Positions 1 to 64,000 of a DNA stretch of 64,000 nucleotides are shown piece by piece. The stretch covers positions 1 to 64,000 of the forward strand of contig JANINR010000014.1 in NCBI GenBank assembly GCA_024508915.1, in the 5' to 3' direction. Source of the stretch: Lysobacteraceae bacterium. Lineage in GTDB: Bacteria > Pseudomonadota > Gammaproteobacteria > Xanthomonadales > Xanthomonadaceae. Within the stretch, counting starts at the first letter, position 1, and every line of letters begins with the position of its first letter. The notes under the pieces are model-generated. The model was not told the origin of the DNA. It ran no database searches and worked only from the letters and a program-made list of their open reading frames with translations. The position numbers and the translations under genes are program-made.

Positions 1-27
1 TTCGCCGCGCGCGGCCCGCTGGCGCAG

Positions 28-1047
28 GTGATGCGGCGCGCCGAGGCGTCGGCCGCCGCCGGCGCCTGCACGCCGCGCCAGCTCGCGGAGCTGTGGATCT
101 GGGCGGGGTACCTGCAACACGTCCGCGGCTATCGGTCGTCGTCGACGGTGGCGCAGTACGTGCGCTCGGTGGGGAGGCTGCTGGAGTGGGCCGTCCGCAC
201 GGGACGCGACTTCACCGCGCTGGAGCCTGCCGATTTCGACAGCTGGCAGCAGTGGCTCGCGCTGGAGTTGCGGCATCGGGCGCGGTGGCGGATGCGCCAG
301 GTCGTGGCGGTGCGCGGGTTCTACGGCTGGCGCGAAACGCGCGGGCTCGGCGCCAACCTGGCCGCCGACCTGCGTGGCCCGCGCGAGCCGATCGGCATGC
401 CGAAGAAGTACACCCAGCACCAGCTGCGCGGGATGCTCGCGGCGGCCACGTCCGGCGCGCAGCCGCTGCTGCAGCTTCGCGACCTGGCGATGCTGCTGTT
501 CCTGCTGGCCACCGGCGCGCGCCGCGAGGAAGTCAGCAACACCAACATCCGCGACCTCGAGCTTAGCCAACGCACCGGGCTGGTGCGCATCCACGGCAAG
601 GGCGCGAAGGAACGCGAGGTTCCGTTCGAAGGGCCCGCGGTGGAGGCGATGCGCGAGTGGCTGCTGCAGCGCCAGGCGGCGCCGTTCGAATGCGACCCGG
701 AGGCGGTGTTCGTCGGCACGGCAGGCATCGGGCGCGGGCACCGCCTGATGCCGCGCAGCATCGAGCGGCGGGTCGGCATGTACGCGCGCGCGGCGGGGAT
801 GCGGGACTGGGGCGTGCATCGCTTCCGCGTGACGTTCGCGACGCTGCTGTACGACGACGGCGTGGGCTTGGAAGAGATCCGCCTGCTGATGGGCCACGAA
901 TCGATCGAAACCACGCGGCGCTACATCTCCGTGAGCGAGCGCATGCGCAAGACCCGGCTTGGGGCAGACGTGCAACACGGGTTGCTGGGGACCAAGCCGA
1001 CAGGCCAACCGCGCTGGATGCGCGCCGTACTGGGAGAGGGGAAGTGA
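28..1047 (+). CDS. Tyrosine recombinase/phage integrase family
   Basis: 339 aa; catalytic pattern ATGARREE, GKGAKER, HRFR, LMGHESIETTRRYI. Confidence 0.9.
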   Translation: MMRRAEASAAAGACTPRQLAELWIWAGYLQHVRGYRSSSTVAQYVRSVGRLLEWAVRTGRDFTALEPADFDSWQQWLALELRHRARWRMRQVVAVRGFYGWRETRGLGANLAADLRGPREPIGMPKKYTQHQLRGMLAAATSGAQPLLQLRDLAMLLFLLATGARREEVSNTNIRDLELSQRTGLVRIHGKGAKEREVPFEGPAVEAMREWLLQRQAAPFECDPEAVFVGTAGIGRGHRLMPRSIERRVGMYARAAGMRDWGVHRFRVTFATLLYDDGVGLEEIRLLMGHESIETTRRYISVSERMRKTRLGADVQHGLLGTKPTGQPRWMRAVLGEGK

Positions 1048-1412
1048 ACGGGGGACGACGCGAGCAACGCGATCCGCGCTTCGGGCAGGGCAGCGAGCCG
1101 CCTACCGACTTCGAGGTCGAGCTGATCATGGAGCAGGACGGGATCGACGACGTCTGGCTCGAGGTCGGGAAGGACATCGGCGCCGACGCGCTGTTCCGCC
1201 TGCTCGGCAGGATCGGCGGCGAGATCGTGTCGGTGCCGACGCGCCAGAGCTTCGTGCGGCGGCTGTACATTCCGCGCCGGGACCAGGAGATCGTGGCGGA
1301 CCTGCAGCGCCGCGTGCCGGTCCATCGCCTGGCCGTGAAGCACCACCTCTCGCCGGATTCGATCCTGAAAGCCCGCCGCCGCGTTTTAAGGACACGCGGG
1401 CGTCGCCGGTGA
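1044..1412 (+). CDS. Mor-like transcriptional activator (Mu middle/late activator family)
   Basis: GTG start overlapping the previous stop (GTGA); IGADALFRLLGRIGGEIVSVPT...RRDQEIVADLQRRVPVHRLAVKHHLSPDSILKARR resembles the Mor domain plus HTH. Confidence 0.6.
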   Translation: MNGGRREQRDPRFGQGSEPPTDFEVELIMEQDGIDDVWLEVGKDIGADALFRLLGRIGGEIVSVPTRQSFVRRLYIPRRDQEIVADLQRRVPVHRLAVKHHLSPDSILKARRRVLRTRGRRR

Positions 1413-1415
1413 TAC
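1385..1415 (+). promoter_or_regulatory. Conserved phage element copy 1: TTTAAGGAC-N16-TGATAC
   Basis: Same 9-mer and 16-bp spacing as at 6667 and 24432; upstream of the ORF at 1426. Confidence 0.5.
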
Positions 1416-1425
1416 CCATGCCGCG

Positions 1426-2241
1426 ATGAGTGAATCCGACGACAACCTGCCCGCGCCGGCGGCAGCGGCCGAGCCCGCGAAGCGGAAAGGCCGCGGCCGG
1501 CCGCCCTTCAGCGAGAAGCCGCCCACCGAGGCGGAGCTGCAGCAGCGCCGCGATCGTGCGGCGCTGAGCACTGGGCCGCGCACCGAAGAGGGAAAGACGC
1601 GCAGCAGCCGCAATGCCTGGAAACACGGCATGAACAGCGCCGCGGCGCGCGTGACGTTCGCGCAGTCTGGCGCCGCGGCCATGGCGCAGGTGTTCGGCAA
1701 GCCATGCGTGAAGACGTGCCCGATGCACCCGGACAACCCGAACGTCGAGACGCCGTGCTCGCTGGTGCTCGATGGGCTGACCCGCGCCGGCAGCAACTGC
1801 CTGGACAAGTCGGTTTACGTCGCCGCGATCGCCGCGCTCACCGATGCGATGGAAAACAACGAACTGGGCGGCGTGCACGCCATGCTCGCCGCCGAGGGCG
1901 CGAAAGTGATGCAGCTGCTGCACGAGCTGATGTCGGAGATCACGACCAAGGGCCTGATGGTCCCGGTGCCGATGGTCACGAAGGACGGCCGCATCGTCCG
2001 CGACGAGATGGATCTTCCGGTCATCGCCGACTACAAGCCCAACCCGATGATCCCGGCCTACGTGAAGCTGCTCGGCGACTTCGGCATTTCACTGCCGGAG
2101 ATGCTGGCCACGCCGCAGTCGGTCAACCGCGCGAAGACGGGCGAGAAGGCGGCCGACACGTTCCAGTCGATGCTCGGCGGGATCATGGGCCGCACGCAGA
2201 AAGCCAAGCAGCAACGGCCTGCAATCGAGCACGATCCATGA
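1426..2241 (+). CDS. Phage packaging-region protein, possible small terminase subunit
   Basis: 271 aa; ALSTGPRTEEGKTRSSRNAWKHG motif; lies upstream of the large terminase. Confidence 0.45.
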   Translation: MSESDDNLPAPAAAAEPAKRKGRGRPPFSEKPPTEAELQQRRDRAALSTGPRTEEGKTRSSRNAWKHGMNSAAARVTFAQSGAAAMAQVFGKPCVKTCPMHPDNPNVETPCSLVLDGLTRAGSNCLDKSVYVAAIAALTDAMENNELGGVHAMLAAEGAKVMQLLHELMSEITTKGLMVPVPMVTKDGRIVRDEMDLPVIADYKPNPMIPAYVKLLGDFGISLPEMLATPQSVNRAKTGEKAADTFQSMLGGIMGRTQKAKQQRPAIEHDP

Positions 2242-2657
2242 AGGCCAAGATCGCCACCGACGGTACTGGCAGGTTCTACGGCATCCGCTTCAACTGCCCG
2301 TGTGGCCACTGTGGCGCGATCGTGCTGCCGGTGAAGTGGACGCCAGAGGGAATGGAGCGGTCCGAGCACCTCGCCGAGCGTCCAATCTGGGGGTTCAACG
2401 GCGACATGGATCGCCCCACGTTCACGCCGTCGGTGCTGCACCGAAGCGGGCACTACGCCAAAGGGCTGGACGGCCCAGACCCGGCCGGGTGCGCGTGCAA
2501 CTTCAGCGAGCGGTATCCAGACGAGGAACCGTGGGCATGGCCTTGTGGCATCTGCCACAGCTTCGTCACCGACGGCCGCATCCAGTTCCTGAGTGATTGC
2601 ACGCATGCGCTCGCAGGCCAGACCGTGGAACTGCCAGAGTTGTCGGAGGCAGAGTGA
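2238..2657 (+). CDS. Phage hypothetical protein (DUF6527-like), Cys-rich
   Basis: 139 aa; FNCPCGHC...WGFNGDMDRPTFTPSVL...CHSFVTDGRIQFLSDCTHALAGQTVELP. Confidence 0.7.
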   Translation: MKAKIATDGTGRFYGIRFNCPCGHCGAIVLPVKWTPEGMERSEHLAERPIWGFNGDMDRPTFTPSVLHRSGHYAKGLDGPDPAGCACNFSERYPDEEPWAWPCGICHSFVTDGRIQFLSDCTHALAGQTVELPELSEAE

Positions 2658-4513
2658 AGCGAACGCCCGACATCGAGCGGCAGATGCTGGACCGGGGCGT
2701 GTACGCCCCGGACGAGTTCGATGCCTGGCTCGCCGGCAACGGCTGGTCGTGGGGCGCGCTCGAGCGCGGCGCCTACGACGTGTCGCTCGACGAGGCGCTG
2801 CTCGCGTTCACCGTGGAAGACCCGGTGCGGTTCTGCGAGACGTTCATGGTCGAGGCCAACGGCGACCCCTACCGGCTGTTCGACTACCAGAAGCCGAGCA
2901 TCCGCAGCTGGGATCAAGACGTGGTGCACGAGGACGGCGCCGAGGTCGGCAAGACGCGCGAGATCGCCGCGTTGCTGCTGTGGGGCCACATCACCGGATT
3001 CGGCGGAACGTTCGCCAACCCGAGCAGCCTGGTGGTGGCGCCGCAGCAGATCTTCCTCAACGAGATCATCGACGCGATCGAGCGCCAGCTCGGCGTGTTC
3101 AAGTCGCTGCCAGGCGAGAGCCTGCTGAAGCAGTCGTGGCTGGAGCCGCGGCGCACCCCGCACACGCAACTGCGCTTCCGCTGCCTGAACCCGGCCCACC
3201 CAGACAAGCCGACGCTGGCCACGGTCGACTTCCGGCCTGCGGGCCACGACGGCGAGGCCTTCCGTGGCGTCCACGTCAACGCGCTCGCGCTGGTGGACGA
3301 GGCGGCGAAGATGAAGGCGAAGGTGCAGTGGACGGAGTTCTACCGCGCCATGATGCCGGGCTGCCACATGCGCGCCTACAGCGTACCGGACGGTGATCGC
3401 AACACGGAGTTCTACCGGCTGTGCGCGGAGGCGCGCGTCGGCCTGCGCCAGGGGGAGCGCGGGTTCCGCAAGTTCCACTGGCCGAAGACGATCATGCCCG
3501 CGCCGTTCTGGAGCGAGGAACGCGACGCGCACTTCGTCAAGCTCTACGGCGGGCGCGCGACGCCGGGCTACCAGCGCAACGTGCTGGGCCTGTGGGGCGA
3601 CGCCGAAGACCCGGTGTTCCGCTGGGACCAGCTGCTGCCCAACGTGGTGGAACTGCCCGACTACCGCCGCATCGTCCTGGTCGCGAACCCCGACCACGAC
3701 GCGCTCGAGTTCGGCGTCAACCGCATCCAGCTCGAGATCACGGAAGGCCGCAAGAGCGGCCACGCCGTGCAGCTCACCGACAGCGCCGTCGACCTGTCCC
3801 CGCTGATCGGCAAGGATGACGAGGCCCGCCGCGCGCACTGGGCGGACCTGCTCGCGCCATGGCTTACGCACATCGACCCGCGCGGCGTGTTCTGGGCCGG
3901 CGCCGACCTGGGCGAGCGCAACGACCCCACCGAGATCATCGTGAGCGAAGAGGTCGGCGGGGAGCTGCGCGACGTGCTGCGCGTGAAGGCCAGCGGCCTG
4001 CCGTACCACGCGCAGACCGAGCTGATCTACCAGATCGACCGCGCCTTCGGCCAGCGCCCCGGCTGGGGCGTCGACCTCGGCAGCGCCGGCACGGCCGTGG
4101 TCAAGGATCTGCACAACCTCGACCGCTACGACGACGCGCACTTCGAGGACCGCCTGGTCGGCTTCCACTTCCAGGAGGCGGTGGAGTGCACCGGCGAGGA
4201 TGGCGAGTCGCTGGTCGTCGCCAACGAGAAGGGCGAGGACGAGATCTTGCGCGCCCCCGCAAAGCACTGGGCCACGCAGTGCATCGTCGCGCGCCTGCAA
4301 CAGCGCGGCTACCGCATGGCCTACGACGGCGACGTGCTGAACGACTACACCAGCCATACCGCGCGCCAGGGCGCGAAATGGCCGATCTACGGCAAGAGCA
4401 ACGACCACACCATCGACGCCCGCCGCCAGCAGATGCTGTGCAAACTGCGGTCCGTCGAGGCCACCGAGCCCGACGTCTTCAGCGCGGGCGCCATGAGCAG
4501 GAACGCCGCATGA
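2654..4513 (+). CDS. Phage terminase large subunit
   Basis: GTG start overlapping the previous stop; Walker-A-like EDGAEVGKTR; position before the portal gene. Confidence 0.85.
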   Translation: MKRTPDIERQMLDRGVYAPDEFDAWLAGNGWSWGALERGAYDVSLDEALLAFTVEDPVRFCETFMVEANGDPYRLFDYQKPSIRSWDQDVVHEDGAEVGKTREIAALLLWGHITGFGGTFANPSSLVVAPQQIFLNEIIDAIERQLGVFKSLPGESLLKQSWLEPRRTPHTQLRFRCLNPAHPDKPTLATVDFRPAGHDGEAFRGVHVNALALVDEAAKMKAKVQWTEFYRAMMPGCHMRAYSVPDGDRNTEFYRLCAEARVGLRQGERGFRKFHWPKTIMPAPFWSEERDAHFVKLYGGRATPGYQRNVLGLWGDAEDPVFRWDQLLPNVVELPDYRRIVLVANPDHDALEFGVNRIQLEITEGRKSGHAVQLTDSAVDLSPLIGKDDEARRAHWADLLAPWLTHIDPRGVFWAGADLGERNDPTEIIVSEEVGGELRDVLRVKASGLPYHAQTELIYQIDRAFGQRPGWGVDLGSAGTAVVKDLHNLDRYDDAHFEDRLVGFHFQEAVECTGEDGESLVVANEKGEDEILRAPAKHWATQCIVARLQQRGYRMAYDGDVLNDYTSHTARQGAKWPIYGKSNDHTIDARRQQMLCKLRSVEATEPDVFSAGAMSRNAA

Positions 4514-6654
4514 ACCTCAATCCGTACAAGCCGCTTCGCGCCGCATTCAAGTCCCTCCGTATCTCGGTCGCGAAGGCCACCGGCGGCGCCATCCTCAACG
4601 CCACGCGCGAGAGCGAGGCGCTCGGCCCCTTCCAGGCGGCGCTCGGCAGCTACGTGCCGCGGCAGGTCAACCCCTGGCTGTACGAGGCGATCCGCGAAGC
4701 CGTGCCGATGATCGACGGCGCCATCGCCACGCTGGTCACCATGGACGGCATCGTGCGCGTCAAGGGCAAGAACGCGAAACTGGTGAACGAAATCCGGGAG
4801 TGGATGGAGACAGTCCGCGTCGGCGACAAGCAGCGCGGCCTTCAGGCGTTCTACGTCGGCCAGGGCAACGAGCAATACGAGCAGGGGTTTTCGATTGGCG
4901 AATGGGTTCCCAGCAGCGACGGCCGCGACATCGCGCAGCTGCGCGTGGCGGACAGCAAGGGCGTCCTGTTTGCGCGCGTGGATGACGGCCTGCAGACCTG
5001 GTATCGCGCCCCCGGCAAGCCTTCCGGCCAGCGCGGCGACGGCACCGACACCGTCGAGACGCTGCTGCGCCGCACGTTCAACGTCCAGCCGACCAGCCTG
5101 CTGGAGAAGGGCTACGTGCGGGTGGACCCGGAGCGCGAGGTCTACACCGTCAACGAGCCTGAGGCCGACAACCCCTACGGCACCAGCAAGATGCGCTCGC
5201 TGGAGTTCAACGCGCAGGTGCTGGTGAAGATCGTCAACGCGATGGCCCGCACGTGGGAACGCTACGGCGATCCACCGCTGCACTTGAGCTACAAGACGAA
5301 GAACCCCAAGGTCTCGCAGACCGAACTGGATCGGCGCAAAGCCATCCTTGCCACAGAGCTGGCGGCGGTGCTGAGCGCCAAGGCAAAGGGCAACAGCACC
5401 GATTTCGTCACAGCTGTCGGCATGAACGACGAGCTGGCGATCAGTGTCATCGGGGCGCTGGGCATCGCGCTGGACCCGGAGTCGCCGACCAAGCTGGTGA
5501 ACGATCAGATCCTCGCCAAGTTCAGCATGCCCGGGTGGCTGCTGGGGCTGGACGGCGGCGCCGGCGGCCAGGCCGAGCGCCAATCGGAGATGGTGCTGCA
5601 GGCCAGCCGCACCCGCTTCGAACTGCGCAAGCCCGGCCTGACGCACCTGGTCGCCACCGTGCTGCGGCTGCGCGGCCGCACGTGGAGCCCGGGCGACTGG
5701 GAACTCGAGCAGGAGCTGCCGAGCCTGCAGGACATGATGAAGATCGCCCAGGCGAACTTCCTCAACGCGCAGGCGGCCATGGTCGGGCAGGGCAACAACA
5801 CCCCTGCGCCGAAGGGGATCGACAACAACCTGCGCCACCCGCGGGAGCCTGGTCGCCGGAAGTCAGGCGCCAAGGCCGCAGGGGACGACGACGAAGGCGA
5901 ACCATGGGCGCAGGACGGCGACGCACTGTCGCGCATCGAGCGTGCCGGCATCCGCGGCCAGCTGGCACTGTGGCGTGAGCTGGCGGCCGATGCGCTGGAG
6001 CTGATCGGCTTCAGCGTCGTGCGCGGCCACGTGCAGCCGCGCGACCCGGCCGCCGACGCCTGGGCGTTCGACCACAACCAAACCGCTGCGCTCGGCGCCG
6101 CCGGCGATCGCTTCGTCAACCGCAGCCTGGCCGACGACGCGCCGATTCCCGCCGCCGTGGCCGATGCGTTCGACCGCGGGCTGGTCAACGCCGCGGCCGA
6201 GCTGGGCCTGAGCGTGGACGGCGCCATCGCCGAGCAGTTCGCCCAGATGCGCGACCAGCTGCGCAGCCGCGGCGGCGAACTGATCCGCAGCGCCACCGGC
6301 CGCGCCTACCGCGATCGCGTCATCGGCGAACTCTCCAGCGGCGCCTACGACGGCATGAATCCCACCGCCGTCGCCAAGCTGCTGGAGGACAAGTTCGGCG
6401 CGGGCGACTACGACTGGGAGCGCCTCACCCGCAGCGAGATGGCGATCGCGCAGAGCCGCGGAAAGGAGGAGCAGTTCAAGGCCAACGGCACGGAGCTGTA
6501 CGACTACACGACCGCCGGAGACGACCGCGTCAGCGAGATCTGTCAGGAGCTGGCCGAGCGCGGACCGTACCCGGTCGGCGGCGCCGGCTCGCCGATCCCC
6601 GTCGTCGACAGTCATCCCAACTGCCGGTGCTCGATCACCCCGCACGTCGAGTGA
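4510..6654 (+). CDS. Portal protein (DUF935/Mu gp29-like) fused to a MuF-like head morphogenesis domain
   Basis: 714 aa single ORF; portal-like N-terminus; C-terminus ERLTRSEMAIAQSRGKEEQFKANG...GSPIPVVDSHPNCRCSITP is typical of MuF. Confidence 0.85.
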   Translation: MNLNPYKPLRAAFKSLRISVAKATGGAILNATRESEALGPFQAALGSYVPRQVNPWLYEAIREAVPMIDGAIATLVTMDGIVRVKGKNAKLVNEIREWMETVRVGDKQRGLQAFYVGQGNEQYEQGFSIGEWVPSSDGRDIAQLRVADSKGVLFARVDDGLQTWYRAPGKPSGQRGDGTDTVETLLRRTFNVQPTSLLEKGYVRVDPEREVYTVNEPEADNPYGTSKMRSLEFNAQVLVKIVNAMARTWERYGDPPLHLSYKTKNPKVSQTELDRRKAILATELAAVLSAKAKGNSTDFVTAVGMNDELAISVIGALGIALDPESPTKLVNDQILAKFSMPGWLLGLDGGAGGQAERQSEMVLQASRTRFELRKPGLTHLVATVLRLRGRTWSPGDWELEQELPSLQDMMKIAQANFLNAQAAMVGQGNNTPAPKGIDNNLRHPREPGRRKSGAKAAGDDDEGEPWAQDGDALSRIERAGIRGQLALWRELAADALELIGFSVVRGHVQPRDPAADAWAFDHNQTAALGAAGDRFVNRSLADDAPIPAAVADAFDRGLVNAAAELGLSVDGAIAEQFAQMRDQLRSRGGELIRSATGRAYRDRVIGELSSGAYDGMNPTAVAKLLEDKFGAGDYDWERLTRSEMAIAQSRGKEEQFKANGTELYDYTTAGDDRVSEICQELAERGPYPVGGAGSPIPVVDSHPNCRCSITPHVE

Positions 6655-6666
6655 TTGCCGCGCGGG

Positions 6667-6699
6667 TTTAAGGACAGTCGGCAGCGTGGTCGCGTAAAC
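6667..6699 (+). promoter_or_regulatory. Conserved phage element copy 2: TTTAAGGAC-N16-GCGTAAAC
   Basis: Intergenic, before the ORF at 6747; same spacing as the other copies. Confidence 0.5.
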
Positions 6700-6746
6700 A
6701 GCAGCCTCCGAAGGCACCACGCAGTGCACTTTTCAGGAGGCTGGCG

Positions 6747-7106
6747 ATGAAGCAGGACGAGCTCAAGGCGATCCAGGCGGGCACGGTGGACGAGGTTCAC
6801 AAGGCCGTCGGCGGCATCAAGGATGCGGCCGACCTCGACGCGCTCCGCAAGCTGGAAGAGGCCGATGGCTCGCCGCGCAAGGGCGTCCTCGACGCGCTCG
6901 ACGCCCGTGCCGCCGAGCTGGCGGCGGAAGCCCCGCCGGCGGCGCCCGGCGCCAAGGCCGCGGCGAAGGCGAGCAAGGCCGACAACGCCGCCGACAAGTC
7001 CGAGAAGGCGTGGCAGGCGCGCGACTACGACGGCCCGCTGACGGGCGACCAGGCCGCGTGGCGCAACGCCCACCTCAAGCCGGTCGAGAAGGTCGTCACG
7101 AAGTGA
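6747..7106 (+). CDS. Phage hypothetical protein
   Basis: 119 aa with good SD (aggagg); between portal and protease. Confidence 0.7.
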   Translation: MKQDELKAIQAGTVDEVHKAVGGIKDAADLDALRKLEEADGSPRKGVLDALDARAAELAAEAPPAAPGAKAAAKASKADNAADKSEKAWQARDYDGPLTGDQAAWRNAHLKPVEKVVTK

Positions 7107-8197
7107 CCGAGTCGCGCACCAAGCAGTTCCGTGCGGTCGGCAAGGCGTCGGGTGTCCCCGACGCCGCCCAGCTGGCGGCCATCCGCCGCTACACGCTGGA
7201 CGAGATCCCCGCCGAGCAGCTCGTGGTGCGCGAGTACGCGCTGGCGCACAACGCCATCGACCGCGACAACGAGTGCTTCGACGAGCCGTTCCTCGCCCAG
7301 CTGGCCACCACGCTGCAGGGCAAGGGCGTCTACATCACCCACCCCACCGGCTGGACGTCGGACGGCGGCCCGGCCGAGGGCCGCGTGTACGAGACCCGCG
7401 TCGAGCGCATGTCGCTGGACGCCGCGCGCACCCTGCTGCGCGAGCCGAACCTGACGCTGCCGCCGGACCGCACCGAGGCCGAGGTGATGTTCGCCGCGGC
7501 GTACTACGTGCGCACCGACGAGAACAGCGCGTTCCTCGCCAAGCACGCCGCCGGCATCGTCGGCGACGTCTCGGTCGGCTTCACCGCCAAGAACCCGCCG
7601 GTGCGCGTCCTCGACGCGGCCGGCATCGAACTCAACGTCTGGCGCTGGAAGGCGCCGGGCGAAGCCCTGGAAATGTCGCTGGTCTGGCTGGGGGCGCAGC
7701 CAGGCGCACGCGCCGTGAAATCCGCCCGCAACGAGGCTTCCGACATGGACCCGAACGACAAGACCCCGACCGCCGACCAGCAGCGCATCAAGACGCTGGA
7801 AGGCGAAGTCTCCAAGGCGGCCTCCACCGTCGCGAAGCACGAGGCGCTGAAGACCGCGCTCGGCGAAGCGAACGCGGCGCTGCTCGACAACCCGACCGAG
7901 CTGGTCGCGCTGGTCACCGCCGGCAAGGCGCACCGCGACGGCCTGGTCGCCACGCTGATCGCCAACGACCGCACCAAGGGTGCGCTCGGCGACGACGAGG
8001 CCGCGGTCTCCGCCGCGCGCAGCGAGTACGCCGCGATGCCGATCGGCGCGCTGGAGCGCCTGGCCAAGCACGCGACTCCGGCCGCCGCGCCGGCGGCGCC
8101 GGCCACGGCCAGCGGCGACCCGAACGGCGCCACCGCGCCCGGCGGCACCAAGGGTGCGGCCGACGGCGTCTTCACCAACCCCCTGATCGCTTCCTGA
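7103..8197 (+). CDS. Prohead protease-scaffold fusion
   Basis: GTG start; VVREYALAHNAIDRDNE, GIVGDVSVGF and ALEMSLVWLGAQPGA patterns, then a coiled-coil scaffold-like C-terminus. Confidence 0.65.
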   Translation: MTESRTKQFRAVGKASGVPDAAQLAAIRRYTLDEIPAEQLVVREYALAHNAIDRDNECFDEPFLAQLATTLQGKGVYITHPTGWTSDGGPAEGRVYETRVERMSLDAARTLLREPNLTLPPDRTEAEVMFAAAYYVRTDENSAFLAKHAAGIVGDVSVGFTAKNPPVRVLDAAGIELNVWRWKAPGEALEMSLVWLGAQPGARAVKSARNEASDMDPNDKTPTADQQRIKTLEGEVSKAASTVAKHEALKTALGEANAALLDNPTELVALVTAGKAHRDGLVATLIANDRTKGALGDDEAAVSAARSEYAAMPIGALERLAKHATPAAAPAAPATASGDPNGATAPGGTKGAADGVFTNPLIAS

Positions 8198-8207
8198 GGC
8201 CGCCGCC

Positions 8208-8552
8208 ATGCAGATCGTCTCGCCCTCCGTCCGCGTCAAGAACATCGGCTTCGCCCACACCGCGGCCACCGTCGCGCTGACGGCCATCCTGATCAACGCG
8301 CACGTCTTCATCCCGCTCAACACGGCGGACGCCGACGAGCGCAACGCGTTCGTGTACGACTCCGAGATCGACGCCGCTCCGACCGACACCGGCGCCGCCT
8401 GGGCGGTGGGCGACAAGATCTACTGGGACAACACCAACAAGGTGTTCACCAAGACGGCCACCAGCAACACGCTGGTCGGCTATGCGCTCGAGGCCAAGGG
8501 CTCGAGCGCCGCGGTGAGCGGCCTGATCGCCTTCAACTCCTTCGCCGCCTGA
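8208..8552 (+). CDS. Capsid decoration/DUF2190-like protein
   Basis: 114 aa; AWAVGDKIYWDNTNKVFTKTATSNTLVGYALEA; precedes the major capsid gene. Confidence 0.7.
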   Translation: MQIVSPSVRVKNIGFAHTAATVALTAILINAHVFIPLNTADADERNAFVYDSEIDAAPTDTGAAWAVGDKIYWDNTNKVFTKTATSNTLVGYALEAKGSSAAVSGLIAFNSFAA

Positions 8553-8562
8553 GGCCAACGCA

Positions 8563-9624
8563 ATGAACGCATTCTCCAACTTCGGGCAGCTCAGCACCCT
8601 GAGCGGCGACGCGCAGATGAAGGCGCTGGCCCAGGCCGTCAACATGGAGCTCGGCCTGGTCAACGACTACATCGCCGTGCAGGGTGGCAAGTCCGCCGGC
8701 GTCGGCGTGCTGCTGCCCAGCGGCAAGCAGCGCGAGTCGAACGTCACCGTCGATTCGGTCAAGGCCTACCTCGGCCGCAAGTACGTGACGCCCAGCGACA
8801 CGCCGGAGCTGGCGGCCGGTGCTGCGCGGGTGCAGTCCTACTTCCACACGAACATGCCCGAGATCGACCTGGGCTGGACGAACCTGTTCACTTACATCGA
8901 CATGCGCAACAGCGTGCAGTCGAGCTTCGACATCCTCGACACCAGCGCCGGCGTCAGCTTCGAGCAGAAGGCGCCGGGCGAAGAGGTGAAGATCCGTCGC
9001 GGCATCAGCGAGGCGAAGACCACGGTCCCGTACGTGACCTACGCCGACGGCATCGGCATCCTCGACGACTGGCTGCGCTTCCAGAACTACTGGAGCATCG
9101 AGCAGGCGGTCACCGAGTTCCGCGCCAAGGCATGGGACAAGCAGGCCGAGATCCACTATGGGCTGCTGACCGCGCAGAGCACCGCGATCGACGTGGCGTT
9201 CGACACCGACGACACCAAGACCTTCAACAAGGCGGCCGGCGCGCTGTTCCGTGCCGTGCGCAGCAGCGGCTACGCCGTGGGCCAGAACGCCGGCCTGTGG
9301 ATCGTGACCAGCCCGGAGCAGGTCGGCCGGGTGCTGAAGATGCTGGAGGCCACCAAGGGCAGCCTGGTCGTCGGCTACAACGCCAACGCGCAGCCGATCG
9401 CCTACAACGTCGCCGGCATCATCAGCACCACCTACGTGAGCGCCGCCGACACCGGCTACTACCTGGTGCTGCCGGGCCGCAAGATGCAGCGCGCCAACTG
9501 GATGGACCTGTCCATCGAGTCGAACCGCGACATCTACAAGCGCGCGCAGGACTGGGTCGGCACGATGCAGTTCAACGCCGCGATCGGCGACACGGCGCAG
9601 GTGCGTCGCGTGAAGTTCGCCTGA
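8563..9624 (+). CDS. Major capsid protein
   Basis: 353 aa; position and Mu/HK97-class capsid-like sequence. Confidence 0.8.
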   Translation: MNAFSNFGQLSTLSGDAQMKALAQAVNMELGLVNDYIAVQGGKSAGVGVLLPSGKQRESNVTVDSVKAYLGRKYVTPSDTPELAAGAARVQSYFHTNMPEIDLGWTNLFTYIDMRNSVQSSFDILDTSAGVSFEQKAPGEEVKIRRGISEAKTTVPYVTYADGIGILDDWLRFQNYWSIEQAVTEFRAKAWDKQAEIHYGLLTAQSTAIDVAFDTDDTKTFNKAAGALFRAVRSSGYAVGQNAGLWIVTSPEQVGRVLKMLEATKGSLVVGYNANAQPIAYNVAGIISTTYVSAADTGYYLVLPGRKMQRANWMDLSIESNRDIYKRAQDWVGTMQFNAAIGDTAQVRRVKFA

Positions 9625-9656
9625 TCGTCGAACGTGGGCTGACAACGGGGAGACTC

Positions 9657-9689
9657 CGAAGCGCCCCGGCACCCGTCCGGGGCGCTTCG
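9657..9689 (+). terminator. 13-bp stem hairpin after the major capsid gene (attenuator or processing hairpin)
   Basis: CGAAGCGCCCCGG-CACCCGT-CCGGGGCGCTTCG; no T-tract. Confidence 0.55.
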
Positions 9690-9697
9690 TCTAAGAC

Positions 9698-10141
9698 ATG
9701 GGCAAGGCCGCAGCACAAGACCTGATCGACGCCGGCTTCCGCGCGGAGCAGTACGGCACGCCGGCCGATTTCAGCGCCTACGTCACCGCCATCCTGGTCG
9801 ACGCCAGCACGTGGGCCAGCGCTGCCGTGGGCACCACGACCTACGCGAACGCCGCGGGCCTGTCGCTGCTGAACCTCAAGCGCGCCGAGATCGCGTTCGC
9901 CAAGGCCGAGTTGTGGCGCCGGCGTGCCGCCTTCATCGACGCGAATGCCGAGTCCGCGCTGGAGACGGCGAACCTCGCCTACCTCAACCGACGCGAGTAC
10001 CTCGCGCAGGCCACCGCGGCGGACGACGAGGCGCAGCGCTACATCGACCTGGTCCTCTCCGGCGGCGACGCGCTGGCCACGGTCGGCGGCATCGCCATGG
10101 GCTACGCCGAGACCGGCCCGTTCCCGGTGACGCCGCAATGA
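9698..10141 (+). CDS. Head-tail connector-like protein
   Basis: 147 aa; position after the capsid gene. Confidence 0.6.
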   Translation: MGKAAAQDLIDAGFRAEQYGTPADFSAYVTAILVDASTWASAAVGTTTYANAAGLSLLNLKRAEIAFAKAELWRRRAAFIDANAESALETANLAYLNRREYLAQATAADDEAQRYIDLVLSGGDALATVGGIAMGYAETGPFPVTPQ

Positions 10142-10530
10142 TCGGCGTCCAGCACAATGTCGGCCAGCTGTCGCCGCAGCTGCGGCGTCGCGCGGCGGCC
10201 ATGCCCGCCGCGTTGCGCGCCGGCCTGCGGCGCATCGGCGACAAGGTCGAGCGCGGGATGAACCGCAACCTCAGCGGCGGCGGCGCGCCCGGCAGCTACC
10301 CGGTGCCGCGGCGCACGGGCCACCTGGCGCGCAGCGGGGGCAACCGCGTCGGCGACCGTGAGGTAGTCGTGTTCAACAGCGCCCTGTACGCCGGCGCCAT
10401 CCATGAAGGCTTCCACCCCTACGGCAACCCGAACGCGCCGCGCTACCCGGGCCGTCCGTTCCTCGCCGATGCCGCTGCCGCGGCCGACCCCGTGGCCGAG
10501 ATCGCCGACCAGCTGGAGCGTCTGCCGTGA
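10138..10530 (+). CDS. Head-tail joining/HK97 gp10-like virion morphogenesis protein
   Basis: ATG overlaps the previous stop; Y..ALYAGAIHEGFHPYG...PGRPFL pattern. Confidence 0.6.
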   Translation: MIGVQHNVGQLSPQLRRRAAAMPAALRAGLRRIGDKVERGMNRNLSGGGAPGSYPVPRRTGHLARSGGNRVGDREVVVFNSALYAGAIHEGFHPYGNPNAPRYPGRPFLADAAAAADPVAEIADQLERLP

Positions 10531-11000
10531 GCGAGCAGCCGTTCCAGGGGCTGAAGGCGGAGCTCGCCGTGCTGCTGGTGGGCGAAGCCGACTTCGTCGC
10601 GGAGCTGGCCGCGCTCGGCCTGCAGCGCAACGGCGAGCTCACGGCGCCGACGAAGGTGCTGAAGGGCTTCCGCCCGCTGGCCTCGCTCGGCCAGGAGAAC
10701 TACCCCTGCTGGGTGCTGGAAAGCGGCGACGACCAGCTCACCGAGGAAGCCATCGGTAGCCAGCGCCAGATCTACGAGAGCGAGATCCTGCTCTCGCTGG
10801 TCTGGCACCAGCAGGATCGTGACACCGCCGTCGACCAGCGCGACGCGTTGCTGCCCGCGCTGGTGCGCCTGCTGCTCCGCAACCCGGTGCTGTCGAGCTG
10901 CGGCATGCGCGTCGACGCGCGCGGCAACGACCGCAACGCCAACCATCCCACCCACGTGGCCACGTTCCGCCTGCTGGCGGACGTGACCATCGATCGATGA
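10527..11000 (+). CDS. Tail completion/terminator-like protein
   Basis: 157 aa; position before the tail tube gene. Confidence 0.5.
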   Translation: MSEQPFQGLKAELAVLLVGEADFVAELAALGLQRNGELTAPTKVLKGFRPLASLGQENYPCWVLESGDDQLTEEAIGSQRQIYESEILLSLVWHQQDRDTAVDQRDALLPALVRLLLRNPVLSSCGMRVDARGNDRNANHPTHVATFRLLADVTIDR

Positions 11001-11302
11001 GGCCCGCCATGAAGCCGACCCCCGTTCCCCGTGAAACATCCGCCGCCGGCGACGGCCTGATCGGCGTCGTGCTGCCGAAGGAGAAGGCGCCCGGCATCGT
11101 GGCCGTCGGCTCCATGAAGCCCGGCCAGGTCTACCGCGTGGCACCCGCGGAGGCGCTGCGCCTGACGACGGCCAAGCGCTTCGACTACGAGACCGACGAG
11201 GACCGCAAGCGCGTGATCGCCTACGAAGCCTCGCTCGCGCCGCCGCCTGCCGCCGAACCTGCTGCCGCGCCTGCGGCCGCCACCGACACCACCGAGGACT
11301 GA
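10997..11302 (+). CDS. Phage hypothetical protein
   Basis: 101 aa; overlapping start. Confidence 0.6.
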   Translation: MRPAMKPTPVPRETSAAGDGLIGVVLPKEKAPGIVAVGSMKPGQVYRVAPAEALRLTTAKRFDYETDEDRKRVIAYEASLAPPPAAEPAAAPAAATDTTED

Positions 11303-11305
11303 GCC

Positions 11306-12298
11306 ATGGGCAACGCGACCGGCGCACTCACCAAGATCGCGGCTTTCACCGAGACGGCGTTCAACACCACGCCCGGCTCGCCGGACGGCCGCCTGCTCGC
11401 CGTGCAGTCCTTCGGCCTGAAGGCCGCGGAGGATCGCAGCACGGACCCCACGCTCAGCGGCTACCGCGGCCAGGCGCGCACCACCGCCGATCGTCGCAAC
11501 GTCGCCGGCGCCATCCAGGTCTCCGTCGCCCCCGAGGACATCGGGTTCTGGCTGACGCACCTGATCGGCAAGCCGACCGTCACCGGCACCGGCCCATACA
11601 CCCACTCCTTCGCGGTCGACCCGACCGGCGCGGGCGCGTTGCCCGCTGGCGCGCTGTTCGAAACCGACTTCGGCGCCGGCATCTCCACGCCCGGCCGGTA
11701 CGTGCGCTACAGCGGCTGCCGCCTCAACCAGGCGACGCTGCAGGTGCCGTCCAGCGGTCATCCCACGCTGAGCATGGACTGGCTCGGGGCCAACTTCGAT
11801 GCCGACGAAAGCAGCGCGCTGGACAGCACCCTCACCGACACCGGCCACAAGGCCTGGAACGCGAAGCAGGTCGCGCTGGAGCTGGACGACGGCGCCACGT
11901 CCGTGTGCTTCGAGTCCTTCAGCATGGTGTTCGGCAACGACCTCGACGCCGACCGCTACTGCGTCGGCAATGGCGGTGTCCGCCACGACCTGCCCGAGGG
12001 CCAGTTCATCGCGACGGGGCAGGGCACCATCTACTTCGACACCGCGGCGCTGATGAACAAGGCGCTCAACGACACCGACGCCAAGATCAAGGTGACGCTG
12101 TCGCGCGGCGATGGCCTCGGCTCCGCCGGCAACGAGTCGCTGGTGATCACCATCCCGCTCGCGGTGTTCGCGGCCAACACGCCGTCGATCGACGGGCCCA
12201 AGGGCCTGAAGCTCGACGCGAACTGGACGGCCCACCGCAGCACCGGCGAGATCGGCATCACCGCCGTGCTGAAGAACGCCCTGGCCGCGGTCTACTGA
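11306..12298 (+). CDS. Phage tail tube protein
   Basis: 330 aa; position before the tail chaperones and tape measure; tail-tube-like sequence. Confidence 0.75.
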   Translation: MGNATGALTKIAAFTETAFNTTPGSPDGRLLAVQSFGLKAAEDRSTDPTLSGYRGQARTTADRRNVAGAIQVSVAPEDIGFWLTHLIGKPTVTGTGPYTHSFAVDPTGAGALPAGALFETDFGAGISTPGRYVRYSGCRLNQATLQVPSSGHPTLSMDWLGANFDADESSALDSTLTDTGHKAWNAKQVALELDDGATSVCFESFSMVFGNDLDADRYCVGNGGVRHDLPEGQFIATGQGTIYFDTAALMNKALNDTDAKIKVTLSRGDGLGSAGNESLVITIPLAVFAANTPSIDGPKGLKLDANWTAHRSTGEIGITAVLKNALAAVY

Positions 12299-12308
12299 GG
12301 AGCTGCCC

Positions 12309-12773
12309 ATGTTCCGATTTGCCGACAAGGGCAAGGTGTTCTGGCCCGTGGAATTGCGCCAGTCCAACGAGGCGGGCGACGCGGTCGAAGAGGTGACGGT
12401 CCACTTTGCCTACACCTTGCTGCCGCGCACGGAGCTGCGCGCGCGCGAGAAGCGCGGCGTCGTTGCGGCGGTCAACCGCCTGGTCGAGATGGAGGGGCCG
12501 CGTACCCCGGACGACCTGATCGCGGCGTTCGATGCCACGGTCCAGCGCGAGGATGGCGACGTCGAGTTCCTGCTCGATCACATCAGCGACTGGCGCGGAA
12601 TCGCCGACGAGGATGAGGCGATCGAGTTCAGCCGCGAGCGGCTCGAGGCGCTGCTGCAGTTCGATGTTTACTTCAAGCCCGTCATGGCCGGGCTGCTCGC
12701 AGCCAGCCGGAGCGGCCCCGCAAAAAACTCACAGCCTGGGTCCGGTGGTACGCCGGCGCCGGCCCAGGCCTGA
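12309..12773 (+). CDS. Tail assembly chaperone, gpG-like zero-frame product
   Basis: 154 aa; position between tail tube and tape measure; slippery site near the 3' end. Confidence 0.75.
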   Translation: MFRFADKGKVFWPVELRQSNEAGDAVEEVTVHFAYTLLPRTELRAREKRGVVAAVNRLVEMEGPRTPDDLIAAFDATVQREDGDVEFLLDHISDWRGIADEDEAIEFSRERLEALLQFDVYFKPVMAGLLAASRSGPAKNSQPGSGGTPAPAQA

Positions 12774-13144
12774 GTGGGGAACGGCTGTGGGACATCGAGG
12801 GCCGCTTCCCGGACCTCACGTCGGCCTATTGCGGCTGCGACAGCGGCACCTGCGACGGTACCCGGTGCGACACCATCCGGCCGCGCCTGCTGCCAGAGAA
12901 CGCGGCGGTCGTGACCGCATGGGTGGAGCACGCGCAGACACAGTGGCGAACCTCGGCGACAGGGCTTCGCACCGGCCTGGCGTACGGCTCCGTCCTGGCG
13001 AGCCTGCGGCACGCGTACCCCCGCAAGCCCGCGCGCAGGCGGCGCCTGTACGCCGGCATCCAGGTGATCGAGGCAGCGATGCTGGGGGCGCAGCGCGAGT
13101 GGGTGTCGTCGCGCATGGGGGAGCGGACTGATGGGCGCGGCTAA
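12309..13144 (+). CDS. Tail assembly chaperone, gpGT-like -1 frameshift fusion
   Basis: A_AAA_AAC heptamer at 12722-12728; the -1 frame is open from the slip site (KKLTAWVRWYAGAGPGLSGERLWDIEG...) to TAA 13142-13144, overlapping the tape measure start. Confidence 0.75.
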
Positions 13145-15734
13145 GTCCTCCACGCTGCAGGTCAAGTTCATCGTCGACGGCGACGGCAAGGTCGTCGCTG
13201 CCTTCAACGGCATGGAGTCCGGTGCCGACAAGAGCAGCAAGGCGATCGACAACCTGAGCAAGGAGCTGCTCACCCTCAACGAACGCCTCGACAAGAATGC
13301 CGCGAAGAGCAACCAGCTTGGGCGCGATCGCGCCGTGCTGGATGCCGCCCTCAAGAACGGGCTGATCACGCAGGAGCAGCACAACCGCCTGCTGCGGCAG
13401 TCCGTGGATCGATACAGCGAGGTCGCGGCGAAGGCGAGGATCGCTGGCGCGGTGATCGGCACGGTGTTCGTGGCCGGGCTGACGGCCGTCTTCCGCGCCA
13501 CCGCCGACGCGGAAAAGGTGCAGGCGCAGCTCGAGGCGCGCATCCGCAGCACCCGCGGCGCGGCCGGGCTCAGCGTCAAAGAGCTCAACGACATGGCCGC
13601 TGCGCTGCAGCAGGTCACCACGTTCGACGACGAGTCGATCGGCGAAGCCCAGGCGCTGCTGCTAACCTTCACGAAGATCGGCCACGACGTGTTCCCGCGC
13701 GCGACCACGGCCGTGCTGGACACCGCCACCGCGATGGGGACGGACCTCAAGTCCGCGGCGATCCAGGTCGGCAAGGCGCTGAACGACCCGATCCTCGGCG
13801 TCGCCGCGCTGACGCGCGTCGGCGTGCAGTTCAACGAACAGCAGAAGGCGCTGATCAAGACCCTGGTCGAGAGCGGCCACGTCCAGCAGGCGCAGGGCAT
13901 CATCCTCACCGAGCTCGAGACGCAGATGGGCGGCGCCGCAACGGCGGCGCGCGACACGCTCGGCGGGGCGCTGGAGGGGCTGAAGAACGATTTCGAGAAC
14001 CTGCTGGAGGGCGACAGCGGGAGCGCTGGCGTGCGCGGCGTCACCGAATCGATTCGGGAGATGTCGGCCACGCTCAACGATCCCGCGGTCAAGCAGGGGT
14101 TCGCGACGATCACCGAGGGCATCCTCGACGTCTCGACGGAGATCCTGAAGGGCATCGGCCTGCTGGGCCAGTACATCGGCAAGTACAACGAAATTGCCGA
14201 CATCGGCAGCGGCGCGATCCCGCTCCGACAGGCGTCCGACGCGGGGCTGCAGAACCGCCTCAATGCGGTCGGCCGCACCCTGTCCAACCTGCAGCGCGGC
14301 AGCGTCCTCGGCAACATGGAGGCGCTGTATGGCCAGGACAGCGCGCTCACCGCGTCGGATCTGCTGCGCACCTCGGGCAGCGTCCAGGAGCGGCTGAAGG
14401 CGGAGCGCACGCGGATCATCCGCGAGATGACGAACCGCAACCGCGCCGCCGCCGGCATGCAGCCGCTGGGCGTGCCGGCCGCGCTTGATCTCGGCGCCGC
14501 CATCTCCGGGCTCGGCAAGCCCTTCAGCATGGTCGGGCCGGCGCCTTTCCGTCTCACCGATTTCAGCGCACCCACGCCGGACGACCCTGACAAGGCGAAG
14601 GCCGCGGCAGCCAAGGCATTGGCCGCCGCGCAGAAGGCTGCGGCCGCGGCGGCCAGGGAGCGGGCCAAGGCAGAGCGCGAGCTGCGCGAAGAAGTCGAGA
14701 AGGTGGTGGCGGCGCACGATCAGTTCACCACGAGCGCAGAGGATCTGCGGGCGGAGCTGGAGGGCCCGCTGGCGCAAGCGCAGCTGGCGTACAACCGGCA
14801 GCTCGCGGAGTTCCGCGACCTGGCCAAGCGCGGCGAGATCAGCGCCACCGACTTGGCCGCCGCGGAGCGCGATCTTGCCGAGCAACACGAGCGCGAGGCA
14901 GATGCCATCCGCAAGCGCCTCGACCCGGCGGCGGATCTGATCAAGCAGCTGGACGATGAATTGCGGCTGCGCACCCTGAACAACGCCGAGGCGCGCGCCG
15001 CGATCGACCTCGCCAACCTCTCCGTGCCGGCGACCAAGGCCGAGGCAGCGGCCATCGTGGACCGTTACCGCGCGCTCCAGGCGCAGGCGGAAACCGCCGA
15101 TGCGATGGACGCGTTCCGCGACTCTTCGAAGCATGCGTGGCTGGAGTTCGCCACCGGCGCCAAGAGCGCCGGCGATGCCGCCAAGGATTTCTTCAACGAC
15201 CTCGCCGGCGAGCTGCTGCGGCTGTTTACCGATCGCGCATGGGAGCAGCTGTTCGGTTCCCAGGGGAGCGTCAATGGCGGCAGCGCCGGCGGCGGTCTGG
15301 CGTCACTCGCCGGCCTGATCTTCGGCGGGCGGGGCAGCAGCAATGCTGGACTCACCGAGGAGCAGATGTACGCCAAGAGTGTATCGGCCGGCGGCCTCAC
15401 CGGCGGCGGTTCTGGCGGCGGGTTCTGGAGCACGCTCGCGGGGTTCTTCGGCGCCATCTTCGGCGGCAACCGCGCCGCCGGCGGCGAGACGCTGGCGCGG
15501 CACTTCTACCGCGTCAACGAGCAGCAGCCCGAACTGCTGGAGTACGACGGCCAGACCCTGCTGATGATGGGCAGCCGTGGCGGCCGCGTGCGCCCGATGC
15601 AGCCGGCGATGGCGGGCGGCAACACCTACAACATCAGCGTCGGCGTCGAGGGCCGCGTCGACCGGCGCACGCGATCGCAGATCGCGGCCGAGATCGAGCA
15701 GCAGTCGCGCCGCGCTCGGGGGCGTAACGGATGA
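13131..15734 (+). CDS. Tail tape measure protein
   Basis: 867 aa; helical, hydrophobic segments, Gly-rich C-terminus; follows the G/GT genes. Confidence 0.9.
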   Translation: MGAAKSSTLQVKFIVDGDGKVVAAFNGMESGADKSSKAIDNLSKELLTLNERLDKNAAKSNQLGRDRAVLDAALKNGLITQEQHNRLLRQSVDRYSEVAAKARIAGAVIGTVFVAGLTAVFRATADAEKVQAQLEARIRSTRGAAGLSVKELNDMAAALQQVTTFDDESIGEAQALLLTFTKIGHDVFPRATTAVLDTATAMGTDLKSAAIQVGKALNDPILGVAALTRVGVQFNEQQKALIKTLVESGHVQQAQGIILTELETQMGGAATAARDTLGGALEGLKNDFENLLEGDSGSAGVRGVTESIREMSATLNDPAVKQGFATITEGILDVSTEILKGIGLLGQYIGKYNEIADIGSGAIPLRQASDAGLQNRLNAVGRTLSNLQRGSVLGNMEALYGQDSALTASDLLRTSGSVQERLKAERTRIIREMTNRNRAAAGMQPLGVPAALDLGAAISGLGKPFSMVGPAPFRLTDFSAPTPDDPDKAKAAAAKALAAAQKAAAAAARERAKAERELREEVEKVVAAHDQFTTSAEDLRAELEGPLAQAQLAYNRQLAEFRDLAKRGEISATDLAAAERDLAEQHEREADAIRKRLDPAADLIKQLDDELRLRTLNNAEARAAIDLANLSVPATKAEAAAIVDRYRALQAQAETADAMDAFRDSSKHAWLEFATGAKSAGDAAKDFFNDLAGELLRLFTDRAWEQLFGSQGSVNGGSAGGGLASLAGLIFGGRGSSNAGLTEEQMYAKSVSAGGLTGGGSGGGFWSTLAGFFGAIFGGNRAAGGETLARHFYRVNEQQPELLEYDGQTLLMMGSRGGRVRPMQPAMAGGNTYNISVGVEGRVDRRTRSQIAAEIEQQSRRARGRNG

Positions 15735-16327
15735 GCACCGACTTCATCGACTGGCGCCTCAGCGACAAGGTGTCCTACGGCTTCGCCGGCGGGCCGCGCT
15801 GGAGCACGCGGTCGACGCCGATGCGCAACGGCCACGACCGCCGCAACGGCGAGTGGACGATGCCGCTGCACGAGTACCAGGCCGACTACACGCTGCTGAA
15901 GGAAGAGCTGCAGGACGAGCTGCTGCACGCGCTGTGGGTGGCGCGCGGCAAGCTGCGCGCCTTCCGGTTCAAGGACTGGAACGACTACCAGGTGAGCCAG
16001 GCGGAGGGGGCGCTGGCCGCGCCGGCGACGAACATCACGCCGATCCAGCTCACGAAAACGTACACCATGGGGCCCGAGTCCGATACCCGGTGGATCACGC
16101 TGCCGCTCTCGGTGCTGATGTTCGCCGATGGCGACCCGTTCGCGGGTTTCACCGTCGATCCGCTGACCGGGATCGCGACGCCGACCACCACGTGGCCGGC
16201 CGCGGCCCTCGCCTGGTCCGGCGAGTTCGACGTGCGCACGCACTTCGCCGAGGACTACACCGCGCTGTCGCGCTCCCGGGTCAAGCAGTCCAGCGCTTCC
16301 GTGCGGATCGAAGAGGTCCGCGCATGA
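15731..16327 (+). CDS. DUF2460-like distal tail protein (GTA gp12-like)
   Basis: 198 aa; DKVSYGFAGGPRWSTR...FRFKDWNDY; order DUF2460-DUF2163-NlpC-hub. Confidence 0.75.
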   Translation: MSTDFIDWRLSDKVSYGFAGGPRWSTRSTPMRNGHDRRNGEWTMPLHEYQADYTLLKEELQDELLHALWVARGKLRAFRFKDWNDYQVSQAEGALAAPATNITPIQLTKTYTMGPESDTRWITLPLSVLMFADGDPFAGFTVDPLTGIATPTTTWPAAALAWSGEFDVRTHFAEDYTALSRSRVKQSSASVRIEEVRA

Positions 16328-17304
16328 AGACGATCGACGCCGTTCTGCTGGCCCACAAGGCGCAGCCTGCGACGACCCTGTGCGACCTGCTGCTGGTGGG
16401 CCCGCTGGCGGACGGCAGCTATCGCGGCTTTGCCGGCCTCGATCGCGACGTCGCCTTCGCGCCGGCCGGCAGCATCGGCACGATCACCTTCCGGGCCCGT
16501 ACCGGCCTGGAGATGAGCGCGCTGCAGTCGGCGGCCGACCTGTCTGTCGACAACGCCGAGGCGCAGACGCTGGTGCCGGTGGCGGGCTACGAGATCGAGG
16601 GCTTCACGCAGGCGCAGATCGACAGCGGCGCCCTCGACAAGGTCCGGTGCCTGGTGTTGCAGGTCAACTACGAAGACCTGACCGCCGGCCGCTGCGAGAT
16701 TGTGGGCGGCGGCACCATCGGCGAGGTCCGCACCAAGTTCGGGCAGCGCACCATCCTCGAGATCCGCAGCCTGTCCCAGCAGCTGAAGCAGATGCTGGGA
16801 GCGGTGGACTCGCTGCTGTGCCGCGCCCGTTTCGGCAGCCAGCCGATCGGCACACCCGGCGCGCGGATCGTGGAGCGCTTCCCGTGCGGCTACGACGCCG
16901 AGGCGGAGTGGGTGAGCGGCACGATCACCGCCCTCGGCGCCGAGGCGGACCGGCAGTTCACGGACTCGGCGCTCGCCCAGGCGGCGGACTACTTTGCCCC
17001 GGGCATGGTCGAGATCCTCGACGGCGACAACGCAGGCCAGCAGATCGAGGTCGAGGCGTTTGGCGCCGGCGGCGCAGTCACGCTGAAGTTCCCGGCCGCG
17101 GCGCTGCTGGCCAACGGCGTGGCCTACCGCATCCGCCGCCAGTGCTCGAAGCGCTGGACCGGCCACAACAGCTGCGAGACCTTCCACGGGGCGGAGAAGC
17201 CGAACCACTTCCGCGGCGAGCCGCACATCCCGGTGGGCGATTCCGGCCAGCTGAACTCCCCTGGCGCTGCGCTCTCGCGTGGCGTCGGAGGCACCGGCGA
17301 ATGA
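16324..17304 (+). CDS. DUF2163-like tail hub/baseplate protein (GTA gp13-like)
   Basis: 326 aa; C-terminus CSKRWTGHNSCETFHGAEKPNHFRGEPHIPV. Confidence 0.8.
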   Translation: MKTIDAVLLAHKAQPATTLCDLLLVGPLADGSYRGFAGLDRDVAFAPAGSIGTITFRARTGLEMSALQSAADLSVDNAEAQTLVPVAGYEIEGFTQAQIDSGALDKVRCLVLQVNYEDLTAGRCEIVGGGTIGEVRTKFGQRTILEIRSLSQQLKQMLGAVDSLLCRARFGSQPIGTPGARIVERFPCGYDAEAEWVSGTITALGAEADRQFTDSALAQAADYFAPGMVEILDGDNAGQQIEVEAFGAGGAVTLKFPAAALLANGVAYRIRRQCSKRWTGHNSCETFHGAEKPNHFRGEPHIPVGDSGQLNSPGAALSRGVGGTGE

Positions 17305-17753
17305 CCCGCCTCGTCGCCCCGCTGGACGCGACCGAGCGCGCGGCCTTCATCGCCGAGGCCCGCACCTACCTGCGCGTGCCGTTCCGCCACACAGGGCGCT
17401 CCAGGCTGGGCGTGGACTGCGTCGGCCTGGTAGCGGTGGCGCTCGCCAAGGTCGGCCGCGAGGTGGCCGACAGGCGCGACTACGGCCGCGACCCCGTACG
17501 CGATGGCCTGCGCCAGGTGCTGGTCGACCACTTCGGCGACCCGATCACCGACGAGGCCAAGCCCGGCGACGTCGCGCTGATGCGCTGGCACGAGGCTGAC
17601 GGCGTCCCGCTCTTCAACCACGTCGGCATCCTGACCGACTACCCGCTGGGTGGCTTGGCGCTGCTGCACGCGCTGCATAGCAACCGCGAGGTGGTCGAGC
17701 ATCGCCTGGCCGAGCCGTGGACGCGCCGCGTCGTGGAGGTCTGGCGTCCATGA
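17301..17753 (+). CDS. NlpC/P60-family tail peptidase
   Basis: 150 aa; VDCVGLV catalytic Cys and NHVGI His motifs. Confidence 0.85.
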   Translation: MTRLVAPLDATERAAFIAEARTYLRVPFRHTGRSRLGVDCVGLVAVALAKVGREVADRRDYGRDPVRDGLRQVLVDHFGDPITDEAKPGDVALMRWHEADGVPLFNHVGILTDYPLGGLALLHALHSNREVVEHRLAEPWTRRVVEVWRP

Positions 17754-20700
17754 GCGGCAGCACGATCGGCGGCTTTGTCGGCGGAGCCATCGGGTTCATG
17801 TGGGGCGGGCCTGCGGGCGCGCAGTGGGGCTTCATGATCGGTTCCGCGGTCGGCGGCTACGTCGACCCGGTGAAGATCGAAGGACCGCGCCTGACCGATG
17901 CGCAGACCCAGACCAGCAGCGAGGGCGTGCCGCGCCCGATCATCTACGGCACCTGCGCCGTCGCCGGCAACATCATCCAGTGCGGCCCGTTGGTCGAGCA
18001 CAAAAAGAAGCAGCGGCAAGGCAAGGGCGGACCGGAGGTCACGACCTACACCTACACGCGCACTGTCGCGATCCGCATCTGCGAAGCCGCACCGCTGGGC
18101 GGGAAGATGCGGCTGCTGCGCGTGTGGAAGGCCGACAAGCTGGTCGCGGACTGGAGTGAGGCCAACACGATCCCGGCCGACACCGCCGCGTTCGAGAGCA
18201 TCATGCAGTTCTACTCCGGCGATGAGGATCAGCTGCCCGATCCGTCACTGGAAGCCCTGCCGGCGGCGAACGGCGGCGGGGTCGGCAACGTGCCGGCCTA
18301 TCGCGGTACCTGCTATGTCGTGCTGACGGACCTCGACTGCACCGATCTCCAGGGCGCGGTGCCGCAGTTCCGCTGGGAAGTGTGCAGCGACGGAACCGCA
18401 GTTCCTATCCCGCAACCGACCATCGGCACGCAGACGGCGTCGGTGTCGATTGGGGGCAACGAGGCCTGCGCCTACATCGACTACGCCACGATTGGAGTGC
18501 GCTACGGCAGGGCTACCGAGGCCCTTGCTGTTGGTGCGAATTTCATTCAGGGCAGCTACGACAATAGCTTGGCCATTACCGCTTCCTCGACCATCGCCAA
18601 TGCCGGAGACGGGCCTGAAAGCGACGACCGGCTATGGATGCGCGCCTACCGTGGGCAATGGGCCATTTCGGCTCACGGCAACTTTGGCCGCATGATGCTG
18701 TTGCGCAACGGCGAGTATGTTGCCGATTTGCGCCCCACCACCGGCACGGTCAAAGGTTGGTGGTACGGCGAGGGGCTGTATTCTCCCGCATACGGCACGA
18801 TGCTATGGTTCCTGGACGACAGCACGTTCATCGCCGGGGTCCGCAAGACCAACAACACGGTCTGGAATCGCATCTATAAGTGGCGGCTGCGCGACGCCAG
18901 CGGTGGAGTCATTGCCGCGGAGGCGACTTCTCCACCGGTAACCACCGATGGTTCCAACGTGTTCTTCGTGCATGCGGACCGCGGCGGCACCGTCCGTGCG
19001 ATCGCATTGTCGGAAGCCGCGTTCATCACGTACGACACCGGCCTTAGTGAGATTTCACGCGTCACGCTTCCCATGGTGGTGACAGGTCTTCGGGCATTCG
19101 CCGTGGATTCCGGAATGCTCATCCTGTATCGCAATAGCACGTTGTATTTCTATGATCTGGACACGTTTACGCTGCGAACTTCGATCGGCGTCACGACGGT
19201 CTCGGCTGACAACAACCAGCTGATCTGCTCCGACGACTCAATCTACGTCAAGAACGGCGTGAACCTCAGGCGCGTGTCGTATGCGCCGACCTGTTACGCG
19301 AGCGCTCCAGCTGGGTGGTACGCACTTCCCGACACGCCCAACGTGTTCACCGATGGCGTGAATTTCATGCCGCGTTGTGGTGCTCCGACAGTCGCCATTA
19401 CCCCGGGCATGGTCGCCTTGTCCGCGCTCGTCGCGGACCTGTGCGATCGCGTCGGCGTCGGTGCCGACCAGGTCGACGTGTCGGCGCTGGCAGGCATCCC
19501 CGTCCGCGGCTTCCCGGTGTCGCGCCAGACCACGCCGGCCGAGGCGATCCGCGCGCTGCAGCAGGTGTTCTTCTTCGAGTTTCCGGAGTGGGGCAACAGC
19601 GGCGACACCACGACGAAGCTGCGGGCGGTGCTGCGCGGCGGGCCGGTGCGCGTCACCGTCACCGATGACGACCTGGTAGACACCTACGAGGACGAGGACA
19701 CGCGGCCGCAGGTGGTCGAGTTCCCGCGCAAGGTGAGCCTCACCGCCGCCGACCCGGAGAGCAACTACGAGCCGGCCACGCAGCCGGCCGAGATGGACAC
19801 GGAGAACGTCAAGGCCGTGGGCGAGGTCAGCCTCTCGACGGCGGTGGTGATGACGCGCGCCGAGATCGCGGTCGTGGTCGACAAGCTGCTGAAGACGATG
19901 GCCGAGGAAGCCAACGGCAAGCGCACGCTGGAGCTGCCGGAAGAGTTCAGCCGCTACACCCCGTCCGACATCATCAGCTACGGCGGACGGCGCCTGCGCA
20001 TCGACAAGGCGGAGCGCGTCGACGGCACGAACCGCTGGGAGCTGAAGCGGGACCGCGTGAGCGCGAATGCCTCGGTGGCGACCGGCTCCCCGGCGCCGAC
20101 GCCGACCGCGCCGACGTCCAGCACGCGCGGCCCGACCATGTTCGCTGCGCTGAACCTGCCGCGGCTGCGCTCCAGCGACAGCACCCCGGGCATGTACGTC
20201 GCCGTGTGCGGCCGGCAGCCGGGCTGGATCGGCTGCGACCTATACCTGTCCATCGACGGCGGGGTGACCGAGCAGCTGGTGGCCACGATCCTCGAGCCGT
20301 CGACGCTGGGCAAGCTGACCGCCGATCTGGCCGCAGCCGGCACCACCGCCTCCGTGAGCCTGTACGACGGCGAACTCGACAGCGCCACCGTCGACCAACT
20401 GCTCGCACGGATGAACGCCGCCGCGGTCACGACGGCCGGGGTGTCGGAGATCCTGCAGTTCCAGACCGCCACGATCACCGGCGACCAGGCCTACGACCTG
20501 AGCGATCTCACGCACGGCCTCGCCGGCACCGCTGCGGCGCAGCACTACGCCGACGACAGCTTCGTGCTGCTCGACAGCGTGCAGCTGATCCCGATCGATG
20601 TCGGCCTGGCCGGCAAGACGCTGATCTTCCGCCCGGTCTCGCGCGGCACCGCGCCGGCCAACAACGCCACCTACAGCGTCACCTACTCGCCGAAGTTCTT

Positions 20701-20788
20701 CGGCCCGCAGGTGGCGACGCCCCTCACCACCAACACCGGCGACGTCGTCCGCACCAATGCCGGTGACACCATCCAGGCCATCCAATGA
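17750..20788 (+). CDS. Tail hub/tip protein with inserted domain
   Basis: 1012 aa; Gly-rich N-terminus, Phage-tail_3-like LVADLCDRVGV...VRGFPVSRQTTPAEAIRALQQVFFFEFPEWG. Confidence 0.8.
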   Translation: MSGSTIGGFVGGAIGFMWGGPAGAQWGFMIGSAVGGYVDPVKIEGPRLTDAQTQTSSEGVPRPIIYGTCAVAGNIIQCGPLVEHKKKQRQGKGGPEVTTYTYTRTVAIRICEAAPLGGKMRLLRVWKADKLVADWSEANTIPADTAAFESIMQFYSGDEDQLPDPSLEALPAANGGGVGNVPAYRGTCYVVLTDLDCTDLQGAVPQFRWEVCSDGTAVPIPQPTIGTQTASVSIGGNEACAYIDYATIGVRYGRATEALAVGANFIQGSYDNSLAITASSTIANAGDGPESDDRLWMRAYRGQWAISAHGNFGRMMLLRNGEYVADLRPTTGTVKGWWYGEGLYSPAYGTMLWFLDDSTFIAGVRKTNNTVWNRIYKWRLRDASGGVIAAEATSPPVTTDGSNVFFVHADRGGTVRAIALSEAAFITYDTGLSEISRVTLPMVVTGLRAFAVDSGMLILYRNSTLYFYDLDTFTLRTSIGVTTVSADNNQLICSDDSIYVKNGVNLRRVSYAPTCYASAPAGWYALPDTPNVFTDGVNFMPRCGAPTVAITPGMVALSALVADLCDRVGVGADQVDVSALAGIPVRGFPVSRQTTPAEAIRALQQVFFFEFPEWGNSGDTTTKLRAVLRGGPVRVTVTDDDLVDTYEDEDTRPQVVEFPRKVSLTAADPESNYEPATQPAEMDTENVKAVGEVSLSTAVVMTRAEIAVVVDKLLKTMAEEANGKRTLELPEEFSRYTPSDIISYGGRRLRIDKAERVDGTNRWELKRDRVSANASVATGSPAPTPTAPTSSTRGPTMFAALNLPRLRSSDSTPGMYVAVCGRQPGWIGCDLYLSIDGGVTEQLVATILEPSTLGKLTADLAAAGTTASVSLYDGELDSATVDQLLARMNAAAVTTAGVSEILQFQTATITGDQAYDLSDLTHGLAGTAAAQHYADDSFVLLDSVQLIPIDVGLAGKTLIFRPVSRGTAPANNATYSVTYSPKFFGPQVATPLTTNTGDVVRTNAGDTIQAIQ

Positions 20789-21546
20789 CCACTGCCACCG
20801 CGCTCTATGCTGCCAACCCGCTGACGCCTGTCGGCACCGAGAAGATCGCGGCCGACGATGCCGCCGGCGTCTCCGGCGGTCTTCTGTCGCAGGCCATCGC
20901 CAACCTGTTCAAGGGCACCAAGGGCGCCGACATCGCCTCGGCGGCCACCACCAGCATCGGCGCTGCCACCGGCATCTTCGTCCACGTCACCGGCACGACC
21001 ACGATCACGAGCTTCGGCAGCGGCACGGCTGGCCACCTGCGCCTGGTGCGTTTCGCGGGCATCCTCACGCTGACGCACAACGCCACCAGCCTGATCCTTC
21101 CCACCGGCGCGAACATCACGACGGCCGCGAACGACGCGGCGATCTTCGTGTCCGAGGGCGGCAGCAACTGGCGCTGCCTGGCATACATGCGCGCGAACGG
21201 CGAGCCGCTGAAGCAGAGCGGCCAGGCGGTGACCGCGGTCACCCCTGCCGCAGGTGTGGCCACCTTCGACCTCTCGCTCGGCGACTACTTCACCATCGCG
21301 CCAACGGCGGATGTGACCAGCATCGTGTTCACCAATCTGCCGGGCGCGGGGAAGGGCGCGCGCAAGTTCATCCGCCTGACGCAGGACGCCACGCCGCGCG
21401 CCTACACCTGGCCGGCATCCTTCAAGTGGCCGGGTGGCGTGGCGGGCGCCGTGTCCACCGGCGCTGGTGCGGTGGACCTGCTGGAACTCACGACCTTCGA
21501 CAACGGCACGACGTGGCGCGCCGTCCTGATCAACAACTTCGCCTGA
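20785..21546 (+). CDS. Tail fiber/tip structural protein
   Basis: 253 aa; C-terminal module shared with the next ORF. Confidence 0.65.
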   Translation: MTTATALYAANPLTPVGTEKIAADDAAGVSGGLLSQAIANLFKGTKGADIASAATTSIGAATGIFVHVTGTTTITSFGSGTAGHLRLVRFAGILTLTHNATSLILPTGANITTAANDAAIFVSEGGSNWRCLAYMRANGEPLKQSGQAVTAVTPAAGVATFDLSLGDYFTIAPTADVTSIVFTNLPGAGKGARKFIRLTQDATPRAYTWPASFKWPGGVAGAVSTGAGAVDLLELTTFDNGTTWRAVLINNFA

Positions 21547-21565
21547 TCGCACAGAGGACATCGTC

Positions 21566-22972
21566 ATGGGCTTTCCCGTCGAGCTTGCTCAAGTTCCCGT
21601 CTTCCGGCGGTACTACAAGTACAGGAACGATGGCGCGCCGGTCGCCGGCGGCCAGATCTCGCTGCGACTGCAAACCGCCGCGGTGATCGGCGACACCGAG
21701 CTGGTGCCGCGCGTCCTCCTGGTGACGCTCGATGCCACCGGCCGCGTCCCCGAAGGTCTGACGCTTCCGGCCAGCAACGACCCTGACCTGAGCCCGAGCG
21801 GCATCTCCTACCTGGTGCAGGAGCACTGGGACGGCGGCCGCAGCGGCCTGCTCGCGGTGCCCTACGACGCCGGCGAGGTGGACCTGGCCGACCTGCAGGA
21901 CAACATTCCGCCGCCGTCGCCGACGAACCCATACCTGCGCGAGTCGGACATCGGCGAGACCGTCGCCAGCCAGACCGCCCTCGAGGCCGCGCAGCAGGCC
22001 GCCTCGGATGCGCAGGACGATGCCACCGCAGCGATGGGCGCCGCGACGGCCGCGCAGGAAGCGGTCGCCGGGCTGACGAAGGCGGACCTCGGCCTCGGCA
22101 ACGTCGACAACACGGCGGACGCGAACAAGCCCGTCAGCGGCCCGCAGCAGGCCGCGCTCGACGAGAAGGCGCCGCTGGCCAGCCCTGCGTTCACCGGCGT
22201 GCCGACCGCCGACACGGCGCCGCTGGGCACGAACAGCAACCAGCTCGCGACGATGGCGGCGCTGGCCGAGGCGATCGCCAACCTGATCGCCTCGGCACCG
22301 GGCACGCTGGACACCCTGAAGGAACTCGCCGACGCCCTCGGCGACGATCCGAACTTCGCGGCGACCATGACGCAGGCGCTGGCGCAGAAGCAGCCGCTGG
22401 CCGCGTTCCTCACCAACCTGGTGGCGCTGGGCCGCGCCGCCGACAAGCTGCCGTACTGCACCGGCACCGATACGGTCGGCCTGGCCGACTTCACCGCGTT
22501 CGCGCGCACGCTGCTCGACGACCCCGACGCCGCGACGGCGCTGGCCACGCTCGGCGCGATCGCCGCGTCGACGAAGGGCGCCGCCAACGGCGTCGCGCCC
22601 CTGAACAGCGCCGCGCGCCTGGACCCGATCTACCGGGCGAAGAAGCGCGCGACCGTGGCGCCGGTCGGCACCGTGCTGACGCTGGACCTCAGCGCTCTCG
22701 ACGACGCCTACATTCCGCTCACCGGCAACGTGACCAGCACGGTCGTCACAAACCCCCCACCCGACGGCTACGCACGCGAGCTGCTGCTGGTCTTCGGTCA
22801 GGACGGCACCGGCGGCCGCACCTGGACCCCGCCGGCGGGAACGAAGTGGCCCAACGGCCTGGCGGCCGTGCTCACCAGCACCGCGGGCGCCGTCGACCAC
22901 ATGGCGCTGCGCGTCTACAACAACGGCGGCGTGCTCGAGTACACCGCGTACCCGGTCCGGGACGTCCGCTGA
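21566..22972 (+). CDS. Tail fiber protein
   Basis: 468 aa; LTKADLGLGNVDNTADANKPVS and APLASPAFTGVPTADTAPLGTNSNQLATMAA phage fiber repeats. Confidence 0.85.
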   Translation: MGFPVELAQVPVFRRYYKYRNDGAPVAGGQISLRLQTAAVIGDTELVPRVLLVTLDATGRVPEGLTLPASNDPDLSPSGISYLVQEHWDGGRSGLLAVPYDAGEVDLADLQDNIPPPSPTNPYLRESDIGETVASQTALEAAQQAASDAQDDATAAMGAATAAQEAVAGLTKADLGLGNVDNTADANKPVSGPQQAALDEKAPLASPAFTGVPTADTAPLGTNSNQLATMAALAEAIANLIASAPGTLDTLKELADALGDDPNFAATMTQALAQKQPLAAFLTNLVALGRAADKLPYCTGTDTVGLADFTAFARTLLDDPDAATALATLGAIAASTKGAANGVAPLNSAARLDPIYRAKKRATVAPVGTVLTLDLSALDDAYIPLTGNVTSTVVTNPPPDGYARELLLVFGQDGTGGRTWTPPAGTKWPNGLAAVLTSTAGAVDHMALRVYNNGGVLEYTAYPVRDVR

Positions 22973-24183
22973 TGTGTTTCTTCGGCGCCGTCGCCCACCA
23001 GTCCAGCATGCAGGAGCTGGACCTGCTGAACCCGCAGCTCGACCCGCGCATCAGCTACACCGGCGGGCCGAAGACGTACTTCGGCGCCGATGGTGTGCTG
23101 CGCCAGGCGGCTGCGAACACCTGGCCGCTGGAGTACGACCCGATCACGCCGAAGCCTGTTGGCCGCAGCGTGTGGGAGCAGCGGACGAACCTGCTCCTGC
23201 GATCGGAGGAATACGACAACGCGGTATGGACTAAGTCGTTCGCGTCCATCGTCGCCAATGCCACGACCGCTCCGGATGGGGCGCAAACCGCCGACAAGTT
23301 CGTCCCGGACAACAACGCGCTCGCCAACTTCACGCTCTACGAGACAGCCACAGTCGCCTCGGGGGTCGCCACCGCGTTCTCGCAGCACGTCAAGGCGGCG
23401 GAGTATTCGACCTGCTCTCTGCTCGTGTTGCAGGGGGCCAACCCGACCGTCAACTTCAACCTGACCACGAAGACGGTCACGGCTTCGAATGGCGCCAGCG
23501 GCTACATGGTCGAGCTTCCAGGCGGCTGGTTCCGTTGCGTCCTGGTCTACACGCCGAGCGCGACGGGCAGTGTGCAGCACCGCTTCTACGACCGCACGCC
23601 GGGGGCTCGGTCGAGCGACGGCGTCTCCGGGATCTACGTGTGGGGCGCGCAGGTGGAAGCTGGAGCCTTCGCCAGTCCCTACATCCCCACGCAGGGTTCG
23701 CAGGTTACCCGCGCCGCGGACGTTCCCGCTTTCGCTCTGGCCGGAATTCGATACAACCCGGCTGGCCTGTCGGTGCTGGTCAATGTGATCGCTGCCGATG
23801 GTGTGGGTTCGCAAACCGCGATGGAAATCGGCGACGGCACGAACACGAACCGCATACTGATGTGGCGCAGCACGAACAATCTGCAGTCCACCATGCGCAG
23901 CAGCGGCGGAGACCCTGGCGATGCAACGTCCACGAACCCGAGCGTCGTGAGCGGAGCGGAATACAGGCTCGCCGCGGCGTTCCAGACGAACAACCTCCGC
24001 GCCGTGCGCAATGGCGGCGCAATCGTTGGGCCGGACACGGCAGCGACCATGCCTTCCGGCTCTTTCAGTGGGTGGCTGGGGCGAACCGGCGTCGGCGGCA
24101 GCTACGCCAACTCTCCGCTTCGCCTGGTCCGCCTCTACCCGGCCCCGGTGACGAACAGCGAGCTGCAGGCGATGGCGGCATGA
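22972..24183 (+). CDS. Tail fiber/receptor-binding-like protein with lectin-like (LamG-type) repeats
   Basis: 403 aa; NLLLRSEEYDNAVWTK...SGIYVWGAQVEAGAFASPYIPT phage fiber pattern. Confidence 0.7.
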   Translation: MCFFGAVAHQSSMQELDLLNPQLDPRISYTGGPKTYFGADGVLRQAAANTWPLEYDPITPKPVGRSVWEQRTNLLLRSEEYDNAVWTKSFASIVANATTAPDGAQTADKFVPDNNALANFTLYETATVASGVATAFSQHVKAAEYSTCSLLVLQGANPTVNFNLTTKTVTASNGASGYMVELPGGWFRCVLVYTPSATGSVQHRFYDRTPGARSSDGVSGIYVWGAQVEAGAFASPYIPTQGSQVTRAADVPAFALAGIRYNPAGLSVLVNVIAADGVGSQTAMEIGDGTNTNRILMWRSTNNLQSTMRSSGGDPGDATSTNPSVVSGAEYRLAAAFQTNNLRAVRNGGAIVGPDTAATMPSGSFSGWLGRTGVGGSYANSPLRLVRLYPAPVTNSELQAMAA

Positions 24184-24407
24184 CCACCTTCCTCCGCTTC
24201 CCCGACGAGGCGCGCGCGAAGGCGTGCATGCCGGGCTGGTACAGCGACGAGCTGGGGTGGTTGGCGCCGCGCGCCGCCACCGCGATCGACGTCATCGGCC
24301 CGATCGACGGGCAGGGCTTCCACCTCAACGTCCTCGGCGCACTGCCGGCGAAGGCCCAGCCCTTCGTCGTCGAGCCGGCTACGCCGCGGCGCGTGTTCGC
24401 CGAGTAG
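24180..24407 (+). CDS. Phage hypothetical protein
   Basis: 75 aa; overlapping start. Confidence 0.6.
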   Translation: MTTFLRFPDEARAKACMPGWYSDELGWLAPRAATAIDVIGPIDGQGFHLNVLGALPAKAQPFVVEPATPRRVFAE

Positions 24408-24431
24408 CCGCGCTACGTTTCGACGCGCCGT

Positions 24432-24463
24432 TTTAAGGACGGTCGGCACGGCGGGCTGGTATC
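24432..24463 (+). promoter_or_regulatory. Conserved phage element copy 3: TTTAAGGAC-N16-TGGTATC
   Basis: Intergenic, before the lysis cassette. Confidence 0.5.
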
Positions 24464-24494
24464 TGGGAGGCTGCATTTTCAGTGCCGGCCTCCA

Positions 24495-25061
24495 ATGACG
24501 TTGTCGCTGCTGCTCGCGAAGTTCTGGGGTTGGCTCCTGGCGGCCATCGGCGCCGCCTTCTCGGTGTGGGCAGCGCACCAGCGCGAGAAGTTCCGCAAGG
24601 CGGTGGCGGAGTGGAGGCAGCGGCGCCGCGATCGGGCCGCTGCATGGACCGCGCTGCTCGCCGACTTCGGCAAGGTGCGCGACGCGGTGTCCGGCATCCA
24701 GGGGCAACTGGGCCTGCTGCAGGCGATGGTCCGCGCGCAGAGCGACCTCGCCACCGAAGGCAGCTTCGAATGCGACCCGCATGGCCGCAACGAGATGGTC
24801 AACCGCACCTACGGGCGGCTGCTCGGCGTCGGCCAGGGCGATCTGCTCGGCCTGCGCTGGAAAGACTTCATCCACCCGGACGACGCGGTGGCCTTCCTCG
24901 AGGCGAACGCCAAGGCGCTGGCCGAGCACCGGCTCTTCCACAAGCGCGTGCGCATGGTGCGCAGCGACGGGGACGTAATCACGGTCGACGTGACGATCAT
25001 CCCCCACCCCGAAAACCCGCCGGCCACGCGGTGGTTCGGAAAGATCACCCTGGTGGCCTGA
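24495..25061 (+). CDS. Membrane-anchored PAS-domain protein in the lysis cassette
   Basis: 188 aa; N-terminal TM (LLAKFWGWLLAAIGAAFSVWA), then PAS-like MVNRTYGRLLGVGQGDLLGLRWKDFIHPDDAVAFLEANAKAL...RMVRSDGDVITVDVTIIPHP. Confidence 0.7.
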   Translation: MTLSLLLAKFWGWLLAAIGAAFSVWAAHQREKFRKAVAEWRQRRRDRAAAWTALLADFGKVRDAVSGIQGQLGLLQAMVRAQSDLATEGSFECDPHGRNEMVNRTYGRLLGVGQGDLLGLRWKDFIHPDDAVAFLEANAKALAEHRLFHKRVRMVRSDGDVITVDVTIIPHPENPPATRWFGKITLVA

Positions 25062-25071
25062 GGGCACGGCG

Positions 25072-25437
25072 ATGAAGGACGGCAAGATCCAGTTGGGCAC
25101 GAAGCTGCTGGTGTTCGCGCTGCCGGTGGCGACCCTGGTCACGCTGGTGGTGCTGCTGTTCGGCAGCGGCCTGCGCCAGCTCGGCAGCCTGGCCGACCTC
25201 ACGGCCTTCGCCATCGAACTCGCGCCGCGCACTCTCTACGCGATCGCGATCGCCGGCAGCGCGTCGGTGATGATGCACGCGACCGCGACGGATCTCGGCA
25301 ACGGCAAGCGCAAGGCGCTGATCCAGGCGGCGGAGACCGGGGGCAGGGGGCCGCTGCTGATCCTCGCCGGCGAGACGCTGGCGTGGATGTTGTGGGTGGT
25401 CATCTTCACCCAGATCTACCTGCACGGGCTGCTGTGA
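25072..25437 (+). CDS. Putative holin/small membrane protein
   Basis: 121 aa with three hydrophobic segments, directly upstream of the endolysin. Confidence 0.6.
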   Translation: MKDGKIQLGTKLLVFALPVATLVTLVVLLFGSGLRQLGSLADLTAFAIELAPRTLYAIAIAGSASVMMHATATDLGNGKRKALIQAAETGGRGPLLILAGETLAWMLWVVIFTQIYLHGLL

Positions 25438-26276
25438 TGCGCGCCCGGGCCATCCTCACCGTTGCCGCTGCGCTGCTGCTGGCGGCCTGCAACCCGCCGC
25501 AGGTGCGCGACAACGCCACCGACGTGGCCGAGGCCGCCAGCGAGGCCATGGCCGACTCCGTCGCCGACGCGCAGACCGCCACCGCGGAGGTGGTGCTGCC
25601 GACGTTGCTGGCCGTGCAGGACGCGGCGGCCGTGATCTCCGAACCGCTGCCGACGCCGGCGGCGCGCGACACCATCGCCCCCGAGGCGGTGGCGCTGATC
25701 GTGCGCTACGAGATCAGCAGCCTGGGGGTGTACACGCGCCGCTACGAGCGGCCGCTGTGCCCCGGCGGCGCCTCCGGCCCCACCATCGGCATCGGTTACG
25801 ACCTCGGGCAGCAGACGGCCGCACGCATCGCCGCGGACTGGGCCGACCACCCGGAGGTCGCACGCCTGGCCACGGCCAGCGGGCAGGTGGGGCCGAGCCG
25901 CTGCGCCGCCTGGCGGGCGGCCAACGCCGACATCCGCACGCCGATCGCGCTGGCGGAGCAGGTGTTCTCCGATGCCGTGCTGCCCGATTTCGTGCGCCAG
26001 GCGGGCCGCGCGATGCGCACCGGCTGGGATGGTCTCGCGCCGATGCCGAAGGGCGCCAGCGTGAGCATGGGCTTCAACCGCGGCTGGTCGATGGCCGGGA
26101 GCCGCAACGCCGAGAAGCGCGAGCTGCGCGACCGTTGCGTGCCGGACGATGACGCCGGCTGCGTCGCCGCGCAGCTGCGCGGCATGCAGCGCCTGTGGCC
26201 CGGCGCGCAGGCGCCGAACCCCGGCCTGCGTGCACGCCGCGAGGCCGAGGCGCGGCTGGCGGAGGGCGTGTCATGA
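25437..26276 (+). CDS. Endolysin-like glycoside hydrolase (pesticin/T4-lysozyme-like) with lipoprotein signal
   Basis: 279 aa; LLLAAC lipobox; IVRYEISSLGVYTRRYERPLCPGGASGPTIGIGYDLG. Confidence 0.65.
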   Translation: MRARAILTVAAALLLAACNPPQVRDNATDVAEAASEAMADSVADAQTATAEVVLPTLLAVQDAAAVISEPLPTPAARDTIAPEAVALIVRYEISSLGVYTRRYERPLCPGGASGPTIGIGYDLGQQTAARIAADWADHPEVARLATASGQVGPSRCAAWRAANADIRTPIALAEQVFSDAVLPDFVRQAGRAMRTGWDGLAPMPKGASVSMGFNRGWSMAGSRNAEKRELRDRCVPDDDAGCVAAQLRGMQRLWPGAQAPNPGLRARREAEARLAEGVS

Positions 26277-26707
26277 CGCCGCCGCTGCCGGACCAGGTGG
26301 AGCAGGTCGTCGAGCGCACCGAGTCGCGCGTGCGCGCGTGGTGGTCAGCGTGGAAGTGGGTGGCCATCCTCGCGCTGGCGCTGGCCCTGTCGCTGTGGGG
26401 CAACCTGCACCAGTACGGCACGCGCCGCGCGGCGAAAGAGACCTGCCGCGCCAACATGGTCGAGGCCGCGAAGAAGGGCATCGAGCTCGAGCGCAAGCGC
26501 GCAGCCACCGACGAAAAGCAGGCGCGCGGCATCGCCCAGGATTCGAAAGACAAGGCCGGCGCCGAAGCGCGCGGCGCACAGGAGAGTACCAATGGCCGCG
26601 AAGCCGCGATTCGCACTGTGGTGGTGCGTGGCGATTGCCGCATGCCTGTCGGGCTGCCAAGCCTTCAGCCTGCAGTCGACGAAGCCAACGCCGCCGGTCG
26701 TTTCTGA
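26273..26707 (+). CDS. i-spanin (Rz-like)
   Basis: 144 aa; N-terminal TM then charged coiled region; overlaps a lipoprotein ORF. Confidence 0.7.
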   Translation: MTPPLPDQVEQVVERTESRVRAWWSAWKWVAILALALALSLWGNLHQYGTRRAAKETCRANMVEAAKKGIELERKRAATDEKQARGIAQDSKDKAGAEARGAQESTNGREAAIRTVVVRGDCRMPVGLPSLQPAVDEANAAGRF

Positions 26708-26906
26708 CTGCCTGGAGCAGCCGCAGGGCGTGTTCCCGCCGGAGCCGGCGCAGCCGGCCGCGGGCGCGCCGATCCCCGACGTGTACGTGCAGGCGATGAA
26801 GGCGTGGGCGAACCGCATCCTGGGCATCGCCACCGTCGATCGCATCCTCTGGCGCGGCGAGCATCGGTGCATCCGCAAGATGGTCGACGTCGGGCAGGTG
26901 CGCTGA
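26592..26906 (+). CDS. o-spanin (Rz1-like lipoprotein), overlapping Rz in another frame
   Basis: 104 aa; ACLSGC lipobox, Pro-rich mature part. Confidence 0.7.
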   Translation: MAAKPRFALWWCVAIAACLSGCQAFSLQSTKPTPPVVSDCLEQPQGVFPPEPAQPAAGAPIPDVYVQAMKAWANRILGIATVDRILWRGEHRCIRKMVDVGQVR

Positions 26907-27151
26907 TGCGCGAGTTCTACGAGGTGCTGCCGGACCCCGGCGAGGCCGGCGGCTGGAACGTCACCCGCAACGGCCTGGTGCTGAAGTGGTGGGCGGACAA
27001 GATCGACGCCGTGCTGTACGCCGTCGACGAAGCGGTGAAGGAAGCCGAGGCCGGCGGCCTCACCAGCCTGCGCATCAAGGGCCGAGACGGCCGCATCCAG
27101 CAGGAGCGCACGTACCCGCGCAGCAGCGACCCGCGGCGGACGCCGGGCTAA
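26906..27151 (+). CDS. DUF2188-like small protein
   Basis: 81 aa; GGWNVTRNGLVLKWWADKIDAV...LRIKGRDGRIQQERTYPRSSDPRRTPG. Confidence 0.65.
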   Translation: MREFYEVLPDPGEAGGWNVTRNGLVLKWWADKIDAVLYAVDEAVKEAEAGGLTSLRIKGRDGRIQQERTYPRSSDPRRTPG

Positions 27152-27672
27152 CCCGCCGGGGTCAACGCGACCGCGGTGCCGTCGCCGTCCTGGACGGTTC
27201 GCACCTGGCAACTCGTCACGTCGCTGCGCCGCACGTACAGGTCCGCGCTGGCGCGCGCCCCGGCCGGGATCTCGGTGGGGCTGAAATAGCTGTCTTCCGA
27301 CACGACGTCGCCGGCGCGGGTAGGGAAGTCCGCGAACACCTTGGCGTAGGGGATCGGGTCGGCGCCCGTGTTCTGCACGGTCACCTTCATCACGGTCATG
27401 CCGTTGCGGCCGTCGCAGTCGATCGAGATGACTTTCGCCGCGAGCTGCCGCGGCGGTGCGATCGACGGGGCAGGCACGGAGGCGGTTTCGGGCAGGCGGC
27501 CGCACCGTCCCGTCAGCATGGCGTAGACCAGCGCGAGCAGCCCGACGGCGATGACCACGGCGCAGCCGCTGGTGCGTTTCGCTTGCCGGCCGGTGGGCGC
27601 GCCGCAGTGCGGGCAGGTGACGGCTTCGGTGCTGATCTCTTTCCCGCACTCCCGGCACTTCGTCAACGCCAT
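27148..27672 (-). CDS. Zinc-ribbon, single-TM protein with FxLYD-like extracytoplasmic domain
   Basis: CRECGKEISTEAVTCPHCG ribbon, VVIAVGLLALVYAML TM; 2 nt downstream of the repressor stop. Confidence 0.75.
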   Translation of the reverse strand: MALTKCRECGKEISTEAVTCPHCGAPTGRQAKRTSGCAVVIAVGLLALVYAMLTGRCGRLPETASVPAPSIAPPRQLAAKVISIDCDGRNGMTVMKVTVQNTGADPIPYAKVFADFPTRAGDVVSEDSYFSPTEIPAGARASADLYVRRSDVTSCQVRTVQDGDGTAVALTPAG

Positions 27673-27674
27673 GG

Positions 27675-28049
27675 CTATCCCTCCGCGCCGGTCGCGCCGA
27701 GCACAACGATAAACGCTTTCTGCACGCGCTCGTCCACGCTGCGGAAGCGGCGCAGCATGCGTTGCTCGTCGCGCGTCAGCACTTCCCGGGTGTCGTAAGT
27801 GGCGCGGTCGGACGCGATGCGCACGACACGCGGCGATGTCGGCTGGATCGCGCCGCCGCAGATGAGGACGTCGAGACTGACCGACAGGGCCTCGCGCAGG
27901 GGCCGCAGCTTTTCGAAGCTGGGCTTGTCGCGGTTGTTCTCCCACGCCGACACCGCGCCCTTGGAAACCTCGAGGCGCTCCGCGAGTTCGTCCTGCGTCA
28001 GGCCCTGGGAGGACCGGGCGGCACGGAGGCGATCGCCGAAAGTGTTCAT
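27675..28049 (-). CDS. CI-like XRE-family phage repressor
   Basis: 124 aa; HTH GLTQDELAERLEVSKGAVSAWENNRDKPSFEKL; divergent from a Cro-like gene. Confidence 0.85.
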   Translation of the reverse strand: MNTFGDRLRAARSSQGLTQDELAERLEVSKGAVSAWENNRDKPSFEKLRPLREALSVSLDVLICGGAIQPTSPRVVRIASDRATYDTREVLTRDEQRMLRRFRSVDERVQKAFIVVLGATGAEG

Positions 28050-28059
28050 GGGGTGGCAA

Positions 28060-28123
28060 GTCTGGCGGTGCTGAACCCGAACCGGGTCTAGCCATGCTTG
28101 ACACCCCCGGTCTAGCTGTGCTG
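28060..28123. promoter_or_regulatory. Operator region: three repeats GTCTRGCnRTGCTk
   Basis: GTCTGGCGGTGCTG 28060-28073, GTCTAGCCATGCTT 28086-28099, GTCTAGCTGTGCTG 28110-28123; TTGACA at 28098-28103. Confidence 0.7.
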
Positions 28124-28133
28124 TACTGCGAAC

Positions 28134-28376
28134 ATGCAGCGCCGCCATACCTCCCCGATCCGCGTCGCCCGCCTGAAGCGGGGCCTCAGCCAGGCCCAGC
28201 TCGGGACCACGGTGGGGGTCACCAAGTCCGCCATTTCGGCCTGGGAGAACGACCGCGAGTTTCCGGAAGTGCGCAGGCTGTCCGGCCTGCGCCGGGCGCT
28301 GCGGCCGCACCTGGACCTGACGCGCTACGCCGACCACGTCGAAGCCGTCACGACCGGCAAGCCGAGGGCTGCCTGA
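28134..28376 (+). CDS. Cro-like XRE-family regulator
   Basis: 80 aa; HTH GLSQAQLGTTVGVTKSAISAWENDREFPEV. Confidence 0.85.
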   Translation: MQRRHTSPIRVARLKRGLSQAQLGTTVGVTKSAISAWENDREFPEVRRLSGLRRALRPHLDLTRYADHVEAVTTGKPRAA

Positions 28377-29167
28377 TGCGCCTGATCGGCTACGTCCGCG
28401 TGAGCACCGACGAGCAGGCGAGGGCAGGGCACAGCCTCGCCATGCAGCCCGAGCGGCTGGCCGCCTACTGCCTGGCGCACCAGCACGTGCTGGTGGACGT
28501 GGTGATCGAGGCAGACGGGGTCAGCGGCAGCCTGCCGCTGGAGCGCCGCCCGGGCGGCCGTGACGTGCTGCGCCGGCTCAAGGCTGGCGAGGCGGACGGC
28601 ATCGTGGTGATCCGCCTCGAGCGCCTGTTCCGCGACATGCTCGACGGTCTGCTGTTCTTCCGGCGCACCGCGCGCCGCGGCGGGCTGGCCGTGCATTCGC
28701 TGGCCGAGCACGTCGACACCAGCACCGCGGCCGGGCGCCTGGCGCTCAATGTGCACCTGCTGATGGCCGACCACGACCGCGACAAGGGCGCCGAGCGCAC
28801 CGCCGAGGTCATGCAGGGGCTGCGGCGCGAGGGGAAAGTGTTCGGCCACGTGCCCTACGGCTGCGTCGACGTCGACGGTGCGCTGCGCCGCGACCCGGTG
28901 CGCTGGGCGGTGCGCGAGGACATCGTGGCGATGCACCGGGCGCAGGGGCTGAGCCTGGCGACCATCCGCAGCGTGCTGCGCGATCGCAGGATCGCGGCAC
29001 CCAACGGCGGCGCGCTCTGGGCCAAGTCCACCCTGGCCGAGCTGGTCCGCACGCATGGCTCGCTGGTGCATCTGCCGGTTCATGAGGGGGATGGTGGCGC
29101 GCCGCTCGCGCCGGCGCCTGATGCGGTGGCGTCAACGGGGGAACAGGGCCATGCAACCCGGCACTGA
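28376..29167 (+). CDS. Serine recombinase/resolvase family
   Basis: 263 aa; MRLIGYVRVSTDEQA N-terminus with catalytic Ser context; IVVIRLERLFRD. Confidence 0.9.
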   Translation: MRLIGYVRVSTDEQARAGHSLAMQPERLAAYCLAHQHVLVDVVIEADGVSGSLPLERRPGGRDVLRRLKAGEADGIVVIRLERLFRDMLDGLLFFRRTARRGGLAVHSLAEHVDTSTAAGRLALNVHLLMADHDRDKGAERTAEVMQGLRREGKVFGHVPYGCVDVDGALRRDPVRWAVREDIVAMHRAQGLSLATIRSVLRDRRIAAPNGGALWAKSTLAELVRTHGSLVHLPVHEGDGGAPLAPAPDAVASTGEQGHATRH

Positions 29168-29360
29168 CCGTCCGCGCCTCGCCAGCCAGGCGCACGCCAT
29201 GGCCCACGAAATCCTCGCGCTGCGCGAGGCCTCCCGCCGCATCAGCGCGGCGGACATGCCGGGCACCGAGTCCTCGCATGCGCTGGCGATCCTCGCCGAC
29301 ATGATCCACGCCCGGAAGGACAAGGTCACGGGCATCGCCGAGCAGGTGACCCATGGCTAA
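29151..29360 (+). CDS. Phage hypothetical protein
   Basis: 69 aa; overlaps neighbours. Confidence 0.5.
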   Translation: MQPGTDRPRLASQAHAMAHEILALREASRRISAADMPGTESSHALAILADMIHARKDKVTGIAEQVTHG

Positions 29361-29595
29361 GGCCCGGCCCGTCGCGATCCCGTTCCTCACCATCGAGTCC
29401 GCACCGGACAACCGCACGCTGTGCGACCGCATGGCCGACGTGCTGTCCGAGTCGCATCGCGAGGACACCCCGGAAGAGTTCCGCCTGGGCCTGCTGCAGG
29501 GCGCCCTGGCGATCGCGCTGCCGCAGTGGCGGGCGATGGAAACCCAACCCAAGGCGCCCGCGCGGCGCCACACCAGGAGCCAAGGCCATGCGTGA
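29353..29595 (+). CDS. Phage hypothetical protein
   Basis: 80 aa; operon-like overlaps. Confidence 0.5.
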   Translation: MAKARPVAIPFLTIESAPDNRTLCDRMADVLSESHREDTPEEFRLGLLQGALAIALPQWRAMETQPKAPARRHTRSQGHA

Positions 29596-30208
29596 TACCC
29601 GCGCGCAGGTGATCCATGCGCATGTCCTCACCGCGCTGCGCCACAGCGGCCTCGACCAGGCGGATTTCGCCGACAGCGTCGCCGCGCTCTACACCGCGCG
29701 CACGCCGCTGCACGCGCGCGGCATCGAGTTCCACCAGCACCAGCGCGGCAGCAACCCCTACGACGTGAAGCGCGCGAACGAGCAGCTGCTGTTCCGCATG
29801 CTCAAGCCGGGCGGCGCGGTGCGCATGCCGGCCGAGATCGAAGAGGCCGTGGTGCTGTCGCTGCCGCCGCCGTACCGCGACGAGTGCCTCGCCGAGCTGG
29901 CCGCGCGCTACGGGCTGATGGCGGCGCCGCTGCCGGCCGCGGCCGATGCCGACCTGGCCGAGAAGGTGAAGTCGCCGTGCGAGCTGATGCGCCGCGGCGC
30001 GGCCGCCGTCGAGCGCATCGCGCCGATGCTGGAGGACGGGCGCATCGGCCCCGAGGACCGCGCGCACTTCGCCGACGCGCTGCAGGCGCTCAACGGCGTC
30101 GTCAGCTGCTGCACGACGCTGATCTCGCAGATCGCCGACGCCATGCGGGAGGACGGCGGGCACCAGGCCGAGCCGGTGCGCTACGTCATCGGCGGCGGCG
30201 AGCGCTGA
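29588..30208 (+). CDS. Phage hypothetical protein, possible CII-like regulator
   Basis: 206 aa; early-region position; family assignment weak. Confidence 0.5.
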   Translation: MRDTRAQVIHAHVLTALRHSGLDQADFADSVAALYTARTPLHARGIEFHQHQRGSNPYDVKRANEQLLFRMLKPGGAVRMPAEIEEAVVLSLPPPYRDECLAELAARYGLMAAPLPAAADADLAEKVKSPCELMRRGAAAVERIAPMLEDGRIGPEDRAHFADALQALNGVVSCCTTLISQIADAMREDGGHQAEPVRYVIGGGER

Positions 30209-30951
30209 TGGCGGCCGTGATCGACATGGACCGCGAGCGCCATTCCCGCGATCCCCTGGCCGCGCTCGAGGCGGCCATCCGGCGCCACGTGGCGCTGCTG
30301 TTCCCGGCGACCGCGCGAGCGTTGCGCGCTGCCGCGGTGGAGGCCACCAGCCCGCACCAAGACGGGCCTGACCGTGCGATCACCACCGCGGCAGCGCGGA
30401 GCGCTTGCTCCGAATCCCTTCATGGAGCGCAGTCATGCACGACGAACAGTTCGTCATCGGCCAGTCCGTCCACATCGCCGGCAACGGCCTCTTCGGCAAG
30501 GTCAAGGCCATCTACACCGACGTCGGCGGCACCCAGTATTCCGTGGAATACGCCGATTCGAATGGTCTCATCACCGATCGCTATTTCCGCGGTAACGAGA
30601 TCGCCGCGGCCTGAGCGCGGACGGATGAAAAGCGAAACGCCGGCGGTTGCACCCGCCGGCGTCTCTGAAGTGCCCACCCGTGACCGGAGTGAAGCGATGA
30701 ACACCGTAGCACAGCCGGCGGCGACTGCCCAGCCGGCGCACGCGCTCGACTGGCCGGCGCTGACCGCCGCCCTCGACCGCCACGAATCCGCCCAGCGCCG
30801 CGCCCTGGTGGCGTGGCACAGCAAGAAGAGCATGAGCGTGCTCGACCGCGAGATCGCGGAACAGCCGCATTTCCCGCTGATCCCCTGCAACGACAACGCC
30901 CGCGCCTTCGCGCCGGCGCGAGGCGCCCCGGCGCCGGCGGGGTGCGCATGA
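30208..30951 (+). CDS. Uncertain early ORF; frame stays open across two other genes
   Basis: MAAVIDMDRERHSRDPLAALEAAIRRHVALLF start looks real, but downstream sequence reads as out-of-frame translation. Confidence 0.2.
   Translation: MAAVIDMDRERHSRDPLAALEAAIRRHVALLFPATARALRAAAVEATSPHQDGPDRAITTAAARSACSESLHGAQSCTTNSSSSASPSTSPATASSARSRPSTPTSAAPSIPWNTPIRMVSSPIAISAVTRSPRPERGRMKSETPAVAPAGVSEVPTRDRSEAMNTVAQPAATAQPAHALDWPALTAALDRHESAQRRALVAWHSKKSMSVLDREIAEQPHFPLIPCNDNARAFAPARGAPAPAGCA
30435..30614 (+). CDS. Small KOW/SH3-like phage protein
   Basis: 59 aa; VIGQSVHIAGNGLFGKVKAIYTDVGGTQYSVEYADSNGLITDRYFRGNEI. Confidence 0.65.
   Translation: MHDEQFVIGQSVHIAGNGLFGKVKAIYTDVGGTQYSVEYADSNGLITDRYFRGNEIAAA
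30637..30662 (+). terminator. 10-bp stem GC-rich hairpin
   Basis: ACGCCGGCGG-TTGCAC-CCGCCGGCGT after the KOW-like ORF; no T-tract. Confidence 0.5.
30697..30951 (+). CDS. Phage hypothetical protein
   Basis: 84 aa; ATG after the hairpin. Confidence 0.5.
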   Translation: MNTVAQPAATAQPAHALDWPALTAALDRHESAQRRALVAWHSKKSMSVLDREIAEQPHFPLIPCNDNARAFAPARGAPAPAGCA

Positions 30952-31172
30952 GCCGCCGGACGCCCAGCCAGATGGCCGCGCTCGATGCCGCCCAGCGCGC
31001 TACATGCCGCGCGGTGCAGGCGCGCGAGGCCGCCATCCTGCGCGCGCAGGCGACCCGTCGCATCGCGCTGTTCGTCCTGCTCGGCGTTGCGCTGCTGACC
31101 GGCGCGGCCGTCGTGTGCACGGTGATGGTCGTCGGCGACCAGGCGGCGAAGGAACAGGGGAGGGCGGCCTGA
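30948..31172 (+). CDS. Small membrane protein
   Basis: 74 aa with one TM. Confidence 0.55.
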   Translation: MSRRTPSQMAALDAAQRATCRAVQAREAAILRAQATRRIALFVLLGVALLTGAAVVCTVMVVGDQAAKEQGRAA

Positions 31173-32077
31173 TGTTCTTCCGTAACCTCACCCTGTTCCG
31201 CTTCCCCGTTGCGCTCGACCTCTCCGACATCGAGGCCCGCCTGGCGGCCTGCGCGCTGAAGCCGGTCGGCGCGCTGGAGCTGTCGTCGCGGGGCTTCGTC
31301 CCGCCGTTCGGCCGCGACGCCACGGCGCTGTCGCACTGCGTCGGCGACGCGGTCTGGCTCACCCTCGGCACCGAGGACAAGCTGCTGCCGGCATCGGTGG
31401 TCAACGACCGCCTGCAGAAGAAGCTCGCCGAACTGGAGCAGCGAGAAGGGCGCCGCCCCGGCGGCCGCACCCGCAAGCGCCTGAAGGAAGACCTGGTGCA
31501 CGAGCTGCTGCCGCAGGCCTTCGTGCGCCCCGGCCGCATCGACGCCATGCTCGACCTGCAGCGCGGCCTGTGCGTGGTCGACACGACCGCGCGGAAGCAG
31601 GCCGAGGCCGTGGTGTCGGAGATCCGGAACGCGCTGGGCAGCTTCCCGGCCCTGCCGCTGAATGCCGAGGTCGCGCCGCGGGCCGTGCTGACTGCCTGGG
31701 TGGCCGGCGAGCCGCTGCCCGAGGGTCTGACCCTCGGCGACGAATGCGAGCTGCGTGATGCAGCCGACCGCGGCGCCTGCTGGAAGGGCACCCGCGCCGA
31801 GCTGATGGGCGGCGAGGTCCGCGAGCATCTGGAAGCCGGCAAGCAGGTCACCCGCCTGGCGGTGAACCTCGACGACCACGTGTCCTTCGTCTTCGGCGAA
31901 GACCTGGTCGTGCGCAAGTTCCGCCTGCTCGATGGTGCGGTGGATGCACTGGAATCCGTCGATCGCGACGACCTACACGCCGAACTCGACGCGCGCTTCG
32001 CGCTGATGGCCGGCGAGGTAGGGCGGTTGTTCGACGTGCTGGCGCCGGCGTTCAAGCTCAGCGCCGCGGAGGCCTGA
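31172..32077 (+). CDS. rdgC: Phage-encoded RdgC-like recombination-associated protein
   Basis: 301 aa; MFFRNLTLFRF start and GFVPPFGRD, full-length RdgC-like pattern. Confidence 0.9.
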   Translation: MFFRNLTLFRFPVALDLSDIEARLAACALKPVGALELSSRGFVPPFGRDATALSHCVGDAVWLTLGTEDKLLPASVVNDRLQKKLAELEQREGRRPGGRTRKRLKEDLVHELLPQAFVRPGRIDAMLDLQRGLCVVDTTARKQAEAVVSEIRNALGSFPALPLNAEVAPRAVLTAWVAGEPLPEGLTLGDECELRDAADRGACWKGTRAELMGGEVREHLEAGKQVTRLAVNLDDHVSFVFGEDLVVRKFRLLDGAVDALESVDRDDLHAELDARFALMAGEVGRLFDVLAPAFKLSAAEA

Positions 32078-32080
32078 GCC

Positions 32081-33040
32081 ATGCGCCCGGACCTCCGCAT
32101 CGTCCGCAACCTGGGCGTGAGCCCCATGGAGCTGCGCGACGGCATCCAGCACTACCTGCAGCGCAAGGCGGCGCGCGGCGCGCGCCCCAACACCATCGCC
32201 GCCTACGCCAGCGACCTGCGGCACTACGCCGAGTTCGCCGAGCGCCTGGGCCACGGCACGCTGGTGGCGGTGCAGTCGCAGCGCCATGTCGCCCGGTTCC
32301 TGGACGACCAGCACGCGCAGCGCATCAAGCCGCGCTCGCAGGCGCGGCGCCTGAGCGTGCTGCGTGGGTTCTTCCAGCACGCGCAGCGCGAGGGCTGGAT
32401 CGGGCACGACCCGACCGCCGACGAGGCCGTCCGCTTCCAGGCGCCGCGCGTGATCGCCCCGGAGATGGAAGAACTGCATGCCGTCGTCGATGCCATCCCG
32501 CGCACCGGCGCCCTGAACCTCCGCGACCGGGCGCTGCTGCGCCTGGCGCTCGACAGCGGCATGCGCATCAGCCAGTGCGCGGTGCTGGACATCCCGGGCG
32601 TCGGCAGCCCGTTCACCGTGGATCTGCCGCGCGGCCTGGCGCACACCCTCGGCAAGGGCGGCGACGCCGAGACGAAGTGCCTCAACGAGCGCACCGTCGC
32701 CATGATCGAGGACTGGCTGGCCGTCCGCGCCGACATCGCCACGCCGGGGCATCACGCGCTGTTCGTGAGCCAGCGTGGCACGCGCCTGTGCCGCGGCTCG
32801 CTGCACACCATCTGCAAGGCGCGCGGCGCCGCCGCCGGCGTGCCGGGCCTGCACTTCCACCTGATCCGCCACCGCCGCGGCGCGATGGTCATCGAGGCCT
32901 GCGGCGACAAGGTCGGCCAGCAGTTCCTCGAGCACTCCAGCCTGGCGTCGACGAGCCACTACGGCCGCCACGCCAACAACACCACCTTCGCGATGCTGCG
33001 CGACCGCGCGGACATCGACGCCCATCGGAGGCACGCATGA
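32081..33040 (+). CDS. Second tyrosine recombinase (XerC/D-like)
   Basis: 319 aa; SAM-like N-terminus; SGMRISQ, GKGGDAETK, HLIRH, LEHSSLASTSHYGR. Confidence 0.85.
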   Translation: MRPDLRIVRNLGVSPMELRDGIQHYLQRKAARGARPNTIAAYASDLRHYAEFAERLGHGTLVAVQSQRHVARFLDDQHAQRIKPRSQARRLSVLRGFFQHAQREGWIGHDPTADEAVRFQAPRVIAPEMEELHAVVDAIPRTGALNLRDRALLRLALDSGMRISQCAVLDIPGVGSPFTVDLPRGLAHTLGKGGDAETKCLNERTVAMIEDWLAVRADIATPGHHALFVSQRGTRLCRGSLHTICKARGAAAGVPGLHFHLIRHRRGAMVIEACGDKVGQQFLEHSSLASTSHYGRHANNTTFAMLRDRADIDAHRRHA

Positions 33041-33324
33041 ACGACGTCATCGCGCGCGGCACCTGCACGCAGCGGCAGATGCGCCACCCGGCCGGCACGT
33101 TCCCGACGTGCCCGAGTTGCCGTCGCGAGCCCAAGCACATCCTCGACGGCCGCCGCCGGCCGGTGGGGGGGCATCTGCTGTCTTGCGCCTGCGGCGACAC
33201 TCCGAAGGCCGACGACCTCGCCGCAGCGCTGAACACCTGGTGCCGCGCGCACGGCGTCGCCGTGCCGGTGTTCGCGCCGCACGACGCGAAGGTGGCGCAG
33301 ATGCGCCCGCGGAGCGCCCGATGA
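33037..33324 (+). CDS. Zn-binding small protein, weakly Lar-like
   Basis: 95 aa; CPSCRREP...CACGDTPKADDLAAALNTW. Confidence 0.55.
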   Translation: MNDVIARGTCTQRQMRHPAGTFPTCPSCRREPKHILDGRRRPVGGHLLSCACGDTPKADDLAAALNTWCRAHGVAVPVFAPHDAKVAQMRPRSAR

Positions 33325-33698
33325 GCGGCCGCATCCCCATGACGCAGCGCATCCTGGATGCGCTGGCGAAGACCAGGCGCCCGATGACGCAGCTCGAGCT
33401 ACGCGTCTACACCGGGCTGCCGGCGCGCGCGTTGCAGAACGCGCTGATGCACCTGCTCGACGATGGCCGGGTCGAGCGCGAGGGCGACGACCGGCGACGC
33501 ACGCGGGCGGCTCTCTATTCGCTGCCGCTCGTCGGGCCGCCGCGTGTGGCGCCTGGCAAGCCCCTCGGCCTTCGCAACGGCCTGCTGCACGAGGAACCGG
33601 CGATCGCACCCACCTGGCCGGCGCCGCGCGGCGCCGCCCCTTTCCTCGGCAGGCCGCTAGTCGCGGCGCCGTTCCATCTGGAGGTTTCCCGATGCTGA
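33321..33698 (+). CDS. Winged-helix-like phage protein
   Basis: 125 aa; TQRILDALAKTRRPMTQLELRVYTGLPARALQNALMHLLDDGRVER. Confidence 0.5.
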   Translation: MSGRIPMTQRILDALAKTRRPMTQLELRVYTGLPARALQNALMHLLDDGRVEREGDDRRRTRAALYSLPLVGPPRVAPGKPLGLRNGLLHEEPAIAPTWPAPRGAAPFLGRPLVAAPFHLEVSRC

Positions 33699-34249
33699 CC
33701 CAGATCCAGCGCGACGCGATGAAGCGCGCGCAGGCCGGCGATTTCAGCCTGGCCGATGCCATCGAAGTGCTGCACCCGGATCGCCGCTATTTCAACGGTG
33801 AGCGCCTGCTGGGCGGCATCTCGCAGGGCGGTCGGCTCCAGTATTTCGCCTACGGCAACAACCCCGTCTGCGACGAATGCAAAGACGGCAAGGTGGAATG
33901 CGAGGAATGCGACGACGGCGACGCCACCTGCGCGTCCTGCGGGCACGTCGGCCCGTGCAAGGAATGCAATGGCCTCGGTAAGGTCGACTGCGACAACTGC
34001 GGCGGCAGCGGCATCGTCGATGCAGGCTTGCCGCGCGATGAAGGCGACTGGGCCTACGTCGTGTCGCTCAACGGCGACGTGATCTTCAACGGCGCCGTGA
34101 ACGCATTTTCGGATACCCCCCCCCTCGAAATTACACTGACAGAGGCGCGCGCGCAGAAAATCGTCGATGCGTACAACGCCGAGGGCGACGCCACGACGGC
34201 GCCTGTCCAGTCCTCGCTCGCGGTTGCTGAGCAGGCGGTGGCCGCATGA
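33692..34249 (+). CDS. DnaJ-type zinc-finger phage protein
   Basis: 185 aa; CDECKDGKVECEECDDGDATCASCGHVGPCKECNGLGKVDCDNCGGSG. Confidence 0.75.
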   Translation: MLTQIQRDAMKRAQAGDFSLADAIEVLHPDRRYFNGERLLGGISQGGRLQYFAYGNNPVCDECKDGKVECEECDDGDATCASCGHVGPCKECNGLGKVDCDNCGGSGIVDAGLPRDEGDWAYVVSLNGDVIFNGAVNAFSDTPPLEITLTEARAQKIVDAYNAEGDATTAPVQSSLAVAEQAVAA

Positions 34250-35349
34250 AGACCATCACCGTCCAAGCCGCAGACCTGGCCGCTGCCCTAAAGCACGGCG
34301 TCGCGCCGGCGCGTTCCACGCTCACCACCATCCTGCATGCGCGCCTGCGCGTCGATGGCGACCAGCTGCGCGTCGAGACCACCGACACCGAGGTCTGGGC
34401 GCAGGCGGCGCTGCCCGTGCGCGGCGACGCCGACTTCGACATCCTGCTGCGCGACGACCTGCTGCGCAGCGCCGCCGCGGCCTCCAGCGGCGAGATCGTC
34501 ATCCAGGAAGATGGCAAGGTCCGCAATGGGCGCAGCCGCTATGCGATCCCGGCACTGCCTGGCGCCGAATTTCCGACCGCCGACGACGCCGCCTGGACGC
34601 CCGTGACGCTCGATGCCGCGGCGCTGGCCGCCGCGTTGCGCGCCACCAGCTACGGCGGCGACGCTGACAGCCCCAACCATGCCTTCCGCGCCGTGGTCGT
34701 GACCAAGGGCCTGATCTGGGCCACCGACGCGAAGCAGATCGCCGCCGTCGCGATCGACTACGACGGTCCGAGCATCGCCGTCCCGGTGGCACAGGTGCCG
34801 CGCGTGGCTGCCGCACTGGAGCAGCCTGGCGCACGGGTCGAGGTCGCCGGCGGGCTCGCCACCAGCGCGGGCCTGCTGCGCATCGTCGGCGACGACACGC
34901 AGGTGAGTCTCCGCCTCCTGGCGGCGCCGGGCACCGACGTCGCGGGCGCCATCCGCGGCATCGAGATCGGTCCCGCCAGCGCAACGCTGCGGCGCGAGGC
35001 GTTGATCACCGCGCTCCGGCGGTTCATGCCCTTCGTGTCCTTCAACCTGGGCAAGCGCCTGCCGACCGCCTCGCTGGCGCTGGAAGAGGGTGTGCTGACG
35101 CTGCTCGACCGCAAGGCCGAGTTCCAGGAGGAATTGCTCGACGTCCTCGCCGCCGAGTCCGATGGCACCTGGCGCGTCACCTTCGACCCGAAGCGACTGC
35201 TGCTCGCGCTGCAGGCCATCACCACGGACACCATCCAGCTGTTCCCGCGCGCCTCCGGCGTCGGCGTACGGACGAACCTGATCTGCCTCGTACCGACAGG
35301 GCAGGAGCTCACGGACGTCGCCCACGTGCTCGCACCCATCACGGAGTAG
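34246..35349 (+). CDS. DNA polymerase III beta subunit (sliding clamp) homolog
   Basis: 367 aa; VQAADLAAALKHG...LTTILHARLRVDGDQLRVETTDTEVWAQA...GRSRYAIPALPGAEFPTAD; DnaN-like domain pattern. Confidence 0.8.
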   Translation: MKTITVQAADLAAALKHGVAPARSTLTTILHARLRVDGDQLRVETTDTEVWAQAALPVRGDADFDILLRDDLLRSAAAASSGEIVIQEDGKVRNGRSRYAIPALPGAEFPTADDAAWTPVTLDAAALAAALRATSYGGDADSPNHAFRAVVVTKGLIWATDAKQIAAVAIDYDGPSIAVPVAQVPRVAAALEQPGARVEVAGGLATSAGLLRIVGDDTQVSLRLLAAPGTDVAGAIRGIEIGPASATLRREALITALRRFMPFVSFNLGKRLPTASLALEEGVLTLLDRKAEFQEELLDVLAAESDGTWRVTFDPKRLLLALQAITTDTIQLFPRASGVGVRTNLICLVPTGQELTDVAHVLAPITE

Positions 35350-35352
35350 CCC

Positions 35353-35613
35353 ATGTCGAAGCGGCAGAACGACAAGCTGTTGGAGGCGCTGAAGCAGCGC
35401 CCGATGACGGCCGGCGAGATCTGGAAGGAACTCGGCATCGCGCGCGCCAGCGCCCGCGTGCTGGATCTCCGTCGCGAGGGTCACGACATCCGCAGCGAAC
35501 CCATCACCGTGCGCACGCGCGACGGCGAGGCCCGTGTGGCGCTGTACAAGTTCGCGAGCCCGCAGCAGCTGCTGATCCCGACGACGCCGGGCCGCGGGGT
35601 CATGGCCGCATGA
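35353..35613 (+). CDS. Winged-helix-like small protein
   Basis: 86 aa; RPMTAGEIWKELGIARASARVLDLRREGHDI. Confidence 0.6.
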   Translation: MSKRQNDKLLEALKQRPMTAGEIWKELGIARASARVLDLRREGHDIRSEPITVRTRDGEARVALYKFASPQQLLIPTTPGRGVMAA

Positions 35614-35855
35614 TCGCCCGCGCGCTCTCCCGCAACCAGCGCGAGTGCCTGAGCCAGGCGGCGCGCTACCCGTACCTGCAGCGCACGCGCGCCGGCTACC
35701 AGGGCAACGGCGCGACCGGCCGCGACTGCATCGAGTATTTCAAGTCGCGCACGGTGTTCGCGCTCGAGCGCGAGGGCCTGCTGGCGGCGGTGGAGCAGGG
35801 GTCCACCAACACCTACCGCATCACCGATGCGGGCCGGGCCGAGGCGCCGCGGTGA
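35610..35855 (+). CDS. Phage hypothetical protein, HTH-like
   Basis: 81 aa; overlapping start. Confidence 0.55.
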   Translation: MIARALSRNQRECLSQAARYPYLQRTRAGYQGNGATGRDCIEYFKSRTVFALEREGLLAAVEQGSTNTYRITDAGRAEAPR

Positions 35856-36061
35856 TCTTCGGATGGGAACGCACCCGCTGGGTCATGCACTGGCTCAGCG
35901 GAATCCTCCATCCCCCGCCGTGGGCCGTGCGCGGGGGATTGAAGGGGCGAAGCCTGGCGGCGCCCCGTGAAGCAACCGCCAGGACATCACCGACGCCGGC
36001 CGGCGTCGCTCCGCCAGCGAAGGGCGCGGGTTCGGAGCTGCACGGCCAGGTTCACGAGTAG
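35852..36061 (+). CDS. Possible small ORF, GTG start
   Basis: 69 aa; GTGA overlap; coincides with predicted hairpins, may be noncoding. Confidence 0.3.
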   Translation: MIFGWERTRWVMHWLSGILHPPPWAVRGGLKGRSLAAPREATARTSPTPAGVAPPAKGAGSELHGQVHE

Positions 36062-36087
36062 GGCGCCCCGGCAGCTGCCGGGGCGCC
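36062..36087. terminator. 26-bp perfect palindrome GGCGCCCCGGCAGCTGCCGGGGCGCC
   Basis: Perfect self-complementarity; just upstream of the SD at 36091. Confidence 0.5.
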
Positions 36088-36103
36088 ATTGAGGGAAGGG
36101 GAC

Positions 36104-36682
36104 ATGCTCAAGTTCATCGCTGCGAAGCTCTTCGCGCTGCTGTACACCCGCGTCGCCGAAGCGCGCGCGCCCGATTTCGTGATCGGCGCCGACAGCCCGG
36201 GCGGCGCCTATCTGCTCCGCTGGTACCTCACGCCTTGGCGCACCTGGTACCGCGACGTGCGCGAAGACCAGCGCAGCGCCTGGGCGCGCTTCGCGGTTCG
36301 CGCGTCGCGCTGGCTGCCGAACCTGTACCTGCACTGCTTCCTGCGCGACGACGACGATCGCGCACTGCACGACCACCCGTCGTGGGCAGTGAGCTTCATC
36401 CTCGACACGGGCTACATCGAGCACACGATCGACGCCGGCGGCATCCACCGGCGCATGCGCTATTGGGCCGGCGACCTGCGCTTCCTGCCGACCCGGCACA
36501 CCCATCGCATCGAGCTGCTGCGCGATCTGCCCTCGCGCCGTTCGAAGCCTTGCTGGACGCTGTTCCTGTTCGGGCCGACCGTGCGCAACTGGGGATTCCA
36601 TTGTCCCGAGAAGGGCTGGGTGCCGTGGCAGGAGTTCACCGCCGCCGGCAAGCCGGGCGAAGTCGGGCAGGGGTGCGACTGA
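36104..36682 (+). CDS. Cupin-like phage protein
   Basis: 192 aa; ALHDHPSWAVSFIL...YWAGDLRFLPTRHTHRIEL...TLFLFGPTVRNWGFHCP. Confidence 0.65.
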   Translation: MLKFIAAKLFALLYTRVAEARAPDFVIGADSPGGAYLLRWYLTPWRTWYRDVREDQRSAWARFAVRASRWLPNLYLHCFLRDDDDRALHDHPSWAVSFILDTGYIEHTIDAGGIHRRMRYWAGDLRFLPTRHTHRIELLRDLPSRRSKPCWTLFLFGPTVRNWGFHCPEKGWVPWQEFTAAGKPGEVGQGCD

Positions 36683-37191
36683 TGGAACACCAGACCCTGC
36701 GCTCCGCTGGCCTTAGCGCCTGCGGTCGCTACCGCTATTGGCTCACCCGTTTCTGGGCACCCATCGCCACGGTCCGCCCGCTGATGTTCATCATGCTCAA
36801 CCCGAGCACCGCCGACGCCGACAAGGACGACCCCACCATCCGCCGCTGCATCGGCTTCGCGCAGCGCCTGGGCTTCACCGGCATCGCCGTCGTCAACCTG
36901 TTCGCCTACCGCGCGACCGCGCCGGCGGACCTGAAGCGCGCCGGCTGGCCGCAGGGGCCGGACAACCTGGCGACCGTGCTGGAGATCGCCGCGCACACGA
37001 GAAAGCAGGGCGGCGCCATCGTCCTCGCCTGGGGCGCGCACGCGCGCGGGCGGCCGGAGGTTGCGTCGTACGTGGCCGCGCTGATCGGCGCCGGCCACGA
37101 CCTCCACGTGCTGCAGCGGACGGCCGACGGCACGCCGCGGCACCCGCTGATGCTGCCGTACACCTGCACGCTGCAGAGGTTGCCGGCATGA
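36682..37191 (+). CDS. DUF1643-like protein
   Basis: 169 aa; LMFIMLNPSTADADKDDPTIRRCIGFAQRLGFTGIAVVNLFAYRAT. Confidence 0.8.
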   Translation: MEHQTLRSAGLSACGRYRYWLTRFWAPIATVRPLMFIMLNPSTADADKDDPTIRRCIGFAQRLGFTGIAVVNLFAYRATAPADLKRAGWPQGPDNLATVLEIAAHTRKQGGAIVLAWGAHARGRPEVASYVAALIGAGHDLHVLQRTADGTPRHPLMLPYTCTLQRLPA

Positions 37192-38042
37192 CGCAGTCCC
37201 TCCTGTTCGACGCGGTCAGCGCGCCGCCACCTTTCCAGGCGCAGGTAGCGCTCGGCCAGTACATGACGCCAGACTGGGCCGCTGAGGCGCTGGTGGATCG
37301 GTATTTCGGCGACCTCGGCGCCACCGATGCCGTCGTCGAGCCTTCATGCGGGCGCGGCGCTTTCCTGCGCGCGTTGCCGTCGCACGTCCCGGCGCTTGGC
37401 GTCGAGATCGATCCGGCGCTCGCGGCCGAAGCCCGGCGCAGCAGCGGCCGGCCGGTCATCGTCGGTGACTTCCGCACCATCGACCTGCCGCTGGCGCCGG
37501 TAGCGCTCGTCGGCAATCCGCCGTTCCGCAAGCACGTGGTCGACGGCTTCCTCGATCGCGCGTGGGAGCTGCTGCCGAACGAGGGCCGCGTCGGATTCAT
37601 CCTCCCGGCATTCGTGCTGCAGACGGCGAGCACCGTCGACACGCTCGCCGAGCGTTGGTCGATCCGCCAAGACATGCTGCCGCGCAACCTGTTCGAACGC
37701 CTCTCGCACCCGCTGTGCTTCGCCGTCTTCACGAAGGGCAGGGCGGGCGGCATGGTCGGCTTTGCCCTGTACCACGAACTGGCGGCGGTCAATCGCCTCC
37801 AGGCGCGCTACCGCGCGCTGCTGCAGGAGGGTGAAGGCTCGGCCTGGGCCGCAGTCACCCGCGCCGCGCTCGAAGCTCTGGGCGGCTGCGCCTCGCTGCA
37901 GGATCTATACCGTGAGATAGAAGGACACCGGCCGACGCCGAACCCATTCTGGCAAGCCAAGGTGCGGCAGACCGTGCAGCGCATCGCAGTGCGCGTCGGC
38001 ACGGCGCGCTGGGCGATCCACGCTGAGGTCGCGGTCGCATGA
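37188..38042 (+). CDS. DNA methyltransferase (N6-adenine class-like)
   Basis: 284 aa; QYMTPDWAAEALV, VVEPSCGRGAFL, LVGNPPF. Confidence 0.85.
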   Translation: MTQSLLFDAVSAPPPFQAQVALGQYMTPDWAAEALVDRYFGDLGATDAVVEPSCGRGAFLRALPSHVPALGVEIDPALAAEARRSSGRPVIVGDFRTIDLPLAPVALVGNPPFRKHVVDGFLDRAWELLPNEGRVGFILPAFVLQTASTVDTLAERWSIRQDMLPRNLFERLSHPLCFAVFTKGRAGGMVGFALYHELAAVNRLQARYRALLQEGEGSAWAAVTRAALEALGGCASLQDLYREIEGHRPTPNPFWQAKVRQTVQRIAVRVGTARWAIHAEVAVA

Positions 38043-38386
38043 GCAACACCATCCGCCGCCGAAACACCCACACCGCCCACGAGCGCGGGTGGGGCCACCA
38101 GGCGCCGACATCGCGCCAGCGCCGCCGCCCGACCGCGCGCCCGATGCAGCCCAAGCCCGAGGCCTCCGACCTGGTCACCAGCCACGCCGTGCTGCGCTGG
38201 CTGGAGCGCGTCGAAGGCGACCAGGCGATCCGGCAGCGCATCGAGAACCTGATCCTCGCCGACGGCCGCGCCGAGCTGATCGAAACCGTGCACGACGGCC
38301 GCATCCGCGTCGCGGGCACGCGCACGACGCTCGTGATCCGCGGCGGCTGCGTGGTCGATGTCATCCTGGAGAACGGGCGTGGATAA
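38039..38386 (+). CDS. Phage hypothetical protein
   Basis: 115 aa; SHAVLRWLERVEGDQAIRQRI. Confidence 0.5.
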   Translation: MSNTIRRRNTHTAHERGWGHQAPTSRQRRRPTARPMQPKPEASDLVTSHAVLRWLERVEGDQAIRQRIENLILADGRAELIETVHDGRIRVAGTRTTLVIRGGCVVDVILENGRG

Positions 38387-39164
38387 ACACCATATTGTTG
38401 ACACCCATGCGCCGGATGGTGGGGATGGACAGCGGACAAACTGCCGCGATTGCGCCGACGAAGGCCCGATCTGCCCGCATACCGGCGAACGTTGTGACGC
38501 TTCCGGCGATACCGCGACGCGCGCCACGGATGCGCCGGAGCCGGTGGCGTGGCGATACCGTGTCGTCGCGCCCAACGGCGGCAAGGGAAAGTGGTGCTAT
38601 TCCAGCGAGCCGACGACTTCCGGAGCCTGCATCGAAGCCGACCCGCTGTACGCCACCCCGCCTGCCGGTGGGGGCGGTGACTTCGATGACGGTGGTCCGT
38701 ACAACGGGATCGACGTGTACGCATCGCTGCGGCAGATCATCCACGACGCCTACCAGTCGGGCCGCGCGGGCACTGGCTACACGCCGCAGGTGGAATCGCT
38801 GCAATCGCTGGAACCGCTGATCCGCCGCCTCGCATCCGGTGGGGGCGCCAAGGTGCCAGTTCCGCAGGACGTGATGGAAGCGCGTGCACAGGGCCGCGCC
38901 GAGGCGCTTGCGATCGTTCTGGGCCTCGACGCCGAGGAAGGGCTGAGCGAGTACACCGATTCCGTTCCGCCTGGGCCTGATGGCGAATGGGGCACACAGT
39001 GGAACGAGGCCAAGCTGCGCGAGCTGCTGCGCGCCGACGACACCGCGTGGAGCCTGCTGCAGGAAGCCGAGGGCGAGTACTGGCACAACCTCGGCCTGCG
39101 CGAGGAAGCGCAACGCCTCGCGGCCGGGGGCGCCAGGGTGGGGCAGGAGGCGAACCGTGGGTGA
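38379..39164 (+). CDS. Ead/Ea22-like phage protein
   Basis: GTG start; EPVAWRYRVVAPNGGKGKWCYSSEPTTSGACIEADPLYATPP. Confidence 0.55.
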   Translation: MDKHHIVDTHAPDGGDGQRTNCRDCADEGPICPHTGERCDASGDTATRATDAPEPVAWRYRVVAPNGGKGKWCYSSEPTTSGACIEADPLYATPPAGGGGDFDDGGPYNGIDVYASLRQIIHDAYQSGRAGTGYTPQVESLQSLEPLIRRLASGGGAKVPVPQDVMEARAQGRAEALAIVLGLDAEEGLSEYTDSVPPGPDGEWGTQWNEAKLRELLRADDTAWSLLQEAEGEYWHNLGLREEAQRLAAGGARVGQEANRG

Positions 39165-39816
39165 ACTGCACGCCGAACTCTGCGCGCTCGCCGTACGATG
39201 GCTGCGCCGCCCAAACAGCGCGGGAGGCCACGGATGCAGCATTGCCGTGAGCGAGTGCCGCAGCGGCTTCGCGGGCGAAGCGCCCGACGCCATCGGCTTC
39301 CGTGCGAACTGGAACAACGGCAGCGTCGTGGTCGAGGTCAAGGTATCGCGCTCGGACTTCCTCGCCGACCGCAAGAAGCCGCATCGCCAGCCGGGAGCGG
39401 GCATGGGGACGTGGCGCTATTTCATGGCCCCGGAAGGCGTCATCAAGCCCGACGAGCTGCCGGAGAAGTGGGGCTTGCTGGAGGTCGTCAAAGGCCGCTG
39501 CGTGCGTCCAGTCGTCGGCCCGGCTGCGCTGTCGCGCAACTGCGGCACGTTCAGCAAACACCTCGACGACTGGCGCCACGACCCCGACCACGACGCCGAG
39601 CGCGACCTGCTCGTGCTGCTGCTGGCTCGTGTCGGCGATCCCGAACGCGTGAGCCTGAGCATCCGTGAGGCCAACAATGCCAACCAGCGCCTCCTGCGCG
39701 AACTCGACTTGGCCCGCAAGACCATCAGCAGGCAGCGCACCGAACTGTGGAACGCGCGGTCGGCCGCCCCCACGCCGGAGACGCCCTACGCCGACACGCG
39801 AGAAGCGCGCGGATGA
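39157..39816 (+). CDS. PD-(D/E)XK nuclease-like phage protein (MmcB-like)
   Basis: 219 aa; APDAIGFRANWNNGSVVVEVKVSRSDFLADRKKPHR gives D-x(n)-ExK. Confidence 0.55.
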   Translation: MGELHAELCALAVRWLRRPNSAGGHGCSIAVSECRSGFAGEAPDAIGFRANWNNGSVVVEVKVSRSDFLADRKKPHRQPGAGMGTWRYFMAPEGVIKPDELPEKWGLLEVVKGRCVRPVVGPAALSRNCGTFSKHLDDWRHDPDHDAERDLLVLLLARVGDPERVSLSIREANNANQRLLRELDLARKTISRQRTELWNARSAAPTPETPYADTREARG

Positions 39817-40796
39817 AGCCTGGTCGCCGCCCACAGGTACTCGAGATCCACGCCCAGGTAGTGGGCCGTGGTCGCGACGTCCGCGTGCCCCATCAGCTGC
39901 GCGATCGCCGTGAGCGGCATGCCGCGATGGAGCAGGGCAGTGGCGAAACTGGCGCGGAGCTCGTGCGGGTAATGGCCCATCCAGGGCCGGCCGCCGCGAC
40001 CCACCCGGTGCAGGCCTGCGCGAAGGCCCAGGGCCTTCCAGATCCGGCGCGACACGATTTCCCAAATGCTCCGGCCGTTGCGCAGGGGCACGCCGTCTGC
40101 GCGCAGCCAGAACGCGCTGCGCTTGCCCTTGCGGGTCCGGCCGCGCGCGTGCAGGTACCCCTCGAGGACGCCAGCCAGCTGCTCGCCTGTGGGCACGTAG
40201 CGCGCCTTCCCGCCCTTGCCGACCACGTAGATCACCTCGCCGTCGACCAGGTCGCCCACGGCCATGCCGGCGAGCTCGCTGGCGCGCAGGCCGGTGGCGT
40301 ACAGCGTGAGCACGATCGCGTAGTCCCGCAGGCCCACGAACGTGTCCAGCGGGCAGGCGCCGAGCACTTCGCCCACCTGGCTGTCGGTGAGCCAGCGCGG
40401 CACCCTGGCGGGTGGCTTGCGCTGCCGCGGCACCCGCATCAGGTCCGCGGCCTGCGCCTCGCCCAGGGCGATCTGGAAGCGGTAGAAGGCGCGCAGCGCC
40501 TTCAGGTCGAGGTTCACGGTGGCCACGGCGCAGGAGCGCCGGCGTGTGGCCAGCCAGCGCGCCAGGATGGTGCCGTCGACGTGCCCGGGCGCGCCGCCGG
40601 CGCGCAGCCAGGCGCGCACCGCGGCGCCGTACAGGCGGCGCGTGTGCGGCGAGCGCTGCAGTCCGCGCAGGTGTTGGTCGAACCGCGCGGCTGCGGCCTG
40701 CGCGTCGATCGACAGGCCTTGCGGCGTGGCGCCGCTGGCAACACGACAATAATCGAGTGGTATCACGTACGCCTGCCGGTTCGGCAGGCCCAACAT
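39786..40796 (-). CDS. Phage integrase, third tyrosine recombinase
   Basis: 336 aa; TGLRASE, GKGGKARYVP, HELRAS, LMGHADVATTAHYLG; adjacent to dif-like site. Confidence 0.9.
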   Translation of the reverse strand: MLGLPNRQAYVIPLDYCRVASGATPQGLSIDAQAAAARFDQHLRGLQRSPHTRRLYGAAVRAWLRAGGAPGHVDGTILARWLATRRRSCAVATVNLDLKALRAFYRFQIALGEAQAADLMRVPRQRKPPARVPRWLTDSQVGEVLGACPLDTFVGLRDYAIVLTLYATGLRASELAGMAVGDLVDGEVIYVVGKGGKARYVPTGEQLAGVLEGYLHARGRTRKGKRSAFWLRADGVPLRNGRSIWEIVSRRIWKALGLRAGLHRVGRGGRPWMGHYPHELRASFATALLHRGMPLTAIAQLMGHADVATTAHYLGVDLEYLWAATRLHPRASRVSA

Positions 40797-40855
40797 GCGG
40801 AGAGAGCGCCAGCGAATCAGTCACTTGCAGCGTAATTCCTCGGGCAATGCCTGAG

Positions 40856-40883
40856 GCTTTACATAATATGCATTATGCGAAGT
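40856..40883. other. dif-like XerCD recombination site; probable prophage attR
   Basis: GCTTTACATAA-TATGCA-TTATGCGAAGT versus E. coli dif (reverse complement) ATTTAACATAA-TATACA-TTATGCGCACC. Confidence 0.8.
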
Positions 40884-40962
40884 TATAGGCATTGACCCGA
40901 ATCAGTGCCTTTGCCCGGCTTTCCGGCCACCATGGCCGCGTCGCCCCACCGAGGTCCTGTTC

Positions 40963-41385
40963 ATGCGCATCGTCGTTGCAGTGGATGGCAGTCCGGTTTC
41001 GGCGCGCGTCGCGCGCCACGTCGTCGCCCTGGCCAAGGCGATGCGCAAGCCGCCGTCGATCGTCCTGCTGGTCGTGGACATCCCGATGATGCCCGGCGTC
41101 GAACGCAGGATCGGCGCGGCCGCGGTCCGCCGGTTCCACCAGGAAACCTTCACCGATGCCTTGCGGCAAGCGCGCGAGGCCTTCGCCCGCGCCGGGGTGC
41201 CCTGGCAGGAAGACACCGTCGTCGGCGCGCCCGCGGAGGAAATCATGAAGGCATGCGCGCGGCACGACGCCGACCTGCTGGTGATGGGTTCCCGCGGCCA
41301 GGGCGCGGTGAAGAGCGCGCTGGTGGGTTCGGTGGCGATGAAGGTCGTGGCCGCCGGCAAGACGCCGGTCACCCTGGTCCGCTGA
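40963..41385 (+). CDS. Universal stress protein (UspA family)
   Basis: 140 aa; MRIVVAVDGSPVSARVARHVVALA, LLVMGSRGQGAVKSALVGSVAMKVV. Confidence 0.9.
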   Translation: MRIVVAVDGSPVSARVARHVVALAKAMRKPPSIVLLVVDIPMMPGVERRIGAAAVRRFHQETFTDALRQAREAFARAGVPWQEDTVVGAPAEEIMKACARHDADLLVMGSRGQGAVKSALVGSVAMKVVAAGKTPVTLVR

Positions 41386-41421
41386 GGGCGCCGGCGGCCG
41401 CGGCCGCCATCCTCCGATGCG

Positions 41422-42813
41422 TCAGCGCCTGCGCGCCGCCCGCGCCTGCTCGCGCGCGGCGCGCAGTGCGTCGAGCTTTTCCTTCAGCTTGAGCTCCAGG
41501 CCGCGGGGCACGGGTTCGTAGTACACGCGTTCGCCCAGCGCGTCGGGGAAACCGGTCTGTTCGAGCGCGATGCCGCCTTCGGCGTCGTGGTCGTACTGGT
41601 AGCCCTGGCCGTAGCCGAGGCGCTTCATCAGTTTCGTGGGCGCGTTGCGGATGTGCATCGGCACGTCGAGCGTGCCGTGGCGCTCGACGTCGGCGCGCGC
41701 GGCGCCGAACGCGGCGTGGGCGGCGTTCGACTTGGCCGTGCTGGCCAGGTAGATCACCACCTGCGCGAGCGCAAGGTCGCCCTCAGGGCTGCCGAGGCGG
41801 TCGTAGGCGTCCCAGGCCTCGATCGACATCTGCAGCGCCCGCGGATCGGCCAGGCCGATGTCCTCCACCGCCATGCGCGTGATGCGCCGCGCCAGGTAGG
41901 CGGGATCAGCGCCGCCGTCGAGCATGCGCGCGAACCAGTACAGCGCGGCGTCCGGATTGGAGCTGCGCACCGACTTGTGCAGCGCCGAGATCTGGTCGTA
42001 GAACTGCTCGCCGCCCTTGTCGAAGCGACGCGTGCGGTCGGCAAGCACCTGGGCGAGGGTGGCATCGGTGATCGTGGCGCCCTCCCCCGCGTCACCGCCC
42101 TCCCCCGCTTCGCCGGCGAGTTCGGCGGCGATCTCCAGCAGCGTCAGTGCGCGCCGCACGTCGCCGTCGGCGGCCTGCGCGATGAGTTCGAGCTGCTCGC
42201 GCGCCACGTGCAGGCCGCGGCCGCCGAGGCCGCGCTCGGCGTCGCCCAGCGCCTGCCGCAGCGCGTCCACGATGTCCTCCACGGACAGCGCTTCCATCAC
42301 GTGCACGCGGCAGCGCGACAACAGCGCGGAATTCAGCTCGAACGACGGATTCTCGGTGGTCGCGCCGACGAACAGGATCGTGCCGCGCTCGATGTGCGGC
42401 AGGAACGCATCCTGCTGCGTCTTGTTGAAGCGGTGCACCTCGTCGACGAACAGCACCGTGCGGCGCCCCGAGGCGAAACGCGCGGCGGCTTCGGCGAGTA
42501 CCTGCCGCACCTCCGGCAAGCCGGACAGCACCGCCGAGATCGCGCGGAAGTCGGCGTCGGCGTAGCGGGCGAGCAACAGCGCGAGCGTTGTCTTGCCGCA
42601 ACCCGGCGGGCCCCAGAGGATCATCGAGTGGACGCGGCCGGATTCGATCGCGCGACGCAGCGCGGAGCCCGGCGCCAGCAGCCGGCGCTGGCCGACCATC
42701 TCGTCCAGCGTGCGCGGCCGCATGCGCTCGGCGAGCGGTCGCAGCGCCGGATCGCCGGTGGACAGGAGGTCGGTGGTGGGCGTGGCGGCGGGCGCGGAAC
42801 GGCGGGCGGGCAT
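41422..42813 (-). CDS. rarA: Replication-associated recombination protein RarA
   Basis: 463 aa AAA+ ATPase; WGPPGCGKTTLA, EVHRFNKTQQDAFLPHIERGTILFVGATTENPSFELNSALLSR. Confidence 0.95.
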   Translation of the reverse strand: MPARRSAPAATPTTDLLSTGDPALRPLAERMRPRTLDEMVGQRRLLAPGSALRRAIESGRVHSMILWGPPGCGKTTLALLLARYADADFRAISAVLSGLPEVRQVLAEAAARFASGRRTVLFVDEVHRFNKTQQDAFLPHIERGTILFVGATTENPSFELNSALLSRCRVHVMEALSVEDIVDALRQALGDAERGLGGRGLHVAREQLELIAQAADGDVRRALTLLEIAAELAGEAGEGGDAGEGATITDATLAQVLADRTRRFDKGGEQFYDQISALHKSVRSSNPDAALYWFARMLDGGADPAYLARRITRMAVEDIGLADPRALQMSIEAWDAYDRLGSPEGDLALAQVVIYLASTAKSNAAHAAFGAARADVERHGTLDVPMHIRNAPTKLMKRLGYGQGYQYDHDAEGGIALEQTGFPDALGERVYYEPVPRGLELKLKEKLDALRAAREQARAARRR

Positions 42814-42899
42814 GCCGCTAGCCTACCCGGTCGTGCGCGCCGCGGATCGCCGGCCGGCATCCCGGCCCGCGAGGGCGTGCCCAGGCGCCGCAGGCGAAC

Positions 42900-43616
42900 T
42901 CAGGAGCCGGCGTAGGCGAACGCAGCGTCGTTCGCGGCCGGGTCGGCGCCGAGCGCATAGTCCAGGCGCAGCCACTCGCCGCTGCGCGGGTCGTACAGGG
43001 CTTCGATCGTGGTCGCGGCGCGGCCTTCGGCGCCGAAGTCGGCGACGCCGCGCGCGACCACCCGCAGGTAGCGCCCGCCCACCGGCACCGCGCGTGCGTC
43101 GTCGATCGCCAGCGTCACCGGCTGGCCCGCGAACTCGGCATCCAGGCGCCGCGCCGCTGCCGTCGCCAGGCCGCGTTGCGTGGCGGGCGACACGGCGTGC
43201 TCGCCCGTCCCTTCGAACCAGAGCGACGGGGCATCGGCGCTGCGTGCTTCGCGGTCGTACAGCGCAGTGGCGCGCACCAGCATCGGCGCGCTTCCGTCGA
43301 TCCGCACCCGGGCCAGCGCCTCGACTTGCTGCTGCGCGGGGCCGGCATCGGAGATGAGCGGCGTATCGATCGCGACATCGACGGAATGGCCGGGGAACTG
43401 CGCGCCGATCGCCACCGCCAGGGCATCGGCCTGCGCGCCGGCGACGTGCAGGCCGGGCGCGCCCTCGTTCGAACCTTCATCGCGCACCGCCGTCGATGTC
43501 GTCGTGGCAACCACCGCCGGCATGGCGAGCGCCGGCGCGCGCAGCGCGCCCGTCATCGAAGCGCCGAAGAGCAGGCTTCCGGTGAGCGTGGCAATGAGGA
43601 GGGCGGGCTGGCGCAT
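42900..43616 (-). CDS. Hypothetical exported protein
   Basis: Signal-peptide-like MRQPALLIATLTGSLLFGASMTGALRAPALA. Confidence 0.65.
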   Translation of the reverse strand: MRQPALLIATLTGSLLFGASMTGALRAPALAMPAVVATTTSTAVRDEGSNEGAPGLHVAGAQADALAVAIGAQFPGHSVDVAIDTPLISDAGPAQQQVEALARVRIDGSAPMLVRATALYDREARSADAPSLWFEGTGEHAVSPATQRGLATAAARRLDAEFAGQPVTLAIDDARAVPVGGRYLRVVARGVADFGAEGRAATTIEALYDPRSGEWLRLDYALGADPAANDAAFAYAGS

Positions 43617-43700
43617 CGGATTCCCCGGGCCGAGGTGGCGGCGTCGCGGGTCACCTTGCGCGCACGGCCGTCGAAGGGCCGTGACGCCGCCGCGGCGCAT

Positions 43701-44321
43701 TCATCCTTCGATCACGTCCACGCCCTTGGGCGGGGCGAAGCGGAAGGTCGCCGCGGGGAACGCGGGATTGCGCTTCCACGCGCCGAAGTCGATCACGCTC
43801 TTCTGCCCGAGCGCATCGATGAACTGCATCTTCTCGAGGCCGCCGGCGCCGAAGCCCAGGCGAGCGGATTCGAAGCCCGCGCCATCCGACTGGCGGGGCT
43901 TCAGCGTGAGCCAGTGCAGGCCGTCCGCGTTGCCCGCCTCGGCCACGACGTAGTCGCGGTCGAGCTTCGCCGGATCGATCAGCGCGGCGAGCGGGCTGCC
44001 CTGCTCCGCCGTGCCCTGGGCGCGCCGGGTGGCCTGTTGCAGGTCGGGGTCGTACACCCAGACGCGGGAGCCGTCGGCCACGATCAGCTGCTCGTAGGGC
44101 TTGCGGTAGGCCCAGCGGAACAGGCGCGGCGCGGACAGCGCCACCTCGCCGCTGGAGGTTTCCTTGAGCTTGCCGTTGGGGTCGAAGACCTGCTGCGTGA
44201 ACGGGGCCTGCAGGCCCTTGACGCCCTTGGTGAACGCGGCGAGGTCGTCGCGCGCGCCAGCGGAAGCGGCGCCCGCGAACAGCAGCGTGGCGGTCGCGAG
44301 CACAGTGGCGGAACGCATCAT
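43701..44321 (-). CDS. lolA: Outer-membrane lipoprotein carrier protein LolA
   Basis: 206 aa; FTQQVFDPNGKLKETSSGEVALSAPRLFRWAYRKPYEQLIVADGSRVWVYDPDLQQ. Confidence 0.95.
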   Translation of the reverse strand: MMRSATVLATATLLFAGAASAGARDDLAAFTKGVKGLQAPFTQQVFDPNGKLKETSSGEVALSAPRLFRWAYRKPYEQLIVADGSRVWVYDPDLQQATRRAQGTAEQGSPLAALIDPAKLDRDYVVAEAGNADGLHWLTLKPRQSDGAGFESARLGFGAGGLEKMQFIDALGQKSVIDFGAWKRNPAFPAATFRFAPPKGVDVIEG

Positions 44322-44393
44322 CGTGGGGGCTCCCTGCGGATCTGGAATCTGGCGGCCAGTCTGCCGCCGCCTTCCTGAACGCGCGGTAGAGCC

Positions 44394-46748
44394 TCAGGGC
44401 GCGGGCGGAGGCGGTGCGAGGACCGAGCGGTCGCCGTTGTGCTCCGGCGGGGTGACGATGCCGGCCGCCTCCATCGCCTCGATCAGGCGCGCGGCGCGGT
44501 TGTAGCCGATCTTGAGCCGCCGCTGCACGCCGGAGATCGACGCCCGGCGCGTCTCGGTGACGATGCGCACCGCCTCGTCGTAGAGCGGATCGGATTCGTC
44601 GCCGCCGCCGCCGCTTTCCGGCAGGCCGGTGGCGCCGACCACGTTGCCGTCGCCGAGCGACTGCACTTCCTCGAGCACGCCGTCCATGTATTGCGGCCCG
44701 TCGCAGGACTGCTTGAGGTGCTCGACCACGCGGTGCACTTCCTCGTCGCTGACGAAGGCGCCGTGGATGCGTTCCGGCATCGCCGTGCCCGGCGGCAGGT
44801 ACAGCATGTCGCCGTGGCCGAGCAGCGTCTCGGCGCCGCTCTGGTCCAGGATCGTGCGGGAGTCGATCTTGCTCGACACCTGGAAGGCGATGCGCGTGGG
44901 GATGTTCGCCTTGATCAGGCCGGTGATCACGTCGACCGACGGACGCTGCGTCGCCAGCACGAGGTGGATGCCGGCCGCGCGCGACTTCTGCGCGAGGCGC
45001 GCGATGAGTTCCTCGACCTTCTTGCCGACGATCATCATCATGTCGGCGAACTCGTCGATGATGATCACCAGGTACGGGAGCGGCTCGAGCGTGCGCGGCG
45101 CCTCGCCGGCTTCCGGCTTGAACAGCGGATCCGACATCGGCTGGCCGGCGTCGATCGCGTCCCTGACCTTCTTGTTGAAGCCGCCGAGGTTGCGCACGCC
45201 CACGGTGGACATCAGCTTGTAGCGGCGCTCCATCTCCGCCACGCACCAGCGCAGGCCGTTGGCGGCCTCCTTCATGTCGGTGACGACCGGCGCGAGCAGG
45301 TGCGGGATGCCCTGGTAGACGCTGAGTTCCAGCATCTTCGGGTCGATCATCAGCATCCGCACGTCCTGCGGCGACGCCTTGTACAGCAGCGACAGCACCA
45401 TCGCGTTGACCGCGACCGACTTGCCCGACCCGGTGGTGCCGGCGACCAGGAGGTGCGGCATGCGCGCCAGGTCGGCGACCGTCGGCCGGCCGGCGATGTC
45501 CTTGCCGAGCGCGAGCGTCAGCGGGCTCGCGGACTTGTCGTATTCGCGGGAGCGCAGCAGCTCGCTGAGGAAGATCATCTCGCGGTGCGAGTTCGGGATC
45601 TCCAGGCCGATGACGGACTTGCCCGGGATGACGTCGACCACGCGCACCGACTTCACCGACAGGCCGCGGGCGATGTCCTTGTCGAGCGAGGAGATCTGGC
45701 TGACCTTCACCCCCGGCGCGGGCTCGATCTCGAAGCGCGTGATCACCGGGCCCGGGTACGCGCCGACCACCTGCGCGTCGATGCGGAAATCCTTGAGCTT
45801 GAACTCGATCTGCCGCGACAGCGTCTCCAGGGTCTGCTCGTCGTAGCCCTTGGCCTGCGGCTTGGGATCGTCGAGCAGCGCCAGCGGCGGGATGCCCGAG
45901 CCGTCGCCGACGTGGAACAGCGGGATCTGCTGCTCGCGCTTGGCGCGGTCGCTCTTCTCCACCTGCGGCGGCGCCGGCGGTTCGATCTTCACCGGCGTGC
46001 GCTTGGCGCGCAGCTCGGTGTCGTAGCGGCGCACTTCCTCGCGCTCCTCGCGCAGGTCGCGGGTCTGCTGCCACTTGTCCGCCTCGCGGCTCGAGACGCG
46101 CGCGAACTTCGCCACGAGCCCGGGGATCGCCAGCGTCCACTTGCCGACGCGGTCCATGACCGCCAGCCACGACAGCCCGGTGGCCAGCGTCACCGACACC
46201 AGCAGCAGCGCGAGCAGGAAGAGATTGCCGCCCATCGGTCCGAACGCGCGGAACAGCGAACGGCCCACGAGCTGGCCGAGGATGCCGCCGCTGCCCGCCG
46301 AGAAGTCGGGGACCGCGCCGATGCGCAGGTGCAGCAGGCCGGTCGCCGACACCAGGAAGCCGACGATGCCCACCAGCCGCAAGGCCGGCCCGAGGTCCGG
46401 ATCGCCGTCCCCGTCGCTGTCCATGCCGAACAACGCGATCCAGGCGACCATCCCCAGCACCAGCGGCAGGAGGAACGCGACGTAGCCGGTGAGGTACAGC
46501 AGCACGTCCGCGACGTAGGCGCCGACCTGGCCGCCGACGTTGTGCAGCGGCGCGGTGACGCTGCCCGAATGCGACCAGCCCGGGTCCTGCGGCGAGTAGG
46601 TGACCAGGCTCGCCAGCAGGTACAGCAGCAGCGGCGCGACCAGGATCAGCGCGATGTCGCGCCACAGCCGCTGGCGGCCGGGCGACGGCGCCCGGCGCTT
46701 CGCGTCGGAGGCGGCGGCTTTCCTGCGGCTGGTCGCTGCCTCAGCCAC
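44394..46748 (-). CDS. ftsK: DNA translocase FtsK
   Basis: 784 aa; N-terminal TMs, [16 protein letters not shown]-terminal gamma domain. Confidence 0.97.
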
Positions 46749-46757
46749 CGGGGAGCG

Positions 46758-47828
46758 TCAGACCTTCATGTCCAGCAGCGCGGGATGCACGAGCTTCCCG
46801 CCCTCCACGTTGATGCCCTTTACCAGCGCCTCGTTGCTGCGCCAGGCGTCGCCGGACGCCAGCTTGTTCACCCAGGGCAGGATCGCCGCGCAGATCGCCT
46901 GCGACGAGGTCTGCGGCACGGCGCCCGGCATGTTGGTCACGCAGAAGTGGGTCACGCCCTCCTCCACGTAGGTCGGATCCTTCCAGGTGGTCGGGCGCGA
47001 GGTCTCGAAGCAGCCGCCCTGGTCGATCGCGATGTCGACGACCACGCTGCCGTCGCCCATGTCGCGCAGCATCTCGCGGGTCATCACGTGGGGCGCCTTG
47101 GCGCCGGTGACCAGCACCGCGCCGACCACGAGGTCGGCGGCGGCGACTTCGCGCGCGACCACGTCGTGGTAGGGGTACAGCGCGGTGACGTTGTTGCCCA
47201 GGCGCATCATCTCGTCCATGCGGTCCTGGCGCATCTCGAACACCGTCACGTTCGCGCCCGCGGCCGCGGCCAGCGCGGCGGACGCGCCGCCGGCCTTGCC
47301 CGCGCCGAACACCACGACCTTGCCGCGCTCGGTCGACGGCAGGCCGCCGAGCAGCTTGCCCTTGCCGCCCATCGGCTGGTGCAGCAGGTGCGTGCCGACC
47401 TGCACGCCGATCTTGCCGGCGATCACCGACATCGGCGCCAGCAGCGGCAGGTCGCCGTTCGGCAGCTCGACGGTCTCGAAGGCGACGCCGGTCAGGCCGA
47501 TGTCGAGCAGCTTGCGCGTCAGCACCGGCTCGGCGGCCAGGTGCAGGTAGCAGAACAGCAAATGGTCCTTGCGCAGGTGGGCCAGGTCGCCGGCGATCGG
47601 CTCCTTGACCTTGACGATCATTTCGCCCTTTTCGTAGAGCGCGGCCGCATCCGGCGCGATCTTCACCCCGAGGCGGGCGTATTCCTCGTCCTGGAACCCG
47701 CTCTTGATGCCGGCGTCCTTCTCCAGCCAGACCTCGTGGCCACGCTTGACCAGGTCGCCGGCGGCGGCCGGGACGAGCGCGACGCGCCCTTCGAGGGTCT
47801 TGGTTTCCTTGGGAACGCCGATACGCAT
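46758..47828 (-). CDS. ald: Alanine dehydrogenase
   Basis: 356 aa; MRIGVPKETKTLEGRVALVP...GAGKAGGASA. Confidence 0.95.
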   Translation of the reverse strand: MRIGVPKETKTLEGRVALVPAAAGDLVKRGHEVWLEKDAGIKSGFQDEEYARLGVKIAPDAAALYEKGEMIVKVKEPIAGDLAHLRKDHLLFCYLHLAAEPVLTRKLLDIGLTGVAFETVELPNGDLPLLAPMSVIAGKIGVQVGTHLLHQPMGGKGKLLGGLPSTERGKVVVFGAGKAGGASAALAAAAGANVTVFEMRQDRMDEMMRLGNNVTALYPYHDVVAREVAAADLVVGAVLVTGAKAPHVMTREMLRDMGDGSVVVDIAIDQGGCFETSRPTTWKDPTYVEEGVTHFCVTNMPGAVPQTSSQAICAAILPWVNKLASGDAWRSNEALVKGINVEGGKLVHPALLDMKV

Positions 47829-47859
47829 GCTGGTGGTACCTCGGAGCTGTGGGGGATAA

Positions 47860-48860
<1,001 letters not shown>

Positions 48861-48861
<1 letters not shown>

Positions 48862-50018
48862 TGCCCGCGGCGCGCATCCACGGCGCGCTCTCGGGGATCC
48901 CGGCCGCGCAGTGGGATGCGCTGCACGACGGGCGGAATCCGTTCGTCGCGCACGCCTTCCTCGAGGGCATGGAGCGGCACGGCGTGGTGGCCGCGCGCCA
49001 CGGCTGGACGCCGCGCCATCTCGCGCTGTGGGAGGGCGACACGCTCGTCGCCGCGGCGCCTGCGTACCTGAAGGCCAACTCCCATGGCGAGTTCGTGTTC
49101 GACCACGCGTGGGCGCACGCCTACGCGCGATACGGACGCGAGTACTTCCCGAAGTGGCTGTGCGCCGTGCCATACAGCCCGGTCACCGGGCCGCGGCTGC
49201 TCGCGCGCGATCCGCACCTGCGCGCGGCGTTGCTCGACGCCTTCCGCGGGATCGCGGGCGGCGGGACGGCCCCGCCGGATGGGCTGTCGTCGGTGCACGT
49301 CAACTTCCACGAGGCCGTGGAAGACGCCGCGTTCGACGACGCCTGGCTGGCGCGCACCGATGTCCAGTACCACTGGCGCAATCGCGCCGGCTGGCGCGAT
49401 TTCGGGGCCTTCCTCGCGGCCATGGACCACAAGCACCGCAAGAACATCCGCAGCGAGCGCCGGCGCGTCGCCGCCGCCGGCGTGCGGTTCCGCGTGGTGC
49501 ACGGCGACGAGGCCTCGGCCGGCGACCTCGCCGCGATGCACGACTTCTACCTCGCGACCTTCGCCGAGCACGGCAACCGGCCGACGCTGACCCTGCCCTT
49601 CCTCCAGCACCTGGCCGAAGCGATGCCGCGGCAGCTCGTGCTGGTGCTGGCGGAGCGCGGCGGTCGCGCGATCGCCGGTGCGCTGTGCCTGCGCGGCGGC
49701 GACACGCTCTACGGCCGCTACTGGGGCGCCGATCCCGGCGAGCGCGTGCCCGGCCTGCATTTCGAGACCTGCTACTACCAGGGCATCGAGTACTGCCTGC
49801 GCGAAGGCCTGGCCTGTTTCGAACCCGGCGCCCAGGGCGAACACAAGCTCGCACGCGGGTTCCTCCCGGCGCTGGTGCGCAGCCGCCACTGGATCGCCGA
49901 TCCCGCGTTCGCCGGGGCGCTGGCGCCGTGGTGCGCCGAAGAGCGGCGCGAGGTCGAGGGGTGGGCCGCCGCGCTCGCGGCGCATTCCCCGTTCCGCGCC
50001 GACGCCGGCGCCGGCTGA
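48861..50018 (+). CDS. GNAT-fold protein (PF04339/DUF482-like)
   Basis: 385 aa; [16 protein letters not shown]...[18 protein letters not shown]. Confidence 0.85.
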
Positions 50019-50020
50019 GC

Positions 50021-50773
50021 ATGCCGCGCCTGCGCCTGCCCGTCCTCGATGCGGACCCGGCCGCGCCGTTCCCGCCGGCCGCCGCGGCGCTGCGCGAACC
50101 CGACGGGCTCCTCGCGGTCGGCGGCGACCTTTCGCCCGTGCGGCTGCTCAACGCGTACGCGTACGGGATCTTCCCGTGGTATTCGGACGGCCAGCCGATC
50201 CTGTGGTGGTCGCCGGATCCGCGCATGGTGTTCCGGACCGATGCCCTGCACCTGTCGCGGCGCTTCCGCCGGGCGTTGCGCACCCTGCCCTGGGTCGCCA
50301 CCGCCGACACCGCCTTCGACGAGGTCGTTTCGGCCTGCGCCACGACGCCTCGCCCCGGGCAGCGCGGGACCTGGATCACGCCCGCGATGCGCGCGGCGTA
50401 CGGTGCGCTGCACCGGCTCGGCCATGCGCACTCGATCGAGGTGCGCGAGGCCGCGCCCGAGGGGCGCGGGGCGCTCGTGGGCGGCCTCTACGGCGTGGCC
50501 GTCGGGCGGATGTTCTTCGCCGAGAGCATGTTCAGCGCGCGCAGCGGCGGGTCGAAGGCGGCGCTGGGGGCCCTCGCCCTGCGGCTCGCGCACTGGGGCT
50601 GGCCGCTCGTGGACGCCCAGGTCGAGAACGCGCACCTGCGTTCGCTGGGCGCGGAACCCTGGCCGCGCGAGCGGTTCCTGCGGGAGGCCGCGCGCCTGGC
50701 CGCGCTCGATGCGCCGCCGGTCGGCTGGACGGAACGCTTCGGCGCCCTGCCCGCCGCCGCGCTCGCAGGCTGA
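50021..50773 (+). CDS. aat: Leucyl/phenylalanyl-tRNA-protein transferase
   Basis: 250 aa; [35 protein letters not shown]. Confidence 0.95.
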
Positions 50774-50831
50774 ATGGCGGCAGCCGCCGTTTTGCGCCCC
50801 TTCCGCCAAAGTGTCAGAATGTCGGACTTTC

Positions 50832-50850
50832 GGGCCCGGCCACCGGGCCC
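50832..50850 (+). other. 8-bp stem hairpin in the infA leader
   Basis: GGGCCCGG-CCA-CCGGGCCC upstream of SD. Confidence 0.4.
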
Positions 50851-50865
50851 CGCAACAGGAAACAC

Positions 50866-51084
50866 ATGGCGAAAGACGACGTCATCGAATTCGAGGGCAC
50901 GGTCTCCGAGACCCTGCCCAACACGATGTTCCGCGTGAAGCTGGAGAACGGCCACGAGATCATCGCCCACATCTCCGGCCGCATGCGCAAGAACTACATC
51001 CGCATCCTCACCGGCGACAAGGTCAAGGTCGAGATGACCCCGTACGACCTGAGCAAGGGACGCATCACCTATCGCATGAGATAG
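50866..51084 (+). CDS. infA: Translation initiation factor IF-1
   Basis: 72 aa, characteristic IF-1 sequence. Confidence 0.97.
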
Positions 51085-51110
51085 CCGATCGAACCTGCTG
51101 ATCTAAAAAG

Positions 51111-51138
51111 AAAAAGCGACCTTCTTGGTCGCTTTTTT
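51111..51138 (+). terminator. Rho-independent terminator after infA
   Basis: AAAAAGCGACC-TTCTT-GGTCGCTTTTTT. Confidence 0.9.
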
Positions 51139-51175
51139 GTTGTCGCGGGTGCGCCGGACGCGCATGCCACCAGGC

Positions 51176-51410
51176 GCGAATGTCCCCCGTCGCCGACCTG
51201 CGGCCGGCGCCTCCTCCTTTATTTCGCCCTTCGGGGCATGCGTAACCGGCGCTCCGGCTCTTCCCGCGGCTCAAGAGCCGCGCCTGCTCTTCCATCCACG
51301 ACCGGGGATGTCTGGGGGCGCGAGCGGGAGGGCTTTGGAGCGAAATAAAGGAGGAGGCGCCGGCTCTTTGGCGCCGGGGGACATTCGCTCCAAAGCCCTC
51401 CCGCTCGCGC
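51176..51410. repeat. Interlocked inverted-repeat element between infA and clpA
   Basis: 14-bp IR 51176-51189/51375-51388; 24-bp IR 51204-51227/51340-51363; 27-bp IR 51318-51344/51384-51410, all perfect. Confidence 0.85.
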
Positions 51411-51423
51411 TTGCGACGGAGCG

Positions 51424-53697
<2,274 letters not shown>

Positions 53698-53791
53698 CTG
53701 GGGGGAACCTCCGCTGGGAACGTCCTGGATTGGCCCGTCCGGGCCTCCTGTCCCCGATATGGGGCGCGGGCGGCGCTCCCGCAAGCCCCTT

Positions 53792-54112
53792 CTACGCCTT
53801 CTCCATCGTGCAGAGCAACGGATGCTGGTTGAGCCTTGCGTATTCGTTCACCTGCGCCACCTTGGACTCTGCCACCTCGCGGGTGAACACCCCGCACACG
53901 CCCCTGCCCCGGGTATGGACGTGGAGCATGACCTGGGTGGCCTTCTCGATGTTCATGCCGAAGAACCGGACCAGCACGTCCACGACGAAGTCCATCGGGG
54001 TGTAGTCGTCGTTCAGCAGCAGCACGGAGTACAGCGGCGGGCGCGCGACCTCGGGGCGGGTGGTCTCCACCGCCACGCCATGGTCGCGTTCGCTGCCGGG
54101 TTTGTTCGCCAT
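53792..54112 (-). CDS. clpS: ClpS adaptor
   Basis: 106 aa; [23 protein letters not shown]...[19 protein letters not shown]. Confidence 0.95.
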
Positions 54113-54134
54113 GGCGTGATTATAGAATGGCCGC

Positions 54135-54602
54135 ATGAGCTACCGAGAAGGCCGCTTCTGGCAACCCGACGTCACCGTGGCCACTGTCGTGGTGCGCGAC
54201 GGCCGCCTGCTGTGCGTGGAGGAGCGGGCGAATGGGCGCGGCCTGGTGCTCAACCAGCCTGCCGGACACCTCGAGCCGGACGAAGGCCTCGCGGACGCCG
54301 CGCTGCGCGAAACGCTGGAGGAGACCGGCTGGGACGTGCGCCTCACCGCCTTCGTCGGCGCGTACCAGTGGAAGGCGCCGGAGACCGATCGCCATTACCT
54401 GCGCTTCGCATTCCTGGCCGAACCGCTGCGCCACCATCCGGAGCGGCCGCTCGACGAGGGCATCGTGCGCGCGCTCTGGCTCGCGCCGGCGGAACTCCAG
54501 GCGCAGGCCGCGCGGCACCGCAGCCCGCTGGTGTGGCGGGTGGTCGCCGACGCCCTCGCCGGCCGCCGGCAGCCGCTGTCGGTGCTGCAGCAGGTGGAAT
54601 GA
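54135..54602 (+). CDS. NUDIX hydrolase
   Basis: 155 aa; [24 protein letters not shown] Nudix box. Confidence 0.9.
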
Positions 54603-55732
54603 GCATGGGCGCCGCGACTTCCAGCGCCGGGCCCGGCACGATCGTCGGCATGTCCGGCGGCGTCGATTCGTCGGTCGCCGCGCTGCTGCTCGTGCGCGCG
54701 GGCGAACCGGTCGCCGGCATGTTCATGGACAACTGGGCCGACGACGGCAGCGGCGAGTGCCGCGCCGACGACGACCGCCGCGACGCGGTCGCGGTCTGCG
54801 GCCGGCTCGGCATTCCCCTGCACGTTCGCGATTTCTCGCGGGAATACTGGGACGGCGTGTTCGCCCACTTCATCGCCGAGTACGCCGCGGGCCGCACGCC
54901 CAACCCGGACGTGCTGTGCAACCGGGAGATCAAGTTCCGGCACTTCCTCGACGCGGCGCGCGCGCTCGGCGCGGAACGCATCGCCACCGGCCATTACGCG
55001 CGCGTCGAGCGCAGCGGCGGACGCTGGCGGCTGCTGCGCGCGGCCGACCGTGGAAAGGACCAGAGCTACTTCCTGCACCTCCTGGGGCAGGAGGCGCTGG
55101 CCGCCACCCGTTTCCCGCTCGGCGACCTGCGCAAGGACGACGTCCGGCGCCTGGCCGCCGAGGCCGGCCTGCCCACGGCGGCGAAGAAGGATTCCACCGG
55201 AATCTGCTTCATCGGGGAACGCGACTTCCGCGGCTTCCTGTCGCGCTACCTGCCCGCGCGGACCGGCGAGATCCGCGACCCGCAAGGCCGGCGGCTCGGC
55301 GAGCATCCGGGCGTCTTCTACTTCACCCTCGGCCAGCGCGGCGGGCTGCAGCTCGGCGGCGTGCGCGGCCGCGCGGCGGCGCCGTGGTACGTGGTGGGCA
55401 AGGATGTCGCCGGCAACGTGCTGTACGTCGACCAGGGCCACGACAGCCCCTGGCTGCAGTCCGGCGTTCTGTGGAGCGAGTCGGCGCACTGGATCGACGG
55501 CGCGCCGCCCGCCGCCCGCTTCGCCTGCGCTGCGCAGGTCCGCTATCGCCAGGCCGCCGAACCCTGCGAAGTGGAAGCGCGCGACGACGGTAGCCTGCGC
55601 GTCGCATTCGCGCGACCGCAGCGCGCGGTCACGCCGGGCCAGTCCGTCGTGCTCTACGACGGCGAGCGCTGCCTCGGCGGCGCCGTCATTTCCGCCACCG
55701 ATGCGCCGCTCGAAGCGAGGCATGCCGCATGA
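54599..55732 (+). CDS. mnmA: tRNA-specific 2-thiouridylase MnmA
   Basis: 377 aa; [40 protein letters not shown]. Confidence 0.96.
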
Positions 55733-56343
55733 CCCATCCCCTGTCCGACCGCGTGCTCGCGCTCGCCGGCGTCGCCCAGGCCCTGGCGCAGGTGCGTCGC
55801 ATCGCCGAGACCGGCGCCGCGGACGCGGCGGTGCTCGAAACGGCGATGGACAGCGTCTTCCGCATCGACGCGGAGTCGCCGGCCGCCGTGTTCGGCGGCA
55901 CGCGCGCGCTCGCCCCCGGCCTGAAGCTGCTGCGGGCCTACCTGCGCAACGAGTCGGACGACGCGCTGCTGCCGCGGCTCGGCCTGGCGGTGCTGCAGCT
56001 GGAACGCCGGTTCGTGCGCGACCCGGCGGCCGCCCGGGTCCACGACGGGATCCTGGCCGCTGCCGCGGATGCCGCCGCCAGGGGCAGCGCGCATCCGGAC
56101 GTGCTGGGCGCGCTGGGCGCGCTGTACGCGTCGACGGTGAGCGGCCTGCGACCGCGGGTCATGGTCCAGGGCAACCCGCATTACCTCGGCCAGGCCGGCG
56201 TGGTCGCGGAAATCCGCGCCGCGCTCCTCGCCGCGTTGCGGGCGGCCGTGCTGTGGCGGCAGGTCGGCGGGTCGCTCTGGGATTTCCCGCTGCGGCGGAG
56301 GCAGATGCTCGACGCCATCGACGCGGCACTTTCCGGCGCCTAG
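55729..56343 (+). CDS. hflD: HflD-like lysogenization regulator
   Basis: 204 aa; HflD-like, directly downstream of mnmA. Confidence 0.9.
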
Positions 56344-56753
56344 GACTGGGCCGCGGGCACCAGCAGTTTCAGGCCCTTGAAGTAGTCGCGGTAGAACCCC
56401 GCATCGCGGGTGATCAGCCCGTTGCACTGCATCAGTGCATGCGCGCCGACGAGGAAGTCGGCGACGGCGCGGTCGTTGCGCTTCCCGCCGCGCGACCGGT
56501 AACGCTTGTTCATGTAGCCCGCGCGCATCGCCGCGGATTCGTGCATCGGCTCGAAGCGGATCCCGACCGACGCCAGGATGTCCATCAGGTCCTCGCTGGT
56601 CTCGAGCATCGCCTGCACCTCGGCCACGACGGCGGCGCAGACCACCACCTCGTCGTGCGCCAGGGCGTTGCCCACGCAGGCCTCCGACGCCTCCGCGAAA
56701 TCGGGGTCGCCGATGAGGATGTCGAACAGCACCGACGAATCGACGGCGATCAT
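56340..56753 (-). CDS. PIN-domain VapC-like toxin
   Basis: 137 aa; [16 protein letters not shown]...[10 protein letters not shown]...[13 protein letters not shown]. Confidence 0.85.
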
Positions 56754-56764
56754 GCGCGCCCGCC

Positions 56765-57010
56765 CTATTCCACCGGATCGCCGGGCGCGCGGCCGCGGAT
56801 CGCGCGCATCGCCGCGTCGGTGCCGGTATGGCCCTCGGCCAGCCGGAACCGCCCGCGCACCTTGCGCAGCGCCTCGCTCACGTCCTTGCGCAGGATGATG
56901 CGGCCGCCTTCCAGTTCGACCTTGAGCGTCGTCCCCTTGGTCAGGCCCAGCGCATCGCGCACCGCCTTCGGCAGGGTGATCTGGCCCCGTTCGGCCACCG
57001 TGGCTTCCAT
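56765..57010 (-). CDS. AbrB/SpoVT-type antitoxin
   Basis: 81 aa; [39 protein letters not shown]. Confidence 0.85.
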
Positions 57011-57150
57011 GGCGCGCCTCCTCGCGGAAAGTATGCAAGAACAATACATACTTTTCCTGTCATATGCAATCTGCCATACTATGCGCGTCCCGCCGGCCAC
57101 GGCGGCATCATTCCCGCCAGGGCGCCCGCCCCTGCTTCCGGAGTTCCCCC

Positions 57151-59907
<2,757 letters not shown>

Positions 59908-59925
59908 CGCCCGCAGCCATCCCGA

Positions 59926-59952
59926 AGAGCCGACCCATGGTCGGCTCTACAG
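59926..59952 (-). repeat. GTAG-headed REP/SMAG-like palindromic element
   Basis: Minus strand GTAGAGCCGACC-ATG-GGTCGGCTCT. Confidence 0.6.
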
Positions 59953-60390
59953 GCGCGGCTCCCACTCGGCGCTGGTCATGCGCCACTCGCCGTCGTCGGC
60001 GCGCCAGCCGGTGTCGACCGACCACACCCGCGCCGAGTCCGGCAGCGCGCCGCCGGAGCCACCGGTGAGCGCGGCATCGAAGCGTACGCGGGCGTGGTCG
60101 TCGCCCTGCAGCTCCATCGAGACCGGGCCGACCACCGCGACACCGACGCTGCGGTAACGGAGGAACGCGCCGCGCGCCATGCGCACCGCGCCTTCCCGGT
60201 CCATCGCCTGCGGCCCGATGAAATCCGCTGCGAGGAATCCGTCGATCGCACTGCCCTCGCGCGCCTCGACGGCCGCCTGCAACGCGTCCACCCGGGCGCG
60301 CAGCCGCGCTTCCGGCGCGTCCCCGGCGCCGCACGCCCCCAGCCAGAGCGCCACGGCGACCACCCCGATTGCCTGCCTTGCCAGTCCCAT
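59947..60390 (-). CDS. Hypothetical lipoprotein (SnoaL/NTF2-like)
   Basis: 147 aa; LWLGACG lipobox. Confidence 0.7.
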
Positions 60391-60475
60391 GGGCCTATGC
60401 TCCAATCGATTCGAAACGTACGCCAGCGCATCCTGCCGGCGATCCGGTGATCCGGCGAGAGGGAGACACATCGCG

Positions 60476-62137
60476 ATGAGCCACGAGCGGCCCTGGCTGG
60501 CCAACTACCCGGCCGGCGTTCCGGCGGAAATCGACGCCGACGCCTATCCGTCGATCGTCGCCGTCCTCGAGGACGCCATCGCCCGCTTCCGCGACCGGCC
60601 CGCCTTCAGCAGTTTCGGCAAGGTCATCACCTACGCGGAGCTCGACCGGCTGAGCGCCCGGTTCGCCGCCTACCTCCGCGGCGAACTCGGCCTGGCCCGC
60701 GGCGACCGCGTCGCGATCATGATGCCGAACTGCCTGCAGTACCCGATCTCGACCTTCGGCATCCTCCGCGCCGGCCTGACCGTCGTCAACGTCAATCCGC
60801 TCTACACCGCGCGCGAACTCGACCACCAGCTGCGGGATTCCGGCGCGAAGGCGATCGTGGTCGTCGACAACTTCGGCCACACCGTCGAAGAGGTCTTCGA
60901 GAAGTCGCCGCTGGAGCACGTGGTCAGCACCGGCCTGGGCGACATGGTCGGCGGCGCCAAGGGCGCGATCATGAACTTCGTCGTCAAGCACGTGAAGAAG
61001 ATGGTGCCGCCCTACTCGCTGCCGGGCGCGGTGCGCTTCCGCGACGCGCTGGCCGCGGGCGCGCGCCATCCGGCGCCGTCCGACCCGATCGACTCCGGCG
61101 ACATCGCGTTCCTGCAGTACACCGGCGGCACCACGGGCGTGGCCAAGGGCGCGATGCTCACCCACCGCAACCTCGTGGCGAACATGGAGCAGGCCGCGGC
61201 CTGGGTCGGCGGCAACCTGCGCCCCGGCGAGGAAGTGATCATCACCGCGCTGCCGCTGTACCACATCTTCTCGCTGACGGCGAACGGGCTGGTGTTCACC
61301 AAGTTCGGCGGCCTCAACCACCTGATCACCAACCCGCGCGACATGCCCGGCTTCGTCAAGGAATTGAAGAAGACGCGCTTCACCGCGATCACCGGGGTCA
61401 ACACGCTGTTCAACGGACTGCTGCACGCGGAAGGCTTCGACCAGGTCGATTTCTCTTCGCTGCGGCTCACCCTCGGCGGCGGCATGGCGGTGCAGCGCGC
61501 CGTGGCCGAGCGCTGGAAGCAGGTCACCGGCTGCACGCTCGTCGAGGCCTACGGCCTCACCGAGACGTCGCCGGCCGCGTGCATCAACCCGATGGACCTG
61601 CCCGCGTACAACGGCTCGATCGGCCTGCCGATCCCGTCCACCGACGCCTGCCTGAAGGACGACGAAGGCCGCATCGTCGCGATGGGCGAAGTCGGCGAAC
61701 TGTGCCTGAAGGGCCCGCAGGTGATGAAGGGCTACTGGAACCGCCCGGACGAGACCGCGGCCACGATCGACGCCGACGGCTGGCTGCACACCGGCGACAT
61801 GGCGCGGATGGACGAGCGCGGCTTCTTCTACATCGTCGACCGCAAGAAGGACATGATCCTCGTCTCCGGCTTCAACGTGTACCCGAACGAAGTCGAGGAC
61901 GTGCTGGCCGGGATGCCGGGCGTGCTCGAGGTCGCCGTCGTCGGCGCGCCGGACGAGCATTCCGGCGAGGTGGTGAAGGCGGTGATCGTGCGCAAGGATC
62001 CGGCGCTGACCGCGGAGGCAGTCAAGGCCTACGCGCGCGAATACCTGACCGGCTACAAGCGCCCGCACATCGTGGAATTCCGCACCGAGCTGCCGAAGAC
62101 CAACGTCGGCAAGATCCTGCGCCGCGAGCTGCGCTGA
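60476..62137 (+). CDS. Long-chain acyl-CoA ligase-like AMP-binding enzyme
   Basis: 553 aa; [45 protein letters not shown]. Confidence 0.92.
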
Positions 62138-62177
62138 GGCGCCGGCCGCGTCGCGTCCGGCGGCGTTCGCCGCGGCG

Positions 62178-62429
62178 CTAGGCCTGCTGCTTCGCCATGT
62201 TGCGCTGGACCAGGTCGACGATGGTGTCGAGGCTCGGGTTCCTGGGCAGGTCCATGGATTCGAACGTGAAGCCCAGTTCGGTCTCCACGTCGAGCATCAT
62301 GTCGACCATCAGTAGCGAGTCGATGCCGATCTCGGACTGGGTGGTGGCGCCGTTCAGGCTGGCCGGATCGACGCCGAACCGCTCGTGGATCAAGGCCTTG
62401 AGACGCTCGAGGATCTGCTCGCGGTCCAT
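62178..62429 (-). CDS. Acyl carrier protein
   Basis: 83 aa; EIGIDSLLMVDMMLDVE phosphopantetheine motif. Confidence 0.9.
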   Translation of the reverse strand: MDREQILERLKALIHERFGVDPASLNGATTQSEIGIDSLLMVDMMLDVETELGFTFESMDLPRNPSLDTIVDLVQRNMAKQQA

Positions 62430-62548
62430 CGGGATCTCCGTTCTGGAATGGCCGGCCCTCGTTGTGGACGCCGGATCCGGTTACCCTGCCGCCACCGGCA
62501 CGGGATGGCCGGACATCGTACCGTAAACGGAGCCCGGCCCTGGACGCC

Positions 62549-64000
62549 ATGCCATCCTCCGACCTGATCCAGAGCGTGCGCGCGCAGGCGACGCTGCGCC
62601 TGAAGTTCGGCCTGTTCGTGCTCATGGTCATGCTCGGCGCGATGGCCTACTGGGGGCCGGCGCGCCCGGAGAGCGGCCACTGGGAGATCGGCGCGTTCGG
62701 CGTCGTCTACCTCGCCTACAACTTCACCGCCTGGTACCTCGCGCACCGCAGTCGCGCGATACCCCCGAACGTGCTCATCGCGACCACCGCGGTGCTCGAT
62801 CCGGTGATGCTGTCGGCGCTGCTGGTGATCGTCGGGCGCGCGTCGATCCTGTTCGTGGGCTTCTACATCTTCACCATCCTGGGCTTCGGTTTCCGGGTCG
62901 GCCGCCGCGCCATGCACCTGTGCCAGGCGATCTCGATCGCCGGCTTCGGCCTGGTCGCCGCGATGTCGCCGGCGTGGCGCGAGAACCCGTTGTTCGAGCT
63001 GTCGCACCTGGTCCTGCTCACCGTGGTCCCGCTGTACGCCGGCGTGCTGATCCGCAAGCTGCAGGACGCCCGCGACGCGGCGGAGCGCGCGAGCCTGGCG
63101 AAGTCCCAACTGCTGGCCAAGGTCAGCCACGAGCTGCGCACGCCGTTGACGGGCATCGTCTCCACCGCGTCGCTGATCGAGGCGCAGTCCAGCGACCCGG
63201 GCAGCGCCGCGCGCGCGCACTCGATCATCGAGCTTGCGCTCGGGCTCGACGTGGAGATCAAGCAGCTCCTCGACCTGTCGCGGATCGAATCCGGCCGCGA
63301 CGCGGCGCAGCAGATCGCCTTCGACATCCGCCAGGTCACCGACCACGTCGCGCGGACGCTCGCGCCGATCGCGGCCGCGAAGGACATCGGGCTATCGGTC
63401 GAAGTCGACCCGGCGATCTCCGGCGAGGTCCTCGGCGACGCGCACGCGCTCAACAGCGTGCTGATGAACCTGGCCGGCAACGCCGTCAAGTTCACCGAGG
63501 CCGGCTCGGTGCTCGTCGAGGCGTTGCTGCTCGGCCAGGAGGGCGACGTGCTGCGCGTCGGCTTCAGCGTGCGCGACACCGGCATCGGCATCCCGGTCGA
63601 ACTGCAGCAGAAGATCTTCGAGCCGTTCTTCCAGGTCGAGACCGGGCCGGTGCGCAAGTACGGCGGCACGGGGCTCGGCACCTCGATCGCCCTCTCGCAC
63701 GTGCGGCGGATGGGCGGCGAGCTGCAGCTGGAAAGCCACCCCGGGGTCGGCACGAAGTTCTGGTTCGAGCTGCGCATGGCGCGCGCGGCCGCCAGCCCGG
63801 CGCCGGCGGTGGAGGCACCGGTGCGCATCGTGCGCGACAAGCGGGTCCTCGTCGCCGACGACAACCGCACCAACCTGCAGCTGATCCGCGAGATGCTGGA
63901 GCGCGACGGCCATCGCGTCGCCGGCGTGGAGTCGGGCCAGGGCGCGCTGGAGGCGCTGGCCGCCGGCGACTTCGACGTCGTGTTCCTGGACTTCAACATG
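62549..64000 (+). CDS. Hybrid sensor histidine kinase, RpfC-like, truncated by window end
   Basis: 484 codons open to the window end; multi-TM N-terminus, SQLLAKVSHELRTPLTGI H-box, DTGIGIP/GGTGLGTSIA ATPase motifs, RVLVADDNRTNLQLI receiver start; missing from ORF track because no stop codon. Confidence 0.85.
   Translation, partial: MPSSDLIQSVRAQATLRLKFGLFVLMVMLGAMAYWGPARPESGHWEIGAFGVVYLAYNFTAWYLAHRSRAIPPNVLIATTAVLDPVMLSALLVIVGRASILFVGFYIFTILGFGFRVGRRAMHLCQAISIAGFGLVAAMSPAWRENPLFELSHLVLLTVVPLYAGVLIRKLQDARDAAERASLAKSQLLAKVSHELRTPLTGIVSTASLIEAQSSDPGSAARAHSIIELALGLDVEIKQLLDLSRIESGRDAAQQIAFDIRQVTDHVARTLAPIAAAKDIGLSVEVDPAISGEVLGDAHALNSVLMNLAGNAVKFTEAGSVLVEALLLGQEGDVLRVGFSVRDTGIGIPVELQQKIFEPFFQVETGPVRKYGGTGLGTSIALSHVRRMGGELQLESHPGVGTKFWFELRMARAAASPAPAVEAPVRIVRDKRVLVADDNRTNLQLIREMLERDGHRVAGVESGQGALEALAAGDFDVVFLDFNM

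Follow-up and report, generated by a model that had tools for sequence, protein, structure and literature searches.

The window, by which we mean the whole 64,000-nucleotide stretch of DNA analyzed here, covers nearly the entire contig of a genome of 2.39 Mb. At 24495..25061 on the forward strand it contains an open reading frame with an ATG start that encodes a protein of 188 amino acids, with coordinates exactly as given in the initial annotation, which had read it as a membrane-anchored PAS sensor-like protein opening a phage lysis cassette. Siphovirus-like prophage head and tail genes (portal, minor head, tape measure, tail protein and tail fibre) lie upstream. The codon-position GC of 24495-25061 was 0.70/0.46/0.93, and its N-terminal and PAS parts each match the neighbouring phage genes in this respect. 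Further downstream, an open reading frame at 28376-29167 looks like a serine recombinase gene (MRLIGYVRVSTDEQ...) and has HTH-like frames close by; this is a possible integration and repressor region of the prophage.

The gene does stand directly before holin-like and endolysin genes, as had been claimed. After a gap of 10 bp it is followed on the same strand by a gene for a holin-like membrane protein with three transmembrane (TM) helices (25072..25437, 121 amino acids), recognized from alignments and a profile, and then by a lysozyme-type endolysin gene (25437..26276, forward strand, 279 amino acids). Two spanin candidates come next on the forward strand: an Rz-like i-spanin (26273..26707), suggested by an N-terminal TM, its position and a weak match to the Rz-like spanin family phrog_214 (E=0.13), and an Rz1-like o-spanin lipoprotein (26592..26906), suggested by its position, a lipobox (LSGC) and overlap with the Rz frame.

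Homologs in same-family bacterial prophages match the endolysin over the full length with 44-50% identity, except for one at 36%, and the enzyme of Xanthomonas phage AhaSv is 41-42% identical with it. A further homolog, in the viral contig L132, has a PHROG endolysin match and a Phage_lysozyme match slightly under the cut-off. The window endolysin begins with a lipobox (LLLAAC), separated from the lysozyme part by an Ala/Val-rich spacer, and its relatives in L132 and L033 start with a lipobox or a signal peptide. These N-termini suggest that members of the family are exported and in many cases anchored to a lipid. Given the export signal on the endolysin, what the membrane proteins of the cassette probably control is the moment at which the membrane gives way and the enzyme can act.

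A prophage-specific element, CGTTTTAAGGACGGTCGGCA, lies ahead of the PAS gene at 24429..24448 on the forward strand, with a second copy at 6664-6683. The sequence TTTAAGGACNGTCGGCA occurs at 6667 and 24432, has no other site in the genome even when one mismatch is allowed, and never appeared in shuffled sequences. In both places the element is intergenic and upstream of a gene group, and it is found only in the prophage. A third piece, CGTTTTAAGGAC at 1382 (1382-1393), is weaker. The element that the initial annotation had placed before the gene as its copy 3 is thus present there and repeated once, with a less convincing further copy. Between the element and the ATG lies a GC-rich hairpin (GGAGGC...GCCTCC, 24465..24493, forward strand); folding of 24405-24500 gave z = -2.7. 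Consensus scans ahead of the PAS gene found neither a sigma70 promoter nor an intrinsic terminator. We also note a small open reading frame at 24180-24407, flanked by the tail protein gene and the element, that matches phrog_18574 (5.8e-13).

A profile and structure check, which the initial annotation had called for, bore out a single PAS domain at residues 86-186 (24750..25052, forward strand). The best Pfam match of the protein was PAS_3 (PF08447, E=1.6e-11), and gathering scores were exceeded by this model as well as by PAS_4 (PF08448), PAS_9 (PF13426) and PAS (PF00989). The NCBIfam model TIGR00229 also matched over its cut-off (E=1.7e-8). An AF2 model computed from 21 sequences had a mean pLDDT of 93.5 and showed a helix at residues 3-85, followed by a canonical PAS fold. 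The top PDB matches of this model listed by Foldseek were PAS or LOV structures, with TM-scores by target mostly of 0.6-0.9 for single-domain entries. The PAS assignment by Pfam, NCBIfam, AF2 and Foldseek is far beyond chance. Pfam and NCBIfam scans found no kinase, cyclase, HTH or other output domain in the 188 residues, and the model stops at the PAS fold, in keeping with the claim that kinase or cyclase output is absent. Inspection of the PAS domain by eye, with unaligned reference positions, revealed neither an NCRFLQ-type cysteine as in LOV domains nor a FixL-type heme histidine in helix F.

The N-terminal TM and linker that had been proposed were likewise recovered. Hydropathy indicated one hydrophobic segment, a single TM helix at residues 3-21 (24501..24557, forward strand), and the AF2 helix and alignments delineated a predicted cytoplasmic helix or coiled-coil linker at residues 22-85 (24558..24749, forward strand). 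Residues 22-85 contain 12 K+R versus 6 D+E. Since the basic residues come after the TM helix, we predict an N-out/C-in topology, with the PAS domain in the cytoplasm.

To see what related cassettes carry in the same position, we examined prophages and viral contigs. In same-family prophages (L025-L030 and L033), the holin-like gene is immediately preceded by a gene whose product, some 100-115 amino acids long, consists of a single TM and a coiled coil and has no PAS; L031 lacks this arrangement of one-TM coiled-coil protein and holin-like gene. The viral set consisted of the best 80 endolysin loci (L034-L113). A profile search found the holin-like gene in 57 of these 80, the profile having been built partly from the window and L132 sequences, so that the scores of those two are not independent. 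A TM+coil protein captured by one profile accompanied the holin-like gene in 36 of the 57 holin-bearing loci, and in several others, as in AhaSv, the slot is taken by a longer single-TM protein that also has a coiled coil. A PAS profile found PAS in the slot in only one of the 80 loci, L078 (identical to L132), in agreement with the view that PAS domains are unusual in phage lysis modules. As most relatives lyse without it, the PAS domain is an accessory feature. Identity between the N-terminal part of the window protein and the TM+coil proteins found in the slot is no more than 12-18%, which makes replacement of the slot protein as likely as fusion to it.

The initial annotation had also proposed a search for co-occurrence of PAS proteins with phage holins, and two viral contigs indeed pair a TM-PAS protein with the same holin-like gene. 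L132 (identical to L078 and L136; IMGVR_UViG_2088090015_000068) encodes a 218-amino-acid TM-linker-PAS protein (PAS_3, 3.7e-10) whose gene extends into the beginning of the holin-like frame and is followed by an endolysin of the window's family and by Rz-like genes. L133 (identical to L135; 3300037307_000308) encodes a 232-amino-acid TM-linker-PAS homolog (PAS_3, 1.9e-10), after which the same holin-like gene starts at the contig end (...AYQEIIFWLPP...). A 189-amino-acid TM-PAS protein was moreover found in T7-like contigs (L140-L142, and L146, L147, L150 and L151 within the L146-L151 group), with PAS_3 over the cut-off in both proteins tested (L140 and L146). Its gene lies between a gene in the tail-fibre position and T7-type terminase genes (small terminase of L146: PF11123, 1.1e-17), which we take to be the position of gene 17.5 (holin) of T7. 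Synteny alone thus suggests that the L140 and L146 proteins occupy the holin slot. In the predicted model of the L146 protein the PAS fold is modelled with confidence, while the N-terminal helix has low confidence scores.

The TM-PAS proteins of L132, L133 and the T7-like contigs share a PNGG-SxRD linker motif, with which the window linker (DFGKVRDAVSG...RAQSD..GSFECDPHG) aligns in degenerate form. BLASTP of the window protein against P0001 gave 2e-7 across residues 59-184, spanning linker and PAS. A DNA pattern for PNGG-SLRD had one match in 369 genomes. Close relatives of the window protein were absent from the sampled genomes, where the matches fell in PAS domains belonging to proteins that were larger or unrelated, and tblastn against isolate phages and viral contigs returned no match. 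Two Cellulophaga phages, phi18:3 (L159 39102-40734) and phi19:1 (L160 5703-8611), encode candidate TM+PAS-fold proteins near endolysin/lysozyme genes, gp090 (likely BFVD S0A2B2 by length) and gp108 (likely R9ZZL0), respectively. These were not counted as TM-PAS cases, because their basis was Foldseek only, with poor superposition and without a Pfam match. The nearby 5TM proteins phi18:3 gp091 and phi19:1 gp111 look homologous.

That TM-PAS proteins recur in unrelated phages strengthens the case for a lysis role. The gene could instead be a moron or signalling gene, acting in host-pathway interference or superinfection exclusion and merely neighbouring the lysis genes: host regulators can be targets of single-domain PAS proteins, and a gene that comes after the intergenic element could be a separate unit. 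The short distance to the holin-like gene, the same place beside that gene in L132 and L133, and the holin slot in the T7-like contigs all speak against such a bystander, which we consider quite improbable. Because the slot is normally taken by a one-TM coiled-coil protein and TM-PAS recurs before the holin-like gene, we conclude that the window gene encodes a lysis-module protein with an added PAS domain, possibly recruited more than once.

A tree of PAS domains placed the proteins of L132, L133, L140 and L146 in one supported clade (95/93). The window PAS fell outside this phage clade and was placed, with a long branch, among PAS domains from sensor proteins of bacteria, and a single origin of all five phage PAS domains was seen in 3% of bootstrap trees. 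The tree therefore favours independent recruitment to the same slot, with the long branch of the window PAS as a caveat.

How might such a protein work? The initial annotation had suggested that it could gate lysis timing by environmental state or act as an antiholin, and both remain hypotheses. The N-terminal TM helix, oriented N-out, would place the helical stalk and the PAS domain in the cytoplasm. TM helix and stalk would most likely associate with the 3TM holin-like protein, and this association would set the moment of the membrane lesion and of the action of the already exported endolysin. The PAS domain would most likely dimerise, with a small molecule, a cofactor or a host protein as its ligand, and switch the stalk between a permissive and a non-permissive form. 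We infer, in other words, a one-TM lysis-module protein that partners the holin-like protein physically through TM and stalk, with ligand-controlled switching of the PAS domain tuning when the complex fires, and regard the odds for this reading as even.

Alternatively, PAS could be a dimerisation module only, through which a holin-like or antiholin-like one-TM lysis protein oligomerises without sensing. PAS domains often dimerise, the relatives have plain coiled coils in the same slot, the window PAS is without a known cofactor signature, and the DNA-binding domains of VqmA are monomeric without PAS (PMC8284805). A coiled coil would, however, be enough for this purpose, and the window fold retains the complete PAS core; recruitment of a sensor fold in more than one lineage also suggests a use beyond dimerisation. 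We consider the dimerisation-only explanation doubtful, while giving it some weight.

Lysis based on holins is usually pictured as a preset clock, triggered by the accumulation of a membrane protein or by loss of membrane energy. If the tuning role of PAS is true, host physiology would act directly on lysis timing through a sensor domain on one of the membrane proteins of the cassette. Similar TM-PAS proteins in the same place in unrelated environmental phages hint that, in some phages, the timing of lysis may depend on the condition of the host cell. Tentatively, and with less confidence than for the reading above, they may represent a recurring class of phage lysis proteins, born of two or more independent recruitments, in which the holin's one-TM partner bears a cytoplasmic PAS domain and host redox, energy or metabolite state gates the lysis clock directly, without transcription. 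The TM-PAS cassette would be a compact system for testing the link between host state and lysis timing, and it directs attention to the one-TM coiled-coil slot, present in many lysis cassettes and poorly annotated, as a place of regulation.

By topology, the nearest experimental analogue is LysF1b of the mycobacteriophages Girr and NBJ, a holin-like protein, not an antiholin, that is needed, along with a two-TM partner, for lysis to proceed efficiently, is predicted to be N-out/C-in and is assigned to family PF10874 (PMC13056207). Like LysF1b, the window protein has one N-terminal TM, a predicted N-out/C-in topology, basic residues after the TM and a helical cytoplasmic part, and its gene adjoins a multi-TM holin-like partner (25072-25437 and homologs) and endolysin genes. 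LysF1b differs in lacking PAS, in its Gram-positive hosts and in gene order. PF10874 (DUF2746) did not match the window protein in Pfam searches of the full protein to E=1 and of the N-terminal part to E=10.

Releasin gp25 of phage Mu, a protein of 99 amino acids with N-out/C-in topology, frees a SAR endolysin (PMC9239132). With gp25 the window protein shares one TM, a predicted N-out/C-in topology, a cytoplasmic domain, a lysis-gene setting and an exported, membrane-anchored endolysin, and the endolysins of its relatives also have export signals. The window protein might thus act, releasin-like, on the endolysin and not on the holin. We regard this as unlikely: neither the window protein nor the coil proteins of the slot had a Pfam match to DUF2730, a holin-like gene is present here whereas Mu has no holin, and a lipid anchor would not be freed as a SAR helix is. 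Gp25 itself is shorter and without PAS, and its gene lies downstream of the endolysin gene. Since neither PF10874 nor DUF2730 matched, we do not place the window protein in the LysF1b or releasin family and claim only, by analogy, that it may work like LysF1b or Mu releasin.

A TM+linker module without PAS (phrog_9869-like) adjoins an annotated endolysin or holin in four actinophages, as mu1/6 gp52 (L157), TurkishDelight gp37 (L154), Sonali gp22 (L155) and P1312 gp40 (L134). These proteins have TM and HPNSG-SLRDAV linker in common, and the annotation of P1312 gp40 as 'sensory protein kinase CreC' looks misleading. The window protein resembles these PNSG/PNGG-SLRDAV proteins in its TM and helical linker, a similar RDAV motif and the lysis neighbourhood, but the actinophage proteins stop after the linker, and the window motif is degenerate (DFGKVRDAV).

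In the literature searched, with subscription journals mostly outside its reach, no PAS protein was found as a component of a lysis cassette. BFVD contains further phage PAS proteins, among which A0A6J5NY05 matches the window model along most of its length. VqmA of vibriophage VP882 is a phage-encoded PAS transcription factor that ties host state to the lytic programme (PMC8284805), as we likewise propose for the window protein. VqmA is soluble, binds DNA and acts on the lysis-lysogeny decision, whereas the window protein is a membrane protein of the lysis cassette. Phage PAS proteins as such are already known; what seems new, judged from the literature searched, is the addition of a sensor domain to a one-TM protein of the lysis module.
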